The notes beneath the pieces are model-generated. The model saw only the letters and a list, made by a program, of their open reading frames with translations. It was not told where the DNA came from and made no database searches. This document shows, in pieces, positions 1 to 64,000 of a stretch of 64,000 nucleotides of DNA. Every line of letters starts with the position of its first letter. Positions within the stretch are counted from its first letter, which is position 1. This DNA is from Rhizobium rosettiformans (GTDB lineage: Bacteria > Pseudomonadota > Alphaproteobacteria > Rhizobiales > Rhizobiaceae), in assembly GCF_016806065.1 (NCBI RefSeq), contig NZ_CP032405.1:186001-250000 (forward strand), in the 5' to 3' direction. The position numbers and the translations under genes are program-made.

Positions 1-105
1 CAGGTGAGCCTGACGCTGGTCGACAGCGCCAAGAAGAAGATCGGCGCCGTCACCGTCGAACTCAACCTGACGGAACTCGAGCGCCGGGCGCTAGCCGGCA
101 GCTGA
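1..105 (+). CDS. 3' end of an unidentified protein (partial, cut by left edge)
   Basis: The first frame reads 34 codons to a TGA at 103-105, ending in ...[10 protein letters not shown]. The codon use is GC-rich like its neighbours, and the frame stops 79 bases before the next gene. The fragment contains a strand-like stretch ([12 protein letters not shown]) that loosely resembles the end of a sensory Cache-type domain, but it is too short for a family call. Function unknown. Confidence 0.5.
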
Positions 106-184
106 TCCGTCGACACGGCTCCATGATGGCGGCCGTCCTGTAAACCATGATCCAATTCGACCCCGACCGGGACAGGATTTTACC

Positions 185-2146
185 ATGCTCAAGAATTTAT
201 CCGTAAGCGCCAAAGGCTTCCTCGCTTTCGGACTCCTTGCCGCTATCGCGATCGCAGCCTCCACCTTCATGCACAACCGCGCCATCACGGCGAGTGAGCA
301 GGTCGCGGAAACCGCAACGATGAATCGCGCCCTGGAGGTCATCGAAGAATTCTCCGCCGACCTTTACATCGCGGACCTCCAACTGAAAACCTTCCTGTTG
401 ACTGGCAACCGCGATTACGCGGATGGCGCAAAGGAGGTCGCTGCGGAAATGGGCGCAGACCGTCCCAATATCGAAGCGATGCTCTCGACGTCTGCTCCCG
501 GTGAGCTCTCGAAGTTCAAGGAGGCGATCAACGCCTTTGAGACTTGGAAGACGAACTTCATGGAACGGCAGATTCTCTTGATGCGAGACCCCGCAACGGT
601 TGAACTGGCCCGCGCCATCGAAGTGACGGGTGAAGGCGAGGCCCTGGTCAAGGCCTTCGAAGCCCGCCTTGGCGAGATCAAGTCTGCTCTTTCGGCGCGC
701 GCCGCCGCAGCCGCTGAAAACCAGACCGCAGCCCTCTCGCTTGTGGTAACGGTCAGCCTCGGCGCATCGATCGTCGTCGGTATCGCTGCCGTTCTGCTCG
801 GCTTCCTCAACTTCCAGCTCGTTTCCCGTCCGCTCGGCAAGCTCGCCGACAACACGACGCGCCTCGCCAATGGCGACCTCGACGTCACGATCGATCAGGG
901 TGGCAAGGACGAAATCGGCCGCATGGCCGCAGCGATGCAGATCTTCCGTGAGGCGGCCGTGGCCAACAAGCGGCTGGAAGCAGAGGCCGACGGTAACCGT
1001 CGTCAGGCAGAGGCCGATCGCATTGCGACCCAGCAGCGCGCTGAAGCGGATGCAGCTGAACGTCTTCGCATCGCTACGTCGGGTCTGGCCGCTGGCCTGA
1101 AGCGCCTCGCCTCCGGCGATCTCGCTTTCCAGATCAACGAAGCTTTCGCTCCCGATTTCGAGGCACTCCGCCACGACTTCAACCAGTCTGTCCGCCAGCT
1201 GAACCAGACCATGGCCTCGATCAACAACAGCGTCGCGACCATGGAGACCGGCACACGCGAGATTGCGTCGGGGACCGATCACCTGTCGAAGCGCACCGAA
1301 CAGCAGGCCGCCGCCCTTGAGCAGACGGCAGCCGCAGTCGAAGAGATCACCGCCAACGTCGTCAATTCGACCAAGCGGACAGAAGAGGCCCGCGGTGTGG
1401 CGGCCCATGCCAACACCTCTGCCAACCAATCCTCTGAAGTCGTGTCCCGCGCCGAAGAAGCCATGCGCCGGATTGAAAACTCGTCGCAGCAGATCTCGAA
1501 TATCATCGGCGTCATCGACGAAATCGCCTTCCAGACCAACCTTCTGGCGCTCAATGCCGGTGTTGAAGCAGCACGCGCCGGGGAAGCCGGCAAGGGCTTC
1601 GCCGTCGTCGCCCAGGAAGTCCGTGAACTCGCCCAGCGCTCTGCCAATGCTGCGAAGGAGATCAAGGCCCTCATCCAGAACTCGTCGACCGAGGTTGCTG
1701 GCGGCGTGGATCTCGTTCGCAAGACCGGCGAAGCACTGCGCACCATCGGTGGCTTCATCACCGAGATGAACACCCACATGGATGCGATTGCCCTTTCCGC
1801 CAAGGAACAGGCAACCGGCCTCTCGGAAGTCAACCATGCGGTAAACTCGATGGACCAGACGACCCAGCAGAATGCTGCCATGGTCGAGGAATCCAACGCT
1901 GCCTCGGCAGCACTTGCGAGCGAAGCCGCCAAGCTACGCGAGTTGATCTCGCACTTCAGCATCGACGGCGTGCAGCAGACCCAGGCATCAGCACTCCGCG
2001 AAACCGCCCGTGTCATGGCCCAGCCTTCGGTATCGGCAAGCCGCTCTCCTGCACCACGCGCCGCCGAAGTCGCCCGGCATGCCGCCCCCGCACCACGCAG
2101 CCATGGCAACGCGGCAGTGGCCCAGGACAACTGGGAAGAGTTCTAA
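185..2146 (+). CDS. mcp: Methyl-accepting chemotaxis protein
   Basis: Transmembrane chemoreceptor of 653 residues that would pass ligand signals to CheA/CheW. A first membrane segment (about 11-29) is followed by a helical periplasmic domain of about 150 residues, a second membrane segment (about 182-208), a HAMP domain (about 209-262), and a cytoplasmic signalling coiled coil. The highly conserved hairpin tip is present ([25 protein letters not shown]-x-L-A). The protein ends in NWEEF, matching the C-terminal pentapeptide that tethers CheR/CheB in high-abundance receptors. No che genes lie beside it. The ligand cannot be inferred. Confidence 0.95.
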
Positions 2147-2174
2147 GCTCAGGTCGATCAGCCTGAAAATCGAG

Positions 2175-2200
2175 GCGGCGGGAGAGATCCCGCCGCTTTT
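2175..2200 (+). terminator. Rho-independent terminator after mcp
   Basis: A perfect 8-bp GC stem (2175-2182 with 2189-2196) with a 6-nt loop is followed by TTTT and a T-rich run. It lies 29 bases after the chemoreceptor stop codon. Confidence 0.8.
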
Positions 2201-2338
2201 CCGTTTCTTGCGGCCCCTGCCAGCCTCCACGGCAAACCATGCCCGTGTGTGACCGCCATCCTTTGCATTTACCCTGTCCCGCCACGATGTTAGACCAAGG
2301 GGGCGCAATCTTCGTTTGCACCAATGCTGGAGGAATTC

Positions 2339-3340
2339 ATGCCCGTCACCGGTCCGGACATCGTCGTCATCGCACTCGTACTGCTCGTGATCCTGGTCCT
2401 CTTTGCCGGTATCAAGACCGTTCCGCAGGGCTTCCGCTACACGATTGAGCGTTTCGGCCGCTACACACGCACCCTTGAGCCGGGCCTCAACCTGATCATC
2501 CCGTTCTTCGAGCGGATCGGTTCGAAGATGAACGTCATGGAGCAGGTGCTCGACGTGCCAACCCAGGAAGTCATCACCAAGGACAATGCCTCGGTCTCTG
2601 CCGATGCGGTCGCCTTCTATCAGGTGCTGAACGCCGCGGAAGCTGCCTATCAGGTGTCGAACCTGGAAAATGCCATCCTGAACCTGACGATGACCAATAT
2701 CCGCTCGGTCATGGGCTCGATGGACCTCGATGAACTGCTCTCCAACCGCGAGGTGATCAACGATCGCCTGCTGCGCGTCGTCGATGAGGCGGTCCGCCCC
2801 TGGGGCATCAAGGTCACCCGCGTCGAGATCAAGGATATTCAGCCACCGGCCGATCTGGTGGATGCCATGGGTCGCCAGATGAAGGCGGAGCGTGAGAAGC
2901 GCGCCCAGGTCCTCGAAGCAGAAGGCTTCCGCAATGCCCAGATCCTGAGGGCCGAGGGCGCCAAACAGGCCGCCATCCTTCAGGCCGAAGGTGAGCGCGA
3001 GGCCGCCTATCGCGAGGCCGAAGCCCGTGAGCGTCTGGCCGAAGCCGAAGCCAAGGCCACCCGCCTCGTCTCGGAAGCGATCGCCGCCGGCGACGTCAAC
3101 GCCATCAACTACTTCGTCGCCCAGAAATACACCGAGGCCATGGCCGCGATCGGCACCGCCAGTAATTCCAAGGTGGTTCTGATGCCGATGGAGGCGACTT
3201 CCCTAATCGGCTCGCTCGGCGGCATCGGCGCGATTGCTCGCGAAGTCTTCGGCGACGACAAGCGCCCTGCCCCGCCGCGCCCAGCCGCAGCACCCCGCAC
3301 CACGCCGCCGATCAGCTCCTTCAACCCGAACGGCGAGTGA
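2339..3340 (+). CDS. qmcA: SPFH/band 7 (stomatin-like, QmcA type) membrane protein
   Basis: Single-pass inner-membrane scaffold protein of 333 residues: an N-terminal membrane helix (about 6-24), a band 7/SPFH domain beginning [23 protein letters not shown], then a long charged coiled coil rich in A, E and R ([18 protein letters not shown]). An earlier ATG at 2324 is in frame, but GGAGG at 2329-2333 sits 5 bases before the ATG at 2339, so the later start is preferred. It is followed directly by an NfeD gene, the usual partner of stomatin-like proteins in membrane-domain quality control. The C-terminal tail is proline-rich. Confidence 0.92.
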
Positions 3341-3345
3341 CCACC

Positions 3346-3804
3346 ATGCTGGCGCGCATCATCGCCGAACTCGGTCCCTGGAGCTGGTGGGTCCTCGGCA
3401 TGCTGCTGCTTGCGGCCGAACTCGTCATGCCCGGCGTCTTCCTGGTCTGGATCGGCCTTGGCGCCATCCTGACAGGTGTTTTGTCTCTGCTGCTTTGGGA
3501 TGCGGGCTTCTGGTCGTGGCAAATCCAGTCGCTGGTCTTTGCGGCAAGTGCCGTCGCCTTCACGCTCGCCGGACGCCGTCTCTTCACTCGCCTCGAGTCG
3601 TCCAGCGACGAACCGCTCCTCAATCAGCGTGGTGCAAGCCTCGTCGGCCGCACCGCCGTGCTGGCAGAGCCCATCCGCGAGGGCCGCGGCCGCATCCGGC
3701 TGGATGACACCTTCTGGCTGGTCTCCGGCCCGGACCTGCCCGGTGGCGCTCGCGTGCGGATTGTTTCCAGCGATGGTCGCGATCTGACAGTAGAAGAGGC
3801 TTGA
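3346..3804 (+). CDS. NfeD family membrane protein
   Basis: Small NfeD protein of about 152 residues. Hydrophobic helices in the first 75 residues (WSWWVLGMLLLAAELVMPGV and following) precede a C-terminal OB-fold-like domain with the motif LVGRTAVLAEPIREGRGRIRLDDTFW. A GTG at 3337 overlapping the stop codon of the preceding SPFH gene is an alternative start; the two genes are clearly one translationally coupled unit. NfeD proteins partner stomatins; the specific role here is inferred from that pairing. Confidence 0.9.
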   Translation: MLARIIAELGPWSWWVLGMLLLAAELVMPGVFLVWIGLGAILTGVLSLLLWDAGFWSWQIQSLVFAASAVAFTLAGRRLFTRLESSSDEPLLNQRGASLVGRTAVLAEPIREGRGRIRLDDTFWLVSGPDLPGGARVRIVSSDGRDLTVEEA

Positions 3805-3811
3805 GTCCCCC

Positions 3812-4807
3812 TCAGGCGACCCCGATCCTGAGCAGATCGTGGAAGTGAATGAGGCCGACGGGCGTGTTCTCGTCATCGACGACGATCAGTGCACCAATGC
3901 CATGTTTGTTGATCATCGCCGCGGCGGTCGTCGCGAGGGCATCGCCCTTGATGACCTTCGGATTGCGGGTCATCACGTCATCGACGTTCAGGATCGACAG
4001 ATCCCGCGCGAGATTGCGGGCCATGTCGCCTTCCGTCACGATGCCGCAGAGCTTGCCGGCTTCATCCACGATCCCCACACAGCCGAAATGCTTGTGCGAC
4101 AGGGTCTTGACCGCCTCGGGCATGGGCGTACCGAGCGCCACCAGCGGCAGGCGATCGCCGGTATGCATGATGTCGCGCACATGGGTGAGTGCCGCGCCGA
4201 GCTTGCCGCCCGGATGGAAGGTGCGAAAGTCCGACGGCGAAAACCCGCGCGCTTCGAGAAGCGCAATCGCAATCGCGTCGCCGACCGCAAGCTGCAGCAC
4301 AGCCGAGGTCGTCGGCGCCAGCCCGTGCGGGCAGGCCTCCTGAACCTTCGGCATCAGAAGCACGACATCGGCATTGCGGGCGAGCGTGGAGCTTTCACCC
4401 GCAGTGATGGCAATCAGCGGGATCGAGAAACGGCGGGAGAAGCTGAGAATACCCTGCAGTTCGGTCGTTTCGCCACCCCAGGAGATCGCCAGGATCGCAT
4501 CATCCTGCGCGATCATGCCGAGATCGCCGTGATTGGCTTCCGATGGGTGGACAAAGAAGGCGGGCGTGCCGGTCGAGGCGAAGGTGGCCGCGATTTTCGA
4601 ACCGATATGGCCACTCTTGCCGACACCGGTGACAATCACGCGACCGCCGATCCCGCCGATCGTTTTGACCGCATTGCAGAAGGGAGCGGCGAGCGGCCCG
4701 GCCAAGGCCTCTTCGAGGACACGTAGCCCCTCCCGCTCGGTCGAGATGACGCGAAGAGCGGATTCGGTGGCACTGGCTTCAACGAGATTGACTGCGCGCT
4801 TGATCAT
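3812..4807 (-). CDS. kdsD: Arabinose-5-phosphate isomerase (KdsD/KpsF/GutQ family)
   Basis: Converts ribulose 5-phosphate to arabinose 5-phosphate, the first step to Kdo for lipopolysaccharide. An N-terminal SIS sugar-isomerase domain (GVGKSGHIGSKIAATFASTGTPAFFVHP, then EANHGDLGMI) is followed by two CBS domains (DIMHTGDRLPLV and DVMTRNPKV). At about 331 residues it has the family length. The frame stays open to 4909, but the start at 4807 (MIKRAVNLVE) matches family length; ATG 4855 is an alternative. It converges on nfeD with a 7-base gap. Confidence 0.93.
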   Translation of the reverse strand: MIKRAVNLVEASATESALRVISTEREGLRVLEEALAGPLAAPFCNAVKTIGGIGGRVIVTGVGKSGHIGSKIAATFASTGTPAFFVHPSEANHGDLGMIAQDDAILAISWGGETTELQGILSFSRRFSIPLIAITAGESSTLARNADVVLLMPKVQEACPHGLAPTTSAVLQLAVGDAIAIALLEARGFSPSDFRTFHPGGKLGAALTHVRDIMHTGDRLPLVALGTPMPEAVKTLSHKHFGCVGIVDEAGKLCGIVTEGDMARNLARDLSILNVDDVMTRNPKVIKGDALATTAAAMINKHGIGALIVVDDENTPVGLIHFHDLLRIGVA

Positions 4808-4961
4808 GGCGTCCCATACTGCGTTTGTCGGCTGCTGTAAATTCTTGTGGCGCATGCCGCCCCTGCGGCAAAGCGTGCCCGGTCGCCAAAGACCGCCGAA
4901 ACCAATCATTAACCACCAGGCTTTACGATTGGGTAAGCATTACAGATCGCCAGGCGCAAGC

Positions 4962-6497
4962 ATGACTTCAGTCGAAAATCGGAACACGCGCGGCGCAGGC
5001 CGCCTGGGACTGCGCGCTTTCGCCAGCGCCCTTGCGCTGTCGGCGCTCGTGCATCCCTCGCTGCTCGCCGCCCAAGAGACACGCCCCACGGCGCAATCCT
5101 CTCAAGGCATGTCGGCAAGCGGCAGGCAGCCACTGGGGATCGGCCCGGAAGGCATTGCGACGCGCGCGAGCGAGATGTCGACATCAGCCCCCGCAGTGGC
5201 GACCGATCCGACCACGACAGCCACGATCGCGCCGAACAGCTTCGCCATGGAACCGCTTGCGGATCCCGATGCCGTGCCGCTGGACGACGACATCGGTCGC
5301 CAGAACCTGCGCGAGACCCGGCTCGACGACCCGACGGCCGCCCGCATTCGCCGCGATGCACTGGACGCCGAAGACGGCACCGGCATTCGCCTCGGCAGCA
5401 TGATCCTGCGGCCGTCGATCAGCCAGAAATTGGGGACCGAGCGGGAAAAATCCGGCGGTGTCAAAGCCAACCGCACATTCTCCGAAACCGGGCTGAAGGG
5501 TACTTTGACCTCGGACTGGTCGAGACATGAGCTGAATGTCGGAGCCGAAGGGGCCTGGCAGGAAACGCTGTCTGGTGCGGACAACGACAAGCCCCGTGCC
5601 AATATCGACGCGCGCCTGCGTCTCGATCTGGCCGATGACACCATTGCCACACTTTCCGGCTCCTACAGTTTCAGCCGCGAGGATAGCGACGATCCGAACG
5701 CCGTATCAGGCGCCAGGGTCCAGTCCGGCGTCAATCAGTTCGGGACCGGCCTGTCTATCGAGCGGGACTTCGGTATGATCCGCGGCTCGATCGCGGGCGA
5801 TATCACGCGATTTCAGTATTCCGATGCCAAGCTTTCCAATGGCGGCATCCTCGAACGCAGCGATCGCGACCGCAATCGCTACACCGTCAGCAGCCGTCTA
5901 GGATACGAAATATCGCCTGCTCTCACGCCCTTCATAGAAGGCACGATCGGGCGGATCGACTATGACGAAGCGGAGGATTCGTCAGGGTACCGGCGCTCGG
6001 CGGATCTCTATGGCGCAAAAGCGGGGGTGGCCGTCGATCTGGGAGAGAAGCTGCGCGGCGAAATCGCCCTGGGTTACGAGCACCAGACCTTCGAGGACGC
6101 GCGCCTGGCGGAACTGTCAGCGATGACGGTGGATGGCAACATCTTCTGGTCACCGCGCGACGGCACCAACATCGATCTCTCGCTGGACACGAGCATCGAT
6201 CCATCGACCACGGCCGGTGTCAACGGTGCAACGATCCACCGGGTCACTGCCGCCCTCTCCCACGACCTGCGCACGAACCTCGTCGCACGCCTGACCGGCG
6301 GGACAACCTTCACGAATTACGACGGAAACGCGAGTGCGAGCGATACGACGGCCTATCTCGCGGGCGCCGGCCTGACCTGGAAGGTAAACCGCTATCTCGA
6401 TGCGACGGCAGATCTCGCTTACGAGCGAACGAACTACAAGACCGGCACCGACAACAGCACGGTGACGGCATTGGTGGGCCTGACCGCCAAGCGCTGA
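4962..6497 (+). CDS. Outer-membrane beta-barrel protein (BBP2-type putative porin)
   Basis: Protein of 511 residues with an N-terminal signal peptide (basic region, then a hydrophobic stretch AFASALALSALVHPSLLAA) and a low-complexity linker to about residue 130. The remainder is a series of alternating amphipathic strands separated by Asp/Gly/Ser turns (ATLSGSYSFSRED, ALVGLTAKR at the end), typical of the BBP2_2 beta-barrel family of rhizobia. It ends in an acidic-basic strand rather than a terminal Phe. The frame is open upstream to 4533, but that part overlaps kdsD antisense and lacks a ribosome site. It is divergent from kdsD and convergent with galU. Its cargo is unknown. Confidence 0.8.
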   Translation: MTSVENRNTRGAGRLGLRAFASALALSALVHPSLLAAQETRPTAQSSQGMSASGRQPLGIGPEGIATRASEMSTSAPAVATDPTTTATIAPNSFAMEPLADPDAVPLDDDIGRQNLRETRLDDPTAARIRRDALDAEDGTGIRLGSMILRPSISQKLGTEREKSGGVKANRTFSETGLKGTLTSDWSRHELNVGAEGAWQETLSGADNDKPRANIDARLRLDLADDTIATLSGSYSFSREDSDDPNAVSGARVQSGVNQFGTGLSIERDFGMIRGSIAGDITRFQYSDAKLSNGGILERSDRDRNRYTVSSRLGYEISPALTPFIEGTIGRIDYDEAEDSSGYRRSADLYGAKAGVAVDLGEKLRGEIALGYEHQTFEDARLAELSAMTVDGNIFWSPRDGTNIDLSLDTSIDPSTTAGVNGATIHRVTAALSHDLRTNLVARLTGGTTFTNYDGNASASDTTAYLAGAGLTWKVNRYLDATADLAYERTNYKTGTDNSTVTALVGLTAKR

Positions 6498-6510
6498 GCC
6501 TGGCGGTCAG
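6480..6510 (+). terminator. Hairpin at the barrel-gene stop codon, probable terminator
   Basis: A perfect 10-bp stem pairs 6480-6489 with 6501-6510 around an 11-base loop holding the stop codon of the beta-barrel gene. GGATTTCATTTT follows, so the U-tract is weak. It lies in the 23-base gap between convergent genes. Confidence 0.5.
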
Positions 6511-6520
6511 GGATTTCATT

Positions 6521-7408
6521 TTACTTCAGTGCGGCCAGCAGTGCCTTCAAATTGTCCTCGATGGCCGGACGAATGTCGGATCGCTCGATGGCAAAGGCGA
6601 CGTTTGCCAGGATGAAGCCGTCCTTGGAACCGCAGTCGAAGGTCTGCCCCCTGAAGTGGTAACCGGCGAAATCTTGGTTCTGGGCAAGCTTCAGCATGCC
6701 GTCGGTTAGCTGGATCTCGTTGCCGGCGCCACGCTCCTGGGTCGACAGGATCTCGAAGATTTCCGGCTGCAGGATGTAGCGACCGTTGATGAAGAAGTTG
6801 GAGGGCGCAGTCCCCTTGGCAGGCTTCTCGACCATTTGCGTAATCTTGAAGCCGCCTTCGAGCGCGTCACCGACGCCAACGATGCCGTATTTGTGGGCCT
6901 GATCCGGCGCGCATTCCTCGACCGCCACAATGTTGCCGCCGGTCTTTTCATAAAGTTCGACCATGCCCTTGAGGCAAGCCTTTTCGCCGCGCATAATCAT
7001 GTCAGGCAGCAGAAGCGCGAAGGGTTCGTGCCCTACGATGTCGCGAGCACACCAGACGGCGTGTCCGAGGCCCAGCGGCTCCTGTTGTCGCGTGAAACTG
7101 GTTTGACCGGCGGTCGGCTGGAGTGAGTCGAGAAGCGAAAGTTCAGCGTTCTTGTTGCGGGCCTTCAGGGTCTGTTCGAGTTCGAACTGAATGTCGAAAT
7201 AGTCCTCGATGACCGCTTTCCCACGGCCGGTCACGAAGACGAAGTGCTCGATCCCGGCTTCGATGGCCTCGTCAACCACATACTGGATGACCGGCTTGTC
7301 GACGACGGTAAGCATTTCTTTCGGAACCGCCTTGGTGGCGGGAAGAAAACGCGTACCGAGACCGGCGACGGGAAAAACGGCTTTACGGAGCTTTTTAGTC
7401 TGAACCAC
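6521..7408 (-). CDS. galU: UTP-glucose-1-phosphate uridylyltransferase
   Basis: Makes UDP-glucose from UTP and glucose 1-phosphate for exopolysaccharide and LPS synthesis. At 295 residues it has the typical GalU/ExoN length. The nucleotide-binding signature [18 protein letters not shown] is at the N terminus, with [28 protein letters not shown] and VEKP following. Translation starts at GTG 7408 with a strong GAGGAGG five bases upstream; no in-frame ATG is nearby. It transcribes toward the beta-barrel gene. Confidence 0.95.
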
Positions 7409-7603
7409 TCATTCCTCCTCGAGGATCTAAATCGATTAACGTCTTCATAACGCGGTCACGCCCAGTAACATACAATTGCTTCAAAATGGCAAAGGCAAAG
7501 CTTGGTCGGACAACGTGGTAAAGGGTTTGTTGACTGAACAGCATTAACCTGTGGTGAACAGCCTTGTTCCGGCTGCCAACTCAAGAATGCACGGGAGATG
7601 CCC

Positions 7604-8815
7604 ATGAAAAGACACCGCCCCAGCCTGCTCGGCGCCATCGCGCTGACGCTGACGACAGCGCTCATCCCCATGGAAGCCTTCGCGGACGCCGGTTTCCAGA
7701 AGTGGATCCGCGACTTTTATCCCGTCGCCGCCAAGGAAGGCATCACCGAGCGGACCTATCGCCAGGCATTCAACGGCGTGACCGAACCAGACCAGTTTGT
7801 ACTGGAAAAGGCTGCTTACCAGCCAGAGTTCAGGTCCCAGATCTGGGACTATCTGGATAGCCGCGTGAACCCTTACACGGTCAAGGTGGGCCAGGAGATG
7901 TTGGCCAAGCACGGGCGCCTGCTGACAGCCTTGGAAAACCACTTCGGCGTCGACAAGCACGTGCTGCTGGCGATCTGGTCGATGGAATCAAACTACGGCG
8001 CCGCCTTGGAGCGTCCCGATCGACTGCACAACGTGCCGCGTTCCCTGGCGACACTGGCTTATGCGGACAAGAGACGGGCAAAATACGCCCGTACCCAGTT
8101 GGTTGCCGCCTTGAAGATGCTGCAGAACGGTGACGTGACCAACAAAAACCTGATGGGTTCCTGGGCCGGGGCGATGGGCCATACCCAGTTCATTCCGACG
8201 AGCTACCTACTTTACGGCATTGACGCCGACGGCAACGGTAGCAAGGACATCTGGCATTCGATCCCGGACGCACTCGCCACCGCCGCCAATCTGCTTGCCA
8301 AGAATGACTGGCAGACCGGCCGCACCTGGGGCTACGAGATCGCCGTCCCGAGAGGGGGCCACAAATATGCGGGCCAGACCAAGACGGTTGCGCAGTGGCA
8401 GGCGCTGGGCTTCGCCCGTCCATCCGGCAAGGGTTTCAGGAACGGCAGCGAACGCGCCGAACTCAAGATGCTCGGTGGCGCCAACGGGCCGGGCTTCCTG
8501 ATGACCAAGAACTTCTTCGTCATCAAGCGCTACAACGCCGCCGATAGCTACGCCCTTGGTGTCGGATTGCTGGCGGACGAGATTGCCGGCTATGGCGGCA
8601 TGCAGCAGCGCTGGCCGCGCCCCGACGGTTCGCTCGACGTCAAGGAAAAGTTCGAGCTCCAGACCCGTCTTCAGGCGCTTGGCTATTACGATGGCAAGAT
8701 CGACGGCAATTTCGGCTCTGGCTCGAAGGCGGCAATCACCGCCATCCAGCAGCGGCTCGGCATGTCCGTGGACGGCCAGCCTTCACGCGTCCTGCTCGAT
8801 AAGCTGCGCAACTGA
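7604..8815 (+). CDS. mltB: Lytic murein transglycosylase (MltB family) with peptidoglycan-binding domain
   Basis: Periplasmic enzyme of 403 residues that cleaves peptidoglycan glycan strands with 1,6-anhydro product formation. A signal peptide (cleavage near AFA-DA, residues 25-29) precedes the SLT_2 catalytic domain with the expected acid residue in AIWSMESNYG (Glu128) and GSWAGAMGHTQFIPTSY. A PG_binding_1 domain closes the protein (residues about 345-403, LQTRLQALGYYDGKIDGNFG). An ATG at 7598 is in frame, but GGGAG at 7593-7597 abuts it and is better spaced for ATG 7604. Confidence 0.93.
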   Translation: MKRHRPSLLGAIALTLTTALIPMEAFADAGFQKWIRDFYPVAAKEGITERTYRQAFNGVTEPDQFVLEKAAYQPEFRSQIWDYLDSRVNPYTVKVGQEMLAKHGRLLTALENHFGVDKHVLLAIWSMESNYGAALERPDRLHNVPRSLATLAYADKRRAKYARTQLVAALKMLQNGDVTNKNLMGSWAGAMGHTQFIPTSYLLYGIDADGNGSKDIWHSIPDALATAANLLAKNDWQTGRTWGYEIAVPRGGHKYAGQTKTVAQWQALGFARPSGKGFRNGSERAELKMLGGANGPGFLMTKNFFVIKRYNAADSYALGVGLLADEIAGYGGMQQRWPRPDGSLDVKEKFELQTRLQALGYYDGKIDGNFGSGSKAAITAIQQRLGMSVDGQPSRVLLDKLRN

Positions 8816-8851
8816 TCCGGGGTCCGCAGCAAGCGCACCTGTTGACTTGGT

Positions 8852-8895
8852 ATCCGCCGCGCTCCACAAACAGGAGAGCGCGGCGGATGCATTTT
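8852..8895 (+). terminator. Rho-independent terminator after the transglycosylase
   Basis: A perfect 13-bp GC-rich stem pairs 8852-8864 with 8876-8888 (loop 11 nt) and is followed by GCATTTTGAG. The stem ends just before the start region of the next gene, so it could also lower read-through into the DUF459 gene. Confidence 0.75.
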
Positions 8896-8926
8896 GAGCC
8901 CGCCGCTTTCGCCCATGGAGTGTGAC

Positions 8927-10147
8927 TTGACGAGCCCGCGCGGAACCTTCGCCCGCCTCATGACGCTCGGTCTGGCGCTGACAGTCGTCGCGACCGCATT
9001 CATTACGACGTCTGCCGAAGCCCAGCAGCCGGAACGCCGCCGCACTCTCCTCGACCTGCTCTTCGGCGAACGCCAGCCGGCCTATGTCCCGCCACAGAAC
9101 GTGCAGCGGCCGCGCGAAACCAATACCCGCAAGAAGACCAGTGGCAGCGTGACCACGATCAATACCCGGCCGCAATCCACCCGCGCGGTCGCCGCCCCCC
9201 CGCCGCCGCCCAAGCTCGACAATGCAAAGACAGTCCTCGTCCTCGGCGACTTCGTGGCAAGCGCACTCGGCGACGGATTGAAGACCGCCTTCGAGGACTC
9301 ACCCGGCGTTGTTGTAGAGAACCGCACCAATGGATCCTCCGGACTGGTGCGTGACGATTTCTACGATTGGCCGGGCCAGTTGCCGGCACTCGTCAGCGAT
9401 GTAAAACCGAGCGTCGTGGTCATCCAGATCGGCGCCAACGACCGTCAGCAACTGGTAACGCCGACAGGCCGCCTCGACTTCCGGACTGATCCCTGGTTCG
9501 CCGCCTATAGTGACCGGGTCGCACGCCTGGCCAGCGTGGCGGCAGAAACCCGCGTGCCCGTCATCTGGGTCGGGCTGCCAGCTTTCCGCCCGCAAAACAT
9601 GACGGCGGACGCCCTGCGCCTCAACACCATCTATCGATCGAGCATCGAGAAGGTGAACGGCGAATTCGTCGACATCTGGGAAGGCTTCGTCGATCAGGAA
9701 GGACGCTTCATCGTCACCGGCTCCGACATCAATGGCCAGCCGGTGCGCCTGCGCGGCAATGACGGCATCGGCTTTACCGGCCCCGGCAAACGCAAGCTCG
9801 CCTTCTATGTCGAAAAATCCGTGCGCCGCTATCTCGGCGACATGACGAGCCCGGATATCGTCCGCCTCGACGCCAGCAATCTGCCCGAGCTGGTGACCCT
9901 GTCGCCATCGGAGAACAAGGCGATCGTCACCACCCCGCCGATCGATCTTTTCGATCCGGAGCTCGACGGCGCTGACGAACTGCTTGGCGGAACCGTGCCG
10001 GCCTCCTCGACCTTCCTCACGCCGCGCGACCAGCTCGTAAAGAACGGCCGCCTGCCGGATCCGCCGGTTGGTCGGGTGGACTATGTGAAGCGGCAGGCGG
10101 AGGTGGCGCCGACAGCCTCTCCCGCGCCGACCACGGCGACACCCTGA
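8927..10147 (+). CDS. DUF459 / SGNH-hydrolase-fold exported protein
   Basis: Exported protein of about 406 residues: a signal peptide (LMTLGLALTVVATAFITTSAEA), a Pro/Arg-rich linker, then an SGNH-like domain with LVLGDFVASAL, GSSGLVRDDFYDWPG and VVVIQIGANDRQQL. The block I serine of classic GDS(L) enzymes is replaced by Phe (GDF), so classical esterase chemistry is doubtful. Start is uncertain: TTG 8927 has GGAG six bases upstream; ATG 8915 and TTG 8894 are in-frame alternatives. Family function is unknown; a cell-envelope role is likely from its export and the neighbouring murein hydrolase. Confidence 0.85.
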   Translation: MTSPRGTFARLMTLGLALTVVATAFITTSAEAQQPERRRTLLDLLFGERQPAYVPPQNVQRPRETNTRKKTSGSVTTINTRPQSTRAVAAPPPPPKLDNAKTVLVLGDFVASALGDGLKTAFEDSPGVVVENRTNGSSGLVRDDFYDWPGQLPALVSDVKPSVVVIQIGANDRQQLVTPTGRLDFRTDPWFAAYSDRVARLASVAAETRVPVIWVGLPAFRPQNMTADALRLNTIYRSSIEKVNGEFVDIWEGFVDQEGRFIVTGSDINGQPVRLRGNDGIGFTGPGKRKLAFYVEKSVRRYLGDMTSPDIVRLDASNLPELVTLSPSENKAIVTTPPIDLFDPELDGADELLGGTVPASSTFLTPRDQLVKNGRLPDPPVGRVDYVKRQAEVAPTASPAPTTATP

Positions 10148-10162
10148 TCCAGTCAATACGTC

Positions 10163-10195
10163 CAAAACAAAAGGGGCCGCTCGAAAGCGGCCCCT
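10163..10195 (-). terminator. Terminator of the gltB-vapBC-gltD unit (minus), possibly bidirectional
   Basis: A perfect 10-bp stem pairs 10172-10181 with 10186-10195 around a CGAA loop. On the minus strand it is followed by TTTTGTTTT, which fits termination of gltD. On the plus strand, after the DUF459 gene, the T-tract is poor. Confidence 0.8.
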
Positions 10196-10217
10196 AATCG
10201 TTTGGCAAACCGTAGGC

Positions 10218-11672
10218 TCAGCGCGGCAGCACGCTCTCACCCATCAGCGCCTCGTCGATGGCGCGAGCGGCCTGGCGTCCTTCGCGGATCGCCCAGACGA
10301 CCAGCGACTGGCCGCGACGGGCGTCACCTGCGACCCAGACCTTGTCGATCGAAGAACGGTAGTCCTTGTCGTTGGCAACGACATTGGTCGAGCCGCGACG
10401 GTCGGTGTTGAGTTCGAGCTTGCCGTCGAGATCCTTCAGCACGCTGTCGGTGAACGGGCCGGAGAAACCGATGGCGATGAAGGCGAGATCGGCCTTGATG
10501 ATGAACTCGGTGCCGGGGATCGGCTTGCGGCGCTCATCGACCTGGCAGCACTTCACGCCGGTCAACACGCCGTCTTCGCCGACGAATTCAAGCGTTGCCA
10601 CCTGGAATTCACGGTTGGCGCCTTCAGCCTGGCTGGACGAGGTGCGCATCTTGGTCGCCCAGAAGGGCCAGACAGCGAGCTTGTCTTCCGTCTGCGGCGG
10701 ACGCGGACGGATGTCGAGCTGGGTCACCTTGACGGCGCCTTGGCGGAAGGCCGTGCCGACGCAGTCAGACGCCGTGTCGCCGCCACCGACGACGACGACA
10801 TGCTTGCCGCCGGCAAGGATCGGATCGGCGGGCCAGCCGACGCTGTCGATGTTTTCGCGGCCGACGCGCCGGTTCTGTTGCACGAGATAGGGCATGGCAT
10901 CATGCACGCCATGGAACTCGACGCCGGGAATGCCAGCCTCGCGCGGCGTTTCCGAACCACCGCAATAGAGGACTGCGTCGTAATCCGCGCGCAGCTTCTC
11001 GACGGTCACGTCGACGCCGACATTGACGCCGCAATGGAAAGTGACATTTTCGCCCTGCATCTGCTCGACGCGACGATCGATGAAGTTCTTCTCCATCTTG
11101 AAGTCCGGAATGCCGTAGCGCAGCAGACCACCAGGCTTGGTTTCGCGCTCGTAGACATGCACCTCGTGGCCGGCGCGGCCGAGCTGCTGGGCGGCGGCGA
11201 GACCAGAGGGACCGGAGCCGATGATCGCGACCTTCTTGCCGGTGTGGATCGTTGCCGGCTGCGGCACGATGAAGCCGAGTTCATAGGCCTTGTCGGCAAT
11301 CGCCTGCTCGACGGTCTTGATGGCGACCGGCGTGTCCTCGAGGTTCAGCGTGCAGGCTTCCTCGCAAGGAGCCGGGCAAACACGACCGGTGAATTCCGGG
11401 AAATTGTTCGTCGAGTGGAGGTTGCGGATCGCCTCCTCCCACTTGTTGTTGTAGACGAGGTCGTTCCAATCAGGGATCTGATTATGCACCGGACAGCCGG
11501 TCGGACCGTGGCAATAGGGAATGCCGCAATCCATGCAGCGCGCCGCCTGCTTCGTCACCTCGGCATCCGACATGGGGATCGTGAATTCGCGGAAATGGCG
11601 GATGCGGTCGGAGGCCGGCTGATACTTCGCCACCTGCCGGTCGATTTCCATGAAACCTGTAACCTTGCCCAT
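10218..11672 (-). CDS. gltD: Glutamate synthase [NADPH] small subunit
   Basis: Beta subunit of GOGAT (484 residues), which feeds NADPH electrons through FAD and iron-sulfur clusters to GltB. The N-terminal cysteine region CMDCGIPYCHGPTGCP is followed by an FAD site (VAIIGSGPSGLAAAQQLG) and an NADPH site (VVVVGGGDTASDCVGTA). The start at 11672 has AGGAAAG upstream; an in-frame ATG at 11687 is less likely. The gene normally follows gltB directly; here a vapBC module lies between, with only 24 bases between the vapC stop and this start. Confidence 0.96.
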   Translation of the reverse strand: MGKVTGFMEIDRQVAKYQPASDRIRHFREFTIPMSDAEVTKQAARCMDCGIPYCHGPTGCPVHNQIPDWNDLVYNNKWEEAIRNLHSTNNFPEFTGRVCPAPCEEACTLNLEDTPVAIKTVEQAIADKAYELGFIVPQPATIHTGKKVAIIGSGPSGLAAAQQLGRAGHEVHVYERETKPGGLLRYGIPDFKMEKNFIDRRVEQMQGENVTFHCGVNVGVDVTVEKLRADYDAVLYCGGSETPREAGIPGVEFHGVHDAMPYLVQQNRRVGRENIDSVGWPADPILAGGKHVVVVGGGDTASDCVGTAFRQGAVKVTQLDIRPRPPQTEDKLAVWPFWATKMRTSSSQAEGANREFQVATLEFVGEDGVLTGVKCCQVDERRKPIPGTEFIIKADLAFIAIGFSGPFTDSVLKDLDGKLELNTDRRGSTNVVANDKDYRSSIDKVWVAGDARRGQSLVVWAIREGRQAARAIDEALMGESVLPR

Positions 11673-11696
11673 GTCTACTTTCCTCAATCTCCGCCG

Positions 11697-12092
11697 CTAT
11701 CGCAGCCAGTTCTCGATCTGCAATCCCGGAACCCGGGAAAACTCACTTTCGTTGTTCGTCACCAGCACAGCGTCCAGCGCCAGCGCATGTGCCGCGATCC
11801 AAAGGTCATTTGGACCTATATTTTTGCCCTGCCGCAGCGCCAGCCGGACATCGGCATACCGTTGGTCTGTCGGCAGTTGAAGGGGCGCCACATAGAGGCG
11901 CCGCGTTACCGCTGACACCTTCTGTGATAGCTCCTCGGAGCCATTCTTCTTCACGCCGTACCAGATCTCACCATGGGTGATGATGCTGATGAAGGCGTTC
12001 TCCTCGCCAACCTCGAGAAGCCGTTCGAGCACCTTTCCACGCGGATCCCTCACGATCGCCGAAACGATGTTGGTATCGAGCATGTACCGCAT
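11697..12092 (-). CDS. vapC: PIN-domain toxin ribonuclease (VapC family)
   Basis: Toxin of 131 residues belonging to the PIN-domain RNases of type II toxin-antitoxin systems. The acidic active-site positions are visible: LDTN (Asp6), GEIWYG (Glu), NDLWIAAHAL (Asp), then TNNESEF, where a second Asp is often seen and Asn/Glu stand here. Its ATG shares one base with the antitoxin stop codon (TGATG), so the pair is translationally coupled. The module lies inside the glutamate synthase operon. VapC enzymes usually cut initiator tRNA or rRNA; the target here is not known. Confidence 0.92.
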   Translation of the reverse strand: MRYMLDTNIVSAIVRDPRGKVLERLLEVGEENAFISIITHGEIWYGVKKNGSEELSQKVSAVTRRLYVAPLQLPTDQRYADVRLALRQGKNIGPNDLWIAAHALALDAVLVTNNESEFSRVPGLQIENWLR

Positions 12093-12364
12093 CAGATCTC
12101 GACCTCGCCGAGCGGTGCCAGATCATCGTCATTCTCAACGAAATCCTCTCCGCTCCAGGCTTCCGCCTGCTTGAGATACTCGATCAACCCGGCAGTCACT
12201 GCCGTCCGCATCAGGATTGAACCATCCGGTTGCCGCACCATGATGGCGCGATCACCTTCAAGATCGAATTCCTTCGGGATGCGAACAGCCCGGCTTCGAC
12301 CATTCTTGAAGATGGCGACTGCAACCTCGCCACCTTCACCAGCGTCTTTCAAATGCTCGTTCAT
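12092..12364 (-). CDS. vapB: AbrB-type antitoxin (VapB family)
   Basis: Antitoxin of 90 residues with a SpoVT/AbrB-like swapped-hairpin DNA-binding region (KNGRSRAVRIPKEFDLEGDRAIMVRQPDG) and an acidic C-terminal tail (SGEDFVENDDDLAPLGEVEI) that would neutralise VapC. The start at 12364 lies 14 bases inside a perfect palindrome that probably is its own operator. The longer open frame upstream runs into gltB and is not credible. Confidence 0.9.
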   Translation of the reverse strand: MNEHLKDAGEGGEVAVAIFKNGRSRAVRIPKEFDLEGDRAIMVRQPDGSILMRTAVTAGLIEYLKQAEAWSGEDFVENDDDLAPLGEVEI

Positions 12365-12378
12365 ATCGGACCCCACGT

Positions 12379-12405
12379 TTGTGATATGCTGACAGCATAT
12401 CACAA
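12379..12405 (-). promoter_or_regulatory. vapBC promoter/operator palindrome
   Basis: A perfect 12-bp inverted repeat with half site TTGTGATATGCT (12379-12390) and its complement (12394-12405) is separated by 3 bases. Read on the minus strand, each arm contains TATGCT or TATCAC, and the sequence TG-A-TATGCT forms an extended -10 element. It sits 14 bases upstream of vapB and 17 bases after the gltB stop, the usual position of a toxin-antitoxin autoregulatory operator. Confidence 0.75.
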
Positions 12406-12422
12406 CATTTGGACCTGTAGAA

Positions 12423-15400
12423 CTATTCCGCAGCCACGCCCATGCGCATACGTTCCATCTCCTCAAGCGCACGGCGGTATTCCACCGGCATGACCTTGCG
12501 GAACTTCGGACGATACTCGGCCCAGCTGTCGAGGATCTGCTTGGCACGGTTCGAGCCCGTATAGTGCAGATGGTTCGAGATCAGCTGGTAGAGGCGCTCC
12601 TCGTCGTGGCGGGTCATGTCGCCCGACACGTCAACAAGGCCCTTGTGCATGAGGTCGCCGCCGTGGTGGTGCAGCTTCTCCAGCATGTCGTCCTCTTCCG
12701 GAACCGGCTCGAGTTCAACCATGGCCATGTTGCAGCGCTTTGCGAAATCGCCGCTCTCGTCGAGCACGTAAGCCACACCGCCCGACATGCCGGCTGCGAA
12801 GTTGCGGCCGGTTTCACCGAGCACGACGACCACGCCGCCCGTCATGTATTCGCAGCCGTGGTCACCCACGCCCTCGACGACGGCAATCGCACCCGAGTTA
12901 CGCACAGCGAAACGTTCGCCGGCCACACCACGGAAATAGCATTCGCCGGAGATCGCGCCGTAAAGCACGGTATTGCCGACGATGATCGAGTTCTCCGCGA
13001 TGATACGGGCATTCTCCGGCGGGCGCACCACGATGCGGCCACCCGAAAGGCCCTTGCCGACATAGTCGTTGCCATCGCCCACGAGATCGAAGGTGATACC
13101 GCGCGCGAGGAATGCGCCGAAGGACTGACCGGCCGTGCCGTTCAGCGTGACATGGATGGTGTCATCCTTCAGCCCCTTGTGGCCGTAGCGCTTGGCGACT
13201 TCGCCAGAGAGCATGGCACCGGCCGAGCGGTCGACATTCTTGATATCGACGTCGAAGACGACAGGCTGCTTGGCCTCCAGCGCCGGCATCGCCTTCTCGA
13301 TCAGCTTGCGATCGAGAATGTCGATGATCGGATGGTTCTGACGCTCGGTCCAGTAGGTGGCGGACTTCGGCGCATCGACCTTGTGGAAGATCTTCGAGAA
13401 ATCGAGCCCCTTGGCCTTCCAGTGGGCGAGCATCTCGTCCTTTTCCAGAAGCTCGGAAGCACCGATGATCTCGTCGAGCTTGGTCACGCCAAGCGACGCC
13501 AGGATCTCGCGCACTTCTTCAGCCACGAAGAAGAAGTAGTTGATCACGTGCTCGGGCGTGCCCTTGAAGCGCTTGCGCAGAACCGGATCCTGGGTGGCGA
13601 CGCCAACCGGGCAGGTATTGAGATGGCACTTGCGCATCATGATGCAGCCGGCCGCAATCAGCGGAGCCGTCGCAAAGCCGAATTCGTCGGCACCCAGCAG
13701 CGCGCCGATAATGACGTCACGGCCGGTCTTCAGACCACCGTCGACCTGCAGGGCGATGCGTGAACGCAGACCGTTGAGGACCAGCGTCTGCTGTGTCTCG
13801 GCAAGACCGATTTCCCATGGCGAACCGGCGTGCTTCAGCGAGGTGAGCGGCGATGCACCCGTGCCGCCATCGAAGCCCGAGACCGTGATATGGTCGGCGC
13901 GTGCCTTGGCAACGCCAGCGGCAACCGTGCCGACGCCGACTTCCGAGACCAGCTTGACCGAGACATCGGCTTCCGGGTTGACGTTCTTCAGGTCGTAGAT
14001 CAGCTGGGCCAGATCTTCGATCGAGTAGATGTCATGATGCGGCGGCGGCGAAATGAGGCCAACGCCCGGCGTCGAATGACGGGTCTTGGCAACCGTCGCA
14101 TCGACCTTGTGGCCGGGCAGCTGGCCGCCCTCGCCGGGCTTTGCACCCTGGGCGACCTTGATCTGCAATACGTCGGCATTGACCAGGTATTCGGTGGTCA
14201 CACCGAAGCGGCCTGATGCGATCTGCTTGATCGCCGAACGCTCTGGGTTCGAGGAACCGTCAGCGAGCGGGAGGTAACGATCGCTTTCCTCGCCACCTTC
14301 ACCTGTGTTCGACTTGCCGCCGATCTTGTTCATGGCAATCGCGAGCGTGGTATGCGCCTCGCGGCTGATCGAGCCGAAGGACATGGCACCCGTCGAGAAG
14401 CGCTTGACGATATCGACAGCAGGCTCGACCTCGTCGATCGATACAGGCTTGCGTCCGAGGTCTTCGGCCTTCTTGATCTTGAACAGGCCACGGATGGTGT
14501 TCATCCTGAGATTGCTGTCATTCACCATTTCGGCGAATTCGCGGTATCGGTCCTGGCTGTTGCCGCGTACGGCATGCTGCAGCGACGCGATCGAATCAGG
14601 GCTCCAGGCATGGTTTTCGCCACGCATGCGGTAGGCATATTCACCGCCGACATCGAGCGTGCTGGCGAGAACCGGATCCTTGCCGAAGGCCGAGAGGTGA
14701 CGAGTGACCGTTTCCTCGGCGATCTCCTCGAGGCCGATGCCCTCGATGGTCGTCGCGGTGCCGAAGAAATACTTGTCGACCAGCGCCGATGAAAGACCAA
14801 TCGCGTCGAAGATCTGCGCTCCGCAATAGGACTGGTAGGTCGAGATGCCCATCTTGGACATGACCTTCAGAATGCCCTTACCCACAGCCTTGATGTAGCG
14901 ATAGACGACTTCGTCTTCAGACACTTCCTTGGGGAATTCGCCATGCTTGTGCATGTCGAGCAGCGTGTCGAAGGCGAGATAGGGGTTGATCGCCTCGGCG
15001 CCGAAGCCCGCGAGACAGCAGAAATGATGCACTTCGCGCGGCTCGCCGGATTCGACCACGAGACCGACCGAGGTGCGCAAACCCTTGCGGATCAGGTGGT
15101 GATGGACGGCAGCGGTCGCGAGCAGCGCCGGGATGGCGATCCGGTCCGGGCCAATCTGACGGTCGGAAAGCACGATGATGTTGTAGCCGCCGCGCACGGC
15201 CGCTTCCGCCCGCTCGCACAACCGATCGAGCATTTCCGGCATGCCTTCGGCACCACGGCTGACATCATAGGTGAAGTCGAGCGTCTTGGTATCGAAGCGA
15301 TCCTCGACATGACCGATCGAGCGGATCTTTTCCAGATCGCCATTGGTCAGGATCGGCTGACGCACTTCCATGCGCTTGGCATTCGCCATGCCTTCATGGT

Positions 15401-17141
15401 CGAGGATGTTCGGGCGCGGACCGATGAACGAGACGAGGCTCATGACGAGCTCCTCGCGGATCGGATCGATCGGCGGGTTGGTAACCTGAGCGAAGTTCTG
15501 CTTGAAATAGGTGTAGAGCAGCTTCGACTTCGTCGACATCGCCGAGATCGGCGTATCGGTCCCCATCGAACCAATCGCTTCCTGGCCAGTCGTCGCCATC
15601 GGCGACATCAGGAGCTTGGTGTCTTCGGTGGTGTAGCCGAAGGCCTGCTGACGATCGAGGAGCGACACGTCGCGGCGAAGCGCGCGCGGCTCTACCGGCT
15701 TCAGGTCTTCGAGGATCAGCTGGGTGCGATCCAGCCACTCGCGATACGGATGGCTCTTGGCAAGGCTCGACTTCACCTCTTCGTCCGAGATGATGCGACC
15801 TTCCGCCATGTCGATCAAGAGCATCTTGCCCGGCTGCAAACGCCACTTCTTGACGATGCGCTCTTCCGGCACCGGCAGAGTACCGGCTTCGGAAGCCAGG
15901 ATGACGCGATCGTCGTCAGTCACCAGATAACGGGCCGGACGCAGGCCGTTGCGGTCGAGCGTCGCGCCGATCTGGCGACCATCGGTGAAGCAGACGGCAG
16001 CGGGGCCATCCCACGGCTCCATGAGAGCGGCGTGATACTCGTAGAAGGCCTTCCGTTCAGGGCTCATCAGCTGGTTGCCTGCCCAGGCTTCCGGGATCAG
16101 CATCATCACGGCATGCGCGAGAGAATAACCGCCGCGCTGCAGGAACTCGAGCGCGTTGTCGAAACAGGCAGTGTCCGACTGGCCTTCGTAGGAGATCGGC
16201 CAGAGCTTGGAGATGTCATCACCGAACAGCGGCGAGGACACGGACGCCTGACGCGCCGCCATCCAGTTGACGTTGCCGCGCAGCGTGTTGATTTCGCCGT
16301 TATGGGCGACCATGCGGTAGGGGTGCGCAAGCTTCCACGACGGGAAGGTGTTGGTCGAGAAGCGCTGGTGCACGAGGGCAACGGCCGACTCGAAGCGCGG
16401 ATCGGCCAGATCCTTGTAATAGGCGCCAACCTGATAGGCGAGGAACATGCCCTTGTAGACGATCGTCGAGGACGACAGCGACACGGGATAGAAGCCGGTT
16501 TCCTGGCCGCCATACTGATCGTAGATGCGGTTGGAGATCACCTTGCGCAGCAGGAACAGGCGACGCTCGAAGGCGTCCTGGGTTGCGGCATCACGACCAG
16601 CACCGATGAAGACCTGGATCTGCCGCGGCTCGGTTGCAGCAATCTCGGGCGCTTTGGACAGCGACGAGTTGTCGACCGGCACGTCGCGATAGCCGAGCAA
16701 GCGCTGACCTTCGGACTGACAGACCTCGGCGATCACCTGCTTGAAATGCGCGATCTGCTGTTCGTCCTGCGGGAAGAAGAAGTGACCGACGGCATACTCG
16801 CCCGCCTTCGGCAGCGTGACACCCTGGGCGGCCATCTCTTCGCGGAAGAAGCGGTCGGGGATCTGCACGAGAATGCCCGCGCCATCACCCATCAAGGGAT
16901 CTGCGCCGACGGCGCCGCGATGGGTGAGGTTTTCGAGGATGAACAACCCGTCCTTGACGATCTGATGCGACTTCTGCCCCTTCATATGGGCGATGAAGCC
17001 AACGCCACAGGCGTCATGCTCGTTGCGAGGATCGTAGAGACCCTGTTTCAGAGGCAGACCGGTGCGCGCGATCGCCGTCTCGGCGACCGCTTCCGCACTG
17101 GCGGACCGCATGATCTCTTCGGATGACGGAATCTTCGTCAT
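12423..17141 (-). CDS. gltB: Glutamate synthase [NADPH] large subunit
   Basis: Alpha subunit of GOGAT (about 1572 residues), converting glutamine and 2-oxoglutarate to two glutamates. A short propeptide precedes the catalytic cysteine (Cys45 in [14 protein letters not shown]), the nucleophile of the glutaminase domain. The central and FMN-binding synthase domains ([50 protein letters not shown]) and the 3Fe-4S cysteines ([14 protein letters not shown]) follow, then the GXGXG beta-helix. The start at 17141 has a strong GGAGGT; the frame is open to 17270 but without a ribosome site. Together with gltD it forms the main ammonium assimilation enzyme. Confidence 0.97.
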
Positions 17142-17285
17142 GACCTTTACCTCCGTTGAAGCCGGACTGGCCGGGCTGATTGGACCCATCTCAGGCACTG
17201 ATGGGCGCCAGCGACGACCATCCAATCCTACGCGGATCGACTGACCACCCCATGACGCCCGAAAACACATCGCCTTCGAAACCGG

Positions 17286-17312
17286 AATTAGGTCAACTAG
17301 TCTGACCTAATT
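17286..17312. promoter_or_regulatory. Perfect palindrome upstream of gltB (probable operator)
   Basis: AATTAGGTCA at 17286-17295 and its exact complement at 17303-17312 flank a 7-base spacer centred on ACTAGT. It lies 145 bases upstream of gltB and 243 bases upstream of the divergent aldolase gene. The TGGTCA/TGACC-like half sites and spacing recall GntR/FCD-type operators, but no cognate regulator is encoded nearby. Confidence 0.55.
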
Positions 17313-17554
17313 TCTGCTGTTCCTATGACAGAAAGTAAACGCTCATGCAAGAGTTGCCCAGGAAAATTAACCGGACAAAGGATGCGAAATTACGACACAG
17401 GGGCAACGGGCGAAATTTTATTACGCCAATTGCCATGGCTGCATCACCTTATTGCGGAGTTGACACGCTTTATCCGCGTTACGGCCGGGCCACATTGATA
17501 GCCATGCGGAAAGAGATAAAGTCCCTGGCATCACTCCCGCCTCAGGATAATGCC
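17313..17554. other. Intergenic region between gltB and the aldolase gene
   Basis: About 240 bases with lower GC than the flanks. Apart from the palindrome next to it, I see an isolated TTGACA at 17460-17465 without a convincing -10 at the right distance. An open frame continuous with the aldolase gene begins at 17345 but has no ribosome site. Confidence 0.4.
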
Positions 17555-18601
17555 ATGCACTTCGCTTCAGACAACTGGTCCGGCGCCCATCCCAGGATCG
17601 CCGAAAGCCTCACCCGCCATGCCCAGGGCTTCGCCTCCGCCTATGGCACGAGCGACCTGGACAAGGCAGTGGAAGACCAGTTCAGCACCATTTTTGAACG
17701 CGAGGTTGCGGTCTTCTTCGTGGCAACCGGCACCGCTGCCAATTCGCTGGCGCTCGCCAGCGTCGCCAAGGCCGGAGGCGTCAGCTTCTGTCACGCCGAT
17801 GCACACGTCAACGCCGACGAAGGCGGCGCGCCGGAATTCCTGACCGGCGGTACACGGCTATTCGGCGTGGAGGGCGCAGAAGGCAGGATCGACCCACAGG
17901 CACTGGAGGCCGCGATAGCCCGTTTCGAGCCGGCGTCTCCCCATCACGGCCGCGCTATGGCCGTCACCGTGACCCAGGCGACCGAAGTCGGCACGGTCTA
18001 CACGCTCGAAGAGCTCGACAGGATCGCGGCGATCGCGAAGGCGCGTGACCTGCCGCTGCACATGGATGGCGCGCGATTCGCCAATGCCCTCGTCGCACTT
18101 GATGCAACGCCGGCAGAGATGACCTGGAAGCGCGGGGTCGACATTCTCTCCTTCGGCGGCACCAAGAACGGCTGCTGGTGTGCCGAAGCCATCGTCTTCT
18201 TCGATCCCGAAATGGCGGCCGACATGCCCTTCATCCGCAAGCGTTCCGCCCAGCTCTTTTCCAAGAGCCGCTTCATCTCGGCCCAGCTCGAGGCCTATCT
18301 CGACGGCAACCTCTGGCTGGATCTCGCGGGCCATTCGAATGCCATGGCCGACCGCCTGCGATCGGGTCTCGCAGCGAAGAACACCGCTCGCCTTGCCTGG
18401 GACACCACAGCGAACGAGGTCTTTGCCGTCATCGAAAAATCCTCTGCCGAACGTGCCCGTGCCAAGGGGGCGAAATTCCATGAATGGCAGCCCCCGCACG
18501 GATGGCTTCCCTTGCCGGCCGAGAACGAGGTCCTAGTTAGACTGGTGACCAGCTTTGCAACGACAGTAGAAGACGTAGATCAATTCTTAGAAGTCGTCTG
18601 A
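17555..18601 (+). CDS. ltaE: Low-specificity L-threonine aldolase-like PLP enzyme
   Basis: Beta-eliminating-lyase fold enzyme of 348 residues that would cleave threonine or allo-threonine (or related beta-hydroxy amino acids) to glycine and an aldehyde. PLP-site residues are visible: Lys204 in SFGGTKNG, Asp171 in LHMDGARFANAL, and FFVATGTAANSLAL. The start at 17555 gives the usual family length and has AGGA at a suitable distance; earlier in-frame starts (17345, 17503) would add an unconserved leader. It stands alone between gltB (divergent) and the bufferin operon. Confidence 0.88.
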   Translation: MHFASDNWSGAHPRIAESLTRHAQGFASAYGTSDLDKAVEDQFSTIFEREVAVFFVATGTAANSLALASVAKAGGVSFCHADAHVNADEGGAPEFLTGGTRLFGVEGAEGRIDPQALEAAIARFEPASPHHGRAMAVTVTQATEVGTVYTLEELDRIAAIAKARDLPLHMDGARFANALVALDATPAEMTWKRGVDILSFGGTKNGCWCAEAIVFFDPEMAADMPFIRKRSAQLFSKSRFISAQLEAYLDGNLWLDLAGHSNAMADRLRSGLAAKNTARLAWDTTANEVFAVIEKSSAERARAKGAKFHEWQPPHGWLPLPAENEVLVRLVTSFATTVEDVDQFLEVV

Positions 18602-18746
18602 GCCCAAGGTTTCTTACAAATAAATCGCGCACGTTTTACACAAAAAACCTTGATTTTTCAAAGACACAACTCCTCGACATGATGCGTTTGCCAGCCCCGT
18701 TGAGGGCTTCAACGACACCACGCATCACGATCCGAGGAGACATTTC

Positions 18747-19049
18747 ATGACCAAGACCGCCATCAATACGGCCGCCCTCGCCGCCGCCGTCACCATGGCC
18801 ATCGGCAGCGCCGCCCTTCTGTCCGGCCCAGCCGTCGCCCAGGAAAAGGAACGCTGCTTCGGCGTTTCCATGGCCGGCAAGAACGATTGCGCCGCCGGCC
18901 CCGGCACCACCTGCGCCGGCACATCCAAGGTCGATTATCAGGGCAATGCCTGGACCTATGTCGCCAAGGGCACCTGCACCGCGATGGCGCTTCCGGATGG
19001 CCGTATGGGCTCGCTCGAAGCCCTCGACCGCGACCTTCCGAAGGCTTGA
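18747..19049 (+). CDS. bufA: Bufferin precursor peptide (DUF2282, BufA1-type RiPP metallophore)
   Basis: Exported precursor of 100 residues. An N-terminal Sec-type signal peptide (residues 1-31, cleavage near AVA-QE) is followed by a core with four cysteines (37, 48, 56, 77) in the family motifs [25 protein letters not shown] and KGTCTAM. DUF2282 proteins are the substrates of a linked DUF692 (MNIO) enzyme. In Caulobacter they are reported as copper-binding bufferins in which cysteines are turned into thiooxazole heterocycles. GAGGAG sits 7 bases before the ATG. It is the first gene of a four-gene operon; unlike many RiPP leaders, the leader here doubles as the export signal. Confidence 0.93.
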
Positions 19050-19056
19050 GACAGCA

Positions 19057-19085
19057 CGGCACCTGCGGCTCGTCCGCAGGTGCCG
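19057..19085 (+). promoter_or_regulatory. Hairpin between bufferin precursor and maturase genes
   Basis: A perfect 12-bp GC-rich stem pairs 19057-19068 with 19074-19085 around a 5-base loop, beginning 8 bases after the bufA stop. It is followed by a pyrimidine stretch (CTTTCCTTTCC) rather than a T-run. Such a structure could partly terminate transcription or protect the bufA 3' end, giving more precursor than enzyme. Confidence 0.65.
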
Positions 19086-19126
19086 CCCCGCTTTCCTTTC
19101 CAGGACGAACGCTTGAGGAGCCGGCA

Positions 19127-20035
19127 GTGTCTGTCCACCCCGCCTTAGAGATCACCAACCGTCACGGCACTGCCGCCCGCCTCCCCTGCCGTGCAGGCGC
19201 AGGCTTCAAGCCTCAGCATGCCGACGCAATTCTCGCGGATGATTTCCGCATAGGCTTTCTCGAAGTGCATGCCGAAAACTACATGGGCGCCGGCGGGCAT
19301 CCACACCGCATGCTAACCCGCATGCGCGAGGACTTCCCGCTTTCGATCCACGGCGTCGGCCTCTCGATCGGCAGCCCGACCGGCCTGGACCCGGAGCATC
19401 TCGCACGCCTCAAGACGGTCGTCGACCGCTACCAGCCGGAACAGGTGTCGGAACATCTCGCCTGGTCCACCCATGAAAGCCACTTCTTCAACGATCTCTT
19501 GCCCGTACCTTATGACGCAGCGACGCTGAACAGGGTCTGCGACCACATCGACCAGGTACAGGAGACGCTAGGACGCCGGATCCTGCTCGAGAACCCGTCG
19601 ACCTATCTCGGCTTTGAAGCCTCCACCATGAGCGAGACGGACTTTATTCGGGCGATTGCGCGCCGCACTGGCTGCGGCCTTTTGCTCGACATCAACAATG
19701 TTCATGTGTCGGCCACCAATCACGGTTACGGCGCCCGCGACTATCTCGCCGATTTCCCACTCCTCTGCGTCGAGGAGATTCATCTGGCCGGCCATGCGGC
19801 AGATATCGACGATGCCGGTCTCCCGCTGCTGATCGACAGCCATGACCGCCCCGTCAACGATCTCGTCTGGGATCTCTACGCCCATGTCATCGGCAAGCTC
19901 GGCCCCCTGCCGACTCTCATCGAATGGGACAATGAAGTGCCCGACTGGTCCGTCCTCAAACGCGAGGCGCAACTGGCCGAGGCGATTCTCGACCGCCATG
20001 TCGCGGCCGATCTGGGACTTCGCCATGCGTCCTGA
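19127..20035 (+). CDS. bufB: MNIO-family bufferin maturase (DUF692)
   Basis: Multinuclear non-heme iron-dependent oxidase of 302 residues (DUF692, TIM-barrel related to the methanobactin enzyme MbnB), predicted to oxidise cysteines of the BufA core. Candidate metal ligands and active-site motifs occur in family order: EVHAENY (46-52), SIHGVG (His75), SEHLAW (Glu109-His110), LLENPSTYL (Glu155), [16 protein letters not shown] (Asp188, His193), EEIHLAGH (His219, His223), IDSHDRPV (Asp237, His239) and [10 protein letters not shown]. Start is GTG 19127 with GAGGAG six bases upstream; the open frame extends further back inside bufA. It overlaps bufC by 11 bases. Confidence 0.93.
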
Positions 20036-20804
20036 CCCAGTCTCCAGCGGCGCCTTCGCTGAAGCGCTTTTCGCACCGGATCTGCCTTCTCCGGAAGGGT
20101 TGACGGGTCGCGAAGAGACGCGACCGCAACGCCGCTTCTCGGTCTACCGCAACAATGTCACCGTCTCGCTGGTCGATGCTCTCGCTTCAATCTTTCCGAC
20201 GGTCCAGAACCTTGTTGGCGAAGACTTTTTTCGCGCCATGGCCCGATTCTATGTGGCCGCCCATCCGCCCACCTCTCCCCTGCTCTTCACCTATGGCGAG
20301 AGCTTTCCCGCGTTTCTCGAGTCCTTCCCGCCGGCGGCGGACCTGCCCTTTCTTGCAGATGTCGCCCGTGTCGAGCGGCTCTGGCTCGATGCCTATCATG
20401 CAGAGGACGTCGCCCCCTTCGATCCGGCAGCGCTTGCACAAATCCCGGCTGAGGAACTGGCAAACATACGCTTTCGGCCTCAGCCAGCGACGCGCATGAG
20501 CCGCCTCGGTCACGCCGCCGGCACCATATGCCGCCTTGACCGGGCCGGCATGCCGCTGGACGGCGTGAACCCGCTTCGAGAAGAAGCCGTGCTCGTCACC
20601 CGTCCGGCCTTCGATGTTTCGATCGAAATCCTGCCCTTGGGCGGGGCTACCTTCTTTGAAAGACTTCTCAGCGGCCATGCGCTCGGCGACGCCTGTCTCG
20701 CGGCCGGAGAGGAAGCCGCCGACATCCCTGCCCTTATCGGCCTTGCCCTCACTTCGGGCGCATTTGCCACGATCGACCTTCTCCCGGAAAGCGAAAGACC
20801 ATGA
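20025..20804 (+). CDS. bufC: BufC-type partner protein (DUF2063)
   Basis: Protein of 259 residues with the N-terminal DUF2063 domain ([44 protein letters not shown], then [20 protein letters not shown]), the constant companion of DUF692 enzymes. In characterised systems this partner recruits the precursor leader to the oxidase, comparable to MbnC. The start ATG lies inside the bufB 3' end and the stop overlaps bufD (ATGA), so all three are translationally coupled. Confidence 0.9.
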
Positions 20805-20826
20805 CATCTGCCATGACATCTGCCAT
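20799..20826 (+). repeat. 12-bp tandem duplication at the bufC/bufD junction
   Basis: The unit ccatgacatctg occurs at 20799-20810 and 20811-20822 and continues for four bases. It duplicates the bufD start codon and gives the protein two MTSA repeats. Confidence 0.85.
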
Positions 20827-21412
20827 CACAATCATCGAATACTACCGCCGCACGATCCGTCGGATGGAGCCCATGCTCGACCGTTGGCTGCTCGGGCTCT
20901 TCGCGCGCTTCGTCTTCCTGGCAGTGCTGGTGCCCTATTACGTCAACTCGGCCCTGACCAAGTTCGACGGCCCCTTCTCGATTGCCGATAGCGCCTACTA
21001 CCAGATCGCCCTGCCGGCCGTAGACGCAGCCGGCGGCGATGTCTCGGCCGTATCCTTCTTCCCCTGGGGGCTGATGGTCTTCGTCGGCTCCTATGGCGAA
21101 ATCATTCTGCCGTTGCTGCTCGTCGCCGGCCTTTTCACCCGCATGGCCGCCCTTGGCATGATCGCCTTCATCGTGGTGCAGAGCTTGACCGACATCCTCG
21201 TCCACAATGTCGATGCCGGCACGATCGGCGCCTTGTTCGACCGTTTTCCCGACAGCGTCATCCTCGATCAGCGCCTGCTCTGGATCTTCCCGCTCGCCTA
21301 TCTCGCCGTAAAGGGCGCGGGGATGCTTTCGCTCGACAAGCTGCTCTGCACGATCTGGACCCAACGGATGGCAGGACATGAAAAAAGCGGCCGGCTTTCG
21401 CCGACCGCCTGA
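20801..21412 (+). CDS. bufD: DoxX-family membrane protein of the bufferin operon
   Basis: Inner-membrane protein of 203 residues with four predicted helices (FARFVFLAVLVPYYV; WGLMVFVGSYGEIILPLLLVAGLF; ALGMIAFIVVQSLTDILV; LLWIFPLAYLAVKGAG), matching DoxX/DoxD. A DoxX gene closes many bufABC operons; its electron-transfer or redox role there is inferred. The first codons carry a 12-base tandem duplication (MTSAMTSA), so ATG 20813 is a second possible start. The last codons overlap the minus-strand terminator of hsp20. Confidence 0.88.
   Translation: MTSAMTSAITIIEYYRRTIRRMEPMLDRWLLGLFARFVFLAVLVPYYVNSALTKFDGPFSIADSAYYQIALPAVDAAGGDVSAVSFFPWGLMVFVGSYGEIILPLLLVAGLFTRMAALGMIAFIVVQSLTDILVHNVDAGTIGALFDRFPDSVILDQRLLWIFPLAYLAVKGAGMLSLDKLLCTIWTQRMAGHEKSGRLSPTA
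21381..21408 (-). terminator. Rho-independent terminator of hsp20 (minus strand)
   Basis: A 9-bp stem with one G-U pair (21387-21395 with 21400-21408) and a tetraloop is followed on the minus strand by TTTTTT (21386-21381). It is 31 bases after the hsp20 stop and lies within the last codons of bufD, which runs the other way. Confidence 0.85.
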
Positions 21413-21439
21413 CCAGGGGCCAGATCGTCTGGGAAACGA

Positions 21440-21910
21440 TCAGTTCACATGCGCCTCGATCGCCTTGGGCGCGCTGCCGAGGGGTTCTGCGGCAATCGAG
21501 ATCCGGCGCGGCTTCATCGCTTCGGGTATGTTGCGCAGCAGATCGATGTGCAGCAGGCCGTTCTTCAGCGAGGCTGCAGTGACTTCCACATGATCGGCCA
21601 GCTGGAAGCGGCGCTCGAAGGCGCGCTTGGCAATGCCGCGATAAAGGAATTCGCTCTGCTCGACCTTCTCGTCTTCGGCCTTCTCACCCTTGACGGTGAG
21701 CACATGGGCATGCGCCTCGATTGAAAGCTCGCTTTCGTCGAAGCCGGCAACGGCCATGGTGATCCGGTAGAGGTTCTCGCCGGTGCGTTCGATGTTATAG
21801 GGCGGATAGCTCTGGGCCTGCTCCGGCTGACCGAGGCTGTCCAGCATGGTGAACAGACGATCGAAACCGACGGTGGAACGGTAGAGCGGGGAAAAATCGA
21901 CGTGACGCAT
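21440..21910 (-). CDS. hsp20: Small heat-shock protein Hsp20 (IbpA-like)
   Basis: Alpha-crystallin-domain chaperone of 156 residues that holds unfolded proteins during heat stress. It has the IbpA-type N terminus (FSPLYRSTVGFDRLF), NIERTGENLYRITMAVAGF, the HVLTVKGEK segment, FLYRGIAKRAFERRFQLADHV, and the LLHIDLLRNIPEAMKPRRI C terminus. The start at 21910 has AAGGAGG. The upstream leader carries ROSE-like thermosensor features and a sigma32-type promoter. It is convergent with the bufferin operon. Confidence 0.95.
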   Translation of the reverse strand: MRHVDFSPLYRSTVGFDRLFTMLDSLGQPEQAQSYPPYNIERTGENLYRITMAVAGFDESELSIEAHAHVLTVKGEKAEDEKVEQSEFLYRGIAKRAFERRFQLADHVEVTAASLKNGLLHIDLLRNIPEAMKPRRISIAAEPLGSAPKAIEAHVN

Positions 21911-22008
21911 TGTGTCCTCCTTGAAGCGACGTTGGCGTTCTCTTGAGGCCGCTGGCATCCCGCTTGGGGCGATGCTGGCGGCGGTCCGCGGACCCTTCTG
22001 GCGTCCGC
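21911..22008 (-). promoter_or_regulatory. ROSE-like RNA thermometer in the hsp20 leader
   Basis: The roughly 100-base leader folds into consecutive hairpins: 22003-22008 with 21988-21993, then a 12-bp stem with a 2x2 internal loop (21971-21982 with 21948-21959). Next to the start codon, UCGCU (21929-21925) matches the ROSE consensus U(U/C)GCU and can pair across from AGGAGG (21921-21916). ROSE elements hide the ribosome site of rhizobial small heat-shock genes at low temperature. Length, position and motif fit; folding was done by eye. Confidence 0.75.
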
Positions 22009-22014
22009 AGAACC

Positions 22015-22044
22015 GATGTGGGAAATGCCTAGATCGAATTCAAG
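22015..22044 (-). promoter_or_regulatory. Probable RpoH (sigma32) promoter of hsp20
   Basis: On the minus strand CTTGAA (22044-22039) is followed after 16 bases by CCCACATC (22022-22015), close to sigma32 consensus. A start near 22008 would give the leader assigned to the thermosensor. Three more CTTGAA boxes lie upstream at 22053-22058, 22098-22103 and 22109-22114. Confidence 0.6.
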
Positions 22045-22129
22045 ATCTTCCGTTCAAGCGCCGCTCATCCCGCGATGAACTGCGGGTGAACGCCTGGTTC
22101 AAGCCGGGTTCAAGCATACTCATCTAGGT

Positions 22130-22235
22130 TTGGATCATCGGTTGTCTCGACCGACCGGGCCGGAGATATCGTCCCTTCCACTTCGGCCGGACTTCGCCGG
22201 AACCGCAGCCCTCCGTCTGCGGTTCCGGCTTTTTT
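22130..22235 (+). ncRNA. Candidate small RNA or leader attenuator ending in an orphan terminator
   Basis: No gene on this strand precedes the strong terminator at 22196-22235, so a short transcript from the intergenic region is implied. Upstream are a small hairpin (22138-22142 with 22150-22154) and a GGCCG/CGGCC stem (22158-22162 with 22184-22188). The terminator loop exposes CCCUCC, an anti-Shine-Dalgarno motif seen in many alphaproteobacterial sRNAs. The 5' end is a guess. It may instead be an attenuated leader of the hydrolase gene. Confidence 0.4.
22196..22235 (+). terminator. Strong rho-independent terminator without an upstream gene
   Basis: A perfect 13-bp stem pairs 22196-22208 with 22217-22229 around an 8-base loop (CCCTCCGT) and is followed by six T. 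It lies 75 bases before the hydrolase start codon. Confidence 0.9.
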
Positions 22236-22309
22236 CTTTGACTTGCGACCGGGCTGCGGCCTATCCCCAAGAGACGAGACGCGACTTCAACCGACAGGCA
22301 GTTGCAGGC

Positions 22310-23302
22310 ATGGACGCCATTCTTCACGCCACCCCCGGAAACCCGATTCCCGGCACGCCGCAGGTCGGCTACTTCGAGGGCCATCGCGGCATCCGCCTGC
22401 GCTACGCGGTCTTCCGGTCGAGTGCCCCGAAGATCAAGGGCACGATCGTCCTGTTGCATGGACGAAACGAGAGCATCGAAAAGTATTTCGAGACGATCCG
22501 CGAACTCAATGAAAGCGGCTTCTGGGTCGCGACCTATGATTTTCGCGGCCAGGGCGGATCAGAACGGCTGCTGAAGAAGGATCCGCGCCGAGGACATGTC
22601 GGCCGCTTCGACCATTATGTCCGCGACCTCGAGATCTTCCTCGAACAGATCGTGCTGCCCGACACCCGTCTGCCCTTCTTCCTGCTCGCCCACTCCACCG
22701 GTGGCCTGATCGCCTTGAAGGCGGCTCCACGTCTTTCCAACCGCATCGAGCGCATGGTGCTGGCGGCCCCCTTCGTCGGCCTCGGCGGCCAGAAGACATC
22801 GCCGGAGAATATCCGCCGGATTGCGACCCTCGCAAGCTTCACCGGTTTCGGCGGCATTTCGCTGACGAAGGACGAGCCCTTGAAACCCTTCGAGGGAAAT
22901 CCGCTGACATCGGATGCCCTGCGCTTTGCCCGCAACCAGCGGCTCATGCTCGACCATCCGGAACTGGCACTTGGCCCACCCACGGCGCGCTGGCTCTACG
23001 AGAGCCAGAAGGCGATCGACTCCATCCGCAAGCCGGGCCATCTCGCATCGATCACGGTGCCGACGGTGATCATCGCGCCCGGCAATGACCCGATCGTGCC
23101 GTATCACTATCAGGAGTCCATGGCGCAATATTTCCGCGCCGGCCAGCTAGTGCCGGTCCCCGGCGCACGCCACGAAATCTTGCAAGAGCAGGATCGCTAC
23201 CGCAAACAGGCGCTAGCCGCGATCTTTGCCTTCATGCCGGGCGGCGAGCCCGACGCGGCAGATCCCGCCGAAGAACTGACAGTCTCCACCCTGGAGGCCT
23301 GA
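22310..23302 (+). CDS. Alpha/beta hydrolase (lysophospholipase / serine aminopeptidase S33 type)
   Basis: Hydrolase of about 330 residues. It has the fold's oxyanion strand (TIVLLHGRNESIEKYFETI), the nucleophile elbow LAHSTGG (a GHSxGG variant with Ala at the first position), a late Asp in IAPGNDPIVPYH and the catalytic His in GARHEILQEQDRYR. The pattern matches the Hydrolase_4 / PldB-like group, which acts on lysophospholipids or monoacylglycerols. ATG 22310 is preferred; the open frame back to 22130 crosses a terminator hairpin. Confidence 0.88.
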   Translation: MDAILHATPGNPIPGTPQVGYFEGHRGIRLRYAVFRSSAPKIKGTIVLLHGRNESIEKYFETIRELNESGFWVATYDFRGQGGSERLLKKDPRRGHVGRFDHYVRDLEIFLEQIVLPDTRLPFFLLAHSTGGLIALKAAPRLSNRIERMVLAAPFVGLGGQKTSPENIRRIATLASFTGFGGISLTKDEPLKPFEGNPLTSDALRFARNQRLMLDHPELALGPPTARWLYESQKAIDSIRKPGHLASITVPTVIIAPGNDPIVPYHYQESMAQYFRAGQLVPVPGARHEILQEQDRYRKQALAAIFAFMPGGEPDAADPAEELTVSTLEA

Positions 23303-23312
23303 GCGACCGAGC

Positions 23313-24089
23313 TTAGCCGCGCTTCAACATGTCCATGGCCTCAGCATGCACGGCCCTGGATCCGGCCGCAATGATCGAACCGCCAGCCTCCGGTCGCCCG
23401 CCGTCCCAGGTGGTGATCACGCCGCCCGCCTGCTCGATGATCGGGATCAGCGCCCCAACGTCATAAGGCTTCAAGACTGTCTCGATGACGAGATCGATAT
23501 GACCGGCAGCGAGCAGGCAATAGGCATAGCAATCGACGCCGTAGCGGAAGAGCTTGACCTTGTCCTGCACCGCCTCGAAACGCTCGACTTCCCAATCCTT
23601 GAAGAGATGCGGCGAAGTGGTGAAGAGGATCGCGTTTTCGAGCGATCCGCAATCGCGGACGGCATTCTGCCGCTCGCCGTCAGGACCAAAATACCAGGAG
23701 CGCTCGCCATCGGCATAGTAGCGCTCACCGGTAAACGGCTGCTCCATCAGCCCCATGACCGACCTACCCTTCTCCTGAAAGCCGATCAGCGTGCCCCAGA
23801 CGGGAACGCCGGAAATGAAGGCCCGTGTGCCGTCGATCGGATCGATGACCCAGAGATGATCGCTATCCATGCGGATATTCTCGTGCTCTTCACCGAGAAT
23901 GCCATGGGTCGGAAATTCTGCTTCGATCAGCTTGCGGATCGCGATTTCGGCCGCCTGGTCGCCTTCGGTGACCGGGTCGAAACCGGCTTTCTCCTTGTTG
24001 ACCACGGACAGGCCCGAGCGAAAGCGCGGAAGGGTCTCGGCCCTGGCGGCATCGGCCAAGCGAAAGAAGAAATCACGATCAGGGCGCAT
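23313..24089 (-). CDS. hisN: Inositol monophosphatase family phosphatase, probably histidinol-phosphatase
   Basis: Mg-dependent phosphatase of 258 residues. The family metal-site motifs are present: GEEHEN (Glu), WVIDPIDGTRAFISG (the DPIDGT core), and GVDCYAYCLLAAGHIDLVIE near the end. The ARAETLPRFRSGLSVVNKEKAGFDPVTEGD N-terminal pattern and DGTRAFISG resemble HisN-type histidinol-phosphate phosphatases more than SuhB, so a histidine-biosynthesis role is likely but not proven. It converges on the hydrolase gene with a 10-base gap. The MmgR sRNA promoter lies behind its start. Confidence 0.87.
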   Translation of the reverse strand: MRPDRDFFFRLADAARAETLPRFRSGLSVVNKEKAGFDPVTEGDQAAEIAIRKLIEAEFPTHGILGEEHENIRMDSDHLWVIDPIDGTRAFISGVPVWGTLIGFQEKGRSVMGLMEQPFTGERYYADGERSWYFGPDGERQNAVRDCGSLENAILFTTSPHLFKDWEVERFEAVQDKVKLFRYGVDCYAYCLLAAGHIDLVIETVLKPYDVGALIPIIEQAGGVITTWDGGRPEAGGSIIAAGSRAVHAEAMDMLKRG

Positions 24090-24252
24090 GGGAAAATCCG
24101 TCGTCTGGAGGGAGTTCCGTCTTAATGCCAGTCGCGGGGAAAGAAAACCACCGTCGACCGCCTTCTTCGACCTCACCGGACGCCCGCGAACAGGCCCCAG
24201 AGCACCGAATTGCGTAAATTTTGGCCTTGCTCAAAAAAGCACCAAGATTCAT

Positions 24253-24281
24253 CTTGACAATGGTGCACCGCAACATCTAAC
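24253..24281 (+). promoter_or_regulatory. Promoter of the MmgR-like sRNA
   Basis: CTTGAC at 24253-24258 and TCTAAC at 24276-24281 are 17 bases apart, fitting the rhizobial sigma70 pattern. Initiation would be near 24287. Confidence 0.65.
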
Positions 24282-24286
24282 GTCTC

Positions 24287-24367
24287 AATCACAGTCTTCT
24301 GACTGTAAATACCCTCCTTGGGTGTTTCCTCCCTAGACTTAACCGCGCCACGAGCGCGGTTTTTTTT
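24287..24367 (+). ncRNA. mmgR: MmgR / alpha-r8 small RNA (suhB motif)
   Basis: An approximately 80-base transcript bounded by a sigma70-type promoter and a terminator (24342-24348 with 24354-24360, then eight T). Its centre contains CCTCCTTGGG, then TTTCCTCCCT (24325-24334), the ultraconserved single-stranded motif of the alpha-r8 family, and TAGACTT before the terminator. The Rfam suhB motif is known next to inositol-monophosphatase-type genes, as here. In Sinorhizobium meliloti MmgR is about 77 bases, Hfq-bound, nitrogen-responsive and limits polyhydroxybutyrate granules. Confidence 0.85.
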
Positions 24368-24415
24368 GCCCGGCACAGAGCGCCGAGAGCCGCAACATCC
24401 GGGAATGGGAAAAAC

Positions 24416-25291
24416 TTACTCGGCAGCGAGGGCCCGGTCGCCGGCATAGTCGGCGACGAAGTCTGCCATCTGCTCCATGAACACCGCGAGCGAGCCGGCC
24501 AGCGCATCGAAGTCCGAGCGCTTTTCGAGCGTCGTCTCGTCGATATAGATCGAGCGGTTGACCTCGATCTGCAGAGCGTGCAGCCCACGGGCCGGACGGC
24601 CGTAATGCTCGGTGATGAAGCCCCCTGCATACGGCTTGTTGCGCACGGCCGTAAAGCCGAGATCCTCGAAGAACTGCAAAGCGGCCTGACTGAGCTCGGC
24701 GGAAGCACTCGTCCCGTAACGGTCGCCGACGATGAAATCGGGCTTCAGGCCGCTCCCGGCCACCCGAATATTGCCGGGCATGGAATGGCAGTCGATCAAC
24801 ACGCCGAAACCGAACATCGCATGGGTCCGGGCAATCAGCCGGCGCAGACAGACATGATAGGGCTTGTAACAACTCTCGATCCGCTCCATGGCGACCGACA
24901 GCGGCATGCGGCGCTCGTAGATCTCCATATTCTCGGCAACGATGCGCGGGATCGTGCCGAGCCCACCCGCGACACGCGCGGAATTGCTGTTGGCAAAGGG
25001 CGGTAGCGGATCGGAAAACATCCGGGGATCGAGCTCGTAGGGCTCGCGGTTGACGTCGACATAGGCGCGGGGGAAATGCGCAACGAGCATCGGCGCGCCG
25101 AATCCGGGCGCAGCCGAGAACAGCTCGTCGACATAATGATCCTCTGACCGGCGAATCGAAATTTCGTCGAGTCGCGACTCGCCGAGGAAGGTCGTCGGAT
25201 AGTGACGGCCGCTATGCGGGGAATTATAGACGAATGGAATGGTCTGGATCGCGGGCTCTCGAACCTCAAACAGCTCGATTTCGTTGGTCAT
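24416..25291 (-). CDS. N-formylglutamate amidohydrolase family protein
   Basis: Metal-dependent amidohydrolase of 291 residues. Visible family motifs are VYNSPHSGRHYP (metal His), RSEDHYVDELF, AHFPRAYVDVNREPYELDPRMF, VLIDCHSMPG and LQIEVNRSIYIDE. Members deformylate N-formylglutamate in histidine breakdown, but no hut genes are near, so the substrate is uncertain. It is divergent from cpdR with about 200 bases between, an arrangement I associate with rhizobial genomes. Confidence 0.9.
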   Translation of the reverse strand: MTNEIELFEVREPAIQTIPFVYNSPHSGRHYPTTFLGESRLDEISIRRSEDHYVDELFSAAPGFGAPMLVAHFPRAYVDVNREPYELDPRMFSDPLPPFANSNSARVAGGLGTIPRIVAENMEIYERRMPLSVAMERIESCYKPYHVCLRRLIARTHAMFGFGVLIDCHSMPGNIRVAGSGLKPDFIVGDRYGTSASAELSQAALQFFEDLGFTAVRNKPYAGGFITEHYGRPARGLHALQIEVNRSIYIDETTLEKRSDFDALAGSLAVFMEQMADFVADYAGDRALAAE

Positions 25292-25489
25292 CCGCTTCCC
25301 AGGGCCTCTTCTTTACCAAGTCACAAACTTGTTGCGTCTCTCATGTTGCCAGTCGCCCGGTGCAAAGTCCATACTCCCGGAAATGGCGGAGCAGGCTCAC
25401 TTTTTCGTTGTTCACCGGTTCTTTACTGAGCCGAACCTAAAGTGAGCGGCTGCAAGCTTACCCATGCAATCGAGTACAGCGGTCCCTAA

Positions 25490-25852
25490 ATGACTCAGAA
25501 AATCCTTCTCGCCGAAGATGACAACGACATGCGCCGGTTCCTGGTAAAGGCGCTCGAAAAGGCAGGCTACAAGGTCTCCTCCTTCGACAACGGCGCCTCA
25601 GCCTATGACCGCCTGCGGGAAGAACCCTTCTCCCTTCTCCTCACCGACATCGTGATGCCGGAAATGGACGGCATCGAGCTCGCGCGCCGCGCCACCGAAC
25701 TCGATCCGGACCTGAAGGTCATGTTCATCACCGGCTTTGCAGCCGTTGCCTTGAACGCCGACTCGAAGGCGCCGAAAGACGCAAAGGTCCTGTCCAAGCC
25801 TTTCCACCTTCGCGATCTCGTCGACGAAGTGAACAAACTCCTTGCTGCGTAA
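25490..25852 (+). CDS. cpdR: Single-domain response regulator CpdR
   Basis: Receiver-only protein of 120 residues. The acidic pocket (AEDDND), phospho-acceptor Asp53 in LLLTDIVMPEMDG, the switch Thr in MFITGFAA, and Lys in KVLSKPFHL are intact. Sequence and length match CpdR1 of rhizobia. There, unphosphorylated CpdR helps deliver cell-cycle regulators to the ClpXP protease under control of the CckA-ChpT relay. The protein ends in hydrophobic LLAA, as in CpdR homologues. It is monocistronic, with tRNA-Val downstream. Confidence 0.93.
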   Translation: MTQKILLAEDDNDMRRFLVKALEKAGYKVSSFDNGASAYDRLREEPFSLLLTDIVMPEMDGIELARRATELDPDLKVMFITGFAAVALNADSKAPKDAKVLSKPFHLRDLVDEVNKLLAA

Positions 25853-25903
25853 GGCCTGCCGAAGGGGTTGAAAAAATCTCTTCACAAAACTGCAAAATGC
25901 CTA

Positions 25904-25933
25904 TTGACGGGCGAACAGGTTTTGTGGTCTTAA
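25904..25933 (+). promoter_or_regulatory. Promoter of tRNA-Val
   Basis: TTGACG (25904-25909) and TCTTAA (25928-25933) are 18 bases apart, 15 bases before the mature tRNA. Confidence 0.5.
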
Positions 25934-25947
25934 GCCGCTCATCGGAT

Positions 25948-26022
<75 letters not shown>

Positions 26023-26037
26023 TTCGAATTCTTTCAA

Positions 26038-26066
26038 GGGCTTGCCGGAAACGGCGAGCCCTTTTT
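26038..26066 (+). terminator. Rho-independent terminator after tRNA-Val
   Basis: A 10-bp stem with one G-U pair (26038-26047 with 26052-26061), a GAAA tetraloop, and TTTTT. Confidence 0.88.
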
Positions 26067-26171
26067 GGTTTCTGGTTTGCAATCCGCTTGGAATCGCGAA
26101 TCATAAGGCTTGGTCATCTGTCGGCAAAAACTGGAGCGTCTCACCGTATAGAAATAGGCAGCGCAGCAAAT

Positions 26172-26390
26172 TCATTTTTTAGAATAGTACGCTGTTCGCA
26201 CCGTATCGATACATTCGGCATACGTTTGAAGAATCCAAGTCCTGTCCGCCTTGGTCCATCCTGCCTTCAGATTATCTGGATCGCTCGCTGAAACGCTTTT
26301 CTGTTCAACTGCAGCGATTGTCGCAAAGAGTTTGAAGGCAACCTCCTCTGGTGAATTTTCACCAAGATGAACTACGTTCTTATCAGCCAT
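26172..26390 (-). CDS. Small protein of unknown function beside tRNA-Val
   Basis: An open frame of 72 residues (MADKNVVHLGENSPEEVAFKLFAT...CIDTVRTAYYSKK), acidic in the first half and without membrane segment or signal peptide. It has an AAGAAGGA-type ribosome site before ATG 26390. The frame is open to 26474, but that part is not protein-like. Base composition is clearly more AT-rich than the surroundings, suggesting acquired DNA next to a tRNA. I do not recognise a family. Confidence 0.6.
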   Translation of the reverse strand: MADKNVVHLGENSPEEVAFKLFATIAAVEQKSVSASDPDNLKAGWTKADRTWILQTYAECIDTVRTAYYSKK

Positions 26391-26501
26391 TCGTTCATTC
26401 CTTCTTTGGTTGCAAGCTAGAAGGAACACGCTTTTCACGATTTTAGCAACAGTCGAAGGGACGGCATACGGCAATTTACTTGGCTACCCGGCTCTGAACG
26501 C

Positions 26502-26927
26502 TCACCCCTTCACCACCGAAACCGCTTCCCCCGCATAAACCACCACATAGCCGCCCATTGGCTTCAGCATCCGCGCCCGCGCCTCAAGCTCCCCGAGATA
26601 AGGCGCCTCTCGACAGATCGCGGCCGCCTCCGGCTCCACCAGCACCGTCAGCTGCGGCCCCTGCGCATACATCATCATCCGGCTCAACCTAGGCTCCCAT
26701 TCGTCCCCGAGCGTCGGATCGGTGCGCCACAGGCAGTAAAAGTCGCGGCAGGTCGAAGGCCTGACATCATAGGCGTCGCAGCCGCCGCCGGGCAGACAGT
26801 GGCGACACGGCTCATTCGCCGGTTTGTCAAATTCTGCGATATCGGGAAGGATGCAGCAGAGCGAACAACTGCCGCAATCGCGGCCCGGCACCAGCGCCGG
26901 GCCCTGCCCTTGCCCCGGCAAAGTCAT
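26502..26927 (-). CDS. YkgJ-type cysteine-cluster protein
   Basis: Protein of 141 residues with the cysteine spacing of the YkgJ/CxxCxxxxC family: RDCGSCSLCCILP, PCRHCLPGGGC, RPSTCRDFYCLW. Such proteins are presumed to bind zinc or an iron-sulfur cluster; their reaction is unknown. The start at 26927 is one base after the stop codon of the upstream hydrolase gene, so the two are coupled. Confidence 0.85.
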   Translation of the reverse strand: MTLPGQGQGPALVPGRDCGSCSLCCILPDIAEFDKPANEPCRHCLPGGGCDAYDVRPSTCRDFYCLWRTDPTLGDEWEPRLSRMMMYAQGPQLTVLVEPEAAAICREAPYLGELEARARMLKPMGGYVVVYAGEAVSVVKG

Positions 26928-26928
26928 C

Positions 26929-27636
26929 TCATGCCGCCGGACCGATGGCGACGGAGATCGGCGAGAGCCCTTCGACCGCGCCTTCAAGCCGGTCGCCCGG
27001 CTGCAGCGCGCCGACGCCAGACGGCGTGCCGGTGAAGATCAGGTCGCCGGGCGTCAGGTGATAGTAACGCGACAGATGGCTGATCATCTCCGGCACCGAC
27101 CAGACCATTTCGTTGAGATGGCCTTCCTGGCGCGGGCTGCCATTGACCACAAGCGAGATGCGCTGTGCATCTGGCACAAATTCAGCGGCCGGGGTGATCG
27201 CACCGATCACGGCCGACTCCTCGAAGGCTTTCGCAATGTCCCAGGGACGCTGTTTTTCCTTCATGGCGTTCTGCAGATCGCGCCTCGTCATGTCGAGCCC
27301 GACGGCATAGCCGAACACCGCCTTCATCGCGTCATCGGTCGAGACCCGGAAGACCGGCTTTCCGATGGCAATCACGAGTTCGATCTCGTGGTGATAATCT
27401 GCCGTGCCGGGCGGATAGGCGATCGCGCCTCCATCAAGAACGAGACCCGTTGCAGGCTTGGTGAAGTAGAAGGGCGCGACGCGATCGACGGTGTTGCCGA
27501 GCTCGGCGGCATGGGCGGCGTAATTTCGCCCGACACAGAAGATCCGGTGAATGGGAAAGCCCTCCGCCATGCCATGAACTGGGATAAGCGGGGCGGTCGG
27601 AACGGAAAACAGCGGACGGGTCACGGACAAGGACAT
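26929..27636 (-). CDS. Fumarylacetoacetate hydrolase (FAH) family protein
   Basis: Enzyme of 235 residues of the FAH/acylpyruvase fold that cleaves C-C bonds in 2,4-diketo acids or decarboxylates oxaloacetate. The metal-binding carboxylates are in YHHEIELVIAIGK and VGLDMTRRDLQ, with IFCVGRNYAAHAAELG near the N terminus and IFTGTPSGVGAL near the C terminus. The start at 27636 follows AGAGAGA; an ATG at 27669 is in frame. The substrate cannot be told from sequence. Confidence 0.9.
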   Translation of the reverse strand: MSLSVTRPLFSVPTAPLIPVHGMAEGFPIHRIFCVGRNYAAHAAELGNTVDRVAPFYFTKPATGLVLDGGAIAYPPGTADYHHEIELVIAIGKPVFRVSTDDAMKAVFGYAVGLDMTRRDLQNAMKEKQRPWDIAKAFEESAVIGAITPAAEFVPDAQRISLVVNGSPRQEGHLNEMVWSVPEMISHLSRYYHLTPGDLIFTGTPSGVGALQPGDRLEGAVEGLSPISVAIGPAA

Positions 27637-27883
27637 TCTCTCTGGATTGATGAGGCTCGGGCCCGCCAAGACTGCCAGCGGGGATCACCAGCATAACCGT
27701 CTGAACGCGGCAATGCATCCGGCTTGATTGGCAAGGTTGAATGATCGGCCGGGCTTGGAACCAACCGCCAAACATGTAACAAAACCGCCGCAGCTGCGTT
27801 CACCTGCCCGTGAGGCATAAGTGCTCGCTCCGACATCAGCCGGGACGGATCCGCCCCGGCAAGACATCGAAAGGCATAAGAAC

Positions 27884-29311
27884 ATGAGCAACAAGATCGT
27901 GCCGGTCATCATGGCCGGCGGCAAGGGAACAAGGCTTTGGCCTCTGTCGCGCGCAGCCGCTGCGAAGCAGTTCATCCGGTTCCTCGGCGATGAGACCTTG
28001 CTGCAGAAGACGCTGGCCCGCGTCTCCGACGCGACGATCTACGACGCCCCTGTCATTGTGACCAACGAGGACTTCCGCTTCCTCGTCGCCGAACAGGCCC
28101 GCGAGATCGGCGTTTCGCTTGATGGCATCATCCTGGAGCCGGAGGCGCGCAACACCGCGGCTGCCGTCGCGGCCGCTGCGCTCATCGTCGGTGAGCGCCA
28201 TGGCAGCGAAACGCTGATCCAGATCTTGCCATCGGACCACGAGATCACCGTCGACGATACCTATCGCGGCTGCGTGCAAAAGGCGGCCCATGCGGCGCGG
28301 GACGGCAAGATCGTCACCTTCGGCATCACCCCCACCGAGCCCGCAACCGGCTATGGCTATATCGAGATCGGCGACGACCTCGGCAATGGCGTAAACGAGG
28401 TCGCACGCTTCGTCGAAAAGCCGAAGGCCGAGGTCGCCGAAAAGATGCTGGCGAGCGGCAACTATGCCTGGAACTCTGGCATGTTTGTCTTCTCCGCCGG
28501 CCAGATGATTGCTGAGCTCGAGACGCTGGCGCCGGATGTTCTCGCAGCCGTCCGGACCTCGATCGAAAAGGCCAAGGGCGATCTCGACTTCACACGCCTC
28601 GACGCGGAGAGCTTTGCGGCAAGCCCGAGCATCTCGATCGACTATGCCGTCATGGAAAAGACGCCGAACGCCGCCGTCGTGCCGGCTCCGATCGTCTGGT
28701 CCGACCTCGGCAGCTGGGATGCGATCTGGAAGCTCGCGGAAGGCGATCAAAACGGCAATGTGGTCAATGGCAATGCCACGGTCTCTGATACGACCAATTC
28801 CCTGATCATGTCGCGCAACGCGCATCTCGCCGTCCAGGGCATGGAAGGCGTCGCCGTGATCGCTTCGGAAGATGCCGTCTATGTCGGCCGCCTCGACCGG
28901 GCCCAGGATGTCGGCAATCTCGTCAAGATGCTCGCAGCGGACAAGAAGACGGCGCATCTCACCGAAAACCACCCGACGGCCCTTCGCCCCTGGGGTGGCT
29001 ATACCTCGATCCTCAATGGCGATCGCTTCCAGGTGAAGCGTCTCTTCGTGCACCCGGAAAAAAAGCTTTCGCTGCAGAAGCATCACCACCGCGCCGAACA
29101 CTGGGTCTGCGTCAAGGGCACGGCCGAGGTGACGATCGACGACAAGGTGACCGTCTTGCACGAGAACCAGTCGATCTACATCCCGCAAGGGTCCGTCCAC
29201 CGCCTCGCCAATCCCGGCAAGATCCGCCTCGAAGTGATCGAGGTCCAGACCGGCTCATATCTAGGCGAGGACGACATCATCCGCCTGGTCGACGAATTCG
29301 GCAGAAGCTGA
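27884..29311 (+). CDS. manC: Bifunctional mannose-1-phosphate guanylyltransferase / mannose-6-phosphate isomerase
   Basis: Type II PMI/GMP enzyme of 475 residues (AlgA/XanB/CpsB type) making GDP-mannose for surface polysaccharides. The nucleotidyltransferase signature PVIMAGGKGTRLWPLSR is at the N terminus, VEKP occurs near residue 180, and SIDYAVMEKTPNAAVVP follows. The C-terminal cupin isomerase domain has RPWGGYTSI, KHHHRAEHW and YIPQGSVHRLANPG. The start at 27884 has AAAGG upstream; an in-frame ATG at 27821 is less likely. It appears monocistronic. Confidence 0.95.
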   Translation: MSNKIVPVIMAGGKGTRLWPLSRAAAAKQFIRFLGDETLLQKTLARVSDATIYDAPVIVTNEDFRFLVAEQAREIGVSLDGIILEPEARNTAAAVAAAALIVGERHGSETLIQILPSDHEITVDDTYRGCVQKAAHAARDGKIVTFGITPTEPATGYGYIEIGDDLGNGVNEVARFVEKPKAEVAEKMLASGNYAWNSGMFVFSAGQMIAELETLAPDVLAAVRTSIEKAKGDLDFTRLDAESFAASPSISIDYAVMEKTPNAAVVPAPIVWSDLGSWDAIWKLAEGDQNGNVVNGNATVSDTTNSLIMSRNAHLAVQGMEGVAVIASEDAVYVGRLDRAQDVGNLVKMLAADKKTAHLTENHPTALRPWGGYTSILNGDRFQVKRLFVHPEKKLSLQKHHHRAEHWVCVKGTAEVTIDDKVTVLHENQSIYIPQGSVHRLANPGKIRLEVIEVQTGSYLGEDDIIRLVDEFGRS

Positions 29312-29335
29312 GTTCAGGTCATACACCGCATCTGC

Positions 29336-29373
29336 GCGGCCCGGCGGCTTCCACCGTCCGGGCCGCTTGCTTT
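29336..29373 (+). terminator. Probable terminator after manC
   Basis: GCGGCCCGG (29336-29344) pairs with 29358-29366 and the inner CGG/CCG extends the stem. TTGCTTT follows, a moderate U-tract. Confidence 0.6.
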
Positions 29374-29443
29374 ATGGCGCTGCATTGCACAAGATCGACG
29401 CAAGCCGGAAAAAACGGCAGGGCGAACAGCGAAGCGGTAAAGA

Positions 29444-32400
29444 ATGGCGATCAAGGCAAGCATCTATCATCTCACCCACTACAAGTATGACAACCCGGTC
29501 CAGCTCGGACCGCAGATCATCCGGCTGAAGCCTGCCGCCCATTCCCGCACCAAGGTTCTCTCCCATTCACTGAAGGTCACGCCCGAAAACCACTTCGTCA
29601 ATCTTCAGCAGGACCCCTACGGCAACTACCTCGCCCGCTTCGTCTTCCCGGAACCGGTCAGCGAATTCAAGATCGAGGTCGACCTCGTCGCCGACATGAC
29701 GGTCTACAACCCGTTCGACTTCTTCACCGAGGAGATCGCGGTCAAATGGCCCTTCGACTATCCGGAAGATCTTCGCGACGACCTCAAGATCTACATGACG
29801 CCGGAACCCTCGTCCCCGGCGCTCGATGCGTTCATGGCGACCGTCGACACGACGCCCGGCCAGGGCACCGTCGACATGGTGGTCGGCTTGAACGCCCGCC
29901 TGCAGCATGACGTCGGTTATGTCATCCGCATGGAGCCCGGCGTCCAGACGCCCGAGGAAACGCTGACCTCCGCCCGCGGCTCCTGCCGCGATTCGAGCTG
30001 GCTGTTCGTGCAGATCCTGCGCCGCCTCGGTTTTGCCGCCCGTTTCGTCTCCGGTTATCTCATCCAGCTCGCACCGGACCTGAAGGCGCTCGATGGCCCC
30101 TCAGGCACCGAGGTCGATTTCACCGACCTGCATGCCTGGACGGAGGTTTACATTCCCGGCGCCGGCTGGATCGGCCTCGACCCGACCTCGGGTCTCTTGA
30201 CCGGCGAAAGCCACATCCCTCTGGCCGCCACCCCGCATTACAAGAATGCCGCTCCCATCTCCGGCGGCTATGTCGGCCAGGCCAACACCGAATTCGCCTT
30301 CGACATGCAGGTGAAACGCGTCGCCGAACATCCGCGCATCACCAAACCGTTCTCGGACGACAGCTGGGATGCCCTGAACGCCCTCGGACAGAAAGTCGAT
30401 GCCGATCTGGAAGCTCATGACGTGCGGCTCACCATGGGCGGCGAGCCGACCTTCGTGTCGATCGATGACTTCCAGTCCGCCGAATGGAACACGGATGCCG
30501 TCGGCCCGACAAAACGCGACCTCGCCGACCAGTTGATCCGCCGTCTGCGCGAGCGCTTCGCCCCGGGCGGTTTCCTGCATTACGGTCAGGGCAAGTGGTA
30601 TCCGGGCGAAAGCCTGCCGCGCTGGACCTTCTCGCTCTACTGGCGCAAGGACGGCAAGCCGATCTGGCATGATCCGGCGCTGATTGCCGCCGAACACAAG
30701 GACACCGGCGTCACCCACGAACAGGCCGAAGCGCTGATGGCCGGGATTGCGGCCGAGCTCGACATCGAAACCGACATGATCATCCCGGCTTATGAGGATC
30801 CGGCCGAGTGGATCATCAAGGAAGGCAGCCTGCCGGAAAATGTCGATCCCTCGAATTCCAAGCTTGAAAGCGCAGAAGAGCGCGCCCGAATCGCCAAGGT
30901 CTTCGAGCGCGGCCTGACCAAGCCGACCGGCTATATCCTGCCGGTCCAGGCCTGGAACGCCAAGGCAGGTGGCCGTCGCTGGGTGAGCGAGAAGTGGCGC
31001 ACCCGTCGCGGCAAGATTTTCCTCATCCCCGGCGACAGCCCGATCGGCTTTCGCATGCCGCTCGGCACCCTGCCTTACGTGCCGCCGTCGCAATATCCCT
31101 ATATCCACACCACGGACCCCTCGATCCCACGCACACCCCTGCCGGATTTCGGCCCGCAGATCCGCGAAGGACGCGCCATGCCCGAGGCCTCCCGCAGAAC
31201 CGGCGAGGCTCAGCAAGACCGAAACGAGCAGAACATTACGGGCTCTGCCGGCGACATCAGAGGGGCCGTGCGCACCGCGATGAGCGTCGAACCCCGCGAC
31301 GGCCGCCTCTGCGTCTTCATGCCACCGGTAGAAGCCATCGAGGACTATCTGGAACTGGTAGCAGCGGCCGAAACGGCCGCCCGTGGGCTTGGCTTGCCGG
31401 TGCACATCGAAGGCTATGCGCCGCCGCAGGACGAGCGCATCAACGTTATCCGCGTTGCACCGGACCCAGGTGTCATCGAGGTCAACATCCATCCGGCATC
31501 CAGCTGGGACGACTGCGTCGCCACCACCAATGCCATCTATGAGGAAGCCCGCCAGACCCGACTCGGCGCCGACAAGTTCATGGTCGATGGCCGCCACACC
31601 GGCACCGGCGGTGGCAACCATGTGGTGGTCGGCGGCGCCAATCCCGGCGACAGTCCCTTCCTCCGACGTCCCGATCTTTTGAAGAGCCTGATCCTGCACT
31701 GGCAGCGCCACCCGGCGCTCTCCTACATGTTCTCGGGCATGTTCATCGGCCCGACCAGCCAGGCGCCGCGCTTCGACGAAGCCCGTCACGACAGCCTTTA
31801 CGAGCTGGAAATCGCCATGGCCCAGGTGCCAATGCCGGCCAGCGGCGCTGCTGCCCCCCTGCCCTGGCTCGTCGACCGGCTGTTCCGCAATCTTCTGATC
31901 GATGTCACCGGCAACACCCACCGCTCGGAAATCTGCATCGACAAGCTGTTCTCTCCCGATGGCCCGACAGGACGCCTCGGCCTCGTCGAGTTCCGCGGTT
32001 TCGAGATGCCGCCGAATGCGCGCATGTCCCTTGCCCAGCAATTGCTGGTCCGTGCACTGATTGCCCGCTTCTGGAAGAACCCGATCGGCGGCCGTTTCGT
32101 CCGCTGGGGCACCAGCCTGCACGATCGTTTCATGCTGCCGCATTACCTCTGGCTCGATTTCCTCGAAGTGCTGGCGGATCTCCGGGAAAACGGCTTCGAC
32201 TTCAAGCCGGAATGGTTTGCCGCCCAGCTCGAATTCCGCTTCCCCTTCGTTGGCGAAGTCACCTACGAGGGCTCGAAGCTCGAGCTGCGCCAGGCGCTGG
32301 AGCCCTGGCATGTCATGGGCGAGGAAGGGGCTATCGGCGGCACCGTCCGGTATGTCGACTCATCCGTCGAGCGCCTGCAGGTGCAGCTGGAGACAGCCAA

Positions 32401-32788
32401 TCCGGAACGCTTCGTCGTGGCCTGTAACGGGCGCCAGGTGCCGCTGCGCAAATCCGACGTCAATGGCGTGGCCGTCGGCGGCGTGCGTTACAAGGCCTGG
32501 CAGCCGGCCTCCGGTCTGCATCCGGTCCTGCCCGTCAACACACCGCTAACATTCGACATCTATGATACATGGTCTGCCCGGTCGATCGGGGGCTGCGTTT
32601 ACCACGTCGCCCATCCCGGCGGCCGGACCTACGACACTTTCCCTGTGAATGGGAATGAAGCGGAAGCCCGTCGGCTTGCACGTTTCGAGCCTTGGGGCCA
32701 TACAGCCGGCTCCTATCCCCTATGGCCCGAAACCGTGTCGCCGGAATTCCCGCACACTTTGGACCTGAGACGACCGCAAGGTATCTGA
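29444..32788 (+). CDS. Transglutaminase-like protein with DUF2126 domain
   Basis: Cytoplasmic protein of 1114 residues, first of a three-gene cluster. An N-terminal transglutaminase beta domain (1-90) and a transglutaminase/peptidase core with a complete triad (Cys181 in ARGSCRDSS, His230 in DLHAWTEV, Asp246 in GLDPTSG) are followed by the large DUF2126 region, with motifs such as [43 protein letters not shown] and [10 protein letters not shown]. Parts of DUF2126 resemble glutamate-cysteine-ligase/amidoligase folds. The gap to the ATP-grasp gene is 4 bases. Likely a peptide cleavage or ligation factor; the substrate is unknown. Confidence 0.9.
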
Positions 32789-32792
32789 TCTG

Positions 32793-35207
32793 ATGGCACA
32801 GAAGACGGCAGCGGAGCTATCCCCGCCAGAAGCGCCGAAAAGCGAGGCCCGCACGGCCGGCTATCGCGCGCTGGCCGGCGCTGCCGACGAAATGATCGAC
32901 ACACAAGGCAATGTTCGGCCCGTCTGGCAAGCCCTGGTCTCGGCCATCGACACCATGCCGGAGCACGATCTGCACGAGCGCTTTGCCCGTGCCGATCGCT
33001 ACCTGCGCGACGCCGGTGTCTTCTACCGTGCTTATGGTTCTGGAGGATCGAGCGAGCGGGCCTGGCCCTTCTCCCATATCCCGGTGATGATATCGGAAGC
33101 CGAGTGGCAGGTGCTGGCCGAGGGACTGGTCCAGCGCGCAAACCTCCTGGAAGCGGTTGTCGCCGACATCTATTCGGAAAACCGGCTGGTCCAGGAAGGC
33201 TTCCTGCCGCCGCAACTGATCGCCTCGAACCCGGAATTCCTGCGCCCGCTCGTCGGCATCAAACCGGCCGGCGGCCATTACCTGCACTTCTGTTCCTTCG
33301 AAATCGGCCGCGGGCCAGACGGCAACTGGTGGGTGCTTGCAGACCGCACCCAGGCGCCCTCGGGTGCGGGCTTTGCGCTAGAAAATCGTGTTGCGACCGC
33401 CCGCGCCTTCTCCGATGTCTATGCCGAGACCCACGTCCATCGCCTTGCCTCCTTCTTCGGCGCCTTCCGCAAGGCGCTGCAGGCGCGCACCCGTGGTTCG
33501 GACGAGCGCATCGCGGTCCTGTCTCCGGGCCCGGCCAACGAGACCTATTTCGAACACGCCTATATCGCCCGCTATCTCGGCATCATGTTGCTCGAAGGTG
33601 AGGATCTCACCATCGTCAACGGCAAGGTCATGGTGCGCACTGTCGCCGGTCTCAAGCCCGTCAGCGTCCTATGGCGCCGCCTCGATGCCGCCTTCGCCGA
33701 TCCTCTGGAGCTCGATCAGAACTCCTATATCGGCACGCCCGGCATGGTGGATGCCCTGCGCAACGGCTCGGTCACCTTCGTCAATGCGCTCGGCTCCGGG
33801 ATCCTCGAAACCCGTGCGCTTCTCGCTTTCATGCCGACCCTCTCCCGCCACCTGCTCGGCGAGGAACTGAAGCTGCCCTCGATCGCCACCTGGTGGTGCG
33901 GCCAGAAGGCCGAGCGCGAGCATGTGGCCGCCCATCTCGACCGCATGGTGATCGGCTCGGCTTTCTCGCGCCTGCCTTTCTTCGATGATGGCGGACGCTC
34001 TGTCATGGGGTCGCGTTACAAGGACCCGCAGGGCAAAACCACTGCCGCATGGCTGGAGGCAGAAGCCGGCAACCTCGTTGGCCAGGAAGTCGTGACGCTC
34101 TCGACCACGCCTGCCATGATCGACGGCCAGCTCACGCCGCGGCCGATGTCGCTGCGCGTCTTCGCCGCCCGCACGGAAGACGGCTGGCAGATCATGCCCG
34201 GCGGCTTTGCCCGGATCGGCAGCGGTTCGGATGTCTCGGCGATTGCCATGCAGTCCGGCGGCAGTGCGGCCGATGTCTGGATCGTCTCCGACAAGCCCGT
34301 TGACCGCACCTCACTTTTGCCGGCGGAAGAGACCTTCACCCGCAACATGCCCGGCAGCCTGCCGAGCAGAGCCGCCGACAACCTCTTCTGGCTCGGTCGC
34401 TACATCGAGCGGGCCGAAGGTGTGCTGCGCATCCTGCGCGCCTGGCATGCGCGCTATGCCGAAAGCGCCAATCCGGACCAGCCGCTGCTCGCCTTCGTCA
34501 GTGAATATCTCTCGAACATCGATGTCGACACCAAGTCCGGCGTGCCGGAAAGCCTGCTGCGCAACATCGACAGCGCCGTCTATTCTGCCAGCAACATACG
34601 CGACCGCTTCTCGCCGGATGGGTGGCTTGCGCTGAACGACCTGTCGAAGACGGCCAAGCGCTTCCATGAGAAGGTGAAGCCCGGCGACGACGCGGCGCAC
34701 GCCATGACCATCCTCTTGCGCAAGCTCGCGGGCTTTGCCGGTCTCGTTCATGAAAACATGTACCGCTTCACCGGCTGGCGCTTCCTGACCATTGGTCGCC
34801 TTCTGGAGCGCGGCCTGCACATGACACGCCTGCTTGGTCACATGACCGGTCCCGATGCTCCCGACGGCTCGCTCGACATGCTGCTTGAGATCGGCGACAA
34901 CGTCATGACCCATCGCCGCCGCTACAATGTCTCGACCGCGCGCCTGACGGTGACCGACCTTCTGGCGCTCGATCCGCTCAATCCGCGCTCGATCCTCTTC
35001 CAGCTGAACGAGATACGCATCGAGGTAGAGCAACTGCCGAACGCCATGGTCAACGGCCAGATGTCGACCCTTTTCCGCGAGGCGATGCGCCTGCATTCGG
35101 GGCTTGCCGTCATGACGCCGGAAGCCATGTCGGCCGATGTCTACACCAATCTGGAGCGCGAATTGGAGAAGTTCTCCGATATCCTCGCCCAGACCTATCT
35201 GAGCTGA
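32793..35207 (+). CDS. Circularly permuted ATP-grasp protein fused to an alpha-E domain
   Basis: Fusion of 804 residues. The first ~490 are a circularly permuted ATP-grasp ligase (DUF404/DUF407 type) with DAGVFYRAYG, PVMISEAEWQVLAEGLVQRANLLEAVVADIY and VTFVNALGSGILETRALLAFMP. The rest is the helical alpha-E domain (DUF403), starting NMPGSLPSRAADNLFWLGRYIERAEGVLRILRAW. The two parts are often separate genes. CP ATP-grasp enzymes are predicted to form peptide-type amide bonds with ATP. Four-base gaps separate it from both neighbouring transglutaminase genes. Confidence 0.9.
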   Translation: MAQKTAAELSPPEAPKSEARTAGYRALAGAADEMIDTQGNVRPVWQALVSAIDTMPEHDLHERFARADRYLRDAGVFYRAYGSGGSSERAWPFSHIPVMISEAEWQVLAEGLVQRANLLEAVVADIYSENRLVQEGFLPPQLIASNPEFLRPLVGIKPAGGHYLHFCSFEIGRGPDGNWWVLADRTQAPSGAGFALENRVATARAFSDVYAETHVHRLASFFGAFRKALQARTRGSDERIAVLSPGPANETYFEHAYIARYLGIMLLEGEDLTIVNGKVMVRTVAGLKPVSVLWRRLDAAFADPLELDQNSYIGTPGMVDALRNGSVTFVNALGSGILETRALLAFMPTLSRHLLGEELKLPSIATWWCGQKAEREHVAAHLDRMVIGSAFSRLPFFDDGGRSVMGSRYKDPQGKTTAAWLEAEAGNLVGQEVVTLSTTPAMIDGQLTPRPMSLRVFAARTEDGWQIMPGGFARIGSGSDVSAIAMQSGGSAADVWIVSDKPVDRTSLLPAEETFTRNMPGSLPSRAADNLFWLGRYIERAEGVLRILRAWHARYAESANPDQPLLAFVSEYLSNIDVDTKSGVPESLLRNIDSAVYSASNIRDRFSPDGWLALNDLSKTAKRFHEKVKPGDDAAHAMTILLRKLAGFAGLVHENMYRFTGWRFLTIGRLLERGLHMTRLLGHMTGPDAPDGSLDMLLEIGDNVMTHRRRYNVSTARLTVTDLLALDPLNPRSILFQLNEIRIEVEQLPNAMVNGQMSTLFREAMRLHSGLAVMTPEAMSADVYTNLERELEKFSDILAQTYLS

Positions 35208-35211
35208 CGCG

Positions 35212-36093
35212 ATGCTCTACGACCTCTCGCTCCATATCGGTTACCGCTACGAGGTTCCGGCAACGGGCGCTCACCACATGTTGCGGCTTCTGCCGCTCTC
35301 GCTTCCCGACCGCCAGCGACTTATAGCGGGTGCGATCACGGTCACCCCGGAGCCGGACGAGATCTCGACGTTCAACGACTTCTTCCGCCATCCGACGAGC
35401 CACGCCATCCTGCGTGGTCCGCATGAGAAGCTCGACATCCGCATGCAGGCGCGGGTGATGGTTCAGGCTCAGCCTATGGCTGCCGACTTCTCGCCGTTGC
35501 TCGACCGCCTGCCGCAGGAGATCGCCGAAACCTGGTCGCTCGATGCGGAATCGCCGCATCATTTCCTCGGCACAAGCCCACGGTTGCCCCGGGACAAGGC
35601 GATCGCGACCTATGTGCGCGGCATGCTGAAACCGAGCATGACCGTGCGCCAGATCGCCGAAACGCTTTGCAGCCGCATCCACAAGGACTTCAAATACGAC
35701 GCCGAAGCCACGACCGTTGACACGACACCGGCGGAAGCCTTCGACAAGAAGCGCGGCGTCTGCCAGGACTTCGCCCATGTGATGATCGTGGCACTGCGCA
35801 GCCTCGGCATCCCGGCCGGCTATGTCAGTGGCTTCCTGCGCACCATCCCGCCTCCGGGCAAGGAACGCCTGGAGGGTGCAGACGCCATGCATGCCTGGGT
35901 GCGGATCTGGTGCGGCAAGCTGACAGGTTGGCTGGAACTAGACCCCACCAACGATATCGCGGCCGGCACCGATCACATCGTGGTCGGCTACGGTCGGGAC
36001 TATGCCGATGTCGCCCCCGTCATCGGCGTCCTGAAGAGCTATGGTTCGCATCAGACGGATCAGGCCGTGGATGTCATCCCGGTGCGCCAATAG
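35212..36093 (+). CDS. Transglutaminase-like cysteine protease
   Basis: Protein of 293 residues: an N-terminal Bact_transglu_N domain (LSLHIGYRYEVPATGAHHMLRLLP) and a transglutaminase core with Cys184 (KRGVCQDFAHV), His227 (DAMHAWVRI) and Asp244 (LELDPTND), all triad positions intact. Third gene of the ATP-grasp cluster, probably cotranscribed. A small inverted repeat (36116-36122 with 36131-36137) follows the stop. The role, likely peptidase or transpeptidase on the cluster's product, is inferred. Confidence 0.92.
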   Translation: MLYDLSLHIGYRYEVPATGAHHMLRLLPLSLPDRQRLIAGAITVTPEPDEISTFNDFFRHPTSHAILRGPHEKLDIRMQARVMVQAQPMAADFSPLLDRLPQEIAETWSLDAESPHHFLGTSPRLPRDKAIATYVRGMLKPSMTVRQIAETLCSRIHKDFKYDAEATTVDTTPAEAFDKKRGVCQDFAHVMIVALRSLGIPAGYVSGFLRTIPPPGKERLEGADAMHAWVRIWCGKLTGWLELDPTNDIAAGTDHIVVGYGRDYADVAPVIGVLKSYGSHQTDQAVDVIPVRQ

Positions 36094-36177
36094 TGCATTC
36101 TTCCATCGAATTTTAGCGATCCCATTAAACGGATCGCAATGGGCCACGGTCTATAACCCTCCAAACGCTGATTTTGG

Positions 36178-37452
36178 ATGGACATGATGACTACCCCTGA
36201 CAGCCCGCGCAAATCCCTCTTCTCACGTCTCTGGCACGATCGCGCCGGCAATTTCGGCCTGGCAACGGCCATCCTGCTCCCCGTCGCAGCCGCCACGGCT
36301 GGTGTGGCAATCGACTTGAACCGGATGGTCCAGGTGCGCAGCGCATTGCAGGACTCAGCCGACTCGGCCGTTCTGTCTGCGGCGAACGCCCTGGCGAAGA
36401 ACGATAAAATGTCCGACGAAGAAGTGCTCGAGTTCGCGCGCAAGTTCATGAAGGCGCAGCTGAACAACGTTCTCCCAGGCGACGCAAGCGACCAGACCGA
36501 CGAGGAAGCGGCAGAAGATCCGCTGGCTGGCGCGGTCGGAAATGTCGAGCGGAAGCTGGGAACATCGGGCAAGACCGTCGAAGTCAGCCTGTCACCGAGC
36601 TACACCTTGGCGACCAATGGCATGACCGCCCTGCTCGGCTGGAAGGAAGTGACCGTCAGCGTCACCGCGACGGCGCAATCCACGCCGGAAAGCGGCGCGG
36701 CAGTCTCGATGTATGTCGTGCTGGATCGCTCCGGCTCGATGTCCTTCACCACGGACACGGTCGACACCTCGGTCGCAAGCTGCGTGAACTACAGCGCGTC
36801 CAACTGGGCTTACAAGGATGTAAAGCCAGGCAGGACGGGCTACATCAGCCCAACGAAGCCGTGCTACGTCAAGAAGATGCAGGCCTTGAAGACGGCCTCG
36901 GCGATCATGATGAACGAGCTCGTGAAAGCCGATCCAAAGGCCGACCTCATCCGTGTTGGCGCGGTGTCCTACAACGAGGTAACCCAGCCCGCCTCTGGCA
37001 TGGCCTGGGGTGTCACGACCGCAACAAACTACATCACCGCACTGCCATCTGTGCCGACCGGAGGCACCGACGCTTCCGGCGCAATGACGATTGCCTACAA
37101 CGCGTTGAAGAAGACCAACACTGCCGAGAAAAGCGCGCACGCCACCAAAGGCAATTCCGACTTTACCCGCTACATCGTGTTTATGACGGATGGCGAAATG
37201 ACCGGTAACAGCGCTGCGTGGAACCCGACCATCGACAAGGCGGTCTTGGATGAGTGTACCGCTGCGAAGAAAGAAGGGATCAAGATCTTCTCGGTCGCGT
37301 TCATGGCGCCCGATCGAGGCAAAACGCTCCTGTCTGCCTGCGCGTCTTCACTAAGCGACTATTACGAGCCGACCGATATGGCCGGTCTGGTCAAGGCCTT
37401 CGGTGAGATCGGCAAGGCAGCGGCCGCAGCGTCTACCCGCCTGACCAACTGA
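36178..37452 (+). CDS. TadG-like pilus-assembly protein with von Willebrand factor A domain
   Basis: Protein of about 424 residues. The N-terminal TadE/TadG-type segment (DRAGNFGLATAILLPVAAATAGVAIDLNRMVQVRSALQDSADSAVLSAA) holds one membrane helix. A vWA domain follows with the MIDAS motif DRSGSMS (about residue 181) and FMTDGEMTG. Such Flp-pilus-linked proteins are exported through the inner membrane by that helix. No other tad/cpa genes are nearby, so it is an orphan. ATG 36178, 36184 and 36187 are all possible starts. Confidence 0.85.
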   Translation: MDMMTTPDSPRKSLFSRLWHDRAGNFGLATAILLPVAAATAGVAIDLNRMVQVRSALQDSADSAVLSAANALAKNDKMSDEEVLEFARKFMKAQLNNVLPGDASDQTDEEAAEDPLAGAVGNVERKLGTSGKTVEVSLSPSYTLATNGMTALLGWKEVTVSVTATAQSTPESGAAVSMYVVLDRSGSMSFTTDTVDTSVASCVNYSASNWAYKDVKPGRTGYISPTKPCYVKKMQALKTASAIMMNELVKADPKADLIRVGAVSYNEVTQPASGMAWGVTTATNYITALPSVPTGGTDASGAMTIAYNALKKTNTAEKSAHATKGNSDFTRYIVFMTDGEMTGNSAAWNPTIDKAVLDECTAAKKEGIKIFSVAFMAPDRGKTLLSACASSLSDYYEPTDMAGLVKAFGEIGKAAAAASTRLTN

Positions 37453-37488
37453 GACAATCCAAAACGTTTTGGATTTTGCCCACAATTT

Positions 37489-37522
37489 GACCGCAGCTGT
37501 CATGGCTGCGGTCTTATCGTTT
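37489..37522 (+). terminator. Probable terminator after the TadG-like gene
   Basis: A perfect 9-bp stem (37489-37497 with 37505-37513) with a 7-base loop is followed by TTATCGTTTGTT. Confidence 0.6.
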
Positions 37523-37713
37523 GTTCACGCTTTCCAGAAAATATAATTAGAACAGGATGTTGAGCGGCAAATCGCCGATCGGAACAAAATCATCCTCGAA
37601 GCTCCCCGCCTGTTGCAACTGTTTCATTTCGATGCGTAAACTGCCGTCCAAGGGGCCGGCACCAGCAATCGCTTCGAAGCCGCCCGGAGACACGAACAAC
37701 GCCAGGCGGACCG

Positions 37714-40176
37714 ATGATCAAGACTCCCCACAAAGTCGACCTTCCCCTTCCCAAGCGCGGCGTTTCCGATCCGGACGCCCTGGCCGCCGAGATCATGGAC
37801 AAGCTGACCTACAGCATCGGCAAGGATGCCAAGGTGGCAACGCCGCATGACTGGCTGACCGCCACCATCCTCGTGGTACGCGACCGCATCATCGACACGT
37901 GGATGGAATCCACCCGCAACACTTACATGAACAACGGCAAGCGGGTTTATTACCTTTCGCTGGAGTTCCTGATCGGCCGCCTGCTGCGCGATGCCATGTC
38001 GAACCTCGGCCTGATCGACGATATGCGCCAGGCGCTTCAATCCCTCTCGGTCGAATTCGATGTCATCGCCGGCCTTGAGCCCGATGCAGCACTCGGCAAT
38101 GGCGGCCTCGGCCGTCTTGCGGCCTGCTTCATGGAGAGTATGGCAACCGTCAATATCCCGGCCTATGGCTATGGCATTCGCTACGTGCATGGCCTCTTCC
38201 GCCAGCAGATGGCAGATGGCTGGCAGGTCGAGCTGCCGGAAAGCTGGCTGGCCCACGGCAACCCCTGGGAATTCGAGCGCCGCGAAAGCTCCTACGAAGT
38301 CGGCTTCGGTGGCACCGTGGAGACCGTGGATGGTCCCGATGGCGAGCCACGCTACGTCTGGAAGCAGGGCGAGCGCGTGATCGCCACTGCCTACGACACA
38401 CCGGCCGTCGGCTGGCGCGGTGAGCGCGTCAACACGCTGCGCCTCTGGTCGGCCCAGCCAATCGACCCGATCCTTCTCGACGCCTTCAACGCCGGCGACC
38501 ATATCGGCGCGCTGCGCGAGAGCAACAAGGCGGAATCCCTCACCCGTGTCCTCTATCCGGCCGATGCGACCCCTGCCGGCCAGGAATTGCGCCTGCGCCA
38601 GGAATTCTTCTTCTGTTCGGCCTCGCTGCAGGACATAGTTCGCCGTCACCTGCAGCAGGGCAATACGCTCGCCCAATTGCCGGATAAGGTGGCAATCCAG
38701 CTTAATGACACCCACCCGGCCGTCTCCGTTGCCGAACTGATGCGCCTGCTGGTCGATGTGCACGGTGTGGCCTTCGACGAGGCCTGGGAGATATCGTCCA
38801 AGACCTTCTCGTACACCAACCACACACTGCTTCCGGAAGCGCTGGAAAGCTGGCCGGTGCCGCTGTTCGAGCGTCTCCTGCCGCGCCACATGCAGCTCGT
38901 CTACGCAATCAACGCCAAGGTCCTGCTCGACGCCCGCAAGAAGCGCGGCTTTAATGACCATGAGATCCGCCAGATCTCGCTGATCGACGAAAGCGGTGAT
39001 CGCCGCGTGCGCATGGGCAACCTCGCCTTCATGGGCTCTCACTCGATCAACGGCGTCTCCGCGCTGCACACGGAGCTGATGAAGGAAACGGTCTTCTCCG
39101 ATCTTCACAAGCTCTATCCGACGCGCATCAACAACAAGACCAACGGCATCACCCCACGCCGCTGGCTGATGCAATGCAATCCGGACCTGACAGACCTCAT
39201 CAAGGAAGCGATCGGGCCGGAATTCCTGGATGATGCGACCAAGCTCAAGGGCCTCGACGCCTTCGCCGATGATGCAGCCTTTCAGCAAAAATTCGCGGCG
39301 GTGAAGTTCGCCAACAAGCAAAAGCTCGCGAGCCTCGTGGCCAGCCGCATGGGCATCAAGCTCGATCCGCATGCGATGTTCGACATCCAGATCAAGCGTA
39401 TCCACGAATACAAGCGCCAGCTTCTGAACATCATCGAGACCGTCGCCCTCTTCGACCAGATCCGGTCTCATCCGGAACGCGACTGGGTCCCGCGCGTCAA
39501 ACTCTTCGCCGGCAAGGCAGCGCCCAGCTACCACAACGCCAAGCTGATCATCAAACTGGCGAACGACGTCGCCCGCGTTATCAACACCGACCCCTCGGTC
39601 CGCGGTCTGCTGAAGGTCGTTTTCATTCCCAACTACAACGTATCTCTCGCCGAAGTCATGGTGCCCGCTGCCGACCTTTCCGAACAGATTTCCACCGCCG
39701 GCATGGAAGCGTCTGGAACCGGGAACATGAAGTTCGCGTTGAACGGTGCATTGACCATTGGAACGCTCGACGGCGCCAATGTCGAAATGCGCGATCATGT
39801 GGGCGAGGAGAACATCGTGATTTTTGGAATGACCGCCGACGAGGTGGGTCGCGTGCGCGCCGAGGGGCACAATCCCCGCGCCGCGATCGATGCCTCGCGC
39901 GAACTGCAACAGGCGCTTTCGTCGATCGCGTCGGGTGTCTTTTCGCCTGACGATCGCGACCGCTATGCCGATCTAATGCAGGGCATTTACCAGCACGACT
40001 GGTTCATGGTTGCCGCCGATTTCGACGCCTATGCCAAGGCGCAGCGCGACGTGGATGACATCTGGTCCGACAAATCCACCTGGTATTCCAAGACCATCCG
40101 CAACACGGCGCGTATGGGTTGGTTCTCATCGGACCGTACCATCCGGCAGTACAACGCGGATATCTGGAGAGCTTGA
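37714..40176 (+). CDS. glgP: Glycogen phosphorylase
   Basis: PLP enzyme of 820 residues that releases glucose 1-phosphate from glycogen. Family motifs are EFLIGRLLRDAMSNL, ALGNGGLGRLAACFMES, YGIRYVHGLFRQ, FNDTHP-type QLNDTHPAVSVAEL, and the PLP-lysine region EASGTGNMKFALNGALTIGTLDGANVEM. It opens the glgP-glgB-glgC-glgA-pgm operon. A TATAAT at 37542-37547 lies about 165 bases upstream, with no clear -35. Its stop overlaps the glgB start by one base. Confidence 0.97.
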   Translation: MIKTPHKVDLPLPKRGVSDPDALAAEIMDKLTYSIGKDAKVATPHDWLTATILVVRDRIIDTWMESTRNTYMNNGKRVYYLSLEFLIGRLLRDAMSNLGLIDDMRQALQSLSVEFDVIAGLEPDAALGNGGLGRLAACFMESMATVNIPAYGYGIRYVHGLFRQQMADGWQVELPESWLAHGNPWEFERRESSYEVGFGGTVETVDGPDGEPRYVWKQGERVIATAYDTPAVGWRGERVNTLRLWSAQPIDPILLDAFNAGDHIGALRESNKAESLTRVLYPADATPAGQELRLRQEFFFCSASLQDIVRRHLQQGNTLAQLPDKVAIQLNDTHPAVSVAELMRLLVDVHGVAFDEAWEISSKTFSYTNHTLLPEALESWPVPLFERLLPRHMQLVYAINAKVLLDARKKRGFNDHEIRQISLIDESGDRRVRMGNLAFMGSHSINGVSALHTELMKETVFSDLHKLYPTRINNKTNGITPRRWLMQCNPDLTDLIKEAIGPEFLDDATKLKGLDAFADDAAFQQKFAAVKFANKQKLASLVASRMGIKLDPHAMFDIQIKRIHEYKRQLLNIIETVALFDQIRSHPERDWVPRVKLFAGKAAPSYHNAKLIIKLANDVARVINTDPSVRGLLKVVFIPNYNVSLAEVMVPAADLSEQISTAGMEASGTGNMKFALNGALTIGTLDGANVEMRDHVGEENIVIFGMTADEVGRVRAEGHNPRAAIDASRELQQALSSIASGVFSPDDRDRYADLMQGIYQHDWFMVAADFDAYAKAQRDVDDIWSDKSTWYSKTIRNTARMGWFSSDRTIRQYNADIWRA

Positions 40177-42389
40177 TGGCAAAATCACCGAAGAGGAGCG
40201 GTGACGTAGCGAAGCCGGACACACCGTCGGCAGCAGAAATCGAAGCGATCATTCATGGGACGCATGGCGACCCCTTTGCCTTTCTCGGCGTGCATGAGGC
40301 AGGTGCTGGCCATGTTGCCCGCTGCTTCATCCCCGGCGCTGAAACCGTCATTGCCCATAATCTCGCCGGAGAGCCCATCGGCGAACTGGTCCGTCATCAT
40401 GACGCCGGCTTCTTCTCCGGCCCTGTCAAGCTCGATGGCGTGCTGCCGGTGCGCTATCGCGCCACCCGCGGCGATGCCGAATGGACCATCACCGACCCCT
40501 ACAGCTTCTGGCCGATCCTCGGGCCGATGGACGATTACTTCATCAAGGAAGGGTCGCACCTGCGCCTCTTCGACAAGATGGGCGCCCATCCGATCAAGCA
40601 TCAGGGTGTCGACGGCTTCCACTTCGCCGTCTGGGCCCCCAATGCCCGCCGCGTCTCCGTCGTTGGCGACTTCAACGACTGGGACGGCCGTCTGCATGTC
40701 ATGCGCCTGCGCCGTGACACGGGCATTTGGGAAATCTTCGCCCCCGATGTCCGGGCCGGCGCCACCTACAAGTTCGAGATCGTCGGACCGCATGGCGAGC
40801 TTCAGCCGCTGAAGGCCGACCCCTTTGCCCGCCGCGCAGAGATGCGGCCAAAAAACGCCTCGGTGACGACGCCAGAGCTCGAACAGGATTGGGACGACGA
40901 AGCCCATCGCAAGCACTGGGCAAGCATCGATCAGCGCCGCCAGCCGATTTCAATCTACGAGGTCCATGCCGGATCCTGGCAGCGCCGCGATGACGGCTCC
41001 ATGCTGTCCTGGGACGAGATAGCCGCAAGGCTGATCCCCTACTGCGTCGACATGGGCTTTACCCATATCGAATTCATGCCGGTCACCGAGCACCCTTACG
41101 ACCCGTCTTGGGGCTACCAGACGACAGGCCTTTACGCCCCGAGCGCCCGCTTTGGCGAGCCGGAGGGCTTTGCCCGTTTCGTCAACGGCTGCCACAAGGT
41201 CGGCCTCGGCGTCATCCTCGACTGGGTGCCGGCGCACTTCCCGACCGATGCGCACGGGCTTCGCCATTTCGACGGCACCGCGCTCTATGAACATGCCGAC
41301 CCGCGCCAGGGCTTCCACCCGGACTGGAACACCGCGATCTACAATTTCGGTCGCCAGGAGGTTTTGTCCTACCTGATCAACAACGCGCTCTACTGGGCGG
41401 AGAAATTCCACCTCGACGGTCTGCGCGTCGATGCGGTCGCGTCCATGCTGTACCTCGATTACTCCCGCAAGGAAGGCGAGTGGATCCCCAACGAATATGG
41501 AGGGCGGGAAAACCTGGAGTCGGTGCGCTTTCTCCAGCAGATGAACCACCACGTCTATGGCAGCCATCCCGGCATCATGACCATCGCCGAGGAGAGCACC
41601 TCCTGGCCCAAGGTCTCGCAGCCCGTCCATGAAGGTGGCCTCGGCTTCGGCTTCAAGTGGAACATGGGCTTCATGCATGACACGCTGAGCTATTTTGCCC
41701 GTGATCCGATCTACAGGAAGTACCATCACCAGGAACTGACCTTCGGCCTGCTCTATGCCTTTTCCGAGAACTTCGTCCTGCCGATCTCCCACGACGAAGT
41801 GGTGCATGGCAAGGGTTCGATGATCGCGAAGATGCCGGGCGACGACTGGCAGAAGTTCGCCAATCTCCGCGCCTATTACGGCTACATGTGGGGCCATCCG
41901 GGCAAGAAGCTGCTGTTCATGGGCCAGGAGTTTGCCCAATGGAGTGAGTGGTCCGAGGCCCGTTCGCTCGATTGGAACCTGCTCGATTATGCCCCGCATG
42001 AAGGCATGCGACGGCTGATCCGCGACCTCAACTTCACCTATCGCTCCAAGCCGGCGCTGCATGCCCGCGATTGCGAGGGCGAGGGCTTCGAATGGATCAA
42101 CGCGGATGATCAGGAAAATTCGGTTCTCGCCTGGCTGCGCAAGGCGCCCGGCGAAAAGCCGGTGGCCGTCATTTGCAACCTGACGCCAACCTATCACGAA
42201 CGATACGAATTGAACTTGCCTGCGGCCGGCCGTTGGCGTGAGATACTGAATACCGATGCCGAAATCTATGGTGGCAGCGGCAAGGGCAATGGTGGCCGCG
42301 TGGAGGCGCATGCCACGGGAAGCGGATGGGCAAAAGCAGGGCTGACCCTGCCGCCGCTGGCCGTGATCATGCTGGAACTGGAACAGTAA
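40176..42389 (+). CDS. glgB: 1,4-alpha-glucan branching enzyme
   Basis: GH13 enzyme of 737 residues that introduces alpha-1,6 branches into glycogen. It has an N-terminal extension and CBM48 ([25 protein letters not shown]), then the catalytic barrel motifs [30 protein letters not shown] (nucleophile Asp), IAEESTSWP (acid/base Glu) and [16 protein letters not shown] 40176 is in the TGATG overlap with glgP; the upstream open frame is within glgP. Confidence 0.97.
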
Positions 42390-42402
42390 GGGGAGGAAAG
42401 AA

Positions 42403-43662
42403 ATGAGCGAAAAAACGGCACGAAGCCTGTCGCGTGATGCCATGGCCTATGTTCTGGCCGGCGGCCGCGGCAGCCGCCTGAAGGAGTTGACGGACCGGCG
42501 CGCCAAGCCCGCCGTCTATTTCGGCGGCAAGGCGCGCATCATCGACTTTGCCCTTTCCAACGCCTTGAACTCCGGCATCCGCCGTATCGGAGTAGCCACG
42601 CAGTACAAGGCTCATTCGCTCATCCGCCACCTGCAACTCGGCTGGAACTTCTTCCGCCCCGAGCGCAACGAGAGCTTCGACATCCTCCCGGCCTCGCAGC
42701 GCGTGTCCGAGACGCAGTGGTATGAAGGCACCGCCGACGCCGTCTACCAGAACGCCGACATCATCGAATCTTACGCGCCGGAATACATGGTCATCCTCGC
42801 CGGCGACCACATCTACAAGATGGATTACGAGCTGATGCTGCGCCAGCACGTCACCTCTGGCGCAGATGTGACCATCGGCTGCCTGGAAGTGCCGCGCATG
42901 GAAGCAACCGGCTTCGGCGTCATGCATGTCGATGCGACCGACCGGATCATCGACTTCGTCGAGAAGCCCGCCGATCCGCCAGGCATTCCCGGCAACGAAG
43001 ACCACGCGCTTGCCTCCATGGGCATCTATGTCTTCCACACCAAGTTCCTGATGGAACTCCTGCGCCGCGACGCCGCAGACCCGGACTCCAGCCGCGATTT
43101 CGGCAAGGACATCATCCCCTATGTGGTGAAGAGCGGCAAAGCGGTCGCCCACCGTTTTGCCCAGTCCTGCGTCCGCTCGGACTTCGAGCGCGAGCCCTAC
43201 TGGCGCGACGTCGGCACCATCGACGCCTATTGGCAGGCGAATATCGACCTGACCGACATCGTTCCCGAACTCGACCTCTACGACAAGTCCTGGCCGATCT
43301 GGACCTATTCCGAAATCACGCCGCCGGCGAAATTCGTCCATGACGACGAGGGCCGCCGCGGCTCGGCGATCTCGTCGCTGGTCTCGGGCGACTGCATTAT
43401 TTCCGGTTCGGCACTCTACAAGAGCCTTCTCTTCACCGGTGTTCGCGCCAATTCCTATTCCCGTCTCGAAGGCGCCGTCGTCCTGCCCAAGGTGCAGATC
43501 GGCCGTCATGCGCGTCTCACAAATGTCGTGATAGACCATGGCGTGGTGATCCCTGAGGGGCTGATCGTCGGCGAGGATCCGGAAATGGATGCCAAGCGCT
43601 TCCGCCGCAGCGAAAACGGGATCTGCCTCATCACGCAGTCGATGATCGACAAACTGGGTTAG
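42403..43662 (+). CDS. glgC: Glucose-1-phosphate adenylyltransferase
   Basis: Makes ADP-glucose, the committed step of glycogen synthesis (419 residues). The signature [42 protein letters not shown] is at the N terminus, [12 protein letters not shown] and [13 protein letters not shown] follow, and a left-handed beta-helix domain closes the protein. A GGGGAGG ribosome site stands 8 bases before the start. Third gene of the glg operon. Confidence 0.97.
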
Positions 43663-43670
43663 CCGCATCC

Positions 43671-45110
43671 ATGAAGGTCCTTTCGGTCGCCTCCGAACTC
43701 TATCCGCTGATCAAGACCGGAGGCCTCGCCGACGTCGCGGGCGCTTTGCCGATCGCGCTCGCCGCCCATGGCGTCGAGACGAAGACGCTGATCCCCGGCT
43801 ATCCAGCCGTAATGAAGGCGGTGAAGAAGCCGAAGAAGGTCCACGAATTCGAGGATATCCTCGACGAGCGGGTCACGCTTCTTGAGGCGAAACACGAAGG
43901 CCTCGATCTCCTTATCCTCGACTGCCCGCCACTCTATGAGCGGTCAGGCGGCCCCTATCTCGACACCCAGGGGCGAGACTATCCCGACAACTGGAAGCGC
44001 TTCGCCGTTCTCTCCAAGGTGGGCGCCGAGATCGCGGCGGGCGTGCTGCCGAGCTTCAAACCGGACCTTGTCCATGTGCATGACTGGCAGGGTGCACTGG
44101 TTCCCGTTTATATGCGCTACGCCGAAGCACCTGAAGTGCCGAGCCTTCTCACGATCCACAACATCGCGTTCCAGGGCCAGTTCGGCGCCACACTCTTCCC
44201 CTATCTCGGCCTGCCGGGCCATGCCTGGCACGAGGCGCTCGAATATTACGGCACGATCAGCTACCTGAAGAGCGGGCTCGTCACCGCCCATGCGCTCTCC
44301 ACGGTCAGCCCCTCCTATGCGGAGGAGATCCTGACGCCGGAATTCGGCATGGGTCTCGACGGCGTCATTGCCAGCCGTTCCACCGACCTCTACGGCATCG
44401 TCAACGGCATCGATGCCGAGGTCTGGGACCCTTCCGCAGACCCTTTGTTGGCAAGTAAATACTCGGGCACCGCGCTGAAGAAACGCGCCGGCAACCGCGC
44501 GGCCATGGTCGAGCGCTTCGCCTTCGACGGCGACGATGGGCCAATCTTTTGCGTCATCTCGCGCCTCACCTGGCAGAAGGGGCTGGACCTGCTGCCTGAC
44601 GTCATCGACGAGATCGTCAATGCCGGCGGCAGGCTCGCAATCCTCGGCTCCGGCGAAAGCGGGATCGAGGCGGCGCTCCAGGCTGCCGCTGCCCATCATC
44701 GCGGCCGCGTCAGCATGGTTCTCGGCTATGACGAAGGTCTGTCGCATGTCATGCAGGCCGGTTCCGACATCATCCTCGTGCCCTCGCGCTTCGAACCTTG
44801 CGGCCTGACCCAGCTCTACGCCCTTCGCTATGGCTGTGTTCCACTTGTCGCGCGCACCGGCGGCCTTGCTGATACCATTATCGACGCCAATGAAGCGGCC
44901 TTGGCTGCCGGTGTTGCGACCGGCGTTCAGTTTACGCCGGTGACCGTTGATGCACTCCGCCGCGCCATCCGCCGCACGCTTCGGCTTTACAGTGACCATC
45001 GTCTCTGGTCGCAAATGCAGAAGCAAGGCATGAAATCCGACGTCTCCTGGAACAGGAGCGGCGCGACCTATGCCGACCTTTATCAACGCCTCGTCTCGAA
45101 AGGCCTGTAA
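43671..45110 (+). CDS. glgA: Glycogen synthase (ADP-glucose)
   Basis: GT5 enzyme of 479 residues that elongates alpha-1,4-glucan from ADP-glucose. The N-terminal ADP-glucose loop motif reads [15 protein letters not shown], with [35 protein letters not shown] and [18 protein letters not shown] following. Eight bases separate it from glgC and three from pgm. Confidence 0.97.
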
Positions 45111-46742
<1,632 letters not shown>

Positions 46743-46771
46743 TCGCAGCAGTCCTTCGAGAGAATTTTGAG

Positions 46772-46799
46772 CCCCCGGCCTGCAAAGGTTGGGGGTTTT
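46772..46799 (+). terminator. Rho-independent terminator after pgm
   Basis: A 9-bp stem with two G-U pairs (46772-46780 with 46787-46795), a 6-base loop and TTTT. It separates the glg operon from the arsenic operon. Confidence 0.85.
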
Positions 46800-46820
46800 C
46801 GTATTTGGCCTATCAACGCA

Positions 46821-46848
46821 TTGACTCACCCAATATATCCACTATTCT
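46821..46848 (+). promoter_or_regulatory. Promoter of the arsenic operon
   Basis: TTGACT (46821-46826) and TATTCT (46843-46848) are 16 bases apart. The -10 ends 6 bases before the arsR ATG, so initiation would fall at or next to the start codon. The AT-rich spacer (CAATATATCC) is a likely ArsR-binding region. Confidence 0.6.
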
Positions 46849-46854
46849 GGAATT

Positions 46855-47214
46855 ATGGATGAAAAAACGACGATCGCGGCGCTTGCCGCCTTGGCCCAGC
46901 CGACCCGGCTACAGACCTTCCGCCTGCTGGTGGCGCATGAGCCTGATGGCATACCCGCCGGCGAACTCGCCCGCCTGATCGGCGTGCCGCAAAACACCAT
47001 GTCGGCGCATCTGTCGACACTGTCCCAGGCCGGCCTCGTTTCAGGCGAGCGCCAAAGCCGCTCGATCATCTACCGCGCCGATCTCGATCGCTTCCGCGCT
47101 GTCGCGCTTTACCTTCTCAAGGATTGCTGTGGCGGCAACGCCAGCCTCTGCCAGCCGCTGATCGACGATCTCGCCTGCTGTTCCCCTACCCTCGAAATCA
47201 CCCGCCCTAACTGA
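46855..47214 (+). CDS. arsR: Arsenite-responsive repressor, ArsR/SmtB family
   Basis: Winged-helix repressor of 119 residues that would leave DNA when As(III) binds. The recognition region is GELARLIGVPQNTMSAHLSTLSQAGLVSGERQSRSIIYR. There is no CxC pair in the DNA-binding helix; instead cysteines cluster in the C terminus (91, 92, 99, 108, 109: DCCGGNASLC, ACC), like the Acidithiobacillus-type ArsR whose As(III) site is C-terminal. No Shine-Dalgarno is visible and the promoter abuts the ATG, so the mRNA may be leaderless. Confidence 0.93.
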   Translation: MDEKTTIAALAALAQPTRLQTFRLLVAHEPDGIPAGELARLIGVPQNTMSAHLSTLSQAGLVSGERQSRSIIYRADLDRFRAVALYLLKDCCGGNASLCQPLIDDLACCSPTLEITRPN

Positions 47215-47224
47215 GAGACCTGTC

Positions 47225-47746
47225 ATGTCCGACAAGATCTACAATGTTCTTTTCCTCTGCACCGGCAACTCCGCCCGTTCAATCATCGCCGAAGCGATCC
47301 TGAACCGGCTCGGCCAGGGCAAGTTCAAGGCCTATTCCGCCGGCTCCCAGCCGAAGGGTGAAGTTCACCCCTACACGCTGCAACTGCTGAAGGGCATGAA
47401 CTATGACACGAGCTTCGCGCGTTCGAAGAACTGGGACGAGTTCGCAGTACCCGGCTCGCCGCAGCTCGATTTCGTTTTCACCGTCTGCGACAATGCCGCC
47501 GCCGAAGCCTGCCCCGTCTGGCCCGGCCAGCCGATGACCGCCCATTGGGGCGTGCCGGATCCGGCTGCAGCTGAAGGCACGGATTCCGAAAAGCACTTCG
47601 CCTTTGCGGAGGCCTACCGGATGCTCAATCACCGTATTTCCATTTTCGTCAGCCTGCCGATGACGAGCCTCGACAAGCTCTCGCTGCAGAAGCGCCTGGC
47701 CGAGATCGGCGCGACCACCGATGCTGCCAATCCCGAGGTCGCCTGA
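47225..47746 (+). CDS. arsC: Arsenate reductase, low-molecular-weight phosphatase type
   Basis: Reduces arsenate to arsenite (173 residues). The phosphatase P-loop CTGNSARS gives nucleophile Cys12 and Arg18; a further cysteine pair stands in FTVCDNAAAEACPVWPG (Cys88, Cys96), usual for thioredoxin- or glutaredoxin-recycled members. Asp in VPDP completes the active site. It begins 10 bases after arsR and ends 3 bases before the arsenite pump gene. Confidence 0.94.
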   Translation: MSDKIYNVLFLCTGNSARSIIAEAILNRLGQGKFKAYSAGSQPKGEVHPYTLQLLKGMNYDTSFARSKNWDEFAVPGSPQLDFVFTVCDNAAAEACPVWPGQPMTAHWGVPDPAAAEGTDSEKHFAFAEAYRMLNHRISIFVSLPMTSLDKLSLQKRLAEIGATTDAANPEVA

Positions 47747-47749
47747 TCC

Positions 47750-48808
47750 ATGTCCACATTTGAACGCTACCTGACCCTCTGGGTCGCGCTGGCGATTGCC
47801 GCCGGCATCGCGCTAGGGTCGGTATTCCCCGGCCTCTTTCAGCTCATCGGCTCGGCCGAGATCGCCAAGGTCAACCTGCCGGTTGCAGTCCTCATCTGGC
47901 TGATGATCATTCCCATGTTGATGAAGATCGACTTCGCCGCCATCCGCGAAGTGGGGACCCATTGGCGCGGCATGAGCGTCACGCTTTTTGCCAACTGGGC
48001 AGTCAAGCCTTTCTCCATGGCAGTTCTTGGCTGGATCTTTATCGGCTGGCTGTTTGCGCCCTTCCTGCCCAGCGATCAGATCGACAGCTATATCGCCGGC
48101 CTCATCCTGCTCGGGGCCGCACCCTGCACCGCCATGGTCTTCGTGTGGTCGAACCTCACCCGCGGCGATGCGCCCTTCACCCTCACCCAGGTCGCACTCA
48201 ACGATGCCGTCATGGTGCTGGCCTTCGCGCCGATCGTCGCCATCCTGCTCGGTGTTTCCTCGATCATTGTGCCCTGGGATACGCTTCTCATCTCCGTTGC
48301 GCTCTTCATCGTCGTGCCGGTTATCGTCGCCCAGATCCTGCGCCGGGCGCTCGGCAGCGGCGATGGTCGCGCCCTGCAACGCTTCCAGGACCAGATACAG
48401 CCGCTCTCGATCGGCGCGCTGCTCCTGACCGTCGTCCTGCTCTTCGCTTTCCAGGGCAACCAGATCCTCGCCCAGCCGATCGTGATCGCGATCCTCGCCG
48501 TACCGATCTTCCTGCAGACGGTCTTCATCTTCGGCTTCGCCTATCTGGCAAACCGCATGACCGGCGAAGCCCATTGCATCGCCGGCCCCTCCGCCCTGAT
48601 CGGCGCCTCCAACTTCTTCGAGCTTGCGGTTGCAACCGCCATCAGCCTCTTCGGCTTCAATTCGGGCGCCGCCCTGGCCACCGTCGTCGGCGTGCTGATC
48701 GAAGTGCCGGTCATGCTGGCGCTGGTCGCCGTCGTCAATCGCAGCAAGGGCTGGTACGAGGCGGGCAACGCCGTCACCGCCAGATCCGCCAATCAAGCAA
48801 AGGCCTGA
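47750..48808 (+). CDS. acr3: Arsenite efflux pump, ACR3 family
   Basis: Inner-membrane As(III)/H+ antiporter of 352 residues with about ten helices. The conserved cysteine of ACR3 pumps is Cys126 in LLGAAPCTAMVFVWSNLTRGD, and the conserved Glu-containing late helix reads ASNFFELAVATAISLFGF. It lies between two arsenate reductase genes. Confidence 0.95.
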   Translation: MSTFERYLTLWVALAIAAGIALGSVFPGLFQLIGSAEIAKVNLPVAVLIWLMIIPMLMKIDFAAIREVGTHWRGMSVTLFANWAVKPFSMAVLGWIFIGWLFAPFLPSDQIDSYIAGLILLGAAPCTAMVFVWSNLTRGDAPFTLTQVALNDAVMVLAFAPIVAILLGVSSIIVPWDTLLISVALFIVVPVIVAQILRRALGSGDGRALQRFQDQIQPLSIGALLLTVVLLFAFQGNQILAQPIVIAILAVPIFLQTVFIFGFAYLANRMTGEAHCIAGPSALIGASNFFELAVATAISLFGFNSGAALATVVGVLIEVPVMLALVAVVNRSKGWYEAGNAVTARSANQAKA

Positions 48809-48814
48809 AATTTC

Positions 48815-49240
48815 ATGAACGTCACCATTTATCACAACCCGGCCTGCGGCACCTCGCGCAACACGCTGGACCTTATCCGCCATGCCGGCATCGAGCCTGA
48901 TGTCATCGAATACCTGAAGACCCCGCCGAGCAAGGAAGCCCTGGCGAAGATGATCGCCGACTCCGGCCTGTCCGTGCGCCAGGCAATCCGCGAAAAGGGC
49001 ACGCCCTATGAGGAACTCGGCCTTGCCAATCCCGCTCTCTCGGACGACCAGCTTTTAGATGCGATGATCGCAACCCCGATCCTCATCAACCGCCCGCTCG
49101 TGGTCACCGACATGGGCACGCGCCTTTGCCGTCCGTCCGAGCTGGTGCTCGACATCTTGGACCCAGATGCCTTCACCTCCGCCTTTGTCAAGGAAGACGG
49201 CGAGGCCGTGCTCGATGCGGAGGGCAAGCGCCTTGTCTGA
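48815..49240 (+). CDS. arsC: Arsenate reductase, glutaredoxin-dependent type
   Basis: ArsC/Spx-fold reductase of 141 residues. The catalytic Cys11 is in [17 protein letters not shown], and the arginine triad region is represented by [19 protein letters not shown]. This family is unrelated to the phosphatase-type reductase earlier in the operon, so two independent arsenate reductases are encoded. Its stop codon overlaps arsH by 8 bases. Confidence 0.94.
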
Positions 49241-49943
49241 TGTGACTGTAGACCTGCCCGCCGCGGATCTCGATCATTTGCGGATGCCGGATCTGGAGGC
49301 GCTGCGGCGCCCCTTTTCCACCCACAAGCCGCGCATCCTGATCCTCTATGGCTCACTGCGGCAGATCTCCTTCAGCCGCCTACTGGCCATGGAAGCCAAG
49401 CGCCTGCTCGAGCATTTCGGCGCAGAAGTGAAGGTTTTCGATCCTTCCGGCCTGCCGCTACCCGACGATGCACCGGTGAGCCATCCCAAGGTGCAGGAAC
49501 TGCGCGACCTCTCGGCCTGGTCCGAAGGCCAGGTCTGGGTGAGCCCCGAGCGCCACGGCACGCTGACCGGCATCATGAAGGCGCAGATCGACTGGATCCC
49601 GCTGTCCGTCGGGGCCATCAGGCCGACGCAGGGCAAGACGCTCGCCGTCATGCAGGTCTCCGGCGGTTCGCAATCGTTCAATGCGGTCAACGCCATGCGC
49701 CTGCTCGGCCGCTGGATGCGGATGCTCACCATCCCGAACCAGTCCTCGGTCGCCAAGGCCTATCAGGAATTCGACGCGGATGGTCGAATGAAGCCCTCAT
49801 CCTATTACGAGCGCGTCGTCGATGTCTGCGAGGAACTAGTGAAGTTCACCTACCTCACCCGTGACATCTCCGACTACCTGACCGATCGCTATAGCGAACG
49901 GAAGGAAGCAGCCGTGAAAGCCGTGAACCTCAAGGCCATGTAA
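49233..49943 (+). CDS. arsH: NADPH-dependent FMN reductase ArsH
   Basis: Flavoprotein of 236 residues; ArsH proteins oxidise trivalent organoarsenicals and reduce quinones. The flavodoxin-like P-loop is [16 protein letters not shown], with [20 protein letters not shown] and [24 protein letters not shown] 49233 ([21 protein letters not shown]) fits the family N terminus and has GGAGGG upstream; the frame is open to an ATG at 49167 inside arsC. Last gene of the ars operon. Confidence 0.92.
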
Positions 49944-50022
49944 ACGCAACCACTCTGGTCCGGGGCCGCCCGCCTGCTATGTTCCATCAGGCGCGCGAAT
50001 CAACCGGACCACGAGGCGATCC

Positions 50023-51981
50023 ATGACCAAGCCGATGCTCGGAGCCACCCTGGGCAAAACCGGTACCGATTTCCGTCTCTGGTCGCATCACGCCGAACGC
50101 GTGGACCTCTGCCTCTTCGATGAGGGGGGCGAGACGGAACTCGCCCCCCTCACGATGGTGCGGGGTGAAGGCGATGTGCATCACGTCTTTGCGAAAGACG
50201 TCAAGGAAGGCGCCCGCTACGGCTTCCGCATCCACGGCCCCTATGATCCGTCTCAAGGCCATTGGTACGATCCATCCAAGCTCTTGATCGATCCCTACGC
50301 CACCGAGCTGGACCGGCCCTTCGTTTACGACACACGCCTTGGTCAGTTCGGCGTCGACACCGCCGACCTGATGCCGAAATCGATCGTGAAGGCGCACAAG
50401 CCGCTAAAGCCCATGATGCCGCTCGGCGAGCGCACCGGCTTCATATACGAGGTCAACGTCAAGGCACTGACCATGCTACATCCTGACGTCCCGGACGCCC
50501 AACGCGGCACGCTCGCAGCCCTCGCCCACCCCGCAATCCTCGCGCATCTCAGGCGTATCGGCGTCGACATGGTCGAACTCATGCCGATCACCGCCTGGAT
50601 CGACGAACGGCATCTGCCCCCGCTCGGCCTCACCAACAGCTGGGGCTACAACCCCGTCGCGATGATGGCGCTCGATCCGCGCCTCGTGCCCGGCGGCGTG
50701 AAGGAGCTGCGCGAGACGGTCGCCGCGCTTCATGCGGAAGGCATCGGCGTCATCCTCGACCTCGTCTTCAACCACACCGGCGAAAGCGATGTGCATGGCA
50801 CCACGCTCTCGCTACGCGGCATCGACAACCGCTCGCTGTTCCGCCATGTGGCCGATGATCCGGGTACGCTGGTCAACGACACCGGCTGCGGCAACACGCT
50901 CGCCTGCGACCATCCCTTCGTCCGTCAACTGATCGTCGATACGCTCCGCCACTTCGTCCTGTCAGCCGGTATCGACGGTTTCCGCTTCGACCTCGCACCG
51001 ATCATGGGACGGCACTGGGACCGCTTCCATCAGGACGCACCTACTCTCAGGGCCATCCTCGAGGACGAAGTGCTGGAGGATCGCATCCTGATCGCCGAAC
51101 CCTGGGACATCGGGCTCGGCGGGTACCAGCTCGGCCGCTTCCCGCCCGCCTTCCTCGAATGGAACGACCGCGCCCGCGACACCTTCCGCCGCCACTGGCG
51201 GGGCGATGCCGGGACGACAGGCGATCTTGCAACGGCGCTTGCCGGCTCCGCCGAACTCTTCGCCCATGACGGCCACGGCCAGACCCGCAGCGTCAACTTC
51301 ATCGCCGCCCATGACGGCTTTTCGCTCTACGACCTCGTCTCCTTTGAGCACAAACACAACGAGGCGAACGGCGAGGACAACCGCGACGGCCACAACGAGA
51401 ACCATTCCTGGAACAACGGCGTCGAGGGTGAGACATCCGACAAGGCGATCCTCAAGAAGCGTCGGCAGGATGTCGAGGCCCTGCTCTCCACGCTATTTGC
51501 CAGCCGAGGTGCCGTGATGCTGACGGCCGGCGACGAGTTCGCCCGCACGCAACGCGGCAACAACAATGCCTATTGCCAGGACAATGCCCTCACCTGGCTC
51601 GACTGGTCTGGGGCGGACGAGGAACTGATCGAAACCACCGCCCGTCTGGCCGCCATGCGCCAGCGCTTCTCCTGCTTCATGGATACGAGTGTCCTGACCG
51701 GAGACGGCGATGTCAGCTGGCTGAACACCGACGGCGTGCCCATGACGGTCGCCGACTGGGAAACGCCCGACCTCGGTGCCTTCACCATGGTGTTGACCTC
51801 GATCGATCGGGAGACCGGCAAGGACTGCCGCGTCGCTGTGCTCATCAACCGATCGACCAAGGCGACCGATTTCGCGCTCCCGCCGCAGGGCAAACGCAAA
51901 TGGCGACGTCTGCAGACCGGCCGCAGCGCCGCGACGTTTGCCGCGAGACCCCGCAGCGTCGATTTCTGCGTTGAAACCTGA
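50023..51981 (+). CDS. glgX: Glycogen debranching enzyme
   Basis: GH13 isoamylase-type enzyme of 652 residues that removes branches left after phosphorylase action. It has a CBM48 N terminus (LGKTGTDFRLWSHHAERVDLCLFD), then VILDLVFNHTGES, IDGFRFDLAPIMGR (nucleophile Asp), ILIAEPWDIGLGGYQLG (acid/base Glu), NFIAAHDGFSLYDLVS and GDEFARTQRGNNNAYCQDN. It belongs functionally with glgPBCA-pgm but is separated from pgm by the arsenic operon. Confidence 0.96.
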   Translation: MTKPMLGATLGKTGTDFRLWSHHAERVDLCLFDEGGETELAPLTMVRGEGDVHHVFAKDVKEGARYGFRIHGPYDPSQGHWYDPSKLLIDPYATELDRPFVYDTRLGQFGVDTADLMPKSIVKAHKPLKPMMPLGERTGFIYEVNVKALTMLHPDVPDAQRGTLAALAHPAILAHLRRIGVDMVELMPITAWIDERHLPPLGLTNSWGYNPVAMMALDPRLVPGGVKELRETVAALHAEGIGVILDLVFNHTGESDVHGTTLSLRGIDNRSLFRHVADDPGTLVNDTGCGNTLACDHPFVRQLIVDTLRHFVLSAGIDGFRFDLAPIMGRHWDRFHQDAPTLRAILEDEVLEDRILIAEPWDIGLGGYQLGRFPPAFLEWNDRARDTFRRHWRGDAGTTGDLATALAGSAELFAHDGHGQTRSVNFIAAHDGFSLYDLVSFEHKHNEANGEDNRDGHNENHSWNNGVEGETSDKAILKKRRQDVEALLSTLFASRGAVMLTAGDEFARTQRGNNNAYCQDNALTWLDWSGADEELIETTARLAAMRQRFSCFMDTSVLTGDGDVSWLNTDGVPMTVADWETPDLGAFTMVLTSIDRETGKDCRVAVLINRSTKATDFALPPQGKRKWRRLQTGRSAATFAARPRSVDFCVET

Positions 51982-52069
51982 GTTTTTGCACTGCAGTGAT
52001 GTTAGCCTCTTCCGCCCGACATCAAGCGGCTGTAGCCTGCGGGAATTGTTGAAGGATCAGGTTCTTTTC

Positions 52070-52558
52070 ATGCCGCAAGAGATTTCGCTCAAGGACGTGC
52101 CGGGCCTCGTTGGAACCGTGGTGGGCGTGTCGGACTGGATCACCGTCGATCAAACCATGATCGACGCCTTCGCCGGTGCCACCATGGACCACCAGTTCAT
52201 CCACACCGACCCGGTGCGCGCCGCCGCCGAAACGCCCTTCGGCGGCACCATTGCCCATGGCTTCCTGACGCTCTCGCTCTTGTCAGCGATGAACTACAAC
52301 TGCCTGCCGAAGATTCGCGAGCAGACCATGGGCATAAACTACGGCTTCGAGAAAGTCCGCTTCATGTCACCCGTCCGCACCGGCAAGCGCATTCGCGGCT
52401 CCTTCAAGCTCGCCGAAGCCCGCTTCCGCGGCGCGGGCATGCTGATGAACACCTATGATGTGACCGTCGAGATCGAGGATGAGCGAAAACCGGCTCTCAC
52501 CGCCGACTGGATCACCATTTCCCAGTTCGACCCGAAGGATCGCCCGGAAGGCGTCTGA
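52070..52558 (+). CDS. MaoC-family hot-dog dehydratase
   Basis: Hot-dog fold enzyme of 162 residues, probably an (R)-specific enoyl-CoA hydratase-like protein. The hydratase signature DAFAGATMDHQFIHTDPVRAAAETPFGGTIAHGFLTLSLL contains the catalytic Asp and His. The start at 52070 is chosen because the preceding open frame overlaps glgX. The next gene begins 20 bases later. Confidence 0.88.
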   Translation: MPQEISLKDVPGLVGTVVGVSDWITVDQTMIDAFAGATMDHQFIHTDPVRAAAETPFGGTIAHGFLTLSLLSAMNYNCLPKIREQTMGINYGFEKVRFMSPVRTGKRIRGSFKLAEARFRGAGMLMNTYDVTVEIEDERKPALTADWITISQFDPKDRPEGV

Positions 52559-52578
52559 CACGAAAGGCGCCTTAGACC

Positions 52579-53643
52579 ATGAGCGACGACCGGGCAGACC
52601 AGATCCGCCAGAGTTTCCGCCGCCAGACGAAAGCCTGCGCCGATCTCGGCTCCCCCTTCACTGCCCGCCTCTGCACGCTGACGGCAGAACGGCTGACAGA
52701 CGAGACCCGTGTTGGTGCGACCATCCTCGGCTGGCCCGGCAATCCTGACGGCACGGGCGACGCGCTGGCGCTCCGGTTGGCCGGCACGCTGCATGCCCTG
52801 GTCCGATCCGGCCAGGATCAGGCCTTGTCAGCCGTCTATCCGCCAAATGCCGTCGACGACGACACGCTCTGGGCCGCTGTGGAAGCCGCCTTGCGCCGCG
52901 ACGAAGCCTTCATGCTGGAGCGCCTGAGGTCGGCACCGCAGACCAACGAGGTGCGCCGCTCCTCCGCCCTGCTCCCCGGCTTCCTGACCATCGCATCGTT
53001 GACGGGCAAACCGCTGATCCTCTCGGAAGTCGGCGCAAGCGCCGGGCTGAACCTGCAATGGGACTGCTACATCTACCAACTGGGAGACTTCCGCTGGGGC
53101 AAAGCCTCCGCCGTCGAACTCGCCCCACGCTGGGAAGGCCCGCCGCCGCCAAACGCTGCAGTCCAGATCACCGAACGCGCCGGCTGCGACCTCAACCCGC
53201 TCGACCCATCTTCAGAAGACGACCGCCTGCGGCTCTTCTCCTACATCTGGGCCGATCAGCAGGACCGCCTCGACCGCACGGCAGCAGCGCTTGCCATGGC
53301 CACCGAAAGCGGTATGAAGGTCGAAAAGGCCGACGCCATCGACTGGCTGCACAAGCGCCTGGTGACGCGTCCGGGCATGACCCACGTGATCTACCACACC
53401 ATCGCCTGGCAATATCTGCCGCCGGCGCTGAAGGCCGAGGGTGAAGCGCTGATCGCCGATGCGGGTGCCCGCGCGACGGAAGCCGCACCGCTGGCCCGAC
53501 TGCAGCTGGAGGCCGATGGCAAGCCGGAGGGTGCGGCACTCCTGCTGACGCTGTGGCCGGCGGGCGAAACCCGCGAGATCGGCCGGGCGGATTTTCATGG
53601 GCGCTGGGTGAAATGGGTGGGGTGGGAAGGTTCAGCCGTCTGA
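52579..53643 (+). CDS. DUF2332 family protein
   Basis: Protein of 354 residues matching DUF2332 by its landmarks: FRRQTKACADLGSPFTARLCTLTAERL at the N terminus, NEVRRSSALLPGFLTIASLTGKPLILSEVGASAGLNLQWD in the middle (a Gly-rich loop recalling methyltransferase-like folds), and VIYHTIAWQYLP. No signal peptide or membrane helix. Function of the family is unknown. Confidence 0.85.
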   Translation: MSDDRADQIRQSFRRQTKACADLGSPFTARLCTLTAERLTDETRVGATILGWPGNPDGTGDALALRLAGTLHALVRSGQDQALSAVYPPNAVDDDTLWAAVEAALRRDEAFMLERLRSAPQTNEVRRSSALLPGFLTIASLTGKPLILSEVGASAGLNLQWDCYIYQLGDFRWGKASAVELAPRWEGPPPPNAAVQITERAGCDLNPLDPSSEDDRLRLFSYIWADQQDRLDRTAAALAMATESGMKVEKADAIDWLHKRLVTRPGMTHVIYHTIAWQYLPPALKAEGEALIADAGARATEAAPLARLQLEADGKPEGAALLLTLWPAGETREIGRADFHGRWVKWVGWEGSAV

Positions 53644-53701
53644 AATGAGTTGGCCAACGGAGTTGTGCCGCTAATGGCGATCGATACGCCATCCTCATGG
53701 A

Positions 53702-54070
53702 TCATACAGAACTCTTTGGCTGATCGGTTTTGCCCCTTGATGAACCTGCGAGCCCCAGAAAGACAAGAACTGCCTGATTGAGCCGCAGGATATCGGCGTC
53801 ATCCAACCGTCCGACCCTTTTTCCTATCTTGGATTTCGGCACTGTCGTAATCTTGTCCACCATGAGCCGGCACGGTGAATGCAGTCCATTGCGCTCATTC
53901 GGCTCCACCGGCAGGCGAAAAAGCGGCGCGTCGGTTTCATCCGTGGTAAAGGCGCAAATGGTGATGGAATCCGTGGCGTCAAACACCTCATCCTGAACCA
54001 CGACTACGGGGCGAGGTTTTCCCGCATAGTCCTTGCCGCCCGAGACAGTCCAGATGTCGCCGCGTCTCAA
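53702..54070 (-). CDS. mazF: MazF/PemK-type endoribonuclease toxin
   Basis: Toxin of 122 residues: MRRGDIWTVSGGKDYAGKPRPVVVVQDE is the typical PemK/MazF start, with ICAFTTD and a MVDKITTVPKSKIGKRVGRL segment. Such toxins cut single-stranded mRNA at short motifs. The start overlaps the antitoxin stop by 4 bases. Confidence 0.92.
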   Translation of the reverse strand: MRRGDIWTVSGGKDYAGKPRPVVVVQDEVFDATDSITICAFTTDETDAPLFRLPVEPNERNGLHSPCRLMVDKITTVPKSKIGKRVGRLDDADILRLNQAVLVFLGLAGSSRGKTDQPKSSV

Positions 54071-54306
54071 GCGTCATCACCATCTTCGAAGTCGATGTCG
54101 GAGACAGCATCGATAAAAGCCTGATCGCTCACTGCATCAGCGCTCGTTGCAACGGCAAGTGACTGACGGTGCGCTTCCGCCTTGAATGACGCGGCACGGA
54201 CATCCGGTACCCAGATCTGGATCGGGCGCAAACCTTGCGCCCGCAGGCGCGCGCGATGCTCGCTCACCTTCACGCGGGACGGCTTGGGTTTGGCGATAGA
54301 GGACAT
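54067..54306 (-). CDS. mazE: MazE-like antitoxin (DUF3018 type)
   Basis: Antitoxin of 79 residues with a basic N-terminal DNA-binding segment (KPSRVKVSEHRARLRAQGLRPIQIWVPDVR) and an acidic tail (FIDAVSDIDFEDGDDA) that would wrap the toxin. ATG 54306 (MSSIAKPK) is preferred over ATG 54318. It forms a two-gene module with the toxin. Confidence 0.88.
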   Translation of the reverse strand: MSSIAKPKPSRVKVSEHRARLRAQGLRPIQIWVPDVRAASFKAEAHRQSLAVATSADAVSDQAFIDAVSDIDFEDGDDA

Positions 54307-54353
54307 GACGGGTTCCATCTGCTTCGCATCATTGGTTTCACAACCTTAATCTA

Positions 54354-54365
54354 GTTACATGTAAC
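54354..54365 (-). promoter_or_regulatory. Palindrome upstream of the MazEF-like module
   Basis: GTTACATGTAAC is a perfect 12-base palindrome 48 bases before the antitoxin start, in an AT-rich stretch that includes TAGATT on the minus strand. It could be the autoregulatory operator. Confidence 0.45.
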
Positions 54366-54464
54366 CTATCATGGACCGACAGAGATTGCGAGCCTTTGCG
54401 ATGCAGAGTGCAGAGGAGAAAGGAGGCTTTTGCAACCCTGACCAGACAGGGTGTCGTGTCTCAT

Positions 54465-54488
54465 AAAAAAGGCCGGGTCACCCCGGCC
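54465..54488 (-). terminator. Terminator of the soxBDAG operon
   Basis: A perfect 7-bp stem (54471-54477 with 54482-54488) is followed on the minus strand by TTTTTT (54470-54465), 30 bases after the soxG stop. Confidence 0.85.
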
Positions 54489-54517
54489 TCCTCAAAACCC
54501 TTGAAACACCCCGCCCC

Positions 54518-55072
54518 TCAGAGCGAAGCATCCTCCGCGCCCTCGGCGAGCATGCCGAACGCATACTCTGCAAAGGACCGCCAGCATTCGACCCGGAACG
54601 TCTCTTCCTCGACGCGGTAGAGGATGATCTCTATCTTGCCAAAGACGGTGCGCGTGACCGCACCCACCGGGAAGGCGGCGAGAGACAGGTCGAGCGGGCA
54701 GGCCGCATTCAGCGTGTCGGCGGCAGCCGGACCCGAGACGATGATCGCCGTGTTGCGGTAGGAAACGTCTGTCGCCGAGTGAACGACGCCGGAGGCGGCG
54801 CAGTCGGCCATCAGCGCGTCACCCTTCTCGTCGATCAGGAACCATTCGTCCGGACCGATCCAGAAGGCCGTGCGGCCCTTGGCCGAGACGGACGTCTTGG
54901 GCTTTGTCGGAAGCTTCAGGCCGAGCGTCTTGGAGAGACCTGCGACGGCATCGGCACCGGCGCGCAGTGACACGCGGGTGGCGGGAAGTGCGGGCGTCAG
55001 GCGCACCTTGGCGCTGCCGCCATGGAAGCCGGCAAGGACGGTTTTGCGTTCTGCAACAGACAGATCAGCCAT
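54518..55072 (-). CDS. soxG: Sarcosine oxidase gamma subunit
   Basis: Smallest GcvT-like subunit of heterotetrameric sarcosine oxidase (184 residues). Motifs include WIGPDEWFLIDEKGD, DVSYRNTAIIVSGPAAADTLNAACPLDLSLAAFPVGAVTRTVFGKIEIILYR. The start at 55072 has AAGGAGG upstream and overlaps the soxA stop by 8 bases. Last gene of soxBDAG. Confidence 0.93.
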   Translation of the reverse strand: MADLSVAERKTVLAGFHGGSAKVRLTPALPATRVSLRAGADAVAGLSKTLGLKLPTKPKTSVSAKGRTAFWIGPDEWFLIDEKGDALMADCAASGVVHSATDVSYRNTAIIVSGPAAADTLNAACPLDLSLAAFPVGAVTRTVFGKIEIILYRVEEETFRVECWRSFAEYAFGMLAEGAEDASL

Positions 55073-58058
55073 GGATGCGGCCTCCTTCCTTGTCAAAGAA
55101 TACCATGTCGGTCACTTCCACCGCGATGGTCTTGTCCTTCATCGGCACGTAAAGCGTCTCGCCCATGCGTGCACGGCCACCTGACACCATGGCAATCGCA
55201 ATCGAGCGGCCAAGGTTTTCCGACCAGTAGGACGAGGTCACGTGACCGAGCATGGTCATCGGCTTCGGCTGGTTCGGATTGGCGACGATCTGCGCGCCCT
55301 CTTCGAGCACTTCACTCGGATCCTTGGTGAAGATGCCGACAAGCTGCTTGCGGCCTTCCTTGACCAGATCCGGACGCTTCATGCCGCGAATGCCGACAAA
55401 GTCGGTTTTCTTCTTCGATACCGCCCAGGAGAGGCCGGCATCATCAGCCGTCAGCGTGCCGTCGGTGTCCTGACCGACGATGATGTAACCCTTCTCAGCG
55501 CGCAGGACATGCATGGTCTCGGTGCCATAGAGGCAGGCGCCGAGCGACTGGGCGCGCTCCCAGATCTGCCGGAAGACGTCAGCGCCGAAATCGGCGGGCA
55601 CATTGACTTCGAAGCCGAGTTCGCCGGTGAACGACACGCGGAAGAGGCGCGTCGGCACGCCGCAGAACTTGCCTTCGGCCACGCTCATATGCGGGAAGGC
55701 TTCGTTGGAGATATCGATGCCCTCGACGAAAGGCGCGATGATGTCGCGCGCCTTCGGACCCTGGACGGCAATGACCGCCCATTGTTCCGTGGTCGAGGTG
55801 AGCCAGACCTTCAGATGCGGGAATTCCGTCTGCAGATAGTCTTCCATGTGGTGCATGACACGCGGCGCACCGCCCGTCGTGGTGGTCACATGGAAGCGAT
55901 CCTCGGCGAGACGGCCAACGACGCCATCGTCATAGATGAAACCGTCTTCGCGCGTCATGATGCCATAACGCGCCTTGCCCGGCTTCAGCGTATCCCAGGC
56001 ATTGGTATACATCAGGTTCAGGAACTCGGCGGCGTCAGGCCCGACGACCTCGATCTTGCCGAGTGTCGAGGCGTTGAAGACGCCGGCGGCCTCGCGCACA
56101 GTCTTGCATTCGCGGTTCACGGCGGCATGCATGTCTTCGCCGGCCTTCGGATAATACCAGGCGCGCTTCCAGTTGCCGACGTCTTCGTAGACGGCGCCCT
56201 GGCTGACTTCATAGGCATGCATCGGCGTCTTGCGGGTCGGATCAAACAGCGCATCGCGCGAGTGGTTGATCAGCGTGCCGAAGGTGACAGGCGTGTAGGG
56301 CGCACGGAAGGTGGTGAGACCGACCTGCGGGATTTCCTTGCCGAGCACTTCGGCTGCAATGGCGAGACCATGCATGTTGGAGAGCTTGCCCTGGTCGGAG
56401 GCCATACCATTGGTCGTAAAGCGCTTGATATGCTCGATCGAATGCATCCCCTCGCGCACGGCAAGGCGGATATCCTTGGCGCAGACATCGTGCTGGAAGT
56501 CAACGAATGCCTTGACGTTGTCGTCACGGCCCGCCCCTTCGGCGGCACCAATCATACCGCCGGTCCAGGCATGCGCATTTGCACCTGACAGCGAAACCGA
56601 AAGCGCCTCGGTCGCACCCGCTGCCTTGGCCGAGGAGAGACCAGCAGCACTCGCCTCATCGAGCAGTGCCTGCAGGTCGTCAGTGCCGTTGCAGCCGCCG
56701 ACGGACACGCAATCCTGCACATAGACGTCAGGCAGAAAGCGGTCGTTTGGGGCATCGTATTTCAGCTTGCCGCGCGACTGCGAGAACATGTGCACCGATG
56801 GCGTCCAGCCGGCGCACATCAGAAGCGCATCAACCTCGATCTTGCGGCTCGCGCCTCCGCCATTGCGGCGCACGGTGATCGAGCGGACGCGGAGACGGCC
56901 AGCAGTATCGACAACACCATGGCCGGTCAGCACTTCGATGCCCAGCGCACGCGCCTGGGCAAGCACGCCCTCACCCGGCTTTTCGCGCGCATCGACGATG
57001 ACGGGCACGGAGACGCCAGCCTTCTTCAGATCGATCGCCGCTTCATAGGCCGAGTCATGCGCCGTGTAGACACCGACCTTGGAACCGACGGCGACGCCGA
57101 AATGGTTGAGATAGGTGCGGCCCGCCGCTGCCAGCATGATGCCCGGGCGATCATTATTGGCGAACACCATATGGCGTTCGATCGCACCGCTGGCGATGAT
57201 CACGCGCTTCGCACGCACCTGCCACAGACGCTCGCGCGGCTGGTTCTTGGCGGGCTTGGCGACGTGATCGGTGACGCGTTCAACCAGCGCCACGTAATTG
57301 TGGTTGTGATAGCCGAAGGCCGTCGTGCGGGAGAGCACGGTGACGTTGGACATGCCCTTGAGCTTGGCGACGGTCGCTTGCGCCCAGTCCCAGCCGCTCT
57401 GGCCGTCGACGGTCGCACCCGTATCGAAGTGGAAGGCACCGCCCATGTCCGGCTGTTCGTCGACGATCATGACGCGCACGCCCGTCTGGGCGGCAGCGAG
57501 CGCCGAAGCGAGACCGGCGGCACCGCCACCGATCACCAGCACGTCGCAATGGGCATAGCGGTTGGCATAATGGTCCGGATCGGCTTCCTTCGGCGCATGG
57601 CCAAGACCGGCGGCGCGACGGATGAAGGGCTCATAGATCTGGTGCCAGGCAGCCTTCGGCCACATGAAGGTCTTGTAGTAGAAGCCGGCGGCGAAGAAAG
57701 GCGACATCAGATTGTTGACCTCGCCGATGTCGAGCGACAGCGATGGCCAGCGGTTCTGCGTCTCGATCTTCATGCCGTCGAAGACTTCCTGCACGGTCGC
57801 CCGCACATTCGGCTGGCGGCGGGCAGCGTCACGCGAGACGTCGAGCAGCGCATTCGGCTCCTCCGGACCAGCGGTCAGGATACCGCGCGGACGGTGATAC
57901 TTGAACGAGCGTCCGGCGAGGTGCATGCCGTTGGCGATCATGGCAGACGCTACGGTATCGCCTTCGTAAGCCGTCAGTGTGCGGCCATCGATGGTGAAAC
58001 GGGCAGTCAGCGCCGGCGTCAGGCGACCCTTGCCGGGAATACGGTTGGCAGCACTCAT
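55065..58058 (-). CDS. soxA: Sarcosine oxidase alpha subunit
   Basis: Large subunit (997 residues) of the tetrahydrofolate-linked sarcosine oxidase that turns sarcosine into glycine, formaldehyde equivalents and H2O2. An N-terminal ferredoxin-like region (TIDGRTLTAYEGDTVASAMIANG) is followed by a nucleotide-binding domain (DVLVIGGGAAGLASALAAAQTG) and a C-terminal GcvT-like folate-binding half beginning near AWYYPKAGEDMHAAVNRECKTVREAAG. Its start shares ATGA with the soxD stop. Confidence 0.96.
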   Translation of the reverse strand: MSAANRIPGKGRLTPALTARFTIDGRTLTAYEGDTVASAMIANGMHLAGRSFKYHRPRGILTAGPEEPNALLDVSRDAARRQPNVRATVQEVFDGMKIETQNRWPSLSLDIGEVNNLMSPFFAAGFYYKTFMWPKAAWHQIYEPFIRRAAGLGHAPKEADPDHYANRYAHCDVLVIGGGAAGLASALAAAQTGVRVMIVDEQPDMGGAFHFDTGATVDGQSGWDWAQATVAKLKGMSNVTVLSRTTAFGYHNHNYVALVERVTDHVAKPAKNQPRERLWQVRAKRVIIASGAIERHMVFANNDRPGIMLAAAGRTYLNHFGVAVGSKVGVYTAHDSAYEAAIDLKKAGVSVPVIVDAREKPGEGVLAQARALGIEVLTGHGVVDTAGRLRVRSITVRRNGGGASRKIEVDALLMCAGWTPSVHMFSQSRGKLKYDAPNDRFLPDVYVQDCVSVGGCNGTDDLQALLDEASAAGLSSAKAAGATEALSVSLSGANAHAWTGGMIGAAEGAGRDDNVKAFVDFQHDVCAKDIRLAVREGMHSIEHIKRFTTNGMASDQGKLSNMHGLAIAAEVLGKEIPQVGLTTFRAPYTPVTFGTLINHSRDALFDPTRKTPMHAYEVSQGAVYEDVGNWKRAWYYPKAGEDMHAAVNRECKTVREAAGVFNASTLGKIEVVGPDAAEFLNLMYTNAWDTLKPGKARYGIMTREDGFIYDDGVVGRLAEDRFHVTTTTGGAPRVMHHMEDYLQTEFPHLKVWLTSTTEQWAVIAVQGPKARDIIAPFVEGIDISNEAFPHMSVAEGKFCGVPTRLFRVSFTGELGFEVNVPADFGADVFRQIWERAQSLGACLYGTETMHVLRAEKGYIIVGQDTDGTLTADDAGLSWAVSKKKTDFVGIRGMKRPDLVKEGRKQLVGIFTKDPSEVLEEGAQIVANPNQPKPMTMLGHVTSSYWSENLGRSIAIAMVSGGRARMGETLYVPMKDKTIAVEVTDMVFFDKEGGRIHG

Positions 58059-58375
58059 GCCTTTTCTCCCTTCGACGCAGACGGGGCAACCAGTGTTGCA
58101 GGATCGGGCATGGGCTCACCGGCCTTGTAGGTCAGCAGGATCTTGTCGGAGATCGTGTCGCGGGCCGCGTTGAAGAAGCGTCCGCAGCCATGGATATGGC
58201 GCCAGCGTTCGAAGATCAGTCCCTTCGGATTGTCGCGCAGGAAGAAGTAGTCGGCGAATTCCTCGTCGGTGATCGAGGCGATGTTTTCCGGGCGCGCGAT
58301 ATGCGCTTCACCGGCGGCGCGAAACTCGAGCTCGGCACGCTCTTCTTCGCAATAGGGGCATTTGATGACCAGCAT
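58055..58375 (-). CDS. soxD: Sarcosine oxidase delta subunit
   Basis: Small zinc-binding subunit (106 residues): CPYCEEERAELEF and WRHIHGCGRFFNAARDT give the metal ligands, and DEEFADYFFLRDNPKGL is the family core. The longer open frame runs back into soxB and is not used. It starts 17 bases after soxB. Confidence 0.95.
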   Translation of the reverse strand: MLVIKCPYCEEERAELEFRAAGEAHIARPENIASITDEEFADYFFLRDNPKGLIFERWRHIHGCGRFFNAARDTISDKILLTYKAGEPMPDPATLVAPSASKGEKA

Positions 58376-58392
58376 GTTGGACGATCCCTGAT

Positions 58393-59646
58393 TCAGTGCG
58401 CCACGGCAGCGGCGGCTGCCTCGTCGATGAGGCGGCCGGTGCGGAACCGGTCGAGCGTCAGGCCCTGGGCCAGCCGGTGCGGCTCGCCCTTGGCGATGAG
58501 ATGGGCAAAGAGGTTGGCAGACCCCGGCGTCGCCTTGAAGCCGCCCGTACCCCAGCCGGCATTGACGAAGAGGTTCGGAACCGGCGTCACGCTCTGGATC
58601 GGCGAACGGTCGGCGGTGTTGTCGGTGATCCCGCCCCACTGGCGCATCATCTTCACGCGACGGAACATCGGGAAGAGCTCGCAGATGGCGTCCAGCGTAT
58701 GCGTGATGATCTGCATGCCGCCGGTCTGGCTGTAGGAATTATACTGGTCGGTGCCGGCCCCGATGACCAACTCGCCCTTGTCCGACTGCGAGATATAGGC
58801 ATGCACGGTGTTCGACATGACCACGCAGGGGAAGATCGGCTTCAGCGGCTCGGAGACGAGCGCCTGGAGCGGCGTCGAATGAACGGGCAGGCGAACGCCC
58901 GCCATGCCCATGACGACGGAGGAATGGCCGGCCGCGGACACGCCGACCTTCTTCGCGCCGATAAAGCCCTTGGTCGTGTCGACGCCGGTGACTTCACCAT
59001 TTGGACCACGGCGGATGCCTGTCACTTCGCAGTTCTGGATGATGTGCACACCGCGATCGGACGCTGCGCGCGCATAACCCCAGGCAACCGCATCATGGCG
59101 GGCCGTGCCGCCGCGACGCTGGAGCGCTGCACCGTTGATCGGATAGCGGGCCGATTTCGAGATATCGAGCGGTGGGCAAAAGGCCTTGGCCTGCTCCGGC
59201 GTCAGCCACTCATTGTCGATGCCATAGAGATTATTGGCATTCACATGGCGCTTGAAGGACTGCTGATCATGCACATTGTGCGACAGCATCATCACGCCAC
59301 GCGGCGAATACATGACATTATAATTGAGGTCCTGAGACAGACCTTCCCAGAGCTTCAACGAATGCTCGTAGATGTCCATGCTCTCTTCATAGAGATAGTT
59401 GGACCGGATGATCGTCGTGTTTCGACCGGTATTGCCACCGCCAAGCCAGCCCTTCTCGATGACAGCGACATTGATGATGCCGTGCTCTTTGGCCAGATAA
59501 TAGGCGGCGCCCAGGCCATGGCCGCCGGCACCGATGATAATGACGTCATAGGATTGCCGCGGCTCGGGAGAGACCCACTGAGCCTCCCATCCCTTGTGGG
59601 CACGCATCGCCTCACGGACAACGGCAAAGACCGAATATTTGCGCAT
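58393..59646 (-). CDS. soxB: Sarcosine oxidase beta subunit
   Basis: FAD-carrying subunit of 417 residues where sarcosine is oxidised. The dinucleotide site reads DVIIIGAGGHGLGAAYYLAKEHG, followed by GWLGGGNTGRNTTIIRSNY around the covalent flavin region, and the C-terminal WGTGGFKATPGSANLFAHLI. First gene of soxBDAG, with AGGAG and AAGGCGA ahead of the ATG. Confidence 0.96.
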   Translation of the reverse strand: MRKYSVFAVVREAMRAHKGWEAQWVSPEPRQSYDVIIIGAGGHGLGAAYYLAKEHGIINVAVIEKGWLGGGNTGRNTTIIRSNYLYEESMDIYEHSLKLWEGLSQDLNYNVMYSPRGVMMLSHNVHDQQSFKRHVNANNLYGIDNEWLTPEQAKAFCPPLDISKSARYPINGAALQRRGGTARHDAVAWGYARAASDRGVHIIQNCEVTGIRRGPNGEVTGVDTTKGFIGAKKVGVSAAGHSSVVMGMAGVRLPVHSTPLQALVSEPLKPIFPCVVMSNTVHAYISQSDKGELVIGAGTDQYNSYSQTGGMQIITHTLDAICELFPMFRRVKMMRQWGGITDNTADRSPIQSVTPVPNLFVNAGWGTGGFKATPGSANLFAHLIAKGEPHRLAQGLTLDRFRTGRLIDEAAAAAVAH

Positions 59647-59950
59647 TCGCCTTAAACTCCTGTGGTTCAGGCATTTGGGTAGGATGATACAGGTCGCAGA
59701 TCAACCCACGACATGACGTCCGTTTTGCGACGCATTGTCATCCGTCTTTCGACACCCCAGAAGAAGTGCAGCGTAGGGCGCAAAATTATTGGCGGGAAGC
59801 CTTGCGCCATATGGACTTCACCAGGGTCTTCTGGTATCTCGCAACCCAATCGCCGGACTCAGTGGCCGCGCGAACCATTACGCTGTTTCCGAAGATGTGA
59901 CCTCCATCGACGGAAGGACCAACACTTAAAACCAAAGGAACGGGATAAAC
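59647..59950. other. Intergenic region between soxB and rpsU
   Basis: About 300 bases between divergent genes. It must hold both promoters, but I found no convincing -35/-10 pair. An AAGGAACGGGA ribosome site precedes the rpsU GTG. No repeat or RNA fold stands out. Confidence 0.4.
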
Positions 59951-60178
59951 GTGCAGGTACTAGTCCGCGACAACAACGTTGACCAGGCGCTCCGCGCTCT
60001 CAAGAAGAAAATGCAGCGCGAAGGCATTTTCCGTGAAATGAAGATGCGCGATTTCTTCGAAAAGCCGTCCGAGAAGCGTGCACGCGAAAAGGCCGAGGCC
60101 GTTCGCCGCGTCCGCAAGCTCGCCCGCAAGAAGATGCAGCGCGAAGGCCTTCTGCCGGCCCCTGCTCGCGCGCGCTGA
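59951..60178 (+). CDS. rpsU: 30S ribosomal protein S21
   Basis: Ribosomal protein of 75 residues, strongly basic: [51 protein letters not shown]. Starts at GTG 59951, with AAAGGA upstream. S21 helps 16S rRNA pair with mRNA leaders at initiation. A terminator-like stem follows. Confidence 0.97.
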
Positions 60179-60214
60179 TCAGCCTAGATTTAGACGTTTT
60201 CCTATGAAATGAGG

Positions 60215-60245
60215 GCGGGGGCGAGACGAATCGCCGCCGCTCTTT
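60215..60245 (+). terminator. Probable terminator after rpsU
   Basis: A 10-bp stem with one mismatch pairs 60215-60224 with 60231-60240, followed by TCTTTT. Confidence 0.65.
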
Positions 60246-60304
60246 TGATATGCAACACGAACTAGCGCTGTCCGACGCCTACGAGGGGTTCTGGCGGCCG
60301 CCGG

Positions 60305-61183
60305 ATGATGCGCCTCATGACGAAAACCTCCGTGTTCCTCTCCGCCTCCCAGGCTTCGCGCTTGCCGCGACTGGCCACTGCGGCAGCCCTGCTCGCCACG
60401 CTGACCCTGGCAAGCTGCGCCACCACGACGGAAACCACGGATGTCATTCGTCTCGACCGGGCCCAGGGCTCCGAGGAGAACATCGCCTCCCTCACCGCCG
60501 TCATCCAGTCCAACCCGCGTGATCCGGAAGGCTACAACGTGCGCGGTTCGGCCTATGGACGCGCCGGCCAGTTCCGCCAGGCGCTCGACGATTTCAACAC
60601 CGCCCTGCAGCTGAACCCGCAGTTTTTCCAGGCCTATGCCAACCGCGCGCTGGTCTATCGCAACATGGGCAAGCCGGTCGAAGCGGCCGCCGACTACAAT
60701 GCGGCGCTGAAGATCAATCCGAACTACGACGTCGCCTATATCGGCCGCGGCAATATCTACCGCCAGGCCGGCCGGATCGACGAGGCCTTCGGCGACTTCA
60801 ACCGCGCCATCCAGCTCGACACGACAGATGGCCGCGCATTTCACAATCGCGGCCTGATCTACCAGCTGCGTGGCGACCATGCGAGGGCGATCGACGACTT
60901 CTCGAAGGCGATCTCGCTTTCGCCGCGGGCGCCTGAGCCCTACAATGGCCGTGGCGTTTCCTATGTCGCGCTGAACGACGACGACAACGCATTCGCCGAC
61001 TTCAACCTCGCGATCGAGCTGAACAACAACATCGCCGAGAGCTGGGCCAACCAGGCGCTGATCTATGAGCGCCGCGGCGACAAGGCCCGTGCAGCCAAGT
61101 CCTACAGCCATGCGCTGCGCCTCGACCCCAAATACGAGCCGGCCAAACAGGGCCTGGCGCGCACGCGCGGCACGACCAGCTAA
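60305..61183 (+). CDS. Tetratricopeptide-repeat lipoprotein (NlpI-like)
   Basis: Lipoprotein of 292 residues. A signal peptide ends in the lipobox LASC (Cys38 if started at 60305; ATG 60317 would make it Cys34). At least five TPR units follow (EGYNVRGSAYGRAGQFRQALDDFNTALQLNP, FQAYANRALVYRNMGKPVEAAADYNAALKINP, and similar), covering nearly the whole chain. It would act as an envelope scaffold; NlpI proteins coordinate peptidoglycan hydrolases, but the partner here is unknown. Confidence 0.9.
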   Translation: MMRLMTKTSVFLSASQASRLPRLATAAALLATLTLASCATTTETTDVIRLDRAQGSEENIASLTAVIQSNPRDPEGYNVRGSAYGRAGQFRQALDDFNTALQLNPQFFQAYANRALVYRNMGKPVEAAADYNAALKINPNYDVAYIGRGNIYRQAGRIDEAFGDFNRAIQLDTTDGRAFHNRGLIYQLRGDHARAIDDFSKAISLSPRAPEPYNGRGVSYVALNDDDNAFADFNLAIELNNNIAESWANQALIYERRGDKARAAKSYSHALRLDPKYEPAKQGLARTRGTTS

Positions 61184-61210
61184 GGCCAAAACCACTGACA
61201 AGACATCGAA

Positions 61211-61237
61211 AACGGCGGGGTGACCCGCCGTTTTTTT
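61211..61237 (+). terminator. Rho-independent terminator after the TPR gene
   Basis: A perfect 9-bp stem (61211-61219 with 61224-61232), tetraloop, and a seven-T tract. Confidence 0.92.
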
Positions 61238-61285
61238 GTTTGCCCTCCATCCACGCGCCCTGCGCATCAGATGGAATACTGCATG

Positions 61286-61313
61286 AAAAAAGGCGATCCT
61301 TTGCAGGACCGCC
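61286..61313 (-). terminator. Terminator of the oxidase subunit IV gene (minus strand)
   Basis: A 9-bp stem with one G-U pair (61292-61300 with 61305-61313) is followed on the minus strand by TTTTTT (61291-61286). Confidence 0.85.
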
Positions 61314-61340
61314 TCGCGTCAATCAAAGCTCTGTCGCCGT

Positions 61341-61565
61341 TCAGCGCATCATGAAGACGCCGGCAACCGACAGCACGATCCAGATGAAGAACCCGCCGAG
61401 CAGGCCAGCACCGCCGAAGAAGCCGGCAGCCATGGCGATCATCAGGGCAACCAGGATGGCCGTGCCATATTTGGTGCCGGCGATGAAGAGATCATAGGTC
61501 TTCTCGTGCTCCTTGTAGTCCATAGAAGCACCGGTTTCGACCGGACCGGAATGATGTTCGCTCAT
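61341..61565 (-). CDS. aa3-type cytochrome c oxidase subunit IV
   Basis: Small membrane protein of 74 residues. A soluble start (MSEHHSGPVETGASMDYKEHEKTYDLFI) and two hydrophobic stretches (GTAILVALMIAMAAGFFGG and GLLGGFFIWIVLSVAGVFMM) match the bacterial aa3 oxidase subunit IV family. The other oxidase genes are not in this window. GGGAG is 8 bases before the ATG. Confidence 0.9.
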   Translation of the reverse strand: MSEHHSGPVETGASMDYKEHEKTYDLFIAGTKYGTAILVALMIAMAAGFFGGAGLLGGFFIWIVLSVAGVFMMR

Positions 61566-61697
61566 GTTCGATCTCCCAAATCTTAAGTCTAGCGGCACCA
61601 CGGCGGAATCACATCTGACGAAACCATGGGCAGAAATGTATCTTTTCCCCGCATACACAAACGGCAGGCGGAGCGCAATCGGATCCGGCGCTTGTGG

Positions 61698-62447
61698 TCA
61701 ATAATCCCGACCAGCGACAGCGCCTGTGACCTTTCCCGCCGCCACGAGCCGCGCCGAAGGCAGAACCGTCAGCGGCGTGGTCAACGGCGCCCCCTCCCCA
61801 CGTCCGAACATCAGGCGGCGCTCGTGCACCCCGGAATCGAAGAAGGGATAGCGCTTGAGCAGTTTTGCACCCGTCGTGTGGGTATTGGTGGCCATGAGTG
61901 TGAGCTCGAGACCATAGATCTCGGTCATCCGCCGCTCGACCACGGTTTCCGCATAGAAGACGCGCTTGTAAAAGGCAGTATGATGCGGCCGAACGTGTTG
62001 CAGCACGCGGTCCGCCTTGAAATAGGCGGCAGCGACAATGCTCGTTCGAAGAGTGATGTAGGGGAGAATGGGCAACTCGCTTGCCACATCTGGATCGACA
62101 GCGAAACGCGCGGGGTCGATCAAGGTCAGTCCCGCATCCAGGTAGGCTTCCATCACGTCGGGAAAGACGCCTGCCGACTGGGATAGTGGGTGTTTTGGGG
62201 TCACGTGGTGAAGCCTGATCGTGCTGACTAGCTCTTCGAAATAATAGATCCCGAAAACATAGGCGTGCCGGTCGAAATCAGCATCATCAATCATGCTTGG
62301 CGCCGCGACCGGGAGCACGTTCGCTGCCTTGTAGGCCTTGTAACGTAACTGCTCGATATCTTCGAAATCTTCTTGCGTCTCGATCCGGCGATACTCGATG
62401 AAATCGAGGTAGCGCATCAATCGTTCCGAAAAGCCTTCCAGTTCCAT
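61698..62447 (-). CDS. FeeM-like N-acyl amino acid synthase / acyl-homoserine-lactone-synthase-fold acyltransferase
   Basis: GNAT-fold protein of 249 residues. It has the FeeM/autoinducer-synthase pattern: YRRIETQEDFEDIEQLRYKAYKAANVLP at the N terminus, VFGIYYFEELVSTIRLHHVTPKHPLS in the middle, then DPARFAVDPDVA, LPYITLRTSIVAAAYF and FYKRVFYAETVVE. Members transfer fatty acyl chains from acyl-ACP to an amine such as an amino acid. No LuxR gene lies beside it, so quorum sensing is not implied. A TTAA-N7-TTAA box lies upstream. Confidence 0.78.
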   Translation of the reverse strand: MELEGFSERLMRYLDFIEYRRIETQEDFEDIEQLRYKAYKAANVLPVAAPSMIDDADFDRHAYVFGIYYFEELVSTIRLHHVTPKHPLSQSAGVFPDVMEAYLDAGLTLIDPARFAVDPDVASELPILPYITLRTSIVAAAYFKADRVLQHVRPHHTAFYKRVFYAETVVERRMTEIYGLELTLMATNTHTTGAKLLKRYPFFDSGVHERRLMFGRGEGAPLTTPLTVLPSARLVAAGKVTGAVAGRDY

Positions 62448-62517
62448 ACTGATACCCCGCCGTCTGCAAACGATGGCATGGGGTATCACCTATCCTTTTA
62501 CCTCGCTCCCCTGAAAA

Positions 62518-62532
62518 TTAATAAGATATTAA
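62518..62532 (-). promoter_or_regulatory. CtrA-type box upstream of the acyltransferase gene
   Basis: TTAA at 62518-62521 and 62529-62532 are exactly 7 bases apart, the full CtrA consensus, 71 bases before the acyltransferase ATG. A further TTAAGGTTAAC stretch begins at 62544. The region is AT-rich, so chance is possible. Confidence 0.5.
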
Positions 62533-62628
62533 AATGCGATAGGTTAAGGTTAACAGTCGCATTCGCAACTGCCTTGGCGAAGAGCAGCGGTTGTGACGGG
62601 ACACGGACACAGGCAGCAGAATAGATGG

Positions 62629-64000
62629 TCAAGCCACGCCGACGTGGGCCGCGATCCCGTTGACTTCGGCCTCTTCTGCGAGAGCGGCGATGGCATGGGG
62701 GGCAATCGGCATCGAGAAGACATAGCCCTGGATGAGATCGGCGCAGTTGTGCTTCTTGATCAGCGATAGCTGCTCGCGCGTTTCTACCCCCTCAACCACA
62801 ATCCCGATGTCAAGACCGCGCGTCAGGCTGACGATCCCCCGCAGAAGCTTCAATCGGCGGGCGTCCTGCCCGATGTTGCGAACAAAAGAACGATCGATCT
62901 TCACCACATCGACGGGCAGGGTATCCAGGTAGCTGAGGCTCGAGAAGCCGGTGCCGAAATCGTCGATGGAAATCGTGATCCCGAGCCCACGTAGCCTGTC
63001 CAGAACGGCGCGGGCGGGAGTGAGTTCTTCGATCAGGCTGCTTTCCGTGACCTCAAGATGCAGCCGCTTGGCAGAGAGCCCAGTCTCGGAAAGTATCCGT
63101 TCGACCGTGGCGGCGAGATCGCCCTGCCTGAGATCGTGGACGGAAAGATTAACCGAAACACCAATTGCCTCCGGCCAAGTCTGGCAATCAAAACAGGCTC
63201 GGCGCAGTACCTGCTCCGTGATCTCTGTGACAATGCCCATCTCTTCCGCGATCTGGATGAAGATGTTTGGCGCGATCGGCCCCTTTTCCGGATGATGCCA
63301 TCGGGCAAGCGCCTCGCAACAGACGAGACCGCGCCCATCCGGAGTGAACATGGGCTGGTAGACGACGGTGATGGCATGCTGGTCGACGGCCGCTCGGAGA
63401 TCGGCTTTCAGCCGCTGCCGCTCCAGATAACGCGCATCCATTTCCTTGACGAAAAGCGTGAAGCTGCCCCGACTGCGCGCCTTCGATTCGAACAGCGCGA
63501 TATCTAGCTTGACCAGCCAGTCGTCCATGTCGAAGGCGGCACTCTCGACGAGCACCGCTCCGGCAGAAAAAACGACCGGGATACGCATCCCCTCGACATC
63601 ATACTCGGCGCTGGAGGCGGCATGCAGGCCGCGCATCACGTCTTCGAGGTCATCCTGATCTTCGACGTTCGGGAAGAAGCAGATGAAGTGATCGCCCACT
63701 TGTCGGCCGACAATCGCCTTGCCCGCGGCAAACGCCGTCAGGCGGGACGCGATGGAGACCAGCAGCTTGTCGCCGGTCAGATGCCCCTTGAGATCGTTCA
63801 CGTGCTTGAAATCGGCGACGTCGAGGATCATTAGACCGACAGTCGTCCCGAACTCGCCGGAGCGCTCCAGACGCTCGCGGACCAGATCGATGAAGTATCC
63901 CCGCTGCGGCAGCCCCGTCAGACTATCGTAGCGGGCCATGTGAAGGATCTTGCGATCGGCATGTACCCGGGCTGTGACATCCTCGAAGATCAACACGACC
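62629..64000 (-). CDS. GGDEF/EAL domain protein, probable c-di-GMP phosphodiesterase (5' end beyond window)
   Basis: At least 456 residues; the frame runs off the right edge and the visible N terminus (LIFEDVTARVHADRKI) looks like the end of a PAS domain. The GGDEF domain is degenerate: the signature position reads VGDHF (GRQVGDHFICFF). The EAL domain looks complete: CEALARWHHP, NLSVHDL, HLEVTESSL, SIDDFGTGFSSL, VKIDRSF, VVEGVET and DLIQGYVFSMPI. Prediction: c-di-GMP hydrolysis with a regulatory, non-cyclising GGDEF. Confidence 0.92.
   Translation of the reverse strand, partial: VVLIFEDVTARVHADRKILHMARYDSLTGLPQRGYFIDLVRERLERSGEFGTTVGLMILDVADFKHVNDLKGHLTGDKLLVSIASRLTAFAAGKAIVGRQVGDHFICFFPNVEDQDDLEDVMRGLHAASSAEYDVEGMRIPVVFSAGAVLVESAAFDMDDWLVKLDIALFESKARSRGSFTLFVKEMDARYLERQRLKADLRAAVDQHAITVVYQPMFTPDGRGLVCCEALARWHHPEKGPIAPNIFIQIAEEMGIVTEITEQVLRRACFDCQTWPEAIGVSVNLSVHDLRQGDLAATVERILSETGLSAKRLHLEVTESSLIEELTPARAVLDRLRGLGITISIDDFGTGFSSLSYLDTLPVDVVKIDRSFVRNIGQDARRLKLLRGIVSLTRGLDIGIVVEGVETREQLSLIKKHNCADLIQGYVFSMPIAPHAIAALAEEAEVNGIAAHVGVA

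Follow-up and report, generated by a model that had tools for sequence, protein, structure and literature searches.

The bufferin operon and its gene families

The window analysed here is a 64,000-nucleotide stretch of the Rhizobium rosettiformans genome (contig NZ_CP032405.1, positions 186,001 to 250,000). Between positions 18747 and 21412 of its forward strand lies one tight block of four open, coupled reading frames in the order bufABC followed by doxX (Table 1), with an overlap of 11 bases between bufB and bufC and of 4 bases (ATGA) between bufC and doxX. The first-pass annotation had described these four coupled genes as a bufferin operon and proposed a profile search against DUF2282, DUF692, DUF2063 and DoxX. 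Its coordinates were exact, and in that search all four proteins scored above the cut-offs of curated models: BufA with 84.9 bits against DUF2282 (PF10048; cut-off 22.4, E 3.6e-24), BufB with 348 bits against PF05114 (MbnB_TglH_ChrH; cut-off 25, E 3.8e-104), BufC with 94.1 bits against DUF2063 (cut-off 27.2, E 6.4e-27) and, weakly, DoxX against its own family (E 3e-6). BufB also reached 377 bits against the NCBIfam model for the bufferin maturase, MNIO_BufB (NF050167; cut-off 310).

Table 1. Coordinates of genes and of putative regulatory features at the buf locus (window positions)
Feature	Position	Strand	Basis
Upstream element, promoter-like	18650..18679	+	TTGATTT at 18650-18656, A at +29 (18679)
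Leader stem-loops, possible	18680..18727	+	18680-18687 with 18720-18727; 18691-18697 with 18704-18710; window z -0.97, weak
bufA, Buf1 (DUF2282) precursor, 100 aa	18747..19049	+	family profile match, residues read
Stem-loop between bufA and bufB, 12-bp stem	19057..19085	+	gap z -2.12
bufB, MNIO (DUF692) enzyme, 302 aa, GTG start	19127..20035	+	family profiles and alignment
bufC, PME-type 1 partner, 259 aa	20025..20804	+	DUF2063 at residues 10-98; RRE-like fold at about residues 148-252
doxX, DoxX-family membrane protein, 203 aa	20801..21412	+	profile 28.2 bits, cut-off 23.6

None of the NCBIfam BufA models matched BufA above its cut-off; the weak BufA2 match (17.8 bits, cut-off 60) falls short of the BufA2-type precursor that marks Buf2. 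The HvfC and HvfX models likewise gave matches to BufC and DoxX below their cut-offs only. Across the whole genome (5.14 Mb, 5 contigs) there is a single MNIO match and a single DUF2282 match, both at the buf operon. Precursor, MNIO, DUF2063 and DoxX genes form the core of bufferin clusters, and the bufABC order is reported as strict (PMC12452194). The Caulobacter bufferin operon CC3254-CC3257 contains these four families in an identical arrangement, DUF2282-DUF692-DUF2063-DoxX (PMC3511200). All the family tests that were possible point the same way, and judged from its sequence the block is a true Buf1 bufferin operon, complete and unremarkable. A 12-base tandem repeat at 20801-20824 offers two possible ATG starts for DoxX, 12 bases apart (MTSAMTSA).

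The precursor and its modifying enzymes

By eye, residues 1-31 of BufA have the look of a Sec signal peptide, with AVA/Q after residue 31. The four cysteine codons lie at 18855 (C37), 18888 (C48), 18912 (C56) and 18975 (C77), and the same four cysteines are found in relatives, the first being lost in L069. In that Bradyrhizobiaceae MAG the first of the four cysteines is glycine (EKGYGV), so its outer disulphide could not form. The earlier statement that the core cysteines are oxidised proved too broad: for Buf1, modification is reported at the two central cysteines alone, and a disulphide joins the first to the last (PMC12452194). By analogy, C48 and C56 are predicted to become thiooxazoles and C37 and C77 to pair. 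The start of the core, ERCFGV, does differ from the common EKCYGVA, as had been pointed out, but the difference carries little weight. L008 and L016 have the arginine too, and phenylalanine is common among congeners, which makes ERCFGV an ordinary variant.

The iron ligands of BufB (H75, H110, E155, D188, N191, H219, D237, H239 and E266) map one to one onto those of TglH in an alignment (9/9), and this, with the MNIO_BufB score, bears out the initial description of a DUF692 enzyme with its metal-ligand motifs. Asp-268 is likely the catalytic base, as read by eye from an alignment with 3bww. For BufC, a profile search against PDB sequences returned no match; comparison of folds did, the predicted model resembling TglI and NGO1945. 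BufC combines, by profile and predicted fold, the DUF2063 and RRE-type domains expected of the partner protein.

Oxazolin/fontiphorin (HvfABC, FonABC) and captophorin systems likewise couple an MNIO to a DUF2063-type partner to make copper-associated thiooxazoles, but their precursors are of the EGKCG-repeat kind, unlike BufA (PMC13097082), and BufB stays below the HvfB cut-off (229 versus 360 bits). In the methanobactin (MbnABC) and pearlin (TglAHI) systems the precursor has a leader peptide rather than a Sec signal (PMC12452194), and Asn-73 of the pearlin enzyme TglH falls opposite a gap in BufB in the alignment.

A conserved chromosomal locus

Of the 63 genus genomes, 43 have a DUF2282 match, among them that of the window and G026, whose match spans 20 positions only; in the family the figure is 132 of 247 sampled genomes (68 of the 109 genera). 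The protein search with BufA gave at least 7999 candidates, none with an E-value above 0.001; a Rhizobium sp. G187 protein that is 89% identical to BufA, one of the 120 matches listed, already bears the name BufA1. Gene sets of this kind are common and widely distributed, and the window holds another Buf1 operon of familiar type. The 20 genus genomes that lack a DUF2282 match, and the shortened match in G026, might speak for a decaying or silent relic, but here all four reading frames are uninterrupted and coupled and the enzyme retains its catalytic residues, and we regard a relic as very improbable. Among plasmid records, 249 carry a BufA-like DUF2282 sequence (Escherichia 60, Klebsiella 17).

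Many of the loci found with BufB (the best 80 of 124 were kept) share the order of the window, gltB (-), threonine aldolase, bufABC, doxX, hsp20 (-) and a hydrolase, where the names gltB, aldolase, hsp20 and hydrolase are our reading of the window's reading frames, without a family-library match behind them. A BufB tree, rooted at the midpoint only, was built from 50 sequences: the window's and those of 49 out of 78 loci for which BufB coordinates were available. A single group, supported at 100/98, takes in 30 of the 34 gltB-type rows; the gltB-type loci L053, L055, L058 and L064 are placed with the 16 other rows. The nearest rows to the window's BufB in this tree are Agrobacterium albertimagni AOL15, Rhizobium sp. 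RU33A, Rhizobium sp. TH135 and Peteryoungia aggregata. These results put a recently described class of copper-binding RiPP at a chromosomal locus that many rhizobia conserve; the main text of the survey of MNIO gene clusters has no word beginning with "rhizob" (PMC12452194). Downstream, the window has an mmgR (suhB, RF00519) small RNA at 24304-24374 (+; 63.3 bits) and a tRNA at 25948-26019, and in 9 of 10 relatives scanned an mmgR lies about as far beyond buf.

No sign of a SigF/NrsF switch

In Caulobacter the operon is under SigF/NrsF, and sigma-F promoters read GTAACC-N16-CGAA (PMC3511200); the window's operon has neither an NrsF match above cut-off nor such a promoter. GTAACC-N15-18-CGAA has no match anywhere in the window (0.16 expected by chance), and the relaxed form GTAAC-N15-19-CGAA is absent before bufA. 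The best NrsF profile match in the window's genome scores 21.6 bits, under the cut-off of 26.8, and tblastn found no NrsF-like match in the slice 11001-24500. As a query for the sigma factor we used the reading frame beside a congener's NrsF, taken as a sigma factor by its position and by eye; the window's genome has no close homologue of it, the 8 matches lying at 27-34% identity and the best at 27%. With the promoter absent, NrsF below cut-off and the sigma matches this distant, nothing points to a SigF/NrsF pair at this operon, as far as sequence goes.

The first-pass annotation had seen no ECF sigma or copper regulator gene adjacent to the operon, and neither the NrsF search of the slice nor the CueR search of the genome brought one to light beside it. 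Two CueR genes lie elsewhere in the genome (G000:C1:2789561-2789938 and G000:C3:51143-51520, loci L199 and L198; 170.7 and 172.9 bits, cut-off 147.4), each with a copper ATPase-like sequence upstream (by eye) and both far from buf. The annotation's suggestion that regulation may differ from that in Caulobacter is supported at the sequence level by the low NrsF score, the lack of a close sigma homologue and of a sigma-F promoter, and the different conserved upstream element described below.

Comparison with relatives suggests that this state is typical of the locus. NrsF is above cut-off in 23 of the 63 genus genomes, and a hand comparison of the 43 DUF2282-positive ones found it in 19 and not in 24, the window's among them. 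Within the loci themselves an NrsF match accompanies 18 of the 47 others versus 0 of the 62 linked to gltB/aldolase, although many loci are only about 3 kb long and NrsF may be missed in them; standing without a linked NrsF is the rule at the gltB/aldolase-linked locus. GTAAC-N15-19-CGAA occurs in 30 of the 47 other upstream regions versus 3 of the 62 gltB/aldolase-linked ones (L013, L102 and L103). In 16 genus genomes (e.g. G006, G012 and G013) there are two DUF2282 matches, and by hand count NrsF is above cut-off in all 16.

The row SMb20530-SMb20527 of S. meliloti resembles the window's operon in being a rhizobial series of membrane protein, DUF692 and DUF2063 genes (PMC6180224). This operon was placed under RpoE7/ECF16 in 2018, and it is unlike the window's in that an ECF16 factor drives it, through a GTAAC...CGAA promoter, and its own sigma gene is linked to it (PMC6180224). 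Judged by sequence, the switch known from Caulobacter is missing at this rhizobial locus, and the specialist interest of the operon lies in the switch, not in the peptide.

A conserved TTGATTT element upstream of bufA

The comparison took in 109 upstream regions, each 300 bases long, that of the window among them; they were not de-duplicated, and some genomes appear twice. TTGATTT is present in 59 of the 62 gltB/aldolase-linked regions versus 0 of the 47 others. Locus L058, which lacks it in the counted region, has two bufA genes and carries TTGATTT ahead of the first one; in L107 (TTGACTT) and L109 (TTTATTT) a single base differs at a place that by eye seems to correspond. L061, one of the 47 others, also has TTTATTT. 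Among 23 representatives chosen from the TTGATTT carriers, a looser conservation takes in CCA-N-TTGA, and none departs from the A at +29 (23/23), a span of TTGATTTCC plus that A that exceeds a hexamer. The long form TTGATTTCCANNTGA occurs once per genome in 12 of 12 genomes, which were chosen because their bufA carries it, and its reversed control never does. Besides the copy at buf, the window's own genome has 6 near-matches with up to 2 mismatches; we recognised no copper gene beside them (4 of the 6 inspected by eye, the site being located in 3).

The element could have a simpler meaning. TTGATT looks by eye like a -35 hexamer and may belong to a housekeeping-type promoter that has no dedicated switch, although no conserved -10-like hexamer stands at the usual spacing, the conservation runs beyond a hexamer through TTGATTTCC to the invariant A, and the long form is single-copy in all 12 genomes. 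Alternatively one of the two CueR proteins may drive the operon, for which the short ACCTT and AAGGT strings upstream of bufA could be cited, but no CCTTCC or GGAAGG occurs there. The CueR dyad pattern is a weak test, since it finds nothing beside the two CueR genes either. We give these simpler explanations together somewhat less than even odds, and consider it more likely that an unlinked factor, in place of the linked SigF/NrsF pair, acts on the TTGATTT element.

More tentatively, and on balance doubtfully, the Rhizobiaceae may keep at this one locus a SigF/NrsF-independent class of bufferin operon, with an undescribed regulator, a once-per-genome element and tuning by RNA in the leader and after bufA. 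Among the open-licence papers listed, we recognised no description of the gltB-linked buf locus or of the TTGATTT element. If such a class exists its copper sensor would be new, and the shared upstream element is a direct handle for finding the regulator.

A further motif, inverted repeats of the TCAC-N6-GTGA type, lies upstream of bufA at many ECF16-type and some gltB-type loci (e.g. L034, L052 and L060), and none was found at the gltB locus in the window's genus. A stricter form gave 24 matches in 8 Bradyrhizobium genomes versus 3 for the reversed pattern; among the 10 of these 24 loci that were read, L173 and L192 carry it near a protein that looks by eye like NrsF. These repeats are possibly the site of a second, shared regulator.

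RNA structure in the leader and in the bufA-bufB gap

The leaders of the representatives fold more stably than chance, with a mean z-score of -2.07 (11 of 23 below -2) versus +0.20 for equal stretches of bufA coding sequence. This signal comes mostly from the relatives, since the window's own leader stands out little (Table 1). For the two-helix structure named there, in 18 leaders of the window's group, the paired fraction was reached by 24 of 500 shuffles and the covariation score by 17 of 500, whereas changes on both sides of a pair (4 versus 3.2 expected) and pair types (12 versus 12.4) are at chance level. The structure thus has modest support in the window's group. Pairing with the Shine-Dalgarno sequence is significant against shuffles (p <= 0.05) in 27 of 52 unique leaders, a count not corrected for kinship; for the window we make no such claim, because the 5' arm (18670-18676) may precede the start site. 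An upstream reading frame overlapping the bufA start was dropped, as on reading its frame is not kept among relatives.

In the gap between bufA and bufB the z-score is below -2 in 21 of 33 gltB-type loci (mean -2.01) versus 1 of 16 others (mean -0.44), where the greater length of the gltB-type gaps (median 63 versus 38.5 bases) may favour low values. Close relatives show, by eye, paired changes in the stem. The stem-loop may keep bufA mRNA above bufBC mRNA. No Rfam family matches the buf region above its gathering score, and the matches to known RNA families over 17200-22200 are at chance level (E up to 5).

Proposed mechanism and role in copper binding

The gene set, its order, the active-site residues, the predicted fold of BufC and a locus common to relatives are established here; modification, export and copper binding of BufA are proposed from studied relatives. 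BufA would be made with its signal peptide, and BufC would bind this precursor and present it to BufB, whose iron cluster would oxidise C48 and C56 to thiooxazoles. After export of the peptide by Sec, C37 and C77 would close the disulphide and the mature peptide would hold copper in the periplasm, with DoxX as a probable accessory membrane protein. We put at roughly 0.85 the probability that this is a chromosomal Buf1 operon whose BufB/BufC-modified, exported product holds periplasmic copper. The weak DoxX score and the lack of an NCBIfam BufA match above cut-off speak against this reading.

Copper buffering in R. rosettiformans is thus proposed by analogy with characterised systems. Bufferins have been described as chelating copper and helping cells to grow in its presence (PMC12452194), and in Caulobacter the operon is copper-induced and a sigF mutant is copper-sensitive (PMC8224329). 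Two reports count against such a role. For the homologous gig cluster of C. metallidurans copper resistance was unchanged, which other determinants may mask (PMC8224329), and in S. meliloti RpoE7, which drives the DUF692-DUF2063 operon, and its target were reported not to respond to H2O2, cadmium or chromate (PMC6180224).

A peptide modified as in bufferins might instead serve mainly against another metal or in protection from oxidative stress. The Caulobacter operon responds to chromate and cadmium too (PMC3511200), gig responds to gold and silver (PMC8224329), and EcfF, an ECF16 factor of Bradyrhizobium, responds to H2O2 (PMC3420878). However, the sigF mutant has a growth defect with copper only, as against chromate and cadmium (PMC8224329), and bufferins are described as copper chelators (PMC12452194); we judge a main role other than copper unlikely. 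A further point against the copper reading is that this genome has the two CueR genes beside apparent copper ATPases, so that a bufferin would share copper handling with other systems.
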